Positions 1 through 64,000 of a stretch of DNA of 64,000 bases are shown here, one piece after another. The stretch covers positions 4,709,045 to 4,773,044 of the forward strand of contig JASKMD010000010.1 in the NCBI GenBank assembly GCA_030144725.1. The letters are read 5' to 3'. The position numbers were made by a program, and so were the translations under genes. This DNA comes from Haematococcus lacustris (lineage: Eukaryota; Chlorophyta; Chlorophyceae; Chlamydomonadales; Haematococcaceae). Numbering within the stretch: the first letter of the stretch is position 1; every line of letters starts with the position of its first letter. Under the pieces are notes generated by a model that was not told the origin of the DNA, searched no databases, and worked only from the letters and a program-made list of their open reading frames with translations.

Positions 1-297
1 CGAGTCCCAAACTGACCCCATAAGCGATCGTGATGAGCTCGGCAGCTTCCTCCAAGGCAGGTCTTGTGACTCAAACTTTAACTTAACCGACAACTGTCGT
101 TTTGAGTGCAAACATGCGCCGATTCCCACTTAGCATGCCACTAGGAATGTCAGCGCCTTCTTCTACTGGTCGCCAATCTTATAGGCGGACATAGCCAAAA
201 CCCCAGCCGACGCCGGCGGTTGACAACAACAACGTCTTTCATCATCAGCTGGCGGAAGGAAGGGGCCACTTAGCGTTGATGCCACGCGCATCACCCC

Positions 298-3200
298 ATG
301 CAGCAGTCGACAGGAGGTCAATTTCCGCAGTACACAGCTGCTCACAAGTGTCGCAGCTCCACTGGCAGCAGTAACTGCAGCAACAACACATTGCTGAACA
401 GGTGGCAAGGCGTCCAGCTCAGCTCTTACTGTCAGCGCCAGCCCCTTCTTGTGTCCAGAGTTTCCACCAATCAAATCAGTACCCCATTCTGTGGCACGGC
501 AGTTCACATTCGTGGAGCAGCGGCTAGGCAAAGCAAACATCTGATGGGACTGGTGGCCCAGGCAACATCAGCACCCAGAAATCCCTCACTAGCGGCAGCT
601 GCCAAGAGGCCGCTGCCACCGCCACCAAGGCTGCTGCAGCCCCTTCCCAGCACTGACTTCCACCAGCAGCCCATGCCACCCTTACACCGCCCTGCCCCCC
701 CGCCCTCCCCCAAACAGCAGCGGCAGCCAGCCCCCACCCCCCACATGCAACTGCCCCATGCAGCCTCCCATCATGGAAGCCACCCCTCAGCAGCCTCCTC
801 CCGCGTGCCACAGGCTCCAGGGCCACTGCCATCGCCCTCACAGTCAGTGCTGCGCCCCAGGACCTGGCTGCAGGTGGAGATGGAGCTGGGAGGCCTGGGG
901 CGCAGCAGCAGCAGCAGCAGCAGCCAGAGCAGCAGCAGCAGCAGCCAGAGCAGCAGCAGCCAGAGCAGCAGCACCCAGAGCAGCAGCAGCCAGAGCAGCA
1001 GCAGCCAGAGCAGCAGCAGCAGCAGCAGCAGCACAGAAATGGCAGGGCAGGCCCATCAGAGCCGTGCACTGTACACAATGGGCATGACCTCGAATGTGGC
1101 ACCACAGACTAGGTTCGACCGCCCAGCCCATCACATGCAGCACCACCACCACCACCACCACCACCACCACCATCACCTTGACCAGCAGCAGCAGAAGCTG
1201 CTGGGGCAGCAGAAGCTGCTGGGGCAGCAGCAGCCCGGGACATCGCCCTCATGGCCCCCCTACACTGCGGCTGCTGCTGCTGCTGCTGCTGCTGCTGCGG
1301 CTGCACCCCAGCCACGGGCCCTGAACGCCCACATCACCCGCAGCGCCCACTGCCCCGCCGCCCTCACACGCCTCCTCACACGCCACTATGCTGCTTGGCG
1401 GCGGGGCCAGGGACTTGGAGCCCTCGACGCAGTCAACCTCAGCGCCTTAGCCAGTCGCCTGGCCAAGCTGCCACCACACACTCCCCCTGCCCCTGCTGGA
1501 TGCTGACCTCTCCCCTCCCTCCCTCTCTCCTCACTCTTCCCACTCCCCTCACTCCTCCAACTCCCCTCCCTCCTTCCAATCCTCCCACTCCTCTCCACCC
1601 CCTTACTCCTCTCACTCTTCTCACTCTTCTCACTCTTCTCACTCCTCTCACTTTTCTCACTCCTCTGACTCCTCCCCCCCTGCCCTCCTACCCTGCCTCA
1701 TGGACCTGGGCCAGGTGCTAGCCCCCCTCATGGGACCCCGCCAGCTGTCCAGCACCGCATGGGCCCTCAGCACTTTAGCCAGGAGGGCAGGCCTCACAGC
1801 CTGCCGATCCGGTGCTGGGACGGATCAGCAGGACCCACCCCGGGATCAACAGCAGTTGGGTGTGGCTGCTGGGCAGAGTGAGGGGCAGAGTGAGGGGGGG
1901 CAGGCCGGGGAGGGGGAGGGGGGGCGGCAGGGGGGCCCCTCCTTCCCCCTGGCAGCTGCAGATTATGGTGCGAATAGATTGCTGGCCAGCAGCTTTGACC
2001 TGGCGCCTCATCTCCTCCCCTCTCCACCCTTGGAACTTGGTGACCCCACTAGGACATCAGGAGTGAGTGGGGAGGGCAAAAAGTGTGACTTGGCGCAGGG
2101 CAGCTGTGCAACCCTGAATGGTGATGAGGAAGGGCAGCAGGCAGGGGCTGCACCCCCCCTGCGCTCTCTCCCTACCCTACCAGCTGACCAGCAGCTTCTT
2201 CTCAACTCTCCCCCCTCATTTTCTCACTCTTCTCAGTCACACCTCATCACACCTAGCTTAAATCACACCAGACCATCAGTGCAGCTAGCCGCTGTGTTGG
2301 ACCAGCTGGCATCATTGTTGTGTGAACATCACATGCTGCCCCGAGCCTCCTCCCATGATGTGGCGCTCATGCTGCATGCTCATGCAAGCATGGGGCTGCG
2401 GGCCCCCCAGCCCTGCATGGACGGGCTGCTTGATCGCATGGCAGCCAGCTGGGAGGAGGCTGGCCCTCAGGATCTGAGCATGGCTGCATGGGCGCTCGGC
2501 ACCATGCAAGCGCAGCCGAATTCCATGTGGTTGCATGGCTTTTGCCAGGCAGTCGAGGGCATGTTGTCGTCATGCTCACCTCAAGTGAGTGTGGTTCAGA
2601 ATAATCACAAATGTCACACTTGTGGTGTGGCAGGTTATTTTAGATATTTCTAGGATATTTTCCTCCATGTGCATGTGGATGATGTCATGAACAGAAAGGA
2701 AGTTGTTACAACTGAATTTGAGTGTCACCAGCTGCTGGTCACTCAGGAGTGAAGGTGTGCTGATGATGATGGGGAACTGTTCAAACAGTCTGTTTGGCTG
2801 ACTAAGGAGTGATGTTTGACCACAAGCATATTGCCGGCATTACTATACCCAAATCAGGCCACTTCTGTCTGCCTGCTTGCTTGCCCGGCCGTTTCAGGCT
2901 TTGGCGAACATTGCATGGGGTATGGTGGCCATGCGAGCGTGCCCCTCCTCCGCATGGTGTGCAAGGCTGGCTGCTGCCATGCAAGCGGCCATGCACCGCA
3001 TGCAGCATCAGGTGAGCAGGTGTGAGGAGGAGAGGGGGATGAGCTACACAAATCCTAACACCTAGCTAGGCAGCATGGACAGCAGACATTTGAAGGGAAG
3101 CCATGTGTCATGTGGGTCATAGTAGGTTCCTACTCATAGCAGAGTCCTAATCTGCCCTTGCCCTGCTTTGCCTCGCCTTCCCCTGCATGCCCTCTCCCCG

Positions 3201-4811
3201 CCCCACCACCCACCTTGTCATGCGCTGCCATATCCCTGCCTCACCTTGCCCTACCCTGCCCCTGGCCCCCCATCCCCCCTCCTCCACTCCCCCCTCACCG
3301 CCTCCCCCCCTGACCCCCTCCCCCCTTGACCCCCCCTCCCCCCTGGCCCCCCCCCGGACCCCCAGGAGCTGGCCACAGCCGCCTGGGCCCTGTCTAGGCT
3401 GCCTGGGTCACTCCTTCCCCACACCTGGATGTGTGACCTGGAGTCAGCCATGCTTGCACGCATGCCATCCCTGTCAGCCCTGGACCTGGCGCAGCTGCTG
3501 TGGGCCCTGGCTCAGGGCCAACACAGCCCCAGCCCCCAGCTGATCAGCTCTGTCTCAGCCGCCGTGCTGCTGAACTTGGACCTGGCTCCAGCCCTGGCAG
3601 CAGCAGCCTCGCCCAAGGCATGGGTGCTTCAGCCGGAGTGGTTGGGGGTGGTTGGGGCAGCCGGGGGGGGGGGAGGGGGTCTCGGTGCAGGATCAGGTCT
3701 CCGCAACAAGACTGCAGCTGGGGCTCACAGCAGAGGTACCCCAGGTCACACCTAGCCCCCAGCTTCTCACACCTCTCACACCCGGTCACACTTCCGTCAC
3801 TCGTTTTCCCACCACCACCCACGCGAGTCATGCCCCCCCCCCAGCTCACCCAGCACATGCCCCTCACCCTGCTGCCGCCCCCTCGCCAGCTGGTGGTTGG
3901 AGCGGTTGCATGGTGCGCCAGCCCATGTGCATGATGCTGTGGTCCCTGGCCCGCATGGGGGTCACACCCTCGCCCAGCGTCATGGGCCCCCTGCTCGAAA
4001 CCCTGGGCCAGCAGCTGGGTGGCGCCGCGCCGCATGAGCTGGCAGCTGCTGTGCATGCGCTGGCTGTGATGAGGCACCAGCCGGGCAGTGCCTGGATGAT
4101 CACATTCTTCCAAGTGAGTGCTCAAGTGGAGGAGGGGGAGAGGCAGTGGGTGGTGAAGGTAGGGGTAAGGGCCTGGGCGAGGGTGCAGGGTGGGAGATTG
4201 AGGGATGGAGGGATGGAAGGATGGAGGGATGGAGGGATGGAGGGATGGAGGGATGGAGGGATGGAGGGGGAGGGGGAGGGGGAGGGGGAGGGGGAGGGGG
4301 AGGGGGAGGGGGAGGGGGAGGGGGAGGGGGAGGGGGGGAGGGGGAGGGGGAGGCCTCTAGCCTCTCAGCCTCCCATGCCACCGCCACCCCCTGTAGCAGC
4401 TTTTGCTTCTTGCCCTCTCCCCCTTTTCACTGCTGCTGCCGCTGCTGCAGTGTCAACTTCAACCCGTACCCGCCCGTAACCACATCCCATGCCCACCACC
4501 CACTCCCCCATGTGTCCATGCCATGCCATGTCAGGCTTGCATGCCCCTCCCTGCTGCTCTCCCCGGCTTACCGCAGGCCAGTCACCCCAAGCTGCCTGGC
4601 TTCACACCCCCCCAGCTGGGCGCCTTGCTGCTGGGGCTGGCCAGACTGAGGGTAAGGCCAGAGGCTGCGTGGATGGAGGATCTGCTCCAGGTCTTGTGTG
4701 ACCGCATGTGTGAGGACATGCGAGATCACACATGTGAGCACATGGAGGTCAACTCAAGGGTAGCAAGGGGTCGTGTTAATGACACCCCTCCATGCCCCCC
4801 CCCCTGGGTAC

Positions 4812-4843
<32 letters not shown>

Positions 4844-5051
4844 TGGGGGGCCTGGGGGGGGTGGGAGGGGTGGGTGGTGACAAGGGCGCCTGGGGCGAGG
4901 AAGCGATGGAAGCCGCCTTGACCACCAGCCTTGGTTCTAGCGTCTGTCATGAGTCCCTCAACAGGGCCCTGAGCAGCAGGGGGGACGTCACCGACAAGGG
5001 GGAGAACATCAGCAGGGGACATGACAGCAGCAGCAGCAGCAGGCGGGGGGT

Positions 5052-5094
<43 letters not shown>

Positions 5095-6808
5095 GGCACC
5101 CCAGGCAGCGGGCGTGGGCGGCCGTTGCAGGCGTTGAGTAATGCAGTGTGGGGCCTAGGAGCGCTAGGCTACTGCCCCTCCCCCTCCTGGCTGCGCATCT
5201 TCTTCAGCTGCACAGCCCCCCGCCTGCCCCTCCTCTCAGCGCATGAGCTGTGGCAGGTAGCAGTGGCCCTGGCCAAGCTGGGACTCACCACCACCCCCAC
5301 ACACACCCAGGGTGGAGGAGAGGGTGAGGGCAGCAAGCAACAAAGCCACCAAAGCTCACTCTCTCACCCCTCTCCCAAAACCACTCTACTCTCACACCCT
5401 CCCCCCCACACCCATCTGCACATCCCCCTCCTCCCTCACCCCTCTCACACCCCCTTTCTCACTTACTCACCCCTGCACACCCGCCTCACGCCACCCTCCC
5501 CTCACACCCCAGCCGGGCACCCCACCCCATGGCAGTAGGACCCCCCCGCCCGCCTGCCCCCTCTCATGCAGCAGCAGAGGGCTCACCCCCCAGCCACCCA
5601 CCCCCTGCAGCAACCTCCCCGCCTACCTACCCATCACCCTCACCAACTGCTGCAGTACAAGCTTCCCTTACAAACTCCAAAGCAATGGGTACAGGACCGG
5701 CAGCAGCAGGGGCAGCAGCAGCAGGGGCAGCAGGGGCAGCAGCAGCAGCAGCAGGGGCAGCAGCAGCAGGTGCAGCAGGGGGCAGCAGCAGCAGGTAGTG
5801 CAGCAGGAGCGGCAGCAGCAGGGGCAGCAGCAGCAGGGGCAGCAGCAGCCCCCCCTGACGCCCTGGGGCACCCCCCTGGCCCCCGGGCCCCCCCCCAGGG
5901 CCTCCCCCCCGGCAGACCCCCGTGCCCCCCGCCTGGCTGCACCAGCTGCAGCTGGCTGTGGCCGCCAGGGTGATGGAGTACACCCCCCGGCAGCTGTACG
6001 CGGTGCTGTGCGCCATCAAGCAGCTGCAGGGACGGGCCCACCTGCCCACCCCACCCACCCCACCCCGCCCCACCCTCCCCCGCCTTGACCCCCCTATCGA
6101 ATGTCCACGGCAAGCCAGCTGCTGCCACCCCCCACCTCAGCCAGCAGGGGATGTGGTAACAGCAGCAGCAGCAGGGGCAGGGGCAGGGGGAGCAGTAGGG
6201 GGAGCACAGCAGCTGCCTCTCATACTGTAGTGAGGGCAGGGGAGGATGCTGGAATGTGGCCGCCTCAGAGACATGTACCAGTGTCAGCAGCAGCAGCAGC
6301 AGCAGCAGCAGCTCGGCCTTCCCCGCTGACTGTGCCCCCACCTGTGCACCAACCGCTTCAAGCCCCTGCTGACACCACAATGACAGCAGTGGCAGCAGCA
6401 CCGGAGACTCCAGCAGCAGCAGGGAGGCAGCGGAGGAGCAGGAGGGGATCTGTGCTTCCTCGGGCCTCTGAGACCCTACCACTGGCAACCCAACCTCTTC
6501 CTAACCTCTCGGCCCAGCTGTCGCAACCATTAAGCCGGATGCGCGGGAGGTTGCAGACGCAGTTGCGGGCTAGCGGGGCAGCGCAGAGGCAGGCTAGTGT
6601 TGATGGGGACGGCGCTGGTCAAAGTGCGGGGCACGGCAGTGAGGGTGGGGGCGGTGTTTCTGCGGCGAGTGCGAGGGTGGTGGTGATGTCGCTGGAGGCA
6701 TGGGAGCAGCCGCTGTTGACCGAGGTGTACAGCCTTGCTAGCCTGTGCCTGCTGCGGCCAGGCAAGCAGCAGCGGGCTCAAAAAAGCAGGGCAGTGAGAG
6801 ACACGTGA
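298..6808 (+). CDS. OPR/Tbc2-like helical repeat protein, multi-exon (outer limits approximate)
   Basis: Blocks on the plus strand carry degenerate helical repeats of the type seen in green-algal octotricopeptide (OPR)/Tbc2-like chloroplast RNA factors. They share Trp-Ala-Leu and Leu-Ala-x-Leu cores: near 1700-1800 (TAWALSTLAR), 2290-2586 (AAWALGTMQ), 2893-3011 (IAWGMVAM), 3364-3600 (AAWALSRLPG, LLWALAQG), 3909-4112 (MLWSLARMGV, then AVHALAVM), 4575-4690 (LLLGLARLRV), 5128-5283 (AVWGLGALGY) and 5923-6030. The blocks are joined by GT-AG introns and by Ser, Gln, His and Ala homopolymers from CAG, CAC and GCN runs (901-1040, 1141-1172, 1262-1300, 5025-5092, 5698-5850). The last frame stops at 6808. 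In this family such proteins usually bind one organellar transcript; that role here is inference. The start is uncertain: 298 is only the first in-frame ATG of the upstream open frame, and the low-complexity N-terminal part could be partly non-coding. No RAP domain was seen. Confidence 0.6.
901..1040 (+). repeat. CAG/AGC trinucleotide run in coding sequence
   Basis: Almost pure AGC repeat with periodic CAG interruptions. In the frame of the OPR-like gene it encodes serine blocks separated by glutamine. A CAC run (12 His) at 1141-1172 and a GCT run (13 Ala) at 1262-1300 follow in the same frame. Confidence 0.9.
4196..4352 (+). repeat. GGATGGAG and GGGGGA microsatellites
   Basis: An 8-bp GGATGGAG-type repeat runs directly into a 6-bp GGGGGA repeat. 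It lies between two repeat blocks of the OPR-like gene, just after a good donor (GTGAGT at 4114), so it is most likely intronic. Confidence 0.85.
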
Positions 6809-6934
6809 TTGAGAGACCGGCCACGGACTAGTTACCATCCATTAGATTAGTAAAGTTGAGTGTGTCATCGACGCTTGCACATCCTGCCTGCATTGAGTTC
6901 GGGGAAAGACCTCTGCCCGCGATATTGTGCAGCG

Positions 6935-9900
6935 ATGGCTTCTGCTAATGACGGAACACTGGCTGGTTATAGGAGCGTAGAGAACATATTGGAGGTGCGC
7001 ATCCGATGCATCCCAGTAAACCCGCTGCGTCCCAGCGAAAAGAACATGATTTGCTTCCCACGTGTAGGACTTCCTCCCGAAAGAGCAGCTCGATCAAGTC
7101 AAACGAGTGCTTTACGGAGGTGCCCTCGAGCAGCCCCCAATCCCTGCATCCGTCAAGCAAACCGCGTCAGACAGCAACTTTGATATTCAGCACTTCGCAA
7201 TCAGCGCTGCATCAGAGCAGACCCGGCCCCCGCGGGTAGTGCGCGTGGGGCTAGTGCAAAACTCCATCCAAGTCCCAACAGACAGGTACGAGGTACCCAG
7301 CCAAGCGCACAACCCCACCAGGCTCTGAACACACCCGCAGGACACTGGTACTTTGCCAGTTTGGTGAAGGTTGCAGCTCTGTTTAGGGTGAAAGAGCAAT
7401 AGTGGTAGCCTGCTTGCTGTAAGCTTGCCACAACAAGTTGAATGGCCCCTTTCTTCGGACTTGTTTTCTTGCCCCGCTCCTGCAGCAGCAGCTCTGAGCT
7501 GCATAGCCAAATAGTGATAGGCAGTGTCCATGTAGGGCCAGGGTAGCGATGAGATACAAAACTGACCAATTGCTCAAAGCGCCTCCCTGGCCGCTTGCCT
7601 GGCATCTAGTCCGCTTGTCTGAAAAAGGGAAGGCCAGCAGCTGCTGATCAGGTCCACCTCCCCATATGCAGGCAGACAAGGGGCAGCAGCATCTGAGCAG
7701 AAAGATACACCAACAGTGCCTCAGACGGGACCAGTAGCTGCTTATCAGGGCACGCACCGTGACTTAATCGTTTCCAGCGAGCACGCCTGGTGACAAAGTA
7801 TGACCTTCTTGGTCAACAACCCTATGTCACGATCATAAGCCATCAATCACATGAGCAATCATGAGCCACCACATGAGCAATCACATGAGTGCCTAAACCT
7901 GCTGACCTCAACCTGAGGCCCAGAAGCCGTTTGATACCAAGCACCCTTGCCAGTGGTGAAACCTAGCCACCTCATGTTACCTATGTAGGGCTTAAAGACC
8001 ACACTTTCAAATGCAGCTGCCGACCTCACGCTGACTGTGTGATGGCTCAGCCCAAGACAGTGATCAGGGCAGCATACTGATGCCCTGTGTGCGTTTCTGG
8101 CTGCCTTCAGGCCATATGCGGAACAAGCACAGGTGGGTGATGGGAGTGAGGGCGTGGCATGTTGACGGCATGCCACACTGGCGATGATGGCAATGATGGC
8201 GGAGGTCACATTGGAGGGCAATGAATGGGGATGGGGTGGCTGCCAGGTCAGTTTAGGCATGCTGAGGGGGTGGCAGCACTCTGTTTAAGCGCTTGGGGGC
8301 TAGGGGAGTAAGGGTTGGTTGTCAAGTAGGAGTAAGGGAAAGGGGCAAAATGAGAGGCGCACAGGGAGGGGGAGGGGGCAGAGGGCGTGAAGGAGGAGGT
8401 GGAAGAGCTGGGGATGGGGTGGCTGCCGGGTCAGTTTAAACATGCTGAGGGGGTGGCAGCGCTGTGTGCAAGCCATCATTTTGGGGCTGTCATTGTGTGG
8501 TGTGGTGCAGGCCATCAGGAGCAGGTGTGGGCAGCTCATTGATGCGGCGGGACAGATGGGCGTTCAAGTGCTCTGCCTCCAAGAGGCTTGGTGAGTGAGT
8601 CTGCAGCAGGACACACCTTGTCACACAGCAATGATTGCACAGACATGAGTCACCAACAAACTAAGCAACCAACCAACCACCTTCCTTGCCTACCCTGCCT
8701 GACCTCCTGCCCCACCCAATCACCCACCTCCCTGCTCCACCCCCCCACCCCCCCACCCCCCCACCCACCGGCTTGCCCACCCACCCACCCACCCACCCTG
8801 CCTGCCTGCCTGCACACCCACCCAACTTCCCACCCACCCACCCACCCACCTGCCCGCCTCACCCACCCACCCTGCCTGCCTGCCTGCACACCCACCCAAC
8901 TTCCCACCCACCCACCCACCCACCCACCTGCCCGCCTCACCCACCCACCCACCTGCCTGCCTGCTGCCTGGCCTCCCTGCAGGCACATGCCCTTTGCCTT
9001 CTGCACCCGTGAGAAGCAGTGGTGTGAGTTTGCCGAGTCAGCTGAGACAGGCGCCAGCGTTGCCTTCTGCCAGGCGCTGGCCTGCAAGTGGCGCATGGTC
9101 ATTGTGTGCCCCATTCTGGAGCGAGACGCTGCTCACAATGACACCATCTGGAACACGGCGGTGGTCATAGGCCACAGTGGCAACATCATTGGCAAGCACC
9201 GGAAGGTATAGGGGCAGGTGGGAGGGAGGGAGGGAGGTGAGGGAGGCAGGTGGGAGGGGAGGGAGGCATAGGGGCTCATGAGCATGGTTAGCCTGCGTTG
9301 TGGCAGGCAGCAGCTCAACATGGGGCTGCTCCCCCTCCTCCCCCTCCTTCCCCTCCTCCTCCTCCCCCTCCTCCTTCCCCTCCTCCTCCTCCCCCTCCTC
9401 CCCCTCCTCCCCCTCCTCCCCTCCTCCCCCTCCCCCTCCTCCCCCTCCTCCTCCCAGCAATGTGGTAGCCCAACTGATGCAGCTCATGCTGTCCTGCCGA
9501 TAGTGTCCCCTCCCCTCGCCTCCCCCTCCCCCTCCCCTCCTCAAAACCAAACCCTTCCTCTTCCAACTGACACATGTGCCCTTGGGAAATCAAAGCCAGC
9601 GTTGCGGCCGCCTCCACCTCCACCGCCTCCCCTCGTACCCAAAATGTACAATTCAGTTGCTTGTGGCACAAGCGACTGACTGAACCCATGCCCATGGCAC
9701 CCCCCTGCAGAACCACATCCCACGTGTTGGCGACTTCAACGAGTCTACTTACTACATGGAGGGACAGACCGGCCATCCCGTGTTTGAAACAATCTTTGGC
9801 AAGGTGAGCTTGTCACTGCTGGCACCAGCCCTGACCAGCCCTGACCAGCCCTGACCAGCCCTGACCTGACCTGACCTGACCTGACCTGACCTGACCTGAC

Positions 9901-12660
9901 CTGACCTGACCTGACCTGACCTGACCTGACCTGACCTGACCTGACCTGACCTGACCTGACCAGACCTGACCAGCCCTGACCTGACCTGACCTGACCTGAC
10001 CTGACCTGACCTGACCTGACCTGACCTGACCTGACCTGACCTGACCTGACCTGACCTGACCTGACCTGACCTGACCTGACCTGACCTGACCTGACCTGAC
10101 CTGACCTGACCTGACCTGACCTGACCTGACCTGACCTGACCTGACCTGACCTGACCTGACCTGACCTGACCTGACCTGACCTGACCTGACCTGACCTGAC
10201 CAGCCTTGACCTGACCTGACCTGACCAGCCTTGACCTGACCTGACCTGACCTGACCTGACCTGACCTGCCCTGACCTGACCTGACCTGACCAGCCTTGAC
10301 CTGACCTGACCTGACCTGACCTGACCTGACCTGACCTGACCTGACCTGACCTGACCTGACCTGACCTGACCTGACCTGACCTGACCTGACCTGACCTGAC
10401 CTGACCTGACCTGACCTGACCTGGCTTGGCCTGCCCTGCCCTGCCCTGCCCTGCCCTGCCCTGCCCTGCCCTGTCCTGCCCTGCCCTGCCCTGCCCCGCC
10501 CACGCCTGCCGGGGCAACAGCACAGCAGCAGGTTTCATCCCTGGACCTATGCCATGGTAGGGTCAATACATTTACAAGGGTACAAGGGTTGGAGTAAGGG
10601 GGTCAGGGTAAGGGGGTGGAGGGGGACACACAGGAAGGTGCCCTAGCTGACCTGCTGCAGACTGCCTGGTGCGCTGCAGGTGGCGGTCAACATCTGCTAT
10701 GGCCGACACCACCCCCTCAACTGGCAGGTGGGCAAGCTGCTGCCCATGCTGCAGGGCTAGGGCTGAGGCGCCCTACTTGGCTGCTGCCGGCAAGCCTTCC
10801 TAACTCCCTCACTTCCCCAACTACCCGATTACCCACTCACCCATTGGCCCAGCTGCCTGCCTGCTTGCCTACGCACCTGCCTGCCTGCTTGCCTAAACAC
10901 CTGCCTGCCTGCCTGCTGCCTGCACACTGACATACATGCCTGCTTGTTTGCCTGTCTCACGGGCCCCTGTGCTGCTTACTGTGCTTTCACGTCATCCCTG
11001 TCTGCCCTGGGTTAGTTGGCCTTGGGGTTAGTTGCCCTGGGGGTAGGCGTCGAGCACACCCCTGGCCCAGTCCTGTGAGGGCGCAGGCGTTCGGCATGAA
11101 TGGCGCGGAGCTGGTGTTCAACCCTAGCGCCACTGTGGGTGCCCTCAGCGAGCCGCTGTGGCCTATAGAGGCGCGCAACGCAGCGTGAGTGCGCGCGAGG
11201 GTGCCGCATGACGGCCCCCTCTACATTAATATATGCGTGTGTTGCAGTGTGGGGGCAGGGGCAAAGGCAGGGCGGGCAGGGGCAGGGGCAAGGGCAGGGG
11301 CAGGGGCAGGGGCAGGGGCAGGGGCAGGGCAGGGGCAGGGGCAGGGGCAGGGGCAGGGGCAGGGGCAGGGGCAGGGGCAGGGGCAGGGGCAGGGGCAGGG
11401 GCAGGGGCAGGGGCAGGGGCATGACGGCTCAGTCCACACCTCCCCACGCATGTGTTGCAGTGTGGGGCAGGGGCGATCAGGAGCAGGGGCAGTCAGGGGC
11501 AGGGTAAGGGCCAGTTGGCTGCTAGAGTTTGTCGCTGCTTGTTTGCAGCGCTTGTGCTCATAGCGTTGACAAGTGTGTACTGCTGCAGCATAGCCAACTC
11601 ATACTTTGTGGGCGCCATCAACCGAGTGGGCACTGAGGTCTTCCCTAACGAGTTCACATCTGGAGATGGACAGCCTGCCCACAAGGTACTCTCACAAGAG
11701 TCCCCTCACACCACAACACTGTCATCCCCTGTCGTGCCCCTGCCCCTTCCCCTGACTGCCCTGATCCTGGCCTCAAGACTGCCCCTGATGCTGATTGCCC
11801 TGCCCCTGATCCTGACTGCCCTGCCCCTGACTGCCCTGCCCCTGACTTTGACCCTGTCCCTGACCCTTACTACCCTGACCCTGACTCTGACCCTGACCCT
11901 GACCCTGACCCTGACCCTGACCCTGACCCCGCCCCTGCCCCTGACTGCCCTGCCCCTACCGCTACCCCTGCCTCTGCCCCTGCCCTTGCCCCTGTCCCTG
12001 CCCCTGTCCCTGCCCCTGCCTCGCACTTCAACACGACATCTGCAGGTCTGCGGGCGCTACTCTCATTGCATCTGTCACACACACAGTCACCAGCATCGTT
12101 CCGACCATAAGCGTTTCGTTGCTTCTGCTACGCCATCAGCCCTTACTCCCATCCCATGCTTGCCCCCTCTATCCATCCTCTGCAAGCTACCCGTCCCATC
12201 CCATACATGCCTTCGTGCTGCCAGGCATTTGGCCACTTTTATGGCAGCAGCTACGTGGCAGCTCCAGATGGCCGCCGCACACCGTCCTTGGCCCGGAACA
12301 TGGATGGCCTAATGGTCACGGACGTGGATTTGAACCTGTGTCGCCAGGTAAGCGCTGCCCTCCGTGACACCAGCCAGCTGCACGAGGCGCGTAAGATGGC
12401 AACCGCCTCGGGCGCCTCACACAACTCGGGTGTCGCACGGGTCGGTCGGTCGGTGTCACACGGGTAGGTCGCGAAAGTCCTGACGAGGTGGCGCATGGGC
12501 TTTAACTGGTCGTTTGATGCGGCTGGTTGTGCAGGCCAAAGACCGCTGGGGCTTCGCTATGACCGCGCGGTATGAGATGTACGCAGACTTCTTCGCCCGC
12601 TATGTGAAGCCGGATTTCAAGCCGCAAGTCATTCGAGACCCAGCCTTGCCCTGGCCGTGA
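6935..12660 (+). CDS. PYD3: beta-ureidopropionase (N-carbamoyl-beta-alanine amidohydrolase)
   Basis: Nitrilase-superfamily enzyme that hydrolyses N-carbamoyl-beta-alanine to beta-alanine, CO2 and ammonia, the last step of reductive pyrimidine catabolism; the family is cytosolic. Exons: 6935-6994, 7068-7285, 8511-8590, 8983-9205, 9711-9803, 10680-10727, 11087-11184, 11589-11685, 12225-12347, 12535-12660. All have GT-AG borders and compatible phases from 8511 to the stop. Catalytic Glu is in FAESAE (exon from 8983), Lys in GKHRK at that exon's end, Cys in VNICYGRHH (codon 10695-10697). Family-typical stretches include [15 protein letters not shown] and [19 protein letters not shown]. About 388 residues are accounted for, against roughly 385-410 in the family. 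Phase at 7285 and 8511 does not close, so a micro-exon of some ten codons is expected in between. An upstream in-frame ATG at 6860 is possible, but 6935 fits the conserved GYxSvxxILE start best. It lies 126 bp after the OPR-like gene, same strand. Confidence 0.95.
8229..8490 (+). repeat. Direct duplication inside PYD3 intron
   Basis: A segment of about 60 bp beginning GGATGGGGTGGCTGCC at 8229 recurs at 8413 with few changes. The second copy ends just before the acceptor of the exon at 8511, so the 3' part of the intron appears to have been duplicated. Confidence 0.7.
8755..8960 (+). repeat. CCCA/CCTG-rich intronic minisatellite
   Basis: Runs of ACCC alternate with CTGC. A unit of about 70-75 bp that includes a CACACCCACCCAACTTCC core is present twice (about 8801 and 8873). 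It lies in the PYD3 intron before the exon at 8983. Confidence 0.8.
9325..9462 (+). repeat. CCCCTCCTC polypyrimidine tract
   Basis: Pure CT strand of CTCC-type repeats in the PYD3 intron 9206-9710. A related GGGA run lies just upstream (9220-9262) and is its near complement, so the intron can fold back on itself. Confidence 0.8.
9838..10500 (+). repeat. CTGAC pentanucleotide satellite grading into CTGCC
   Basis: About 590 bp of CTGAC repeat, interrupted by a few CAGCC units, then about 70 bp of CTGCC. It fills most of the PYD3 intron between exons 9711-9803 and 10680-10727. Because the unit is five bases and creates no stop codon on the minus strand, it produces long but meaningless minus-strand open frames. 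Confidence 0.95.
11262..11422 (+). repeat. GGGGCA hexanucleotide satellite
   Basis: About 25 copies of a GGGGCA unit in the PYD3 intron 11185-11588. A near-identical block containing CATGTGTTGCAGTGTGGGG appears on both sides (about 11233 and 11449), suggesting that the array and its flank were duplicated together. Confidence 0.9.
11740..12030 (+). repeat. CCCTGA/CCCTGCC intronic minisatellite
   Basis: Six-base CCCTGA units flanked by CCCTGCCC variants in the PYD3 intron 11686-12224. It is not the algal telomere repeat (TTTTAGGG), although it looks superficially telomere-like. Confidence 0.85.
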
Positions 12661-13370
12661 CTATACTCGTGATCAGGAGACGATACCCCCCCCCCCCCCC
12701 CCGCTGGGCGAGTGGCCTAAGTCGCTTCGGCGGATGCCATGATTGCGTGTTCAAACACGTATTCAAACATACGCTCTGGGGTGAAGGGGCAAATCTCGTG
12801 GGGGCGAAGTCAGCCCTGTTACGCAGGCGAATGCTTTGCGTAGATTAGTTACCTTCTTTCTTTTCTTGCTCATGGATGTAGCCATACATAGTACCTTGTA
12901 TGAAAGTACAATGACGAGCTCGAACATTGCATGTTGCTATGGTGGCCACTTCCAAGCGCCCCGCCACCCTACTACCAAAGGCATGTACCTGCGCACGCGC
13001 CAGAATTAACCTCCACTGCAGCCAGAGCTTAACCAGGCGCGACTCATTGAAAGTTAGCCGGTTCCAACTAACAGAAAACCTACCCCTGGTAATCAATACG
13101 ACGCCGCGTGTCAGCCACGTACTTTCTATTTATGTGTCGCACATGCACGGATAGGGATGTCTGCCAGCCACGCGGTGCAAGACCTGTTGCTATTGGTCCT
13201 GTTGCTGGCCCTGCAGCTGCAACTATGAACCATCAAACTGCGAGTGAATTGCTTCCGCCCGTTACAGCTTTTCTGCAGCTTTTAAAGCAAGGATCAGCAT
13301 GGCGTGGCCTTGCCCAACCCTACCAAGCACCATGTGCTTACCACCAACACCTCCCAATTTCTACACGTAC
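12661..13370. other. Intergenic, no gene recognised
   Basis: Sequence downstream of PYD3 without any conserved coding pattern. It holds a run of about 18 C residues near 12685-12702. No convincing gene on either strand. Confidence 0.5.
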
Positions 13371-13374
13371 CCTA

Positions 13375-13890
13375 TCCCCTATCCCCCATCCCCCATCCCC
13401 CATCCCCCATCCCCCATCCCCCATCCCCCATCCCCCATCCCCCATCCCCCATCCCCCATCCCCCATCCCCCATCCCCCATCCCCCATCCCCATCCCCCAT
13501 CCCCCGTCCCCCATCCCCCATCCCCCATCCCCCATCCCCCATCCCCCATCCCCCATCCCCCATCCCCCATCCCCCATCCCCCATCCCCCATCCCCCATCC
13601 CCCATCCCCCATCCCCCATCCCCCATCCCCCATCCCCCATCCCCCATCCCCCATCCCCCATCCCCCATCCCCCATCCCCCATCCCCCATCCCCCATCCCC
13701 CATCCCCCATCCCCCATCCCCCATCCCCACGCCCCCATCCCCTCGCCCCCCTCCCCCCGCCCCCCGCCCCCCGCCCCCGCCCCCCGCCCCCCGCCCCCCG
13801 CCCCCCGCCCCCCGCCCCCCGCCCCCCGCCCCCCGCCCCCCGCCCCCCGCCCCCCGCCCCCCGCCCCCCGCCCCCCGCCCCCCGCCCCGC
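13375..13890 (+). repeat. CCCCAT hexamer satellite followed by CCCCCCG heptamer satellite
   Basis: About 360 bp of a CCCCAT unit changes abruptly, near 13737, into about 150 bp of a CCCCCCG unit. All three frames remain open on both strands, giving spurious Pro-rich and Gly-rich open frames. The array sits just upstream of the Copia remnant. Confidence 0.95.
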
Positions 13891-14049
13891 CCAGGCAAGG
13901 ACAGCCAGCAGGGCTGCTGTTCCAGCAGCACCAGCAGCCCGTGGCGCAGAGCACTCAGCAGCAGCAGCTGTGCCACCAGCCGAGAAACCCTACAACCTTC
14001 GGGGACACCGCCAGCTTGTGTTGCTTGGGCAGTGACAGCAGCAGCAACA

Positions 14050-15130
14050 ACAACAATGATCCGCAGTTATATGAGGAGGCCATGGCACGCCCAAATGCAT
14101 AGGATTGGCTGCATGCCATGAACAGAGAGGTGGCTTGCCAGCAGGCCAACCAGACCCAACAGCTAGTCAAGCAGCAGGGCAGGACGCGGGTGCTTCCTGG
14201 CAGATGGGTGTTAAGGACAAAGAGGCGTGCTGATTGGCAGCATTCTGAAGTACAAGGCCAGGGTCCATCATCATTGCCTCTCCTTGCAGCACAGCCATCC
14301 CAGCAGTCAAGTCCGTCAGCTGCAACAGGTGTGACCAGCCTGCATGACCTCGCCCCAGCGGCCAGCTTCCTAGGTATGTGCATCACGCGTGACCTGGAGG
14401 CTGGCACACTCAAGTTGGATCAGCAGCAGTATGTTGGGCAACTGTTGGGCAAATTCAGCATGATAGCTGCAAACGGCAGAGTCTTGCCCACGCCCCCAGG
14501 CACACGTGTAATCAAGGAGAGCACACACCTAGACAGCAACAACCCACCACGCTACCGGGAGCAGGTGGGGGCATTACTATATGTCTCCACTGGCACCTGA
14601 CATTGCCTTCACAGTGGGGCAGCTGTCACGCTTCATGCAGGCGCCCACGCAGCAGCAGCAGCAGCAGCAGGTAATCTTTGGCATGTTTGCGCTACCTCGA
14701 GCGCACAGCCAAGGTGGCCCTGGTGTACAGCCACAGCAGCAGCCCCCAGGTGCAAGGGTATGCTGACGCAGACTATGTTGGGGATCCTGACAGCATGTGC
14801 AACACCACCGGCAGCGTCTTCGTGCTCAATAAAGTTGCTGCCACATGGCTCAGCAAGGTGAGAAGCACAATGGCAGCCTCCACCACTGAAGCTGAGACGC
14901 AGGTTGCAGCTGCAGCCACCAAGGAGGCATAGTTCCTGCGCAAGATGTTGCATCACCTGATAACTCTAGTTAAGAATCCAGTAGAGTCCAGCCGCAGCAG
15001 GCACATTGCAGTGGCTCACCACCTGGCCCCGTAGCGCCAGGCACGAGGCCAGGTAGTGTTCGCATCCTGCCCTTCTACAGAGATGGTTGCTGATAGCAAA
15101 GCCACTATCAACACAGCTGTTTCATAGCTG
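14050..15130 (+). mobile_element. Decayed Ty1/Copia retrotransposon pol (RT and RNase H remnant)
   Basis: In order: the start of the Copia reverse transcriptase region (YEEAMARPNA, in-frame TAG at about 14101, then DWLHAMNREV and RWVLRTKRRAD); the late RT part (FLGMCITRDLEAGTLKLDQQ, then GALLY near 14570); APDIAFTVGQLSRFMQAPT in the next frame; a CAG run; LRYLERTAKVALVYS in a third frame; RNase H with GYADADYVGDPD and STTEAE (to 14931, TAG); and a final HIAVAHHL/MVAD tail to about 15130. At least two frameshifts and three stops mean it is dead. The catalytic RT YVDD segment is missing between 14240 and 14340. No LTRs could be identified. Confidence 0.8.
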
Positions 15131-16930
15131 TGTGCGTGGCATGGGGGTGAGCTAATTGCACCGCACATGGATTGCAGCAAGTTTCTTGACATGGCATGAA
15201 TGATGGAGTGTCTACTTTCTCTCTTGCCGGCAGATACTGCCAGCATTGCACTTTGCTTGCACTTGTATACATTTGAGCATGGCTGCATGCATATGTACAC
15301 TATGCACATGCACATGTACTTTATAGCACAAGCACGGCGTATACATAGACACGCATGTTGCATGGACATGGTTTTCTGAGTTTACATGACTTGCATGAGG
15401 AATGGCTTTCCTGAGTGGGGGTGTTGGAGATGACAGTCAAGCCATTCAATTGACTCTTCGTCACGGGTAGTGTGTCTATTTGTGACCCGGTAGGACTTAA
15501 ACAGGCACCTGCATGGGGCACGACTGCACGGTCGTGCCCTCGCGTACGTATGGTGTTGTTCTGCATTGCTGTGCATCCAGCTACAGCACATCTAGGTAGC
15601 CAGCTACAGCTCGTCAACCCCACCATAAAATACGTTGCCCCTCCCATGAGGGACATGTGTGAGCTAGAGTTGTAGGTCAGAGCCTCCCAACTCTCATGAA
15701 AAGAGGGTGTGTCCTTTACACGAGGTTTATTTCTCGCTCAGGTTGCCGATTAAGCATCGAAGCACACCACTGTGTAGAGGACTCGCTTGGCTACACGGGA
15801 TGCCTGTCCTAAGCTCTATCGAATGTGTACATGATGCACTACCTGGGCGTGAACCCGGCCTACATTTTATGGGCAGATATCACCATGCACGCCTCCTCCA
15901 CTCTCGACCTTCTTAATGATGCCGTGATGACGCAAACGCAAGTATGTGTGCAACCGCGCTTTGTGTTGCGATGGCCGGAACTGCGAGTTTGAAACCTAAG
16001 AAGCTGAAATGCTTCTTTAACGCACCCACACCACTACTAATGCTGCGATTAGGACAGCTGCATACTTCTTAGCATCAATTAGCTTCCACTCGTCATTTGT
16101 GTCGCTCGCTCTGTCACGCGTAAGACGGAGTAGTTGTATGCTTTAGCGGTTCAACAAGACACTATGAGCCCCCTTCACCTTTGATTACAGTAGACTATCT
16201 GGCCTGATAGTCAAACTGACCGCGGGACCCTTCATACTCACGCCTTTTCTGCTCGTTTCGCTGTCTACGCCCCGTAGTCGTTGTAGCTAGAGCATGTGTG
16301 CAGATGCACATTATTCGTTCTGTCGCTAAAGCGATTTCGGACATCACCACCGAGACATGTGGTTCGGTCCACGGTGCTAACACCAAATGCACTCCCTCGC
16401 CCACCATGCCCTCCCACCTGGCCCGACTCGCTCCCCATGGCAAGGCAAGGCCTCTACACTCCATAGCAAAGCAACACCACTTTTCACATCCACGTTGACC
16501 ACTTGCATGCGCTGCCTGTACCAAGATGCCATGGCCCAGGTGCCACTGCCAAACCCCTTGCCCTCTCATTTAGACGTCCCTGTACTAGCATGGTTAGAGG
16601 CAGTGGAGGCGGGGGCAGCCAAGGATGTGTGAACATGCAGGAGCCTTTGCTTTAGCGACAATTTGTGTCACGTGCATACCACATTGACGACGTGCATACC
16701 ACATTGGTTGGGTACAATAGATGAGCTTGATCGCTAACAGCTACTACGATTGCAAGCACCCTTCCCAGGCAACTGCAACGTCCAACTGCACTCCCTCCCC
16801 GTACTACCACACCGCACCACGTCATGGCGCAACATAACATGGCACAATATGGCACATAGCTGCCATAGCTTGACCAGGCTACACAAGCAAGCACCAGGCA
16901 TCACATAACTACCAAAAGGGAGAGTGGCCT
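15131..16930. other. Gene-free stretch
   Basis: No conserved protein pattern on either strand. It contains a 38-bp motif at 15674-15711 that recurs at 16932-16969 (see the inverted-repeat element). Confidence 0.5.
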
Positions 16931-16934
16931 TAGG

Positions 16935-17723
16935 TCAGAGCCTCCCAACTCTCATGCAAAGAGGGTGTTAGGATCTGGGCGGGCGTAGGGGGGTCAGCAG
17001 CCAACATAACTAGGGCCAACATAACTAGGGCCAACATAACTAGGGCTGGGGGCAGGGGTGGGGGCAGGGGTGGGGGCAGGGGTGGGGGCAGGGGTGGGGG
17101 CAGGGCTGGGGGCAGGGCTGGGGGCAGGGCTGGAGGCAGGGCTGGGGGCAGGGCTGGGGGCAGGGCTGGGGGCAGGGCTGGGGGCAGGGCTGGGGGTAGG
17201 CTAGGAGGTGGTGGTGATGGTGGTGGTGGTGGTGGCGGCCGGTTGAGTACTAGTATGCACGAGGTCAATTACGTTCTGATAACATATGCTTTCCCTACAT
17301 TGACAGCGGCACCAAGGGCGGGTCATTCTGCTCTATGCAATGTGTTCTTCACAAGCAACATAGCAAGCTTCGTGCACATGTACATGTCAGTCCTTACCTC
17401 GCACTGAGAGGTGCGATGCTGATTTTGTACTATCTCAGACCATGCCCTCACAGATGTAAGACTATGAGCGCGCCTACATTAAGGAAACAACGTCGGGTTC
17501 ATTGAGCCGGGAGGAATTAGTACCGCCGGCTGTACTTGCCCTTTCAGCGTCAGGAGTCCACCACGTCATTGCGAAGCACCTCCACAATGCACTTGCGCTG
17601 CGCGATGTCGTGAGAGCGACCGGCTGATTGGTGGGCGCACTTTTTTCGTTTACGGGGTTCCTGGCGCCGGAATGTCCATGACATGGTTGTGTAAAAGGTT
17701 TTATCAGAGTTGGGAGGGTCTGA
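16935..17723. mobile_element. Putative inverted-repeat element, about 790 bp
   Basis: The left end (16935-16955, starting TCAGAGCCTCCCAACTCTC) pairs with the inverse complement of 17704-17723 with about two mismatches over 20 bp. A third copy of the same end lies in direct orientation at 15677. The interior contains a GGGGGCAGGGCT-type minisatellite at 17045-17207. No transposase was seen, so it would be non-autonomous. Target duplication is unclear. Confidence 0.5.
17045..17207 (+). repeat. GGGGGCAGGG(C/G)T minisatellite
   Basis: About 13 units of 12 bp. Preceded by three copies of an AACATAACTAGGGCC unit at 17003-17047. Confidence 0.85.
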
Positions 17724-17744
17724 TTGTAGGAGCTCTAGCTAGTC

Positions 17745-17820
17745 CGTCGGAAAGTTTCGGACCTCTGATTTGCGCCTGATCATAATAAAACACCTCAAAG
17801 AAGCCTCTAAAAAGCCGGTT
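17745..17820. mobile_element. Truncated copy of the CGTCGGAAAGTTTC MITE
   Basis: Starts with CGTCGGAAAGTTTCGGACC and shares GCGCCTGATCA with the inverse complement of the complete 133-bp element at 33228-33360. The far terminal repeat is absent, so this is a half element. Confidence 0.6.
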
Positions 17821-19453
17821 TGTCGAGCAAGGTAACGTAGCAATGGCCCACACACCTTGTGTGGCCTTACCGAGTGGCCAGGTAGTAGGTACTACTCACG
17901 AAGCGGTCAAGCAATGCAGCAACCTTGTATACTTCCGAGCATGGGTGGAGGGGCGTCGTTACATCGGTTTGGCGTGCCATGTGAATCGTTTTGACTGCGG
18001 CGACTGTTTCTCACTGTGTGCAGATGCTCCTGGGCCACGTCGGTCGCGGCGGTCTCTCGCGGCGAGGCCCGCATGAGCAAAACTGGCATGAATTTGAATG
18101 TCAAGATTTGAGCTGCCATAGCACTCAGCACAGTGCACAGTATTTAATGATACATGTTGCACCGCATAGCTGATGGAATCCTCTATCCAGGCATGTGCGA
18201 AACATAAATAGAAACCACGCGGCTGAGACGCGGCGTCGTTTTGATTACCAGGGGTCGGTTTCCTATCATTTCCTGTCATTTTCTGTTAGTTGGGGTCGCC
18301 TGACTGTACAGGGTCGAGAATAGGGTTTACATAGGGTCAAGAATAGGGTCTACATAGGGTCGAGAATTGATACACGAGGGCAGGTCACCTTTTCAAAAGC
18401 GTGGGATACTGACTAGTTAGGCCAGATTTGTCGACCTTGTACATGGTGATGCGCGACAGCATCAGTTGTCCTCACACATACTCTTCAAGTTACAATGTTT
18501 ATCATCTATTGAAAGGCACGCAAGAGGAACGCATGGCTGCAGGAGCATCAGTGCACAGGCCAGTGGGCCGACTCCAGATTTTTGTAATAGTCCATACCAT
18601 GGCAGCGTCTGTCCGCATGTAGCTGCAGCACCCCACCACCACTACCACTTCACTTCCTAATCAGGCCCCTCCAGCGGTCCCCAGTCAACCTGTCCTCATT
18701 TTACTGACCCCCCACGTGCTGCCCATCCCACACCTCCGGCATGCCCCAGTTCCCGCTTGGAGCAATGGCTCAGTGGCGGGGGCACATGCTTCCTTCTAGC
18801 TATGAACAGCCAGCACAAGCAGCCATCTCATCGTGGGTAAAGTGCATCCTGTGAAAATGGCCTTGCTGGCCACCCAACCACCACAATGTAGCGCTGCTGA
18901 TGAAGCCGAAGCTGACACCAATAGGGAGGCTGATGAGTGCATGCCACCAGGTAGTGCCTGACTAAGCGTCTGTGCCGGCATATCCTCAAAGGAGGGTATT
19001 TACATCCCACAGGGTGAGTGGTGTGGGTGGTACTACAGCCGGTGGGTGATGCGGCAGGGAGAGAGTAGGTTGCTGACCCGCACCAGCTTTGAAGATCTGG
19101 GTGCATGGGAAGAAGGTGCACTAGCTGCTGACCTGGGCAGCTGGCCATGCAAGTGTGACTTTGGTCAGCCATCACACACAGTGCTGCCCCAATCATGATA
19201 ATCACTGCTCGCCGGCTGGGCGGATGGACATGTTGGGCCAAGTGAGGGTGGAGGGAGGATGCGTTGCCGTACTGCCAGAATGTAAGTGCCATACCCCAGG
19301 CTGCCTGCCTGGCCGGTGAGTGTGACCTTCGTAAAACCTGCTGTATTCCTTGCCAGCTTTTCCCCTCCCTCCCTTCCTCCCTCCCTCCTCCCATTTGCTT
19401 ACCCCTGCCCTCCTCCCGCCCTTCCCTCCACGCTGCTGACCCTGTGCTTGGGC
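17821..19453. other. Gene-free stretch
   Basis: No conserved coding pattern. Three tandem copies of a unit of about 23 bp containing GGGTCGAGAAT / GGGTCAAGAAT occur at 18309-18368. Confidence 0.5.
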
Positions 19454-22400
19454 TCACTCGTCCACCTTCGCCAGCCCTGGGACCATACGCCTAGGAGGGC
19501 CTACCTTGTTGGCCGCCAGTGCTTTCACCAGCTCCTGCTGCTGCACCAGCAGGAGCTTGACCACATCAAACAGCTTGGGCCGCATTTCCAGCTGGGAAGA
19601 CATGCAGGCGGCGGCTAGCCGGGCATACCACTGGGGGCAGGAGTCTGGAAAGCGCAGGGGGCAGCTGCGGAACTGGTCTGGTGCCATGGCATAGCGTTGC
19701 AGGGCACGCAGGGTGGCCTGTGTGGTGGTAGGGTGGTGCAACACGGCTGCAGGCGGGGAGGGGGCCACAGCTGCTGGGGTGGTGGTGGTGGTGGGGGCCA
19801 CTTGGGGGCCTTCAGGAGGAGCGGAGGAGGTGGCAGGCTCACAGCCTGCGCTGGCTGGTGCCTTGCTGCTGTTGCCGGCAGAGTCCATGTCCACGGTCCT
19901 GTGGGTAGCGCTGGGCAGCTTGGCTGTGGCGGCTGAGGAGCTGGTGTGGCTGCTGCAGTTTGTCTGGCCTGGTGGAGCAGTGTCTGAGCCGCTGAGCTCA
20001 GTGGGTGTGGTGGGCTGGGTGTCCTGGCGGTTGTAGCTGTCACCCTGCTGCCCGCTGCTGCCGGCCACGCGCTGGCTGGCTGGCTGGTTGCTTCGATGGC
20101 GGCGGCGCCAGGCGGGTTGGCCACAGTACAGCTCGTGGAGGATGACACCAAAGCTGTACACGTCAGCTGCTTTCGTCAGGCGGCCCTCCATCAACACCTG
20201 GCACAGGGTGGAGGGCAGACGACGGGCTTAGCAGCTATGCAGGGCGAGCTCAGCAGCTGTGCAAGGCAGGGTTGGCAGTTGTGCAGGGCAGGGTTGGCAG
20301 TTGTGCAGGGCAGGGTGCTTAGAGGCATGCGCAGAGGAGGGATGGGTTGTGAGCCATACACCAGCAAGATGCAGTGACACAAAGGTGCCAGGTTCTACAC
20401 ATGTGATGCAGTTGATGCATGTTGAGGGCAAGACCGTGGCACCATTGCCTGTACACAATGGTAGTGTAGGTCGCATGCAAGCAAAGACCTACAAGGAGTT
20501 TACTCCCTGCGCTGCTGATCCCACCTAATAGATAGGTAGGAATGGTGGTTTTCCCTTCACAGCCCAGCTCATGGGAGTACACTCCATGACTGAACTTCAG
20601 ACCATCCCCAGGGGCTGTGTGCAAGGCTGGGTGTGGTGTATTGGCCAAACCCTAACCCTGACACCCAATGCCAGACCTACCTCAGGGGCGGTGTAAAAGG
20701 GGGTGCCCTGCCGCACGTTTGACACGTGGGACTGGCCATCTTTTGACATGTGTGAGAGACCAAAGTCCCCCACCTACAGGCAGTGGGCAAAGGGGCCAGG
20801 GGCTGGGTGGAGCAGAGCAGCTGAGGGCACCGTAGGCAGCGATAGATGGAGCTTGCACGGGAGGGCAGCCCAGCAACAGGCTGGTGCTCCAGGCAACATC
20901 AATGCTCGTCATGCAATGAGCACGTGTTGGCTGTTCCTGCTGCCCACCTTGGCCACAGCCTTCAGGCAGCCAGGTCGGCTGTCATCCAGCTTCAGCAGGA
21001 TGTTGGCGGGTGACAAGTCCTGCAAGCCCACATACCGGCAACAGTGAGCGTGAGCAGAAGTGGCTGGAAGCGAAGCATATCCTGACTGCACATGTGTATG
21101 TGCAAGTATTTGTGGGTAGCGGTAGGTACATGTACGTGTATGTAATACTTACTGTAGCCATTATGTATAGTATATGATGTGCGACATTTTACATATAGTA
21201 TACTGTCAGAGGCCAAGGTCGTTGTTATATTAAGGAGTCAAGTCGTTTACGCGGCTTGAGACGAGGCTGAGGTCGTTATTTCAACGTGAACAGCACGGGC
21301 CAAGACAGTATACAGTATTCCTTACATTACGGGCTGGTTCCAGGCTACTACGTGTACAAGATAAGTACGCAGCATCGAAGCATCTAGGACGCCTAGCTTT
21401 GTCGACGCCCCCTGCACTTAATCCAGTAAAACAGAGATCCTCCAGCCATGCACACAGCCTGCTCACCGTTGCAGCGACCACTTCGGAACACGAGGTCGAA
21501 GAGGATTCGGAGCCGGATTTTATGGGACAACAAAAGGGATATTTAAGGATATTGATGTTAAGGGAGTAAAGGGAGTTTATGAGGAGTTCAATGCAAAGGG
21601 AGGAAGCAGCTCAGGAGGAACCACTGCTTTAGATCCTTGATGCTCCAGCACATCAACATGATGGCTGCTGCCCTAGATTGGTTGTTCTTAACTTACCACC
21701 ATTGACATTTCGCAAGCAGCAGCTGCAGTGCTGAGTGTGAACTTACCCCGTGGATGATGTTTTTGGAGTGGATGTGCTGCACCCCACATGCGATGTCCAG
21801 CGCCATGTTCACCACTGCCAACAAGTTAGGGGTGGAACCGTCCTCAGTCAGAGCAGCGCTGTCCACAGCCCGTTTCAGGTGCCCACCATCACAGTACTCC
21901 TGGACAATGTACCTGGTGGGCACAGGCATTGACAGGCAGCTCAGGAGAAAACCTTACCACCCATATGCCCAAGCCATACCCAGCTCGCCTTGCCCAGTCT
22001 TGCAAAGCAACACAGCGCCATGAGCATGTACACTCCCTCTTACTCTCCCACTTGGCCTACCTTTGCAGACCACTGGCTCAGTCCACCAAGATCTTCTGTG
22101 AGTTACATTCAGCAGGCCGAGCACCAGCCCCTGCCTCAGCCCCTGCCGCATCTGCTACTAGACCACAGCCTCCCTAAACACCACACCAACTCACATCTTC
22201 CAGTCGCCTGCCACCGCTTGGTCCTCTGCAATCGACATGTGGCCATCCTTCTTCTCCAGGGCTGACTTTGCCACAAGCATGTCGTTGTTGGTGCCCACAG
22301 CCCGCAGGTCAAAGGTGTAGGTGTTGACGATGTTGGGGTGCGCTAGTCTGTAGGCATGCCCCGGTGTGGTGGACAAAGGTGAGCAAGTGGCTGTGTGGTG

Positions 22401-25400
22401 CAGGAGCTGTGGATGTAGCTGCAGCTGTACACAGAGGGTGGCCAAAATCTGATAGGCTTGATTCGGCGGTTTTCCCGGTTCCGCGCTCGAACACGCGCGC
22501 TTCCTTCCATGCACCGTCCTTTGCGTGCGTATTGGTGGTGTGGGGCAGCATGGGGCAGCGCGTCACGTCTGAGATCTGGCCCCCGCCTGTCACGCACTTT
22601 TTGACCCTCCCGGCAACTAAGGTGCCGCTTGCACCGCTGCAGCACGGAACGCGCGCGAGTCAGCCCCTTCTAGACACCTCGGTAGGTGCCCGATGTGGCG
22701 CAGCCTTTGCGCCCCGTTTGCTCGTTCGCTCAGGCCGCGGCCTTGCGACAAAATCCGCGTTGGCTGGGTTGATCCTGTTGATCCATGGCCTCATGTGCCC
22801 AGATCCCACCGCACACCACCGACCCCAATGGCCAAACTGACCACTGGGGCTGCTGGGCAGTCAACCAAGGCTTCCAGCAGCGCAGGCGATAGAGCCAGCA
22901 GGCTCTCCGAAGCTGCTCGGGCCTACCTCAAGCCTAAGCGGGGCCAGCCACAGCCGTCCATCGCTGCCCTGGCCCAGCAGTTCAGCATCCCCTATGCCAC
23001 CCTCCACGGGGTCATCAAGAGGGGTGGGGTGGTTGCAAAACGGGGGCGGCCAACAGTTTTGTCAGCTGTAGCGGAGCAGCAGCTCAGGGACATGGTGGTG
23101 GGGGCCCAGCAGCAGGGTGTGGGGGTGACCAAGACAGCACTGCTGGCAGCCGTCAAACGCACTGTGAAGGCCACTGCACGCAAGGGAGAGGCTGACCCCT
23201 TTCAGGGGAAGGCCCCAGGGGAAAAGTGGCGCCGGGGGTTCATGATCCCAGATCATCAGCCTGGTGGACACAGCCATACACTACTCAGTGGGCTTCTCCT
23301 GTGAGCCGCTGCAGCGGACCTTCCTGAAGACTGGTCTGCACCCCCCCAGCAAGGAGACAATGTTGGCTGCAGCTGCAGCCAGCATGGTGGGAGGCAAGCA
23401 GCAGGCTGCCTTCAAGCCCTGGACCCCCATGAACTTCACCACCGACATGTTGGATGCCGCTGTGCAGCGCTCTGCTATCCTGCAGCCCAGCCTGCGTTTC
23501 CCTGCAGAGGATAGGTTCTACTTTAAGCATGAGGTGGTTGCCAGGGCTGCCAAGAAGGCCGTGAAGAAGAGCAACATGCCCATGCACACAACTTTGAGGG
23601 ACTGCCATCAGCCTCATGCCCATGTTTTTAACGACCTGAGTGACCTAGTGGGGGCAGAGGGGTATGGTGTAGCTGCGTTGAGAGTTGCAGGTGTTTGTGT
23701 CCCCTGGATTTGTTGCAGTTGCAGCATTTCAGCACTAAGACAACTTGGCTGCAAAACTGGGGTTTAAGGGGTAGCTGACTTTATATCACCATATCTCAGT
23801 AGCCACTGAGTGAAAGAAGATGAGCAAGGGCACAGCACACAGAGGGCAACGAATGCTGCATGGCTGTGTGCTTCTCGGCGACCGGTGCACATTCCTTGGC
23901 CAGCAGCACCGAAAATGCTATCAAATCTATCAGGTTTAGGCCAGCCTCTGTGTAGACACCATGAAGTGCAGCGCAGACGCTTTGAGAAACCGCCACGACT
24001 AGCTGCCAGCGGATAGGCAAGCGCCAGTGTGCAGCACTTCAGCCCACCTAAGCACCTAACATCCTGCTGCTCCTGGCATATGACCAGGTGGTGTGTAGGT
24101 TTGCAACAGCACGGCCACCCGCTGCTGGCACCCGCTGCCAGCTGCACTGCTTTGGTGTTACTATATAAAAGGACTGGAACGCTGGTGCGGCCAGGGGAAG
24201 GGGGAAGGGCACCCGGTGGGGGTGTGGGGAGTGTCACAGCTCAAGGGAAGGGGCTGCCTGCTGCTGGTGGCAGGGGATGGGCAGTGAGTGGAGGAGTAGC
24301 TGCCACTCACTTGGTGTTGATGGCCGCCTCCTGCAGTGCCTGGCGTTTGGTGTGGATGCGATGCTCTTGAAAGAGGAGGCACTTCACAGCCACCGGCCGC
24401 CCTCGCCACTCGCCTGCGTGCATGATATCAGGTCAAGTTCAACAACAAACATGCCCCATGTAAGGCTGATTGTCATCATGATCAAACATGCTCCATGTAT
24501 GGCTGGCATGGGATAGCTGAGAGGGAGATGTGGATGAAATCAGGTCTGTAAGGGTGGTTACACATAGCATTGCCCACTGACTGGTGAAGAGAGAGGCACT
24601 GGGACAATCAGGACAGCAGGGTGGGGGGGTCATGGCTGCTGCAAGCCAAGGCTGTGCAGCACATGCCGATTGAGGGTTACGCACCACACACTGCATTTGA
24701 CAATGTCTGGAGCGCGGCTGCCAATGCTGCTAATGAGCCACTGACACGCTACACACTGTGTAAAACAATGTCCAAACTGATGCTTAATTGTCTAAATAGA
24801 TGCCTGAAGTGCTGATGAGCCTGATGAGCCTGATGAGCTGCTGATGAGCCTGATTAGCCACTGACCTCTGTAGACTACGCCATGAGCCCCAGCGCCCAGC
24901 ACGTCTGAGATGGTGAGCCTGCCGCCCTGCCCCACGTCACACTTCGCTTGCATGAGCAACTTCTGCACACAGCATGCATGCAGCAGGGCCACATGTAAGA
25001 AAGATGCACACCAGGCATGTTGGGGCATGCATGGTAAACCCTACTGAACCATTGCGACACCATGTGCAACCAAACATGCCAAGACTGGGTTTGTTGCATT
25101 AGAGTATACAACTCAGCCTGACTGCACCCAGCACCACCCATAGCAGCTGTAGGATGACTGTCCATACTACCTGTAGCAGTATATGTGTCTGACTTGCCAT
25201 CTTACCACACATTGCAAAGATGCGTCACTATTGCTTTTGCTAACACAAGCCACTACACAGTAGCCCCAGCCCCAGCATCTTTTCGTTGTCAATGGCCCAG
25301 CTGCCTCACAGCTGAAGGCGACTGCACTGTGCACCACACCCTGCGGCCCTAACACACAGCTCTCACCCCACCCCACCCACCCCACCCCACCCCACCCCCC

Positions 25401-28400
25401 CCCACCCCTCCCCTCCCCAGCCTAGACTCACGTCGCTCTCTGCTCCCAAGTTTCGCCAGTCGCCATACTCGCTGCCTGGTCTGTCAAAGCTGTCGGACAT
25501 CATGGCCATAGACGACTCTTCCATCCGGCTGGCCCCGCTGCCAATGCTGCTGGTGCCAAAGCTGGACAACCTGACTGCGCTCTTTTCAGAGACTGTGGCA
25601 GGTGGCAGGCAGTTGCCAGGCAGTGCGCCCAGCGTGTTGGCGCCGGCGATTGGCACACCCTTATCAGCTTCATGGTGAGAAATGCGTCCCACAAAGAGCA
25701 GGTCCAAGGGGGCTGGCGGGACTAGAGGCCCTGCACCCTCCACAGCTGGCAGCGACAGTGCAGCTTCGGCTGCAAGTTCTCCCCCGTTTGATGTTGGTAC
25801 CTGGATGTCAGGGTCAGCACCCTGGCGGCCAAAGGGGTCGTTGCCATGTGTGTAGCCCGTGACCAGCTGCTGCGCCTGCTCTGCCAACTGGCTGTCGGGG
25901 TCGTCGGGCAGCAGGTCCATCCAGGTCTGGCTACCGTTGCCCTCTTTGTGGGCGTCTGCCGACTCCCAGAGGAAGCCCAGCAGGTCAGAGCTGGCCTGGA
26001 AAGCGACCTTGTCCACCCCGGCTTGTGACCCTGTGACACCATCAGAGCCTGGCACCCAGCTGCTGCCCTGGCTGTTGTGCCGAAAGCCTGGCTTGGGGTG
26101 CAGGGGCTGCAGCCCAGTCTCCTACAGGGCAGATAGCACAGGTGTGTGGAGAAGCAGGTATGGACTGTTCACCTGCTGAGACACACGCTGAAAGGCATGA
26201 GATATAGCGTGACCTGGAGTGCACATAGACAAGCATCTAAATTGAAGAAGCAGGGGTGCGAGTAGGTGCCTCAATGGACTCTTCACCTGCTGAGACGCAC
26301 GAGATCTAGTGTGATCCTAAGTAAGGTTTACGTTCCTTCAGCGTGTCAAGCAGCACTGGTTATGTGGCCATCTTCTTGAAACTTGCTGCACTGCTACATG
26401 CACCTGCTGGTGCTTCAAGAATGAGATCACCGCTCACGAAACCACGGGAAAAAAGGCATAGCAACAGTCATGGTTGACTGGGGGTTATGTTTGATTGGGG
26501 TTCATGGGTGCCTTGGGTAACCCTGGTAGCACATGGAGCTGATTTGACGGTGGATGGACCCCAGCGATTAGTAAAGGGGTGCCCTGATGCGGCTGGATGA
26601 CCTGCTGGGCACTTCTGGGCACTGCTAGGCATACCAGCCAGGACAGCAATGCCTTGCATGCATGCTGCGCTGCTGCATTCCCCTCCATCCCGCCTGCCCC
26701 CATTGCCACAGGTGCAGCAAGGGATGGCTGCACCCAGTGTGTGGTGTATCCGTGGTTCACACAGACTGAGTGGCAAACCAGGCAGCAGGCAGACCAGGCA
26801 GGACATACCTGAGCCAAATCCAGTTGAGCTTGCATGTGCATGCGTCTTGTAGCAGACCTCCGCCACAGCCACACTGCCCCGAGCAGCCCCGCCAAACCCA
26901 GTAGTCCACCCAGCACTGACACGGGCACCACCCAGCGTAAATCCGGCTTGCTGCGGCCACTGGAAGCTGGGTAGAAGGTGACGGCAGCCAGGGGCGTGCC
27001 AGGCAGTAATGCAAAGGGGGTGGAGCTGGCGTCGCTGGTCAGAGTCACTCGGGTGCCGGACCAGCGGAGGAAACGGATGCGGGCAAAGACGAGGGAGGTG
27101 TTGGTTTGGGATGAAACCTGCAGGCAGGCAAGCCACACCATGGGCCACCTTTACTCCCCATGCATAGCATCATGGCATCATCTACCAGTGTACTAGCAGC
27201 TGCAGTAAGATATCAGTGTGGATAGGAGTGGCGCACCACCACCACCATCATTGCCCTTGCATAGCACCTGCAGCTACCATGTGACAACAGCTGCTAGTGT
27301 GACAGCAGCTGCAGTAGGGCATCAGTGTGGATGTACGGATAGGGGTGGGGCAATGAATGCTCTAACGTTTAGTGTGAAAGTTGAGTGTGTTGGGCTTTGT
27401 CATCTGCATCTTTATTGAAGTGTGACCCGCTAACAGAGTCCAAACACTGACCAATGACGCGTCAAAGATGCGAGACAACGTAGCCTGTGTGTTGCTGCTC
27501 AAGCTGCAGCCGCAGGTGGAGGCCCCACTGGCAAACAGGTGTAGCAAGGCCAGCTCTTGTTGAGGAATGAACAGAGTGACCAGGTCCAGCGTCACGCTGC
27601 TGTCCGAGCTGCGTGTTGGTCAGCAGAAGCAGGTGAGCTGGCCATATGCTCCACCAGTCCCCTTCCCATAGGACCCCCACAACAACACCCAACAACGGTG
27701 ATTGTTGATATGCTGCTGCTGCTATTAGCTACGCCCACTGTCTTTGACTTATGCTGATCACCATGCCCTACCCTACCCAACTTGCAGCCATGTCCCAAAC
27801 CCTGCTCAGCAGCACATGTTGCTCATGATGTAACGACCTCATGCATCATCATGCCACACGTCAGTCCAAGCAATGAAGAAGCCCCACCCAGAACCACAGC
27901 ACCCTACCCTTACCTGATGTTGCCCAGAGCCCACAGCGCAGTGCTGAAGTCCTGCAGAGGGTCTGGGGAGGCTGACCGTGCTGATGCCGGCTGAGTGGCT
28001 GTATTGAGCAGCGTAAGGTTGCGGATGGTTAGCTGGCTGCCCAGCCCCAGCACCACAGACTCAGCCTGGCCCACCATGTCAACAGCTAGGCTGCGCAAGG
28101 GGTGACCCTGCCAATACATGCTGACCCTTGCTGGGATGGACACTGAGAAGGGGAAGGTACCAGGCCCCTGCCGCTGGGGTGGTGGGCTGGGAGGCGATGA
28201 CACTGGGCTGGGTGGCAGGCTGCTGCCGTTGGCTGAGCTGTTCACCATACGCACGTTACACACTTGGATAACGTAGGGCTGAGCTGTTGTGAAGCTCAGA
28301 CCGCCGGCCAGTTGGCTGGGGTTGCAGGAGGACATGGCAGAGGGAACAGCAGCATAGGGATCCAACCCCCACTGCAGGATGCCTGTCTGCTGTATGGGCG

Positions 28401-31400
28401 GCAGCAAGGGGTATTGCTCAGAAGCAGAGACCTGGGTCATGTTGTACACCATGATGTTGCTGTACTTCTTCACCACGTTAATGATGTCATTGCTGGCCGG
28501 ATTGTTTGACAGGGCCAACTGCAACCAGCAGAGTTAGGACTAGGATTAGGGTCAGGCGCAACCAGCATGGTTAGGGTAGAAGGTGGTGGAGGGACACCAG
28601 AAACTGAAGCTGTGGAGGTGATCCAGGTGCAGCGAGGAGGGCACGGCACCCAGCAGGGCACAGCAACCACTGGGTGAAGGAGACCACACCACAGACTACC
28701 GGCCGTGGAGGTGAGCCAGCACCAGACAACAGGGGAGTCGAGGCCAAGGAGCTCAGCAGGCAGGGCACTACAGTGCACGTGCTTATTTGCACACATGGCG
28801 AAGACACATGCCAGAGACGCATGCCACAGGCACCTGCTGCAGGCAAATGCCAGAGGCGTATGCTGCAGGCACAGCACCTGGAAGTCGTCTAGGGTGAAAA
28901 GGCCGTTGTTGTTGGCCACCCATTGGGCAGTGGACGAGATGCTGGCGATGGGGGACAGGTATCGAGCGTACCTGCAAGCAGCCCGGGCCATCATGCATTG
29001 CATTGACTTCATGCATTCTCTACATATCGCTGAGGGATGATTTCGCATGATCAGACAGCCTGGCAGGGTTCGCTGCGCTGATGAGACAATTTGGTGTGAT
29101 TGATGCACAAGCAGACCAGTAATGATGCCATGAGCCGAGTTCAACACTGCTGTGGGATGTGCTGTGCTATGTGCATGTGCTGAGTTGAGTACTCCGCACG
29201 TATAGCACCACACACTCAGCCCCACCATCATCGTCAAGACAGGGAGTCAGCTACAAACTGGTTTCAACATCCAGCATTGCCACCACCACCGCTCCCACAC
29301 AGTGTGCACTGAAGGAAGTTGTTGCAGCTTGAAGACAATGCAAGCACTAGCACAGCTCAGCATGGCAGGTGCCAGGGTATGGTGTGAGCAGGTGGCAGTG
29401 GTGGTAAAAGCAGGGGTGGGGTACCAGCACAACCAGCAGGAGCGCCCACCAGTAGGAAAGGTACGCTGCAGGCACGGCAGACAGGCAGGGTTGTGAGCTT
29501 AGCAGCTTAACCATGATCAACACATGGCAATCGTCCAAATGCCCAATTAGTCCAAATGTCGAAATGGTACTATCGTTGCATGAATGGCAGGTGTTCAAGG
29601 GAGACATGCAGCAGTTACAGCTAGTATGCGGCAGGTATGCGGCAGATATGCAGCAGTTGCGGCTGGTGAAGTGTGTCGTGCTAATTGCAGCACCTGCTGA
29701 TCACAGGCATTGCCAATCAACAAGCCAGGTCATCAGGATGGAGAAGAGCTGGAGCTGGCAATTGTGTGTTCATACATGGGTGTCATCTTCGTGACATGGC
29801 ATGGGTCAGCATCAGCATTGCGCTGCAGAAAAGTCTCTTTGCCAAGCTAGGTGTGCACGCTGAGCATATGAAGCTAGAAGCAGAATTGAGAACAAGAGTG
29901 CGCAGGGCGCACAGGGCAGTGCACAGGCATCCCAGTGCGTCCAAGGGATTCAACATCACACTTACTTTGGACATCTGCTGGATACACCATGATGTTGTCC
30001 CGAATGACAATGCGCGTGGAAGTGGTGGCAGGTCTGCGACCATGTCAACAGCAGGATAGGGAGCACCAAACCTCAGTGACTATTTGCAAGGACACAGAGT
30101 CAGCGACTGTGCAGAAAGCTGCTACTGTGGTCCTTAACACTCCCCCAACAGTGTTGCTGCACCTGCTGCCTGGGGCTAGACTACATTTATCATGAACAAG
30201 CGAGCAGCAATGCCAACCCAGTTGTGGGTGAACTGGGTCGGCTGGAGAATCAGATGCAGTGCCTTGTGGGCTCAAGGTCAGTGACACACCTCACGGGCAC
30301 AGGTAGGATGCATCAGTGGCAGCACATGACAATGGGGAAGGCGGGATCAGGCAGGTGGGTCAGTCACACACCTTTGGATGTTCCACAAGTTCCCGATGAA
30401 GGAGGAGGAAGGGAACGCGTTGTCTGGCCCGAAGATCATGTTGGTGATCCCCACACGCCTGTGTGCATTGCTCAGGTGCAACAGTCCGCTGTGGCAACCA
30501 AGGGCACGAAGGCTCACAAGGGGTCTCGTCACTGTTGGAGCCGTGCTAGCTGTTAAGAGGTGCAGCAAAGTGACTGCCAGATTAAGATGTGTGAATGCAG
30601 CGGTTGCATTTCGTGTCATGCGGCTGCATGGTTTAGCCTGTTTGGTAGGATCCCCCATCTGCAGGAGTGTGAAGCCTGAATCCCTCTCTCACCATAGGTA
30701 CAGCACTGCTGTTTGCGAGATGTTCAGTGTTGTCGGTTCAGCTCTGCATGCAGGCATACGAAATATAGTTTGTGTTGCATGCGGGTGCATCCTGCCATGA
30801 TACTACAAGAGCAAATGCGCATGGCACAATGCTGAGGGAGAGGTATCCTCCTTACCTAAAGTCAATCCATGCCAGCTCATGTACATCAGACCCAATTAGT
30901 GAGACATTCCTGTACAGTTGAGTGGCATTCTGTGGCGTCCCCCAACCAAAGGCTGGGACTATATGGTAGAATCTGCCAGGAATTAAGTAGATGGTGACGT
31001 TGTCATGCTGAGCCTGAAGGCTTGTTACGGCTGCAAATAGTGTTTCATTGCGACTGACAGTGGTGCCAGCGCAAGTCACAATTGCTGGGGTGGCTGATTG
31101 CACTCCAGGGCAGGCAATGCTGAAGTTGTTGAGAGACAGGCTTTGATACGTCCATTGCTTGATGTTCAACAACGTAGAAGTAAGCTACGATGCATATTCC
31201 ACGCCAAGGCTGTAAGGTCCCATGTACGGCCCTGGCCATTACGCTCGAGCTCACCTTCACGCCCGTAAACTCTGCCTGGGCGCTGCACAGAAGCTTGGTG
31301 AGAGCTAAAAGCGAGGTCGAACAGGCTCCAGGAGTGCTGGCTGACAAAAGGAGCTGCGAGGTACCGCTTACTGTGCCCGCGAGCTGTAAGCCCGTGGAGG

Positions 31401-31575
31401 TGCTAATGCTGGCCGCTGTGTCGTTCAAGGCGACAGAAATAGAGATGCCGCTGCTTAGGTTGTATCTGCTGCCTGGTAGTAACTCGAAGGGCTGGCTATT
31501 TCGCAGCTCTGACCAAGCAAGCACCAGGGCAAGCAGTAGGGCCTGGGCCGGAAAGGGCCACTGTCGCTTTCGCAT
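19454..31575 (-). CDS. Receptor-like protein kinase with large ectodomain
   Basis: Sixteen recognised exons, 5' to 3' on the minus strand: 31575-31255, 31184-30856, 30458-30372, 30033-29966, 28971-28878, 28518-27914, 27608-27452, 27117-26809, 26121-25432, 24962-24866, 24413-24311, 22347-22195, 21912-21747, 21019-20948, 20773-20681, 20197-19454 (stop). About 1,360 residues. A signal peptide (PAQALLLALVLAW) opens exon 1. The ectodomain is rich in N-glycosylation sequons (NMT, NSS, NGS) and has a Ser-Pro linker (SPPSPPP), as in algal wall-associated proteins. One TM helix (VPVSVLGGLLGLAGLLGAVW) precedes basic WRR. Kinase: LGAGAHGVVYRG loop, VAVK lysine, ALQEAA helix, LAHPNIV, IIHG/DLSPANILL (HGD rather than HRD), VGDFGL, GTPFYTAPE, DVYSFGVILHEL, and EMRP late in the domain, with about 120 low-complexity residues before it. 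Phases close from 28971 to the stop; the junction 29966/28971 does not, so one exon may be missing. Ligand and substrates unknown. Confidence 0.87.
22430..23952 (+). mobile_element. pogo-like (Tc1/mariner superfamily) transposon, internally deleted
   Basis: Termini CACAGAGG...CCTCTGTG form imperfect inverted repeats of at least 35 bp (left from 22430, right ending 23952; both continue with TGGCC, AAA, CTGATAG). They are flanked by TA dinucleotides at 22428-22429 and 23953-23954, the TA duplication expected for the superfamily. It lies antisense in the kinase-gene intron between exons 24413-24311 and 22347-22195. The only cargo is the broken transposase below. Confidence 0.85.
22828..23769 (+). 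pseudogene. pogo-like/CENP-B-type transposase with DDE core deleted
   Basis: From ATG 22828: a basic N-terminus, then a psq-type helix-turn-helix (PSIAALAQQFSIPYATLHGV), KRGRPTVLS, and the KAPGEKWRRGFM segment that normally ends the CENP-B-type DNA-binding region of pogo transposases. At about 23245 the frame changes, and the sequence continues with what resembles the far C-terminal part (VDTAIHYSVGFS, FLKTGLHPPSKE). The catalytic DDE region that should lie between is absent, so an internal deletion joined the two ends out of frame. The remaining DNA-binding part is open for about 140 codons and could in principle make a truncated binding protein. Confidence 0.7.
24812..24858 (+). repeat. GATGAGCCT short tandem repeat
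   Basis: Four or five imperfect copies of a 9-bp GATGAGCCT unit next to the donor of the kinase exon 24962-24866. Confidence 0.7.
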
Positions 31576-31585
31576 CGCACACTGC

Positions 31586-31620
31586 GCAATAGCCTATCTG
31601 CTAAACAGATAGACTATTGC
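31586..31620 (-). promoter_or_regulatory. Stem-loop immediately upstream of kinase-gene start
   Basis: Arms of 15 bp (31586-31600 and 31606-31620) pair with one mismatch around a 5-base loop. The structure ends 11 bases before the ATG at 31575 of the receptor kinase, so if transcribed it would be a 5'-leader hairpin next to the start codon. It could instead be a binding site or a transposon footprint. Confidence 0.5.
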
Positions 31621-31849
31621 TTGACCGCGGTCGGACCCTGGGATGGCATGGACGCTACCTTTAGGCCGCATGATTGCTCCCTGGTTGCAGCATGGTATGA
31701 AATGTCATGGCCATGTGTTTGCAGATGCTTCGCAGGTTGTCAAAATCACAGCCCTTGCGCAGAGGGGAATGTGTGTGGTGGTAGTGGTCCAGTGTAGGGA
31801 ACAAGTAGGGCAGCGGTGGGCCACAGAAGTGGAAGCAAAGGGCACACGT

Positions 31850-32115
31850 CTCTCCATGGGCACACTACATGCTTGCCTGGGTGTTCATTCGAGGAGTGTT
31901 GCAAGGTGTCCATGAACTTGGCGAGCTTGCGCCTGGTCCCGCTCGTGCTGGCTGATGGCATCTCGTAGCTGACGGTCGGCATGTCTGCAGCTTCTGTCGA
32001 ACCATTCAGGCTCTGACCTGCTCTGGTGCCTAGGGACAGAGGGGCCAGCCTTAGCCTTAAGCATGCCCGCACGCTCGGCTGCATCCCTGGTTATTTCCTT
32101 GAACGCCTTGATCAT
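31850..32115 (-). pseudogene. Possible LINE (non-LTR retrotransposon) ORF2 scrap
   Basis: The minus-strand open frame contains PEWFDRSCRHADRQLRDA, reminiscent of the WFD-x2-C-x3-R linker between the endonuclease and reverse transcriptase of LINE ORF2 proteins. Nothing else of a LINE is visible nearby. The call rests on one short motif. Confidence 0.35.
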
Positions 32116-32119
32116 GGTA

Positions 32120-33227
32120 CAACTGGTGGTGGACAGGCAGAGTCATCAACAAGGCATCCATATCAGGCTTTGGTGCTGCAGTTTTACATTTAACCCAGCC
32201 CACCACCAACCACCAACCACCAACCACCAGCCACCCAGCATAACCTTTCCTTGCCCCAAGCTCTTACAACCACAAGAAAAACATGACAGGAATGGTTCAT
32301 ATGTCACCCCAAGGCGTATGACACAGGTGTTGCCTTGGGCCAGGGAGCGAAAGGTAGGGCGTGGGGGGGGGGGGATGGGGAGGGCGCAAGAGGGGGAGGG
32401 GGGTAAGGGCGCAAGAGGGGGAGGGGGTGACAGAGGATTGAAGAGGGGGAAGGGGTCTAGGTCAGGTGTCCAGTCGTGGAAAATATCGCAAGCAATTGCT
32501 GTCCTTCAGCTGTCAACAGCAGGCATGCTGAACATGCGGCACAGCAGCAAAACGTCTACATCCTCACTACAACTCACACAGGAGGTTGATCTTCCTTTGC
32601 CAGCAGGGCGGCTGGTGCAGCAGGGCACCTTGCAAGCAGTGTGCAGCAGGCTGAAACATCCTGCATGCAGCCCATGCATGCAGCGGCAAGGCGTGTCACC
32701 ATACTGTCCCAGTGATGAGGGAGTAGGGTGCAGGTCATGAGGGTGGAGGGTGAAGGCCATCCAGTGAAACTCTCACCACAGTTAGGAGCTGCTGATTGTG
32801 CCAGAGCAAAATGTGGCTCATACTCCATGACTCATAAGCATGACTCATACGCAGTAGGTGGCCAGATGACCTGAGTAGCTCCAGCTGTGGTGTGGCGCCG
32901 CCGCCGCCGCATGCTGGCCAGGCCATCTGCAGTTGAGCTGGAGGTGGTAGCCGCCCACCGGCCCCCCCAGGGAGCCTGATCCATCCTTCCCAGGGAGCCT
33001 GATTCATCCACCTGTTGCATCAGGCTGCATCGCCTCTCAGCTCCTTCAGCAGAAAGGTGAGTAGAGCGCTGGCTAGACTGGTGGGCAGGGGTGAAGGCTG
33101 AGGTCGCTGCTTGCGGCAGGAGCACCCCCTTGAACCTGGGTCAGGCCAGCATCAGCACTGTGGTGGAGCCTCACTGTGGGCAAGTGAGTGAGCGAGGTGA
33201 GTGAGCCAGATGAACCAAGTGAGGTGA
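32120..33227. other. Gene-free stretch
   Basis: Contains purine-rich GGGGGAGGGG and GCGCAAGAG repeats at 32360-32450. No convincing coding pattern. Confidence 0.5.
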
Positions 33228-33360
33228 CGTCGGAAAGTTTCGGACCTCTGAAAACCAACTTTCCACAAGTTTTCAGAGGTTTTTCAGCGTTTTCTTTTAG
33301 GGTGTTAATTATGTTATGGCTCTGATCAGGCGCGAATCCGAGGTATGAAACTTTCCGACG
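33228..33360. mobile_element. 133-bp MITE with CGTCGGAAAG terminal inverted repeats
   Basis: The left end CGTCGGAAAGTTTCGGACC and the inverse complement of the right end (CGTCGGAAAGTTTCATACC) match over about 20 bp with two changes. The AT-richer interior contains its own short inverted repeat (CAACTTTCCACAAGTTTTC). A half copy lies at 17745 and the first 10 bases recur at 54495. It has no coding capacity. Flanks are GAGGTG-like on both sides, but the exact target duplication is not clear. Confidence 0.75.
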
Positions 33361-34308
33361 GAGGTGGGTGAACCAGGTGAGTGAGCGGCACCAGGCACAG
33401 CGCTGGGGTGTGCAGCCAGTGTGCGGTGTAAGAGAGAGTGAGAGGGAGCAGGGCACGGTGGGCTGAGTGAGGCAAGGGGGGTCACTCAAGCGGTGCAGCT
33501 CTTGCTGCCTGGTGACTGTCCAGCCCCGCCCTGCCCTGCCCACCCGGGACACCCGGGACCTGCTTGTGCTAGAGGCGCTGGAGGCTGGTCATGAAGATGT
33601 GGCCATGTCCTACAGTGTAGGCTACACCCCACCCCGGCCAGCCTGGTGTGGCGGTGGGGTTTGCGGCGGTGCTGCCACTGCAGCCTGCCTGACCTGTCCT
33701 GCTTGCCCCTGATCTGTCACTACCGCCGCCCTGGCCCCTGCTTACCGTCCATGGACCTGAGTAGGGTATGGCGCCTCACCTGCCCCTTCATGCCGCCTGC
33801 CCCGCCTGCCTCGCCTGCCCTGCTGCCCCTGCTGCCCCTGTCATGCCTGGCCTGGCCACGTTACAAGAGCCAGGGTGAGGTGATCAGTTGAACATGATGC
33901 GCCTGGACCTGGGTCAAGGTGTGTGGGCGGCACATGGCACCACACTAGTGTAGGCAGCAGCACAGTCATCATCAGGGGCAGCAACAACAGCACCACCAAC
34001 CAGCAGCAGCTCTGTACCCCTATGGCCATGTTCATACCAGGCACAGCCAGCTGACTGCTATGCTGGCATGACCCCTGGTAGGCAGGAGAAGAAGAGGCAG
34101 CAGCAGGCCTGGGGAACAGCCTGGTCTCCAACCTGCAGCTGGCTACACCTGCACTGCCATGCCGGCAGCACAGCACAGCACAGCACAACACGGCAGCGGG
34201 CACACACTTGGCTGGCGCAGCAGGCACAGCTGGGCACAGTTAGACGTGACTGATGACTTCAGCCCACCAGGTCCTTTTGCCACTTGCTTTGCCCGCTAGC
34301 CCAAGGTC

Positions 34309-34406
34309 GATTGAAAGAAAGAAAGTAAGAAAGACACCGCCCTCGCCGTCGGGCGTGCGTTAAAGTACAGTAGCCTCGGGGCGTGCCCTTGCTACCCTTC
34401 CACCGG
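34309..34406 (+). repeat. Dispersed repeat copy A (GAAAGAAAG...CACCGCCCTCGCCGT)
   Basis: About 98 bp that match, in inverse orientation, the block at 42460-42556: a GAAA run, GACACCGCCCTCGCCGT, and GGGCGTGCCCTTGCTACCC. This indicates one repeat family with copies 8 kb apart in opposite orientation. Confidence 0.7.
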
Positions 34407-36217
34407 TAAGGTCGCTCGTCCAGGGTGCCTGCTGCCCTGCAGCACCCGTCCCTGCCCTAAGCCTCACAGGGCGCTGGTCAGGGTGCAGGGCAGGTGCAGG
34501 GCTACAGAGGGTGCAGAGGGGCAGCTGCCTGCACTGCACCCGCAGGTTACAGCATCCAGCTCCAGGTCAGCAACTCAGACGGGCGCAGCTGGCACAGGTG
34601 GACCAAGTCCTCGAGGTCAGCACCCTGACCCAGCACCACACACAGTGCTGCAGCAACCCCTGAGCCATGCCGTCCTGGTAGTCAAGAGTAGATCAGGCAT
34701 GGGGCAGGGCAGGGCAGGCCTTGTGGGACACAGGGCTGCTCACAGGGGGCTGTGGAACTCTTCAACACCAGGTAGTAGTAGTAGTAGTTGTTACACAAAG
34801 GAGGCAGGGCTCGGGTGGATACAAGCCAACCCCCAAAGGTGAAAGACTGAGAAAAGACCTGTGTTAGAGCTTAAGAAAAACCTAGGGGGGGAAATCTAGA
34901 AGTAAGAGAAGAAAGAGAAACAGAAGTAAGAGAAACAAGAGACTAAAGGGGAAGGGAGCTGAAGGAGAGGTGCCTGGTCAGGTCAGGGCTGCAGGGGTGG
35001 GGGCAGGGGTGGGGGTGGGGGGCCTACTGCTGGCAGCAGGGTGATGGTGCTGTAAGGCCCAGAGCAAAGGGCCGGGGGCCTTCGCGCTGTTCCTCAGCAT
35101 TCCTGAGCAACGGGGCAGCAGGGTGACGCCGGTGTTGTGGTTCACGCCTGGCAGATCTTGCGCAACAGAAGGAGTCATGGAGCACGTCCCATCACAGCGC
35201 AGTCACAAACAGCCACTGCTGACCTGACTAGCAGGTTGATCAGCAGCATGCACGACAAGGGCTGGACATCCTGGGGTGACTGCTTTGCCTGGCACGCCTG
35301 GTAGGGTGAAGCAGGTGAGGTGGGTGCTGGCCCTTAGGCAGGGTTAGGGTGAAGGGGTGAAGGTTAGGGTTGTCAGCCTACCCCTTAAGCAGGTGAGGTG
35401 GGTGCTGGCGCCTGGGCAGTTGTGGAGCCACATGGCACCTGGGAAGGGTTGGGGGGTTGTAGCGTGCGGATCAGGGCTTCAGGCTCCTCATTCTACCCCT
35501 GACACAAGTGAGGTGGGTGATGGTGCCGAGGCAGGTGAGGAGCCATACTGTCAGACCCACCCCTGTACCAGGGTCCTTCCCGTGTAGGCCAGTGGCCAGC
35601 TAGGAGTGCGCAGGCTCCCCGCACCAGCCCCTGCCCCTGCCCCATCCCCTGCCTGCAGCTACAGCCGCCCCTACCGCACCAGCCCCTGCCCCTGCCCCAC
35701 CCCCTGCCTGCAGCTGCAGCCGCCCCTACCGCACCAGCCCCTGCCGCACCTGGCATGTGGTCTATCCCTATGGAGACCTCGTTGCCATGCAAACCCAACA
35801 GCATCACACTGACTGCGTCACAGAGACAATCGCGCTGGGCACCCCCAGCGAGTCAGTGCCTTTGTGTCTGGGACTGGGGGTGTAAACAGCAGGGGCAATG
35901 TTGTAGTGGTGGGGGGGTCAGTTTTTCACGCGTTTCCCGGCAAGCGGCGCGTTAACTCTTGCGAGTGAGGCCATGCCGGCGCAAGCGATCGCGTACACAC
36001 TTCAGCTGCTCACTGTCTATCGTTCTAGTAGTGAGCAGCGGCACCAATGAGCGAACCACGTTCGGCAGCGAGCCGGAAGTACAATGTACACTACAAAGTA
36101 CACCCCCTTTCAACCAATCCGAACCAACCAAATTCCAACCCCATCTCCCAGCCCCCGCATAAGCCTCCCACCCCCTCCCTGCCCCACCCTCCCACCCCCT
36201 TCCAGCCCCCTCAGGCA

Positions 36218-36425
36218 GGCATGCGAGGCATTGGAGCAGGCAGGCATGCGAGGCATGGGGGCAGGCAGGCATGCGAGACATGGGGGCAAGCATGCAAGGC
36301 ATGGGAGCAGGCATGCGAGACATGGGGGCAAGCATGCGAGGCATGGGGGCAGGCATACGAGGCATGGGGGCAAACATGCGAGGCATGGGGGCAGGCATGC
36401 GAGGCATGGGGGCAGGCAGGCAGGC
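36218..36425 (+). repeat. GGCATGGGGGCAGGCATGCGA minisatellite
   Basis: About 10 copies of a 21-bp unit with AGGCATG, GGGGGCA and GCATGCGA cores. A simpler GGCAGG repeat occurs at 37290-37390, inside an intron of the JmjC gene. Confidence 0.85.
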
Positions 36426-36897
36426 ACCGGGAGGGGCCGGGTATGTTTCCTTTTAGTTAGTGACACCTGACCCTGACCCGTGGAGGGGAACCCAACAAGT
36501 GTTGCGCCCACAACAGTCGCTTCACGGTGATGTAAAAGCTGAGGGCGGCCGAGCAGACAAACGCCTGGGATGGTGTTTACTTACAACGTCATTTCTAATC
36601 CAGGGACACCTCCTGAACAACATCTTGCAGTTTAGATTCACAAAGCCCACCCAACAGCCACAGCATCTGCAACGCCCCACGGTGCCACATACGGGGTTAA
36701 GCCCATGCCAACACGATGCCAACACCACACAGCAGGCAGGACATGCAATGTACAGTTCTTAGATAAGAAATGGCTCATGCGCGTGCATCCAAACAGTTTC
36801 AAAAAGAGCGAGCCACCCATTAGCCATAGTGTGCCATACCAGCCATTAGTTATGGCGGTAAACACAGCTACTTGTATCTGTACTTTTCACTGCGTCA

Positions 36898-39800
36898 TTA
36901 TGTGCATGCCGGCGGCGAGGGATTAGGAGCCACGTGCATGGCGGCGTATTTCACCAAGTCCTGCGCTACCACTCGGGTCAGGCGGCCGCGCCCATCTTCG
37001 CTGCTGGCGGTGCCGGGCAATATGCGTGGCGCGAGTTGCCGGTGCACCTCCGCCGCATGACGTGGAGCTCTGTCTGGCACTTCCAAGGTCGCGAGCACGC
37101 CGGTTTCGCGCATGAAGCGCGCCATATCGTCCTCAGCCTCGGGATACTGTTCCAAGGGGCGCGCCTGGAAAGGGGAGGATGGACATGAGCGTGATATGGT
37201 CTCACAAAAAGAGTGATGCGAGTGTACAGCCTGCAGGTACAGTACCCAATGCTGGTGCTGGTCGGTCGTTAAGGAGTGAGTAACATAGTGCTTGGGCAGG
37301 CAGGGGGGCAGGCAGGGTGCAGGCAGCGGGACAAGGGGGCAGGCAGCAGGGCAGGTAGGGGGGCAGGCAGGCGGGCAGGCAGACAGGCACTCACCCGCCA
37401 TAGCCTTTCAAACGTCCAGTTCATCACTTCCAGGAAGCAGTTGCACGACTCCGCAATGTTGAAGCCCATTGAGACAGTGAAATGGAAGGCGTATCCAGGC
37501 ATGGTCCAAATCCCCATGCCGGGCAACTGGATTGTGCGCTTCACGCCTAGCTCCCTCAGCTTCTGCACACACCACGCAAACAGGAGGCACACCATGAGGG
37601 GCTGTATGAGGGGAGCCAGCCTAAGTCCCGCCCACCACGCCCTTGATCACGCTTGTCCTCCCTCACAACCAACTGGCATAAGCACTCTGCAGGCAACCAA
37701 ACTTCCTCAGACCCTTACTTACTACAACCCACGCGAACCTGCTTAGACCCTTACTCACTCTCACCCACATGAACCTGCTCAGACCCTTACTCACTCTCAA
37801 CTGGCCACTGCCAGCTTGATGACCTTCCCAGCCACAACCAGCCTGCTGAGTCGAGCGGAAGCACAGGCCCACAGCCTTGGCAGCACCCAGCATGCCAAGC
37901 ATTGGAAGCATCAGCCGCTGCTGCAGAGCCAGCCTGCCACTAATGCTCATAGTGCTCAAGACATTGGACAGCTGCTGCTGCTGCATAGAGGCAGCCTCCA
38001 GTCCCCTGCTTTGACATCCTGCTGGCTAACCCCATCCAGCCACTGCCAGCCTAGCAGCGCCTGCCGCCTCCAGCCCCACCATGACGCACCTCCAGAGGCA
38101 TGACCTGCTCCGGTGGGTACTCCTCCCGGTCAGTGAGGAAGGGGCTGATGCTCTTGGTGTACAGCTCCCCCCGCCCGCCCTCTGTGATGTGCTCTGCATA
38201 CTCTTTGAACTCCTGGACTGACTCCTGGGGCACCCACCACCAGATCTGCAAACAGCAGCGGCAGGAGGAGGGGCAGGTATCGGCAGGTGCGCAGTGACTG
38301 ATGTGGCGACAGCAGCAACAGACTGAGCAATGGCAGCATTAGCAGCAGGCAAAGCTGGCAGTGTGTGAGCAGCAGCAGCCAAGCATCTGCAGACAGGAGC
38401 GGCAGGAGTGACAGGTGTCAGCGTGTTAGGAGTGACGAAGATGGCGGCAGCGCAGGGTTCGCAGCAGGGGGGTGCAGCAGCAGGGGTGGCGCTGGTATGC
38501 CACTGCGCAGCAGGAGTGGCAGGTCAGCGGGACATGTCGGCAAGAAGGCTGCAGGCCAGAACGTTGCATGCTCTTTGACTGAGCGTGCCATACTGAGCAG
38601 CAACAGGACAACGGGAAATGTCAGAATGAGCTGCATGAGTCCAGAGCAGAAGCAACAGACTGAGCATCAGCAGCAAGGCTGCCCAGGGCCACAGCAGCAG
38701 CAGGCTAGGCTAGCAGTGTGTGGGCAGCAGCAGCAGCAGTCAAAGCTACAATTGTTGCAGGCAGCAGCAGCAGCAGCTGGAGGAAGGCAAGTGTGGTCCT
38801 GAGGCCAGCTCCATACCCAACTCAAACCAAACTGTCAGCAAGCATAGACATTTGGCTGTGTTATGGGGAAGTCATCAGTCTTCTTTGTCTAGTGGCTATG
38901 GCCCTGTGAATGGTGGTATTTTTATAATGGTTTCAATGTGACATGTCGCTCTATAGCTAGTTGTCCAGCGGATTATGTAACGCAAGATCTGTGGTCCTCA
39001 ACAGGCTGCCTGTGGCACACAGCCAGGGCACAACCTGTCACAGGCTGTGTAAGACATGTGTGAGACCTGCTGTGTGACATGTGTGAGGGGATGCAGTCAG
39101 GCTGGTGGGGAGTGTCACAACAAGACATGACAGATACCAACATGCTGTGTGAGGGGGTAGGGGAGTGAGGCTGGTGGGTGGTGTAGGGGGGTCGTGGCAG
39201 CCCTCATCATCTTGCCCTGCCGCAGCTGACCTTTGGAGCCCCGAAGATGTTGACGTTGATGGACATAAGCAACAGGTCTTCTACGTGTATCTGCAACCAC
39301 CATAACATAACACAGGCTGTCCACACATCAATGTTACACAAGGCGGCTAGTTTGCATGCTGTGGGCATGCATGCTGCTGGCACGCATCAGGGCTGAGTAC
39401 AGGGGCTGTCATGTATTAGGCCCTGATGCAAAGGCCAGCAATGCCAGCAGGACTGCCAGCTGCCGCCCTCAGCCTTGTGCCCTCCACCCACGCCCTCCAC
39501 CCCAGGTCCTGCCCTGCTGCACCCGCCCTGCCGTGATAACCCCCTGCCCCGCACCACAGCCCTGCTGCCCTCCACCCTACCCTGCTGCCCTCCACCCTAC
39601 CCTGCTGCCCTCCACCCTACCCTGCTGCCCTCCACCCTACCCTGCTGCCCTCCACCCTACCCTGCTGCCCTCCACCCTACCCTACTGCCCTCAACCCTGC
39701 CCTGCTGCCCTCCACCCTACCCTGCTGCCCTCCACCCTACCCTGCTGCCCTCCACCCTACCCTGCTGCCCTCCACCCTACCCTGCTGCCCTCCACCCTAC

Positions 39801-42800
39801 CCTGCTGCCCTCCACCCTACCCTACTGCCCTCCACCCTACCCTGCTGCCCTCCACCCTACCCTGCTGCCCTCCACCCTACCCTACTGCCCTCCACCCTAC
39901 CCTGCTGCCCTCCACCCTACCCTACTGCCCTCAACCCTACCCTGCTGCCCTCCACCCTACCCTACTGCCCTCAACCCTACCCTGCTGCCCTCCACCCTAC
40001 CCTGCTGCCCTCCACCCTACCCTACTGCCCTCCACCCTACCCTGCTGCCCTCCACCCTACCCTACTGCCCTCAACCCTACCCTGCTGCCCTCCACCCTAC
40101 CCTACTGCCCTCAACCCTACCCTGCTGCCCTCCACCCTACCCTGCTGCCCTCCACCCTACCCTGCTGCCCTCCACCCTACCCTGCTGCCCTCCACCCTAC
40201 CCTACTGCCCTCCACCCTACCCTACTGCCCTCAACCCTACCCTGCTGCCCTCAACCCTACCCTGCTGCCCTCCACCCTACCCTGCTGCCCTCCACCCTAC
40301 CCTACTGCCCTCCACCCTACCCTGCTGCCCTCCACCCTACCCTGCTGCCCTCCACCCTACCCTACTGCCCTCAACCCTGCCCTGCTGCCCTCCACCCTAC
40401 CCTGCTGCCCTCCACCCTACCCTGCTGCCCTCCACCCTACCCTGCTGCCCTCAACCCTACCCTGCTGCCCTCCACCCTACCCTACTGCCCTCAACCCTAC
40501 CCTGCTGCCCTCCACCCTACCCTGCTGCCCTCCACCCTACCCTGCTGCCCTCCACCCTACCCTGCTGCCCTCCACCCTACCCTGCTGCCCTCCACCCTAC
40601 CCTACTGCCCTCCACCCTACCCTGCTGCCCTCCACCCTACCCTGCTGCCCTCCACCCTACCCTACTGCCCTCAACCCTGCCCTGCTGCCCTCCACCCTAC
40701 CCTGCTGCCCTCCACCCTACCCTGCTGCCCTCCACCCTACCCTACTGCCCTCAACCCTACCCTGCTGCCCTCCACCCTACCCTGCTGCCCTCCACCCTAC
40801 CCTACTGCCCTCCACCCTACCCTGCTGCCCTCCACCCTACCCTACTGCCCTCAACCCTACCCTGCTGCCCTCCACCCTACCCTGCTGCCCTCCACCCTAC
40901 CCTACTGCCCTCAACCCTACCCTGCTGCCCTCCACCCTACCCTGCTGCCCTCCACCCTACCCTGCTGCCCTCCACCCTACCCTGCTGCCCTCCACCCTAC
41001 CCTACTGCCCTCCACCCTACCCTACTGCCCTCAACCCTACCCTGCTGCCCTCCACCCTACCCTGCTGCCCTCCACCCTACCCTACTGCCCTCAACCCTAC
41101 CCTGCTGCCCTCCACCCTACCCTGCTGCCCTCCACCCTACCCTGCTGCCCTCCACCCTACCCTGCTGCCCTCCACCCTACCCTACTGCCCTCCACCCTAC
41201 CCTGCTGCCCTCAACCCTACCCTGCTGCCCTCAACCTTACCCTGCTGCCCTCCACCCTACCCTGCTGCCCTCCACCCTAGCTGAGCCCAGCTACGAGTCC
41301 AGGCAGCCCTGAGCCCTGCCCTGCTCACACTGGGCATGCATACTGGGCACACTGGGCGCCACTTGCAGCATCTGTGCAGGGAGTAGGGGCAGCAGGCGGC
41401 CACCTCCACCGCACCTGAGTGTTGGTGTAGCCACCGCTGCAGATGAGCCCCACAAGAAAGATGCCCAGCGGGAGGGCAAGCTTGCCACACTTTTCAGCGT
41501 GAGGGATGGGTACCACGGGGACTGCTGATGCGGCACGGGCAGGGAAGCCGCCGGCAGCAGCAGCAGCAGCCAAGGCTGCTTTGTCTGACTTGATGCTGGA
41601 GGGCGCGCTGGCGCAGGGGGCACCCGTGGGGGTAACAGCAGGGGGGCCGGCAGCACTGCTGGGCTCAGGGGTGGGGGTGGGGGTGCGTGAAGGGGTTGCC
41701 ACGGGTGCTGCTGATGATGCACGGTGGGCTGTACCTTCTGACGCCACAGGAAGACTGACTTGGTGTGCCTGCATCAGCTGAGGCTGGGCTGCTGCTGCTT
41801 GGCTGTCAGCTGTGCAGCCCACAGGCAGGTTCCCTGGGGGAGGGGCTGGGTGCCCTGTGCCTGCCTGGTTGCTCAGAAGCTGGTCAGAAGGTGTCATGTA
41901 CGTGTCCGGCTCCACCTTGAACTGTAGCCCCAAGCAGGCGGGTGCGTCATGTGGGGGAGAGAGGGTGTCAGAGCAGTCCATAGGAGCGGGCTCAGACACC
42001 CCCTCCCCCTGCAGCCCTTCCATACCACACTGCTGAAGGCCCTCCTTGCTCTCACACACAGCATGGCTGCTGCTGTCAGGCTCCACCTTCACCTCCGCAG
42101 CTGGGGGTCGGCCGCTGGGCGGCGGCTGCTGCTTGATGTGTGCAGGGGGGCTGGAGGCTGTGCCTAGATCCAGAGGGGAGCAGGGGCTCGCGGTGCCTGC
42201 CTGCCGGCAGCTGGAGGAGGGGGAGCCACTGCTCATGCTCTGCTGCTGTTGTGAAGGGGAGGGTGTGTTGCCTGACTTGGCTGCGGCCTGGCTGCGCTGC
42301 TCCTTCAGTTTGCGCAGCCACGCGCCCAGCAGGTCGTCGGCCCAGGGGAAGGCAAGCGCTGCCTGAGTGGTGCAGCAGACCAGGAGGTCCAGGCTAGGGA
42401 GCAGCACAGCTTATGGGAGCATTGGGGAGGAGCAGAGACATAGTGTACCAGTTGCACCACCAGTGGGAGGGTAGCAAGGGCACGCCCTGAGGCGCCTCTC
42501 CTCCCTTAAGGCACACCCTACGGCGAGGGCGGTGTCTTTCTTTCTTTCTTTCCAGTTGTACCAGTGTGCCTTCCAAAGGTCTAACTCAGCCCACTAATAC
42601 ATTTAGAGGAGCAGGGTGTAGAAGTGAGGAGTTTAGAGAAGGAGGAGAAAAATCGGGGCTATTCTGGAGGAAGCGACATTCTGGGGGGGTCCAACTCAGC
42701 CCACTGATACATATAGAAGAGTAAAGGATCGCCCGACCCTCACTAGTTGCCTGACCCTGCCCTTGGGCACACCAGGCAGCTGCTCTGCGGCAAGCGGGCT

Positions 42801-45003
42801 GACCCTAACTAACCCTACTCTCCACCCCTGACCCCCTCACCTGGGCAGGTTCTGCAGCAAAGTCATGCTCCGCAGCCTTTTCCACATCCAACACGTAGTC
42901 ATGGCCCTCCATGGAGGAAGCTTGGATCTGCCACAGGCATGAGAGTGATAAAGAATGACTTGCAGCTGGCATGGCGGATTGCACACTGCCCAGCAGCACT
43001 GCCCAGCCAAAGCCTGCCCTGCCCAGGGCTGCCCTGTCCAGCTGCCCTGTGCAAATGTGGCACGGTCATGTTCTGATGGCTGCATAGCACAACCACAGCA
43101 TGACCCACCAGGTGGCCCGGAGTGGAGACACCATCAAACAGGGACGGGCACGCGTTGTTGCCAGGCCCAAAGATCTTCTCCCACACTTCTGGGCTGGCGT
43201 TGACCTCAGGCGCATACATCCAGGCATAGTACAGGTTGCTGCGGCGGTCCGCATGGCGAAAAGGCATGTTGCGCGCCATGCACTGCATGGGGCACCGCGG
43301 CAGCAAGGTGTGTGCACACAGGCATCGGCGGTGGGGCCATGCACATGTGCATGGCGGTTGGGTCAGGTTATGGCCTTCCTTGAGCATTGCAGGCTGAGGG
43401 AAGTGCTGGCATGCACAGCCCAGGCTAAGGAAAAGAGCAGACGGCTCTCCTCCAGTCGCCTGGCTGAACAAAGGGGCTGAACAAAAGGTTTTTCGACACG
43501 ACAGGGCCTTCAATGGCTACTCATGCAACCACGCTGCCGAACACAGGCTTCCCCACTGGCCATTACAGGGTTGGTGTATACAAGGCCCAGGCTTTGCTTA
43601 TCCCACCCTGCTCATAAGCACAACTCCCAAGCACAACCTCATCTGACCCTGTGTGCTTCAACCCTGCCCTCTCACCTCTGCCCTACCCCTACACCCTCAT
43701 CTGACCCCTGGTGCTTTCACCCTGCACTGTCAACCTTGCCTTAACCCTATGTCCTTATCTCACCCAGTGTGGTCTTAACCCTGCCCTAACCCTACGCCTG
43801 TTGTCACCTCAGTGAAGTCAATGTAGTCAACGGGGTCGCTGTCAGTCATTGGCTCTAGCTGGGTCTTAGGCGGCGCCTTGTTGGCGAAGCGGCTGTGGTA
43901 CAGCTCCCGCTGCAGGCGCTGGTGCAGCGTGCTCAGCGTCACCAGGGTGCGCAGCTTGCAGGCAAACTTGCCGATGGGGCCCTCGCAGGTCAGGGCCAGC
44001 ACCTGCACCGTGTGTGCACTTGCATCTGGTCCAGCCATGCATAGCAGATGCAAGCATGTATGCATGGGGTTGCTGGAACAGCTGCATGTGGCTGGTCAGG
44101 CATGCGGGGTGTGGGTATAGAGTGGTGGTTTTGCTGACCTCTACGTCCAACTGGTCCGCCATGATGAAGGGGTCCACCCGGTGATGCACTTTCCAGTCTT
44201 CAAACAAGATGCCAATCACATTCTGCAATCCACTGCGTTTGTCAATGTCCTTGATTGAGGCAAACAGCTCCCCCACGCTGCTAGTGTTGCCGTGCATCAC
44301 AAGTAGCTCATCCTTGCGGAAGTGGCGCTTGAGCTGGGTGAAATCCTGATACAGCTTCCTCTTCAACTCGATCTCTATAAAGGGGGTCTGCTCAAAGACT
44401 GCTGCCAGCATGAGGCACACTGACATGAGGCACTGGTCGGGCGTGGCATCTGCCTCAGCCTCGTTGCTTGAGCGCTGCAGACGAACTGCCTTGTTGCCCG
44501 TCTTGTTGTCCTCGGCTGGCCCGGCGTTGGCATACCGGACCTCGTGCGCAGCCTGGACCGTCGGGTCCTGTAGCTTCAATAGGTCCCTCACGGCCAGAGC
44601 TCTGGTAAGGATGCGGGATTTTTCTCCCGCAGTGTTAATGCGCTTGTCTGTGATGGGGGCTGTTGCCATGGCTTCATACAGCTCGTCAGCCATGACTGTG
44701 CAGGCCTCGATGCCCAAGGACCCCTCCCAGCATGCCTCCACTCGAGGCTTGTACTCGGTGTAGAGGCTGGTGAACGTGCGGGGCTGCACAGGCAGCACGG
44801 GGTCATGATGCCGGCCAGAGCTACTGAGTGGCATTGCATGAGCCCTGACAGACCTTCTCTCGCCAGGATGTCCTCGCTCGCTTGCTGCCCTCAGCGGCCA
44901 CGGGCTCAGTGCCGTGAGGTGCGACTTGGTGCAGGCAGCCAGAGTCCCAGTCGCACAGCATCTGGGTGCCTTGCCATTCCCATCCTGCCTTGGAGTGGTT
45001 CAT
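36898..45003 (-). CDS. JmjC-domain protein, putative Fe(II)/2-oxoglutarate lysine demethylase
   Basis: Exons, 5' to 3': 45003-44854 (ATG), 44783-44139, 44002-43808, 43282-43109, 42927-42841, 42393-41415, 39290-39231, 38245-38090, 37562-37395, 37164-36898 (stop). About 960 residues. The C-terminal part is a JmjC fold: LPLGIFLVGLI strand, IHVED (His and Glu of the HxD/E iron-binding pair), SINVNIFGAPK with the 2-oxoglutarate-contacting Lys followed by WWWVPQES, then QLPGMG and FHFTVSMGFNIAES with the third iron ligand His. JmjC enzymes hydroxylate or demethylate histone lysines in the nucleus; substrate here cannot be told. The large exon 42393-41415 is a low-complexity linker with two candidate SUMO sites (VKVEPDS and FKVEPDT). 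No PHD, JmjN or CxxC finger was found; residues from 44783 to 42841 have no family I recognise. Phase does not close between 42841 and 42393, so one border there is wrong or an exon is missing. Splicing is clean elsewhere. Confidence 0.82.
39556..41279 (+). repeat. 20-bp minisatellite, about 86 units
   Basis: The unit is CCCTGCTGCCCTCCACCCTA, with two common variants (CTACTGCCC and TCAACCCTA) mixed along 1.7 kb. It fills most of the intron between JmjC exons 41415 and 39290. The unit contains no stop on the plus strand in two frames, giving spurious open frames of about 600 and 640 codons. Variants do not alternate regularly, although blocks of several units recur. Confidence 0.97.
42460..42556 (-). 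repeat. Dispersed repeat copy B, inverted relative to copy A
   Basis: The inverse complement of the block at 34309-34406, ending in a CTTT run. It lies in the intron between JmjC exons 42841 and 42393. Next to it, a segment of about 33 bp (AACTCAGCCCACTAATACAT) at 42583 is repeated at 42691 with a few changes. Confidence 0.7.
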
Positions 45004-47030
45004 GTCTGAAGACTTGCTAGCCGTACGTTCCTAATGTTCGCTCCGCCTGTCGCATGGTTCAGGGGTCACACACCCCTAACCAGCAGAGCAACGTAGCCGC
45101 AGCTCCTTGGCAGGCCTGTGCCCTGCACAACCCGGTCGCGCGAGGGGGTAGCTCGTGCAGTTAGGCAGAGATTATCAAAGGCACCGAGACACCTGGATTG
45201 TTTTTTACACGACCTTGTGTTGGGCACAGATCATTCCCATACGACGGAGACTTATGGCTCAGCCCCATGTGGTCTTAGCAGCGTGCAACGACAACTCGGG
45301 GTGCGAGTGGGAAGGGGTACAAAAATCGGCTTGATACAGTGTCAGAACGGCTGCAAACAGGCAAGAGTCAGCAGCAGCCATGGTCCAGAGTTCCCTGTTT
45401 GTTTGCCGGTTTGCGACACCAGCACCAGCACCAGCGACACCAGCAGCGATGGGGGGAAAGCTGAGGTGCATGGGATGCTGGCTGAGCACATTTCCAACGC
45501 TGACGCTCAGGACCTGAGGGTGGGGTGTCCAAGAGGGAGTGGAGGGAGCAGATGTTAGTCCATCCTGACCTGGTGGGAAAGGTGTGTGGGGCTGCTGTGC
45601 TGACAGACTGGGCTAACGAGCAGACTGGACTAACGAGTGTTGGGGTCACACACAGGCCTGCCATACAACTGTGTGACAGTAGATATATCTGAATGGATAT
45701 ATCTACATCCCTGTATCCCTATCCTCATGAGGAGCCCCTACACTTCTCCATAGGAGTGAGAGACCGGTGTGTGTCCCTAACCTAGGAGTCGGGACCTAAC
45801 CTAGGTGTCCCTAACCTATTCGCTAGAGCCCTACCCTATGCATGACTCTTGTGCACACACATCCCCTTTGTAAGGGGCAATCTGATTGTTTGTTTGATTT
45901 GGCTCATGGCATGATGCACATGTCACTATCGCTGCCGCTGGTGCCGCCGCTGCCACTTCCGCAGCAGGCCCTTGTCGAGCACTTCCATCCATTCCTGGCC
46001 CACTCTGCCTGGGTTAGGCATGGTGGGGCCGCCCAGCCAGCTGCTGAGCTCGCGTGGGCGGCCTGGCCAGGCTGCAATGCGGCGGATGATCATCCCAGTA
46101 AGCAGCTGAGAATGTCTGCATGGTTAGGTTCCCCGTGGCAGCCTGTGGCGGGCCCCCACCCTAGGCACAGACAACACAGCTACAGGCAATTCGTGCAGCA
46201 GCTGGATTAGAGCAGAAGCTGGATTACAGCAGCAACAACAATCAGTTGTTGCGAAAATGCTCTCAAGGTGGCATTGAGAGTACTTGGTCAGGTGCAAAGC
46301 AAGACAGGTCAGATCAGGTCAGGTCAGATCAGGCTAGGCCAAGCAATCCAGGTCAGCAATAGCAGATAGCAAAGCAAGGGCGTAACAGGGCAAACGGTCG
46401 GACTTTGCTGGTAAAGCTTTGCACACATGAACACCCACCATGCACCAACCACCATCTAGACCAGCGACTGCATAGCTGGGACACCGAGCACTACTGAGCA
46501 ATCCGGGCATTGGAGGTAGCTTTTGGGGGCGCAGAGGGTTGGTGATGGGAAAGGTGCATGTTCGCTAAGTGCGTCGGTTTTTGGATTCACAATTCGACTT
46601 TGAACAGCAAAAGTCAAAGAAAGAGCAGACAAGAAAGAATGTAGCTACCAGAAGTCCTGGTAGCGTGAGGTTGGCAGCAGCGGGTCGCACGGAGCCATGT
46701 GCGAAACAGATGCGTTAAAACAGATGTGCCCGACCCCGGCGTTGGTACCTGTTGGTACCTCGTCATATCTGCGACCATTTCTCCCCCCGCCTCAATGTCA
46801 TACGTGAGGGTGCACGACGTCTGCGGTTGTGCTTGCATCCCCCTTGCTATTCATTGTCCCACCTCACTCTGGCATCTACCTGCAGCCTCTGCACCAGCGA
46901 AGCCCGGCCCCAGCTTCAAGTACATCAGCGCAGCAGGTGCAGAACCCACAGCTCTCTTTCCGCGTCTACCAACTGATATGGTGTGCGCCCAGCATCTAGC
47001 CAGCCCCCTTGTCCCTCACTAGGGCCTCCA
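45004..47030. other. Intergenic, no gene recognised
   Basis: Between the JmjC gene start and the Fanzor gene end. Contains a short palindrome AGATATATCTGAATGGATATATCT at 45681-45704 and GGTCA repeats at 46309-46330. No coding pattern. Confidence 0.5.
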
Positions 47031-47104
47031 TTTGAGCCGGATCAGAAGTACCTACTAGCATACACTATCAGCCACTAGTAGCCACTAACTAGATCCGGCT
47101 CAAA
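47031..47104. repeat. Inverted repeat with perfect 13-bp arms downstream of Fanzor
   Basis: TTTGAGCCGGATC (47031-47043) is perfectly complementary to GATCCGGCTCAAA (47092-47104) around a 48-base centre that itself has CACTAGTAG and CTACTAG motifs. It begins 160 bases past the Fanzor stop on the gene's strand. It may be a small MITE, or part of the element's end or guide-RNA region. Confidence 0.6.
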
Positions 47105-47263
47105 CAGTGTTATTGGGCTGTGTGGAGTAAACCCAGTGCACATGGCACATGAGCCCGCCTACCACCTACACTATTGCCTGACCCGAGGGCTATGATGTAG
47201 AGTTGGCATGACAAAACATGCACTAATTGTAAGCTGATGACAGCTCAACAAGGGGGGCACACA

Positions 47264-50200
47264 CTACTGTGCCTCAGCAGGCTGCTGCTGCTGCTCCTGG
47301 GCCTTGGGGGGCATGTCTCGCAGCCGCTTGTAGCCCAGGCCAGGGTACTCCTTGCCCTTGGCTGGCAGAGCTGGCAGGTCTGGCCACCAGCACAGCTCCA
47401 GCAGCCGCCACCTGCTCTCCCCAATGCGCTGCATGTTGAGCGCTGCATTGCAGTCCCTGTCCAGCCACCTGCCTGGCTGTGGTGTTGGCTTGGCTTTGGC
47501 AGCCTTGCCCTTGCCCTTTGTGGGCTCAGCTGCCGGCTTGCTGCGCTTGGCTGGCTGGGGTGTGCTGGGCCCTGGCTCTGAGGCTGCTGGCTGTGTGGCT
47601 TCCTGGCTGCTGCGTGGGGCCTGTGGGGGCTTGCGGGGGGCTACTACAGGGCACCACACCAGGCCCCGCACAGGCTGGCCACGCTCCTGGCTCCAGGCTG
47701 GGCGCACTAGGCGGTGGTGCACCTGCCCTGCTGGGGGCTTCCAGCCTGCAGGTCTTGTGGCACTGAGTGTGTTCAGCTCCACCTCACAGGGCTGCTTGCC
47801 GTTCACTGCTGAGCTGACCCGGCTGGTGCGGTGCTCATCGACAAGCACAACCCTGCCCCCATCCTGGTCTTTGCCCCTGGGCCTGCACACCACCTTGCGG
47901 CAGGCCCGCAACACCGCATCAGCACCCCACCCACCCCCAGTGCCAATGGTAGCAGCGCCAAAGAACACCACCAGCTGCTTGGCACGATTGTGGCGCTTCA
48001 TGGACAACTCAGCCATCTCCTTCTCCAACTGCAGCCATGCACACAAGACACACACAGGGACACACACATGGTGGCACCAGGTTAGGCATGGCACAGTGAA
48101 GTACTCTTTCGTTTCGTGCCCAACCCACCACCTCTCCGTCCCTTACCCTCCCTCCCTCCCACCTACCCACCCACCCACCCACCCTCACCTTGTTGAAGAA
48201 CTGCTCCAGCGCCCGGTCCTGGGCTCCGTACAGCCTCAGCCGCTGCCGTGCCCACTTGGGGTCCAGGTACACCTCCCACACCGCATCCCAGGTGGCGAGG
48301 GTGACGGTGATGTGCTTCAGGTTGGCCACCAGGGAGGTGCCGACTGAGCTTGCTGCTGCCAGGTGCTGGAGGTGAGGCTTGATCGGTGCTAGCCACCGCT
48401 CAGTGTCACGGCGGGCATTGTTCAGGCCGCTGGCATGCTTCACCTCGCCCTTGGTCAGCTTCCACCGGCGCAGCTGGTCTGCCTTGAGCTGGCCTGTTGC
48501 TGGATCCCACACCCCAGAGGCTGCGCTGACTGCCTGGGTGACGCCGGGGTCGATGCCCACCCCAACCTGTGTGTCTGTGTCAAACACAAACTCACGCATC
48601 TCAGCTATGCCCCTGCCTATGTGGGGGAGCCCCACTGCATGGGCCGCTGCTGCTGCTGCACTTGGGCGGCTGCTGGTGCTGCTGCTGCTGGCAGCTGGAG
48701 GTGGGGCTGGAGGAGGGGGAAGGGGGCGCGTGTAGTGCACGCACACGCTGACACCATCTGTGTCCACCAACCTCTCGAAATGAAACTCCTTGTTGCGAAG
48801 CTTGTTGGTGTTGAACCCAGTGGTCCTGGCCCAGTGATCGCTCAGTGCTGGCTCTGAGGTGAATGCTGCCTGGGTTTCCTTGGTCAGGCCCAGCTGCTTG
48901 CACACCCCATGCAGAACCCTGCTGTCCACCTTGATGAAGTGCACCCCCACCCTGGCCATGGGGGTGAGGGTGAAGGGGGGTGGGCAGGTCAGGGTCCGGG
49001 GACCAACCCCACGCCTCTTGCCGCGCTTTGGCTGCCCTGGTGCGGGTGGGGTGTGGGGCTGCTGCCACCGCTCTAGCCACCGGCACACATGCACTGCATG
49101 GCGCATGCGGCAGGGCAGGGGCAGGGTGTCCTGCAGGGAGCCTTGCTTCTTCATGCCCAGTAGGCGGCGGTGCGTGTTGGCCTCCTCTATCAGGTCCGCC
49201 ACATGGCCCTTGTCCAGGGTGGCGGCCTTCAGCTCCGAGCTGTGGGCGTTGATGCCATACCCACACGCCATCCATGAACACACCACCTGCGCCTCCTCCC
49301 CGCTCCAGCCTAGCTTGGCCCTGGCTGCCTTGGCGTACAGCTTGACTATGCGCTCTGCAGGTCAGGTCAGGTCAGGTCAGGTCAGGTCCAGGTCCAGGTC
49401 CAAGTCCAGGGTCTAGTCACCACCATGACTTGCCTGGATTGGAGTAATGCTGCTGCATGGCCACCGCCAGCTGCATGGAGTGTGCGTCGATGGTGTTGTG
49501 GAAACCCGCCAGGTTGATGCTGCCCAGCTCCTGCAGCTTGGCCAGCAGCGCCTGGTTGCTGGGCTCCTCAAAGGCTGGCATGAGCATGGGGTGGCGGTTG
49601 CGCCCAAGGCGCCGCTGCAACTGGTTGTAGCATGTCTTGAAGTTTGGGTTGGCGAAGAACTTGCAGAAGTCTTTCAGCTGCCTGAGCATCAGGGGGTCCT
49701 CGCAGTCAAGGGGCAAGGGAGGGCCAGTGGGTGCTGCGAGTGCAAGGGCTTTGGGGGGGTTGCACGACTGGCTCAGGTTCTGACTCTGACTCCGTGTCAG
49801 ACTGTGGCTCTGGCTCTGAGCCACAGTCTGACTCGGAGTCAGAGTCATTGTCACACTCCATGCTGGCAGGCTGGGCAGGCTGGGCAGGGGCCCGTTGGGG
49901 GAGTGGGGGTAGGGGGGGAGCATCAGGGGGTTGGGGAGGCTGCACAGCTGGAGGCTGAGGGGCGTTGGGGGAGCCTGGGGTAGGGTAGCCCACCAGGCAG
50001 GTGAGAAAGATACGCAGGACAAACAAAGAGGCGATGACGCGGAGCTGGGAGTGGATCTCAGCCCGTAGCTGGAGGTGCTCCCTCAGCTTGCGCCTGGTCT
50101 TCTTACAGCCGCGCAGCACTGCGCCCTCGGGGACCTTGATGACCTGCAGCCAAGCGAGGTTGCCATTTTGACAGGCCAAGACACAAGGCGGGGTCGACAC

Positions 50201-50431
50201 AAACAGTGCGGATACACATAAGGCGGGGCCGTCACCTGACGTCGACGCGTGGTCCAGCCATCTCGACGATCCTGTCGTTGCTTGCCTTGGGCGGAACGAG
50301 ACACTGCGATGGAACCAACAGGAGCGACGGGTTATCTCACAGCGCGTAACTCACGTCTAGGGCTCACGTCACGGCTGGGGACACGAACCTTTACGTTTCT
50401 TGTCGCTACCCTTCCGCTTCTTCTTAGCCAT
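47264..50431 (-). CDS. Fanzor nuclease (eukaryotic TnpB-like), one-base frameshift
   Basis: Exons, 5' to 3': 50431-50389, 50303-50236, 50143-49434, 49354-48189, 48028-47264; about 916 residues if read in one frame. Fanzors are RNA-guided DNA endonucleases of eukaryotic mobile elements. The N-terminus MAKKKRKGSDKKRK is a classic nuclear localisation signal. Then come an acidic Ser-Asp-Glu tract, a helical region and a split RuvC domain: RuvC-I VGVGIDPGV (Asp near residue 548), the Fanzor-type alternative RuvC-II Glu in VVLVDEHRTSRV (near 728), and RuvC-III RDCNAALNM (Asp near 854). Exon 3 ends in a GC donor (CCAG/gcaagt), phases otherwise closing exactly. A run of seven C (about 49753-49759) puts the second half of exon 3 out of frame; this is a sequencing indel or early decay. 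The zinc-ribbon between RuvC-II and -III is altered: the usual first Cys pair reads SSAV and CPxC reads CPVV. The guide RNA, expected at the 3' end, was not identified. Confidence 0.87.
49361..49412 (+). repeat. GGTCA pentamer array in the GC-AG intron of Fanzor
   Basis: A short run of GGTCA and GGTCCA units fills most of the 79-base intron 49355-49433. It is the complement class of the CTGAC satellite in PYD3. Confidence 0.8.
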
Positions 50432-50845
50432 CACCCGATGCGCAGTGCGACGGGCGGTGGCCTTTTCTAGCAATTAGGGTTTTCCGTGAAAAATACACGG
50501 ATGTGTGAAAATACACAAGTGCAAGGGAAAGGGAACAGGGCCAAGCCAAGCCAGTCAACTGCAAGGCAGCGTGGACACTGTGACTGTCAACTGCAAGGCA
50601 GCGCACTGAACTTGGACAGCCAGATGGCTGGACCTGGATGTCTCCTAGAGCGCGACCGGACTGGTTGAAGGTTAGTGTTAAACCGATTGTTAAAGTTTAC
50701 CGTTTGGTCGCGATACGAGTCCCTTTTTGCTGTCGTTCTGGTCGCGACACGGCAATGCACCCAGCGACACTATGCCGGCAGAAGTAGCCAGTGAGAAGCA
50801 GTCCTAGGGTAGCAAAACGGGTATGTTAAAGATTGGTTAAAGTAG
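50432..50845. other. Upstream flank of Fanzor, no gene
   Basis: AT-richer than its neighbours, with GTTAAA and TGGTCGCGA motifs repeated (TTTGGTCGCGATACG at 50703, CTGGTCGCGACACGG at 50731). Possible promoter or element end; not assignable. Confidence 0.4.
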
Positions 50846-50847
50846 TA

Positions 50848-51044
50848 GATAGTGGAAGCGCCGGTAGTTTTAGGTGCCCTAAAAACGCGAGGCCGAGGCG
50901 TTGCATTGTAACAGCTCGAGACCGAAGCCAGCAGCCGCGGAGCGTAGCGACGCGGCTGCTGGCTGAGGTCGAGAGCTGTTACGCGACAGCGCCGAGGCCG
51001 AGTGTTTTTGAGGTGCCTAAAACGCTCCGGGCGCTTCCACTATC
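50848..51044. mobile_element. 197-bp hairpin MITE with TA target duplication
   Basis: Nearly the whole element is an imperfect inverted repeat: arms of about 95 bp start GATAGTGGAAGCGCC and end GGCGCTTCCACTATC, meeting at a centre in GCCGCGGAGCG. TA dinucleotides flank both sides (50846-50847, 51045-51046). No coding capacity. Confidence 0.8.
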
Positions 51045-51621
51045 TAATTTAGTTCAGTTTTGATGCTCTATGGCTACATTCCGTGCGGCGAAGCCGCACT
51101 TTTGGAGCAACACTATGTTTTGAAGCGAAGGGCGGGGCGGGCATGCACCATACGCAACCTGCAACGCACGCGGGATGGTAGCCAGTTTGAACCAGCTATG
51201 CACTTTTCTAAAATGGCCCGCGTCCCGCGTTTCTAAGAGCGTAATAGGGAACTAAGTCTCTTAAACAGCAGGCTATTAACTATTATAACGCATGAAAACG
51301 GAACTAAGATGTGGTTAAACCCAAAACATCAGGATGTTAAACTAACCAGTCGCGCTCTAATGTCTCCCCTTCTCACCCGACAATTGGTTGGACTGGGAAT
51401 CCACGCAGCACTGAACCTGCAGCTGTGAACCATCTAGCCAGCCTTGTCATTATGCCTTGCTACTCACCATCACAACAGCAACATGACGAGAGGATCCAAT
51501 GTTTTGTAAACAATCGTCCCATGATGTGTGACACAGGATTTGCCTGGGATGCCGGCTGGGTTAGTGCCGTATTGGTGGACTTAGTATAAGAAAGATGTCA
51601 TGTGACAAGGCCATGTGCAAC
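51045..51621. other. Gene-free stretch
   Basis: No conserved coding pattern between the hairpin MITE and the hAT element. Confidence 0.5.
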
Positions 51622-52125
51622 ATTGCAGGCAGTGATGCGGCATTACAAAGTTACAAAGTTACTTACTTACTTACGCCGTGTAATTACATGTAATTTACAT
51701 GTAATTACATGTAAATTACATGTAATTACAGGGAATTACAACCAGCTTTTCTCCTCACTGGCTCGTTTTCTTCAGCCGACATTGTGAGACTTAAGAGGGT
51801 TATCTTTAGACAACCTCTAATGACACTCAGAACCTCGATATACGGACATGCCGACCCTCTACAGGGTCCTACCAATACTGACCTTGTGCAGGGTCCTACA
51901 GACCCTGTGCATGGTCCTACTGACCCTGTGGAGGGTCCTACCGACCCGGTGCAGGGTCCTACCGACCCTCTACAACGGGGCACAAGTCACCTACACAAGT
52001 CAACACTAGTAGTCATCTATCACACAACACCACACCACAACACCAAGTGACCACAACACCAAGTCAACACAACACCAAGTCGACACAAATCAACATCACA
52101 CCACACCACACCACACCACACTAGG

Positions 52126-52390
52126 CTAGGGCTGGGCTGGGCTGGGCTGGGCTGGGCTGTAGCTGAGATATCCTGGGCTGGGCTGGGCTGGGCTGGGCTG
52201 GGCTGGGCTGGGCTGGGCTGGGCTGGGCTGGGCTGGGCTGGGCTGGGCTGGGCTGGGCTGGGCTGGGCTGGGCTGGGCTGGGCTGGGCTGGGCTGGGCTG
52301 GGCTGGGCTGGGCTGGGCTGGGCTGGGCTGGGCTGGGCTGGGCTGGGCTGGGCTGGGCTGGGCTGGGCTGGGCTGGGCTGGGCTGGGCTG
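52126..52390 (+). repeat. GGGCT pentamer satellite
   Basis: About 50 GGGCT units interrupted once by GTAGCTGAGATATCCT, directly after the hAT transposase stop codon (52391-52393), inside the transposon. Confidence 0.95.
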
Positions 52391-54131
52391 CTACAGCTGA
52401 GGGGCATCAAGCACTACCTGGGCTGCCATATAGCTCTCCCACTCCTCTTGCGCCTCAGCTGATGCGTGGTGCTCCTTGCGAGTCATGACCCGTGTGTTGA
52501 AGAACACATAGGACATGATCCACATGCGCCCTAGCAACAAGCGAGAGCGCCGGTCGCTCCAGATGAACTTGAAGGCACTGAACAAGCGCTCGGTGGCAGC
52601 TGAGGTGGCGGGGATGCTGAGCACGCGCTGCGCCACGACTTGTAGGTGTGGCAGCTTCTTGCCATACCTGCGCCACCAGGCCACTGGGTCCACTGTCAGG
52701 TCCGGTGCAAACCTGTCCATCGTGAGCCCCATGCCGACAGCGTAGTCAGGCTCCAGCCAAGTGTCTAGGAGCTCTAGGCGCGCTGCATTGCCAGCAGCAT
52801 CCTTGCCCTTGCCATCCGCACTTGCCAGCTTAGCAGCCAGCTCCTCTGCAGCCAACACCTCCTCAACGGTGAGGTTGTGAGGCTTGTGGCGGTACCTGGG
52901 GTCTAGCACGGCAGCCAGGTAGAGAGCGACATGGTGCCCGTAGTCCATGCGCTTGCTGAACACTTGCTCGAGCTCTGCGTAGTCCATGCGCTTGCTGAAC
53001 ACTTGCGGGCCTGCGCTGGGCTGGGCAGGGCAGGGCAGGGCAGGGCAGGGCAGGGCAGGGCAGGGCAGGGCAGGGCAGGGCAGGGCAGGGCAGGGCAGGG
53101 CAGGGCAGGGCAGGGCAGGGCAGGGCAGGGCAGGGCAGGGCAGGGCAGGGCAGGGCAGGGCAGGGCAGGGCAGGGCAGGGCAGGGCAGGGCAGGGCAGGG
53201 CAGCAATGGGCGAGCTGGGGTGGGACGGGGCTGGGTGGGGCAGGGCGTGGCGGGGCTGAGGGAAGTGGGGTTGGGCGGGGCTGGGAGGGGCTTGGGAGGT
53301 GGTGGGGTGGATGGGGCTTGATAGGTGGTGGGAGGAGGTGGTGGTGGGAGGGGACTGTGGGGCTGGGCCTCACAACTGAGCTTGGGAGGGGGTGGAGGTG
53401 TACCTGGTCACGAGAGGGGACAGGCATTGCAGGCACCCAGGTAGCCAAGAAAGTCTTGAACGTTGGGTTGTCCACGATGTTGAAGGGGAGGTTGCAGTCT
53501 ACAATCAGTTTCACCAGGTCCTTGGCAAAGCGTCCTTTGTCCTCCACGACACCACTTCCTGTCAAATGCATAAACACAAAACATAATAGTGGAGTACTGG
53601 ACCCTTCTATTGCACCCTTCTATTGCACCCTGTTGCACCCTCCTAACACATCCTGGTCCACAGGTAATGGTTACCTGCGCGAGCTGTCGACTTGCTGTTC
53701 GGGGTGGTCCCAGCGTCTTGCTGCACCTCGGCGACCTCCTTGTTTTCTTGCTTGTACTCTTCAATGGCTGCCGCGATTTCAGAGAAGGTCTTGGCGATGT
53801 TCATTGCCTGCGTGCTGGCTAGGAACTTGCTGCATCGCAAGAGATGTCTCTTGAGACGGTCCTTGTTACTGCCCGCCAAGTTATCCTGGCAGTGATTGCA
53901 CATATAGCGCAGAACGAAGTTAACAGCGCCGTCAGTCTCGTCGGGGTCGCTCGTCGGTGCTGTGACGGCCGTCAGCTGTTCCATCACCCAAGCCGACTTC
54001 GTCTTGTGCTGAGTCTTGTGCTTCTTCAAGGACGAGCCTCCGAGTCCACTGGGCAATAGGGGCGGAGGAAGCGATGTGCCTCTCAGCCCGGAGGCCATAC
54101 GCCTTTTAGCGTGCTGTGGAGCCTCCGACAT
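52391..54131 (-). pseudogene. hAT transposase with BED finger and C-terminal dimerisation domain, catalytic core missing
   Basis: Exon 54131-53675 (ATG) holds a BED-type zinc finger: CNHCQDNLAGSNKDRLKRHL followed by LRC. Exon 53558-53404 holds the usual post-finger segment (CNLPFNIVDNPTFKTFLATW). The final part, about 53020-52391, holds LAAVLDPRYRHKP and the hAT dimerisation signature (LPHLQVVAQRVLSIPATSAA, TERLFSAFKF). The DDE catalytic region of some 250-300 residues that belongs between the second and third parts is absent; a GGGCA satellite lies there instead. The residues VFSKRMDY are also duplicated in tandem at the satellite edge. It could not cut DNA but might still bind ends and dimerise. 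Confidence 0.8.
53026..53202 (+). repeat. GGGCA pentamer satellite replacing hAT core
   Basis: About 35 units of GGGCA without interruption, placed exactly where the transposase catalytic region should be. A GGGGCTGGG-rich tail continues to about 53300. Confidence 0.95.
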
Positions 54132-54315
54132 GTTGGGACGACAGCCGGCGGCCTGCTGCGCGAGTCTGTAATTACGTAATTACACGACTGGATGTAATTA
54201 CACGATTTCCCTGCGGACAACCATGTAATTACAAAGTTACAAAGTTACAGAATTACGCGTGTAATTACATGTAATTACGTAAAAATACATGTAATTCTGC
54301 ATCACTGATTGCAGG

Positions 54316-54766
54316 CAGTGATGGGTAATACGTGTATCGATACAGGAAATACAAGAAAATACAAGAAAAAACGTGTATTTTTTGTATCGATACAATACAG
54401 CGATACAGAGGCAACATGTCACGCGGGAAAGGAGCAGCTAGGAGCAGCGCAGCCAGTCCCGCAGCCTGTCCTTGATGTCTGGGCAGGACGGCGACGTCGG
54501 AAAGTCAGGGCCTCCCCAACTCTGATGTTCTTGCATGTAGTCCGGCACATGCGACCGGCTGCTCCGGGAGCAAGCCGATGGCTTTAGCAACGCGCGGCAT
54601 TGCTTTAGCGCGGACTCTGGTTGTGGCAGCAGCCAGCAGCTGCTTTTAAGGCATCCACGCAACATGCCGGCCGGCACTTGTATTTTTTAATACGATACGT
54701 GTATTTTTGTATTATACAAAAATACGTATCGGTATCGATACACGTATCTTGTATTACCCATCACTG
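54316..54766. mobile_element. Non-autonomous hAT element, 451 bp
   Basis: Termini CAGTGATGGGTAATAC and GTATTACCCATCACTG are perfect inverted repeats of 16 bp. Subterminal CGTGTATCGATAC motifs occur in both orientations. The same 8-bp target duplication ATTGCAGG sits at both sides (54308-54315 and 54767-54774). No transposase; the GC-rich middle (54423-54685) contrasts with the AT-rich ends and may be captured sequence. Confidence 0.9.
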
Positions 54767-55374
54767 ATTGCAGGCCAAGATACCCACAGCCAGGACCCCA
54801 AGCATTTCCAGCCCGTTGCCTACACTGCATCCTTGCAGTGCAACTACATCGCCATGCATGCGTCAAAGATTTCTTGTGCGGCCCTTGTGCGTGCATGCAG
54901 CAGGGTTAATCTATATGAGAGTGGTTTGGGTAGTAGGCCTCGTGTGTTTGGCGCTCAGCGTCCTACAGCTGGTGCATTTATCAAACGCATACAGGGGAAA
55001 TGAGCTTGTTGTACTGTAGACTTGACCTTGTCAGCATGGTGCGGGTGCGCTCAATGGGAGTCAGGATATGATGCGCTTTTGAAGGTTTTCAAGTTTCACA
55101 TGAATGAATGAAGCTGGTGATGAGCAATCAGAAGATGTATGAGGCCAACAATGCTGCATCGTCAGGTTGCGCACCACGGATGCTCAATCAGCCAACGATG
55201 CGATACCTGGGTTTCGGCTTACGCTAAGCCGCCGTGCTCTTCATCATTACCATTGACTAGGCGGACAGTCCTCTCAGGCTTAAGCATCGCAGGTAAAGCA
55301 CGCGTACTTTGCGACAGGTGGCGCGTGCAGCAAGCCATGCCTGATGCATGAGCAACGGTGTGTGCTGCTCGCAG

Positions 55375-56162
55375 CACAGGAGTCTGGCACCGCAGCACTA
55401 ATCCTGCGTTTGCGGAGCAACCAGCTGTTGATGGCACAGTCTCACAGCCCTCTACCAATGCCAGCCCCGCAGCTCCCCCCAATCCGCAACCGATTCCGCC
55501 CACCGCCACAGCCGTCCCGTTGGATAGCAATAGCTTGTCAGACGAGGCCGTGAAGCAACTGCTTGCTGACGAAGAGGAGAAGAGAAAGCTGCGCCGGAGG
55601 AGCAAAGGCCGGATACGTGAGCTGACAGAGGTGTGCTGCTGCACCTCTTGTGCACTAGGCATAGCCTCTACTGCATTGACAGCTGGTGATTGGCCCATTG
55701 ATTGACCCGAAGAATCAGGAGCTTCGCTGTGCACAGCTAGGCTGCCTTGTCCAGTCAAGCAGCAGCAACAGCTGTGAATATGCAGATAAGGGCGGAGCTT
55801 GCCGAGAAAGAGCTCATACTGCTGGAGAAGGAGCAAGAGCTGTTGGAAAGGGATCAGACGCTGACTGTGCTTAAGGAAGAGGTGAGCCGCTGTGCTCAAG
55901 CAGGGCCGATGTGCAGAGGACCAGCTGTCAAGGGCCCAGCCCCCTCCGCCCTACAGTCAGGACAGTGGGTTCATGCTGGCATGTGGATGCCATCAGGGGC
56001 TACAAGGATTGCAGCAAGTGGCAGTGGTGTCTTAATGCCCGTGTGCTGCAGTTGGAACTGGAGAGGAAGCTGAGAGCCCTCCTGACTAAGGAAAAGGAAA
56101 AGGCAGAAGAGGAGGCAGCTCTTGCAATGGGTCTGTGCACGGGCAGTGCCATGCTACCATGA
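55375..56162 (+). CDS. Coiled-coil protein, uncertain model
   Basis: Three plus-strand blocks separated by plausible introns: about 55380-55630 (Pro-rich, then LSDEAVKQLLADEEEKRKLR with RRRSKGRIRELTE), about 55759-55880 (IRAELAEKELILLEKEQELL, DQTLTVLKEE, donor GTGAGC) and about 56050-56162 (LELERKLRALLTKEKEKAEE, stop at 56160-56162). The heptad pattern and charge indicate a long coiled coil with a basic stretch, superficially bZIP-like, but no bZIP signature is complete. The start is not visible, and phase between the first two blocks needs a non-canonical donor choice. I do not recognise a family. It could be a partial gene or fragment. Confidence 0.4.
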
Positions 56163-58073
56163 GTGGCAAAGCCACACGAGCACCTGGGCTCCCTTAACAG
56201 TTGCAATGATGCCAAGCACCCCTTACAGTTGACGGCCTGAGCAGTGCGAGCCATCTTCTCCCTCTCATGATGAGTCGTCCTTGTCATTGGTTTTTCTCTC
56301 AGTTGTTGTGGCATCCTGCTGATGCCTGTTACACATGAGCATCATTAAGGACACCAGCTGACACACCTATTGCTGTGCGGTGCTGGGACGCTACAGTGTG
56401 CACCAGTGATTTTTCTTTTGAAACAGCCAAACTGATGCTGGTCACGAAGGGTCCAGGACCATCACATGGCTGGTTACGCAGCTGGTCACGATTCGTTACG
56501 AGAAATAGACATCACAGCATTTTCTTATACCAATAATAGTTTTAGACTCCGAAAACTCATTTTTCAGTTACGAAGCCGCCGAGGCCAGTCGACGCAAGGG
56601 ACCGTTTGGTTACGAAAGTCAGGCCTGGAAACAAGCTTCTGGTTCCGATCGTTACGTATTACGCCAAAAATAAATCACTGGTGTGCACACAAATATGCCA
56701 CAGCAGGCTATCTTGACATCATTAGAAGCCATTGCGGGCTCACTGGGTAACGTGTCATTTTGTGGGCGTCCACTGCATCTTTTGTAGTGCGTGGTGTATT
56801 GCAATGAGGCGGGCAAAGAATAAGGTAAGCCTACCTGCTTACGTGCGATTCTACGTTACGGCTTCGGGGGTGTGAGCCATTTTTTCCTTAATCACCTCTG
56901 CCATGAGTTGGTGTGGCAGTGCCCCTGCTGGTGGCACCCAGTCCTCAGGCCGTTACTGATCATGGCCACATGTCTGGTGGCTTGCAGGCGTATCCCAGCC
57001 GCTGTCTCCAATCAGACCCTACCCAACTGTCTGAGGATTCAGACGTACACATCTAGTCGATCAACGCCACTGCTAATAGCAACGGCAAAAAATGGACAAG
57101 CCAGCAACATCACATGTGCGCCCAACACCTACGTCATGCCCTGCCTAAACTCGCCTGCAGTCCCTTTGCACCACATCCACCCACCCTCTTGACATTATGC
57201 AACCTTGCTGTTGGCTAGGCACCCAAATCCAGCGACATCCCTGCTGCTGTTGCTGGTTGGGTTGGGTTCAACAAGCAGCTTGGCATGGACACAACGAAGG
57301 TAGCTGCTGTTGCTGCTCGCGTACACCTTGCACCGTGCTGCTAGTGTTCTGGCTAGAGCACCTGCTGTTGATCTGCCCTGAGATGCGGACCCAAAGTGTC
57401 GTGCAGCCTGCTCTTTCCATTAGGAGGTTGACAGGCAGCTGGGCCAAAGGCTGTGGCTGGCAGGCGGTGCGTGAGAGCAGTTTGCTCACAGGGTGACAAT
57501 GGTGATGGTAGTACTGTTGGGTGTTGTGAGCAAAGGCCTTTTCCCTTCCCAACACGCAGCCAGCCAGTCAGCGTGTTGCATGTGTTGGCCATGAGGCCCG
57601 GCCGGCTGCTTGCAGGCTGCTGCTGGCTGCCTGCATTGTTGGCCGTGAGGCCCTACCGGCTGGCCCTGCCGGCCGCTGTGTTGGCCATGAGGCCCGGCCG
57701 GCTGGCTGCAGGCTGTGTGCTGGGGGGAGTGTTGTCAGGGTGCGGGCGGTGCAGGCAGGGCCATGCACTGAGCTGGCCCTCAGCCTGCTGGCCTGCCCTC
57801 TAGCACCAGCGACTGCAACCTCACGTTATACACACCCCAGCAACCTATGCAGCCAACCCCATGCAACACAGGCCACCCTGAGCTGAGAACGACCCACAGG
57901 AGGTGCACCTTTGGGCTGTCTTTCAAGGGCTGTAGGCCCTCTGCTATCTTCACCAAAGCTGCCACAGCTGACAGGGCTGCGGCCTAGCTTGGCTGCGGTG
58001 CCCAGCTCCCACACTCCCCAGTGCCAGACCCGCCAACCCCACCGGTGCGGCCCAGAGCAGCGATCAGAGCAAC
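56163..58073. other. Gene-free stretch
   Basis: No conserved coding pattern. A unit of about 60 bp containing TTGGCCATGAGGCCCGGCC recurs two to three times, imperfectly, at 57580-57715. Confidence 0.5.
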
Positions 58074-61000
58074 CTACTCGGTGGCTGCCCCAGCCAGTGG
58101 CAAGGCCGCTGCTGGCACCGCCCCTGCCATGCCCAGCATGGAGCCCAGGCCATCGTGCGCCGACACTGCTGCCATGAAGGCCGGCTCATGCAAGCCATGT
58201 GGGAGGCTGGGGGAGGAGGCAGGGGTGACGGCAGGGGTGGACTCCAGGGTGGCTGGGGTGATGTGGGGAGCATGGTGCATTTCCTTCAGGGGGACCTCAG
58301 CCGGGTCCTCATGGCAGTCCAGGGACCCACGCATGACGCTGATGATGACAGTCCTGCATGGCCAGACACAGGATCTGAGTACCAGTAAGGTCTGCAGCCA
58401 GACACAGGATCTGAGTACCAGTAAGGTCTGCAGCCAGGGAGTGGGTAGCTTGTGAAGGGGTTATTTCATAAGGGCCAAGGTTAGCTCGGGGTAGAGTCAA
58501 ACCCTGAATGGGCCCAAAGGTCTGAGTCAGGGCCAGAGCATGGGGTGGGCCTGGGGGTTAGCACACCAGACCATGGCCAGGGTTGCAGGCGCGGTGGCAC
58601 AGCAGCGAGGTGTGCTGTCTCTTGGCTTTCAGCGCAGCAAGGAAGCGAGGGAAGAGGGGGGGCTGTAACAGAGGAGTGGGTTCCATCTATCCTTCCCTTA
58701 GTCGGCAGTTAGGGTTGGGTTGGGTTGCATTGGGAAGACTGAGTTGAGAGGGCTGGGTTGAGTTGGGGTGGGGTGGGGTGGGAGGGTTGGGCTCAAGGCC
58801 TTGTGAGGTTCCAGGGTGTGGTCCACAGTGCAGGTCCAGCCAGCTGCTCAGTCTCAGCCAGTCCCTCTTGCACCCAGCGCATGTGTGGACCTAGGTCAGA
58901 TGACTACAGAGGGTTCCATGCAAGGAACTTCCATGCGCGTTTGGAGCATGGGCTGCATGGGGTGGTGCTGGCTGTTGGCCCTCTACCTCTTCAGCATGGG
59001 TTGCATGAAACATGGGGAGGCTGTCTGCCCCATGCCTGCCTGCCTGCCTACCTGCCTGGCACTTACCAGGCAAAGGACACCCCGGCCACGAAAGGGATTC
59101 TCAGGTGCTGAGGGACATAGGCAAAGTTAACCAGCTGCAGCAACAAGGAGCAGGGTGGGCAGCACAGGCAGCACTGCAGTTGGAAGGGTGCGGGCACAAA
59201 CAGGGTGGAAGATCCGTTTGTGCAGTAGGAGCGAGCAAGTCCCAGCTGGTGTGGTGCGGGCCAGGCAGGTCCACAGCCAATAGCACAGCTACAACATACC
59301 CACACAGCAGCACTGGTTCTGTAACCTGGCCTAAACAGGACGCGGGCTGACTGGCCTGACCCGGCCTAAACAGGACACGGGCTGACTGGCCTGACCTGGC
59401 CTGGACTCACCTGGGCGGGCACCCACACCATCCACAGCGCTTTGCAGTTCTCCCACATGTCCACCTGGTACTTCTCCAGGGAGGAGTTCAAGCTGCGGCC
59501 CTCCACCGACCCTGCAGCCAGCAGCAGGGGACCAGAGCAGCTTGCCACGCCTTCGTCAGATGGCAGCAGCCAAGCCTGGTTTGGTACCCCCTGCAGGCAA
59601 GGCCCCGCACCTCCTCCTGACCCTTGCTGCCCTTGCTCCTGCTGCCCCCTACCCTTGCCGCCCTGCGTTTGCATCCCCCGCCCATGTTCAATAGCAACAG
59701 CAGGAAGGGAGCTGTTCCCAGCTCAGCACTGGCACCTAGGCAACAGCCCCCTGCTGAGCCGTACCTTTCAGGACATAAAAGGCGGGGAAGTAGCACAGGG
59801 GGTGGCTGCGAGGCAGCAGGGAGCAGCAGCAGGCTTGCATGCAAGGCAGAACTGCCGCACCTCACTCCACCTAGCTGCTGCTGCTGCTTCAGTCTGTTTG
59901 GGATGAGAAGCTATGGTGAGAAGCTGGGGAGAAGGTGGCACTGGGTGCAACCTACTGTATGCACTGGTCGATGAATGTCTTAACAGGGGCAGCACCGTAG
60001 TGCCCCACAGCTGCCGTGATTGGCCGGCACATGCGCACGAACAGGTCATTGTACAGCCAGTACTGGAAGCAGCCCTGCGCAGACCCACACACCAAGGGCA
60101 GCATGGTCAGTCAGGCAATGAGTGGTATGGGTTGCGCCTAGACCAAGAGGCTTAGACGGTTGGACTGCGCATCAGCTGATGCCATGAAATGATAAGGATG
60201 ACCATGGCAGCACACCCACACTGCAGCCATCAGTCAACAGGTATGTGTGCGGTACTCCTGATGATCATGGTAGCTGTGCTGATGCGGGTGGTGATTAGTC
60301 ATGGTGACGCATGATGTTGGTGGTCACTCCTGGGTCACACAGCACGCTACGCATTGCAGCCACCCACCAAGTAAGCAAACCCGAAGAACGTGAACAGGCC
60401 GTTTCGCCGCCAGTCAATGTCCTCCTTTTGCTCCACCACCTGTTGCGATGGCAGTGGCCTGACCAGGACTGAGGGTCGAGGCATCAAGGCTACCTAGTGG
60501 TGTGATTGTATGGTGTTGTTGCCATGATGTGCCATGGAGTTGCAGGGAGAGCAACAGTGGTCTGAGCCAGGTTAATGTCCATGTAGAGCTGGCTGCCGGC
60601 CCCACCATCAGTGCACCCGTTGGAAGCCCAGGCAGGTGGCACGAGCCAAGTCACGGAGCACCTCATCTGGTCTATGAACAACCTAGCTTGCTGACAGGTG
60701 AAGCCTACTATAGCAACGACCGCAAATATCAGAGCAACTGGTACTAGAGCATCTACCACAGCCATGGACCATTGTATAAGCACTGCTGTCATGAGGCTGC
60801 TGTTGTTTGCCTGTGGCCTTATCTGCATATGATCCGTGGCTAGGATAGGCAAGCAGAGCAGGCAGACACGGTGGTACATCTGGGGGGCATCTGGGGGGCA
60901 ACTGTACAGCATGGCGTGCTTCGGGCTTTGCCCGTATTGTAAGAGTCAAAGCCACGATATGTGACAAGGCTCTGAGCAGCCGTCGCAGCGACTTGGTAGA

Positions 61001-61245
61001 CTAGTGGTCGAAGCTGACACTGCTCAGTCAACCTCTGCTCAGTCAACCACGGCTCACGAGCACGTGTGTCACTGCCGCACGATGCCGGAGGCGTGACAGT
61101 TTACCTTCTGAGCGAAGAGGTCCGCAGCAGACGTTTTTAAGACTGTGGTCACAACCCCGGTGCCCAGAGGCCATCGCTTGGCAGTGGAGTTGTAGACGCC
61201 TCCAATATGAATGAAAGGTTGCAGTAGGCGTCTCCCGAGGGACAT
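58074..61245 (-). CDS. Mpv17/PMP22-family membrane protein
   Basis: Seven exons, all phases closing: 61245-61105 (ATG), 60439-60368, 60074-59956, 59805-59765, 59511-59411, 59134-59067, 58353-58074 (stop); 273 residues. Members are small four-helix proteins of peroxisomal or inner mitochondrial membranes, linked to metabolite passage and mtDNA upkeep. Family landmarks: WPLGTGVVTTVLKTSAADL (usual W..yP..T...t.g.l...gD), DWRRNGLFTFFGFAYL, then CFQYWLYNDL, KTFIDQCIHHPLCYFPAFYV, WENCKALWMVWVPAQ, VNFAYVPQHLRIPF and a terminal W-TVIIS. The canonical protein normally ends soon after this last helix; here it continues for about 90 residues rich in Ala, Pro and Ser, ending in LAGAATE. ATG 61245 is chosen because upstream in-frame codons lack an ATG. 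No clear targeting signal beyond a basic MSLGRRLLQPF start. Confidence 0.92.
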
Positions 61246-62160
61246 CCGAGTCAAATTCTATAGAGTCACCTATCCCTGAGTGCTCTGCCGGGTGAGAGGT
61301 TATTAGCTTTGCCAGGCGTGGGGCTCGGCCCCGGCTGGCGGCAATAGGCAGCGCGCCTCTACGCCGCAGGCAAGCACACTGAGTTCATCCCAGATGCCTT
61401 GTCTGTTGCTTTGTCAATGCTCAACACGCTGCTTATCGCACTATGATACGAAATGCGAAATGTGCGCACTGACGAACAAATTCGATACTTGCAAGCATGC
61501 AGGCCTCCCATTCGATTGTGACCCGCATCTTGTAAGAAGAGCCTTGCTTGTGGCCTCTGCGCGGTGCTGGTGCTTCCACAGTGCCAGTGGGTAGCGCAAT
61601 TAACACAGGCGTGTGTAAGAGGGGTGAGGCGGGGGAGGGGTAAATGCGAGGATAGGGCAAGGTGGTGCGGGTAAGGGCGTGTGTGGCCAAGGAGCACCAT
61701 GTGATCAACTTCCCTATCCCTTCCTACTTTTTACAGCTGCAACTGGCGAGGACAGCCATGAGGCAGCAAGCAAACGGCTGAATGTGTTTGATGTTGCATA
61801 ATGAAATCTGCATCCCGTCTTACGGTCTCGTGTGTTTCTGACTATGGCATGACATGATTTAAAGGTTATGGGAAAAGATGGGTGGTGGAGAGTTGCCTAA
61901 GTGGGAGCCACACATGACACAATCATCGCCCATGAGAATGCAGGTGCCTTTGAGTAGCCGAAACGTACATGCCTTCGTCTCCAGGGTTATGTTCGCTTCT
62001 GCTGATGCCCCTGTCCGTCCTTCGACAACACTCAGGCAAATTAGTAACAGCATTTTTGAGATTCGGAGCCTCGGACTTGGTACATAGTCAAATGAAGGCA
62101 TTGTAAGATTGGGGGTCGAAACTAAAATTCGTGATTTTGCGCGGTTGGTGAGATACGGCC
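61246..62160. other. Gene-free stretch
   Basis: Upstream flank of the Mpv17-like gene. No conserved coding pattern. Confidence 0.5.
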
Positions 62161-62524
62161 ATGCTACAGTACTGTAGGTGTCTACAGTACTGTCGGGGTA
62201 CCTCGCGAGTACACGAACAGTACTGTAGACACCTACAGTACTGTAGACCCCTACAGTACTGTAGGTGTCTACAGTACTGTCGGGGTACCTCGAGAGACCA
62301 CTTACAGTACTGTAGGTACCTACAGTACTGTAGACATCTACAGTACTGTAGACATCTACAGTACTGTAGGTACCTCGAGGTACCTCGAGAGACCATTTAC
62401 AGTACTGTAGGTACCTACAGTACTGTAGACATCTACAGTACTGTAGACATCTACAGTACTGTAGACATCTACAGTACCTCGAGGTACCTCGAGGTACCTC
62501 GAGAGACCACTTACAGTACTGTAG
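62161..62524. repeat. Array of palindromic CTACAGTACTGTAG units
   Basis: About 20 copies of CTACAGTACTGTAG, a perfect palindrome, spaced by short arms such as GTGT, ACAT, ACCC or GGTACCTCGAG. Flanking GGTACC and CTCGAG are themselves palindromic. Higher-order units start at TACCTCGAGAGACCA (62286, 62386, 62497) and give a second periodicity of about 100-110 bp. Confidence 0.95.
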
Positions 62525-62610
62525 CCTTTAAGCACTTAGAAAAATTCTGAACATCTCACTTGCATTCAAGGCCGTCCAACACTTAGTCGCAGCATCGTGT
62601 AGCCGGTATT

Positions 62611-62814
62611 GCAGCGATGGCATCGCACGAGGTTACCCATACTCGCAGCCGCATCTAGCCCATACTCGCAGCCACATACTCGGCAATCAACCTCGCGGCC
62701 ACACAGCTGGTCCACAGATGGCATCGCACGAGGTTACCCATACTCGCAGCCACATCTAGCCCATACTCGCAGCCACATACTCGGCAATCAACCTCGCGGC
62801 CACACAGCTGGTCC
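62611..62814 (+). repeat. Tandem duplication of about 100 bp
   Basis: A block starting GATGGCATCGCACGAGGTTACC at about 62616 is repeated from about 62717 almost exactly. Within each block CCCATACTCGCAGCC occurs twice. A TCGCAGCCAGCC repeat follows at 62862-62985. Confidence 0.85.
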
Positions 62815-63221
62815 AGCAACGCAGAAGCATACCTGTGAGGCAGCTCGGTGCGAGGATCTCACCTCGCAGCCCACCTCGCAGCCATTTCCCTCGCAGCCAG
62901 CCTCGCAGCCAGTTTCGCAGCCAGCCTCACAGCCAGCCTCGCAGCCAGCATCGCAGCTAGCCTCGCGGCCAGTTTCCTCGCAACGATTCTCCGCAATGAA
63001 TTGCAAGCATTGATGCACCAACGCAAGGCAGGTGCGACGTGTTGTGAGCAGCGAAGAGGCCAGACGGACTATGGTAAGAGCTTAGGACCAAGGTAAGAGC
63101 TTAGAAGGAGCTAGCATTGCGCAGCATAGCCCTTAGTATCCAGCCTAACCGCTACCACACCTGGTTGCTGCAGGTCTTACAATCACGCCTAGTACCCCGC
63201 TGATTACCACCCCCTCCCAGT

Positions 63222-63440
63222 CCCCCTCACCACCACCACCACCACCACCACCACCATTTCATCACCTCCCACAACGTTCCCACTGTTGCCTCCCTTGTGT
63301 TGCAGCCCAGCCCAGCCCAGCCCAGCCCAGCTCAGCCCAGCCCAGCCCAGCCCAGCCCAGCCCAGCCCAGCCCAGCCCAGCCCAGCCCAGCCCAGCCCAG
63401 CCCAGCCCAGCCCAGCCCAGCCCAGCCCAGCCCAGCCCAA
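63222..63440 (+). repeat. CCA triplet run and AGCCC pentamer satellite
   Basis: CCA repeat at 63228-63255, then about 27 AGCCC units at 63304-63438 with one CTCAG interruption. Same pentamer class as the GGGCT array inside the hAT element. Confidence 0.95.
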
Positions 63441-63484
63441 CACTACTCTCCCACACTGCACTTCCTACTGAGGTGAGGACAAAC

Positions 63485-63829
63485 ACTCCTACAATTTAGT
63501 CCCTGCGTTTGTCCCTGCGTTCTACCGACCTTGTCGGATTGGGCTGAAAATTTGATAGATGGCAGTTTTCGGAAAATAAAACATATTTTTCAAGAAAAAT
63601 ATTTGGAAAAATCCAAAAGCTGTTGCGCTGTGTCCCGCAACCTATCCCTGCACTCATCCCTGCACTCTAGCCACAGGGCCACAGCGCAGCCGCCTTTGAT
63701 TTTTTTAAAATATTTTATCTGAAAAATATGTTTTATATTCTGCAAACTACCATCTATCAAAATTTCAGCCCGATCGGACAAGGTTGGTCAAAACGCAGGG
63801 ACGGACGCAGGGATTAATTTGTAGGAGTG
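63485..63829. mobile_element. 345-bp MITE with long terminal inverted repeats
   Basis: The left end (ACTCCTACAATTTAGTCCCTG) and the inverse complement of the right end (ACTCCTACAAATTAATCCCTG) match, and similarity continues inward for about 150 bases, through GATAGATGG and a run of AT-rich sequence. A side effect is that both strands encode nearly the same short peptide (MSDWAENLIDGS and MSDRAEILIDGS). No transposase. Flanks do not show a clear target duplication. Confidence 0.8.
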
Positions 63830-64000
63830 AAGGAAGGTGGGTAGTAATGGAGGGCTGCTACACCTGCCCCTCCATCTGCCAGCTCTACATCTCCCTACTC
63901 TAATGGTGAGTGCATCCAGTACCCATGTCCAATGTTTGCTTCCGTTGACAAATCGTCACACCATTCACTCCGGCAAATTAAGGCCTGGCTGGCTTGGAAA

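Follow-up and report, generated by a model that had tools for sequence, protein, structure and literature searches.

Layout and surroundings of the gene

The window analysed here, a stretch of 64,000 nucleotides of Haematococcus lacustris DNA, carries on its minus strand, from 50431 to 47264, an intron-containing gene which, as read here, runs from start codon to stop codon through five exons (Table 1). Fanzors are eukaryotic RNA-guided nucleases, and the original prediction had placed at this position an NLS-bearing, intron-containing Fanzor gene with a GIDPG RuvC-I motif, a rearranged RuvC-II glutamate, a RuvC-III motif reading RDCNAALNM, and all catalytic acids kept. These features were borne out, since the five exons begin with a basic N-terminus of the KKKRK type, all three motifs are present, and the three acids are retained both in the window gene and in most of its relatives. 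The joints of exons 1 to 3 are also the joints in the gene models P0009 and P0021. The donor ahead of exon 4 is ambiguous between a site after 49506, which the LAERIVKLY of P0006 and P0015 fits, and the nearer site after 49434, to which P0028 points by continuing into HYSNPGKAQLGW.

The same prediction took the locus to be intact, and here it probably did not hold, having missed that exon 3 is out of frame. The first frame of this exon terminates at a stop codon (49708-49706) and the conserved stretch LPLDCEDPLML resumes one frame over; at the position of the break P0006, P0007, P0008, P0011 and P0015 carry RRCSARLAALAPAAPTGPP, whereas the window copy does not read through. The simplest reading of the sequence is a small out-of-frame loss, and an unannotated intron, for which 146 hypothetical GT-AG introns could serve, is a possible alternative. 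Due to this break the window copy is probably damaged, unless such an intron bridges it, and probably makes no full-length protein.

Table 1. Features of the Fanzor1-lineage gene and its flanks, in window coordinates
Feature	Position	Strand	Basis
Leader at the 5' side, common to gene models P0041, P0047, P0055 and P0098	50432-50491	-	flank comparison
Fanzor1-lineage gene, start to stop codon	47264-50431	-	translation and homologues
Exon 1, MAKKKRKGSDKKRK, basic NLS-like start	50389-50431	-	joint also in P0009 and P0021
Exon 2, begins VSRSAQGKQRQDRRDGWTTRRRQ	50236-50303	-	joint also in P0009 and P0021
Exon 3, begins VIKVPEGAVLRG; alternative 3' end 49506; frame break inside	49434-50143	-	translation
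Frame-break zone in exon 3	49706-49771	-	translation; relatives
Exon 4, TDGV motif and RuvC-I	48189-49354	-	translation
TDGVSVCVHYTRP in exon 4, motif in common with Fanzor1	48723-48761	-	alignment
RuvC-I GIDPG, exon 4	48543-48557	-	Asp in 101/106 relatives
Exon 5, RuvC-II and RuvC-III	47264-48028	-	translation
RuvC-II DEHRTS (VDEHRTS), rearranged Glu, exon 5	47822-47839	-	Glu in 117/117 relatives
SRVSSAVNG, expected place of the first zinc-ribbon CxxC, reads S..V	47798-47824	-	alignment
WCPVV, where the second CxxC would lie, a single Cys remaining	47642-47656	-	alignment
RuvC-III RDCNAALNM, exon 5	47432-47458	-	Asp in 109/112 relatives
Start of 3' flank common to gene model P0057	47229-47263	-	E=0.002; 3.8e-6 including the gene end
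Near-perfect 84-base hairpin, arms TTTGAGCCGGATC/GATCCGGCTCAAA	47027-47110	-	folding vs shuffles (z -6.99)
Truncated C-terminal piece, family B	45944-46099	-	best matches 77-80% identity, 116 matching rows

Regarding the ends of a putative element, the four gene models sharing the leader agree with the window up to FHGKP (50491) and diverge before it, P0002 and P0055 possibly sharing a few more bases. From this comparison we infer a 5' end at about 50491-50510, and splice joints in the leader-sharing gene models could mimic such an end. On the opposite side, the flank shared with P0057 extends to 47229; homology beyond that point through P0108 (E 0.023 to 0.043) was discounted because a value of 0.031 was obtained elsewhere in the window, at an unrelated place, and the 3' end of the element was not found by flank comparison with these two models. 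Within 1000 bases starting at about 46300, no inverted repeat of the 5' end reaches 8 bases, and neither Helitron ends, nor a target-site pattern, nor a vehicle of the element were found. The hairpin listed in Table 1 lies 150 bases past the stop codon. The segment 46980-47280 folds with a z of -4.77, a signal due to this hairpin, as 47111-47260 alone (z -0.67) folds no better than its shuffles; the RNA predicted at 47030-47300 is thus left without specific support. Rfam and tRNA scans of the whole window returned nothing.

Several other repeats are found in the window. A non-autonomous hAT-like element of 714 bases (50646-51359), with ends TAGAGCGCGAC and flanked on both sides by the 8 bases ATGTCTCC, contains a fold-back repeat at about 50846-51046. 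On the minus strand, 52391-53407 matches the hAT transposase C-terminal dimerisation domain (PF05699, E=6.1e-14), and this hAT region, interrupted by a GGGCA-type repeat array, shows more weak hAT-like matches to about 53900. A tandem array comprising 86 copies of a 20-base unit lies at 39560-41279, and palindromic repeat units CTACAGTACTGTAG together with a 346-base self-complementary stretch are located at 62164-62525 and 63484-63829.

Haematococcus relatives and their relationship to Fanzor1

When 8000 candidates were scored, 697 proteins matched the window protein at E<=0.001, and the best 120 of these matches were all from H. lacustris, with a best identity of 93%. Judged by these sequences, the window locus is a single copy of a gene that is very numerous in H. 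lacustris and whose products are here called family A. Among the family A relatives (reference P0009 included) the RuvC-I aspartate is kept in 101/106, the RuvC-II glutamate in 117/117 and the RuvC-III aspartate in 109/112. The conservation of the triad among such recent copies is nevertheless weak evidence of selection, since the mean identity of the family A core is 0.877 and the RuvC-I aspartate ranks above only 41% of its positions in conservation. Some gene models contain only core fragments or two units; P0030, P0081, P0089, P0105, P0127 and P0220 hold two Fanzor units each, at times from different families, and this suggests that insertions in the genome lie next to or within one another. 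Residues 80-290 of P0083 represent an additional divergent Fanzor-like type, with a RuvC-I reading MGLDPGAIQ.

A second family (family B), searched with a region of P0005 as query, gave 157 proteins; the best 120 are H. lacustris proteins throughout, including two taken from different annotation series of this species. Many family B proteins carry DPGKTN, VDEFRTSRVSS and YDRDVSAALN. Cores of 61 family A and 31 family B proteins align over RuvC I-III with E=1.5e-25 and 29% identity (a comparison at E 5.5e-102 was set aside because one family B row bears an appended family A unit), and the two families group in the tree with support 1.000. The survival of the catalytic triad between families at 29% identity, having outlasted a deep divergence, is a stronger argument for selection than its conservation among recent copies. 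A truncated piece of family B lies about 1.2 kb downstream of the window gene, a feature which the original prediction had missed.

For comparison with canonical Fanzor1, the DNA pattern DE[YF].TSK.C..C led to one viral contig, encoding a 669-residue protein with the Fanzor1 layout; this seed gave 853 proteins, the best 120 all bearing the precomputed label PF26935.1, and because it was built from one seed the sample is narrow. An HMM made from the 112 proteins of at least 560 residues among the 120 listed matched 47 of the 239 listed family A and B proteins at E<1e-3, and none of them after shuffling (0/239, none at E<=10) or reversal (0/239, best E=4.9). Among six-frame pieces of the window, exon 4 (0.062) and exon 5 (0.59) taken singly are not significant, since an unrelated piece scores 0.12. 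The original prediction had proposed an HMM search with the joined exons, and on the Fanzor1 side this was positive, as exons 4 and 5 together reach E=0.0032 against a best value of 81 in 200 shuffles; on the Pfam side it was not, since the window protein scores 17 and 15.3 bits with TNB (PF07282), below the cut-off of 26.3. Profile comparisons with Fanzor1 in hhalign, for which no separate negative control was included, gave modest probabilities: 29% for family A (5.9e-4, over only 45 columns around RuvC-III), 74% for family B (2.9e-5) and 75% for both combined (2.6e-5).

The order of motifs points in the same direction. Both families are colinear with Fanzor1 through TDG, DPG, E..T and RD, and the C-terminal RP.E is also in common. 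An alignment of 24 sequences from family A, family B and canonical Fanzor1 has 15 invariant columns, including the DG of TDG, DPG, one glycine, the RuvC-II glutamate and threonine (E..T), the RuvC-III RD and an asparagine, even though the identity of the Haematococcus families to the canonical rows is 15-18%. E-HRTSRV-SSAV aligns with the canonical E-YNTSKK-CC.C, so that the glutamate stands six residues before the zinc-ribbon position, in accordance with what a passage of PMC10711439 gives as a rule for Fanzors. In a tree of 8 family A, 7 family B, 14 canonical Fanzor1 and 6 TnpB proteins, the two Haematococcus families sit on a long branch and, with TnpB as outgroup, are sister to the sampled Fanzor1 rather than nested inside it. 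At the level of sequence, these comparisons show family A to belong either in the Fanzor1 lineage or beside it as a sister, and the window gene is related to Fanzor1 through its close identity to family A.

Domain and structure libraries gave less. PF26935 is precomputed on 2 of the 120 listed family A proteins (P0047 and P0059, the former also holding a family B piece), and among 23 aligned relatives 12 match PF07282 at E<=0.1, the strongest at 3.2e-6; P0083 exceeds the cut-off at 27 bits. Pfam and NCBIfam searches of the window exons and of family A returned weak TNB matches and otherwise unrelated noise. Searches of the PDB with a window exon, the profiles of both families and a family B segment retrieved no Fanzor chain; the library does contain such chains, as generic motif strings matched TnpB, Cas12 and two Fanzor1 chains. 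With six plasmid TnpBs, profile comparisons of either family alone gave E values between 0.0059 and 0.0023, and the two combined gave 1.2e-4; the matches of either family are confined to RuvC-III or RuvC-I. The conserved RuvC-II glutamate sits in DEHRTS and not, as in canonical TnpB, about 50 residues before the ribbon. No relative was detected in viral contigs searched with the family A profile.

Replacement of the zinc ribbon

A C4 zinc finger is called strictly conserved in Fanzor and TnpB in a passage of PMC3627910 (Bao and Jurka 2013), and according to one of PMC10711439 many Fanzors contain it. In both Haematococcus families this ribbon is missing, which the original prediction had overlooked. 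The first CxxC was present in 118/118 canonical sites, all of them reading TS..C..C, and in 0/105 sites of family A and 0/82 of family B; proteins without the site amounted to 19/120, 41/119 and 2/120 in family A, family B and the canonical sample, respectively, and this survey supersedes a narrower one (67/67 canonical). In its place family A has S..V or S..M (103/105), and the first position is serine in 81/82 family B sites. Likewise, the second CxxC ahead of RD is found in 115/118 canonical sites, 0/105 of family A and 1/82 of family B, a single cysteine being kept at this second place in 103/106 family A proteins. The replacing residues in family A (Ser in 116/116, Val in 115/116) are as fixed as the catalytic glutamate. 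Since TSRVSSA is common to both families, the ribbon was most likely lost before they split. As family A fails one feature of the 2013 motif, we place it next to canonical Fanzor1, as a variant rather than a canonical member of that group. The Fanzor identity originally proposed is sustained as a relationship to Fanzor1, by HMM and alignment, and not as regards the C4 zinc ribbon, the Pfam TNB domain or a matching Fanzor chain in the PDB.

Comparison with known systems and interpretation

As Fanzor1 is portrayed in passages of PMC3627910, PMC10432273 (Saito 2023), PMC10711439 (Yoon 2023) and PMC11423790 (Xu 2024), the Haematococcus proteins resemble it in TDG, DPG, the RuvC-III RD, the C-terminal RP.E, the rearranged glutamate, the introns and the high copy number; they differ in the loss of the ribbon and, in family A, in a basic Pro/Lys-rich insert before RuvC-III. 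The third catalytic place can be asparagine in an active Fanzor1, according to a passage of PMC11423790. Bacterial TnpBs, represented by the six plasmid proteins, are likewise RuvC D-E-D nucleases of mobile elements with an RD.NAA.NI motif, but have D-hydrophobic-G for DPG and keep the zinc ribbon. Among green algae, the Fanzor1 elements CRe-1, 2 and 3 of Chlamydomonas reinhardtii are similar by description in having several exons and many copies, some truncated. A passage of PMC3627910 describes the Chlamydomonas elements as non-autonomous Helitron2 with frequent 5' truncation; the truncated family B piece would fit this habit, although no Helitron ends were found at the window locus. In Auxenochlorella, a passage of PMC12633428 names a Fanzor-encoding repeat as the most abundant repeat; by description it resembles the Haematococcus gene in its abundance and its green-algal host. 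Abundance alone is thus not new. In at least one full-text record naming both Fanzor and Haematococcus, the passages treat the two words separately.

Taking all this together, we consider it likely that the window locus is a copy of a high-copy, probably mobile nuclear gene of Haematococcus whose protein belongs in the Fanzor1 lineage or its sister. More tentatively, with somewhat less than even confidence, we hypothesize that at least two deep Haematococcus families form a lineage in or beside Fanzor1 that acts as an RNA-guided nuclease despite lacking a zinc ribbon and is present in hundreds of copies. By analogy with Fanzor1 and TnpB, intact copies would make a nuclear protein, which may bind a guide RNA derived from the 3' end or flank of the element, and its RuvC site would cut matching DNA with this guide, the TNB region being held without the ribbon. 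Cutting of sites that lack the element would favour persistence of the element, as proposed for TnpB.

The main rival, which we regard as unlikely though worth weighing, is that loss of the ribbon marks a Fanzor-related protein which no longer cuts DNA, with copies spread by other machinery, such as a Helitron, or with only nucleic acid binding kept. The absence of the ribbon from two families, the out-of-frame window copy, the gene models with a partial core or two units, and the Helitron2 vehicle and truncations in Chlamydomonas are what such a passenger would lead one to expect; retention of D-E-D within family A and across the divergence from family B, and the fixed residues in place of the first cysteine pair, speak against it. 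Far less probable is an intact canonical Fanzor with an active window copy, an intron bridging the break and a guide RNA at 47030-47300: the hypothetical introns and the fold of 46980-47280 would allow it, but the ribbon is absent, relatives read straight through the break position with extra sequence, and the fold is explained by the hairpin. Least credible of all is that the protein is a transposase or host protein of unrelated origin, its RuvC-like motifs having arisen by chance, a reading which the failure to match the PDB or pass a Pfam cut-off with the window protein and the weak TnpB comparisons might suggest, and against which stand the Fanzor1 HMM matches with negative controls and the motifs in common order down to RP.E.

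If a nuclease lineage without the ribbon indeed exists in Haematococcus, the TNB domain could do without its zinc module, and these families would reveal what replaces the module. A lineage so numerous, with the triad kept and the ribbon replaced, would separate the role of the ribbon from the needs of the nuclease. In addition, the many copies and truncated pieces in one genome would provide a natural series on nuclease-aided persistence of an element.
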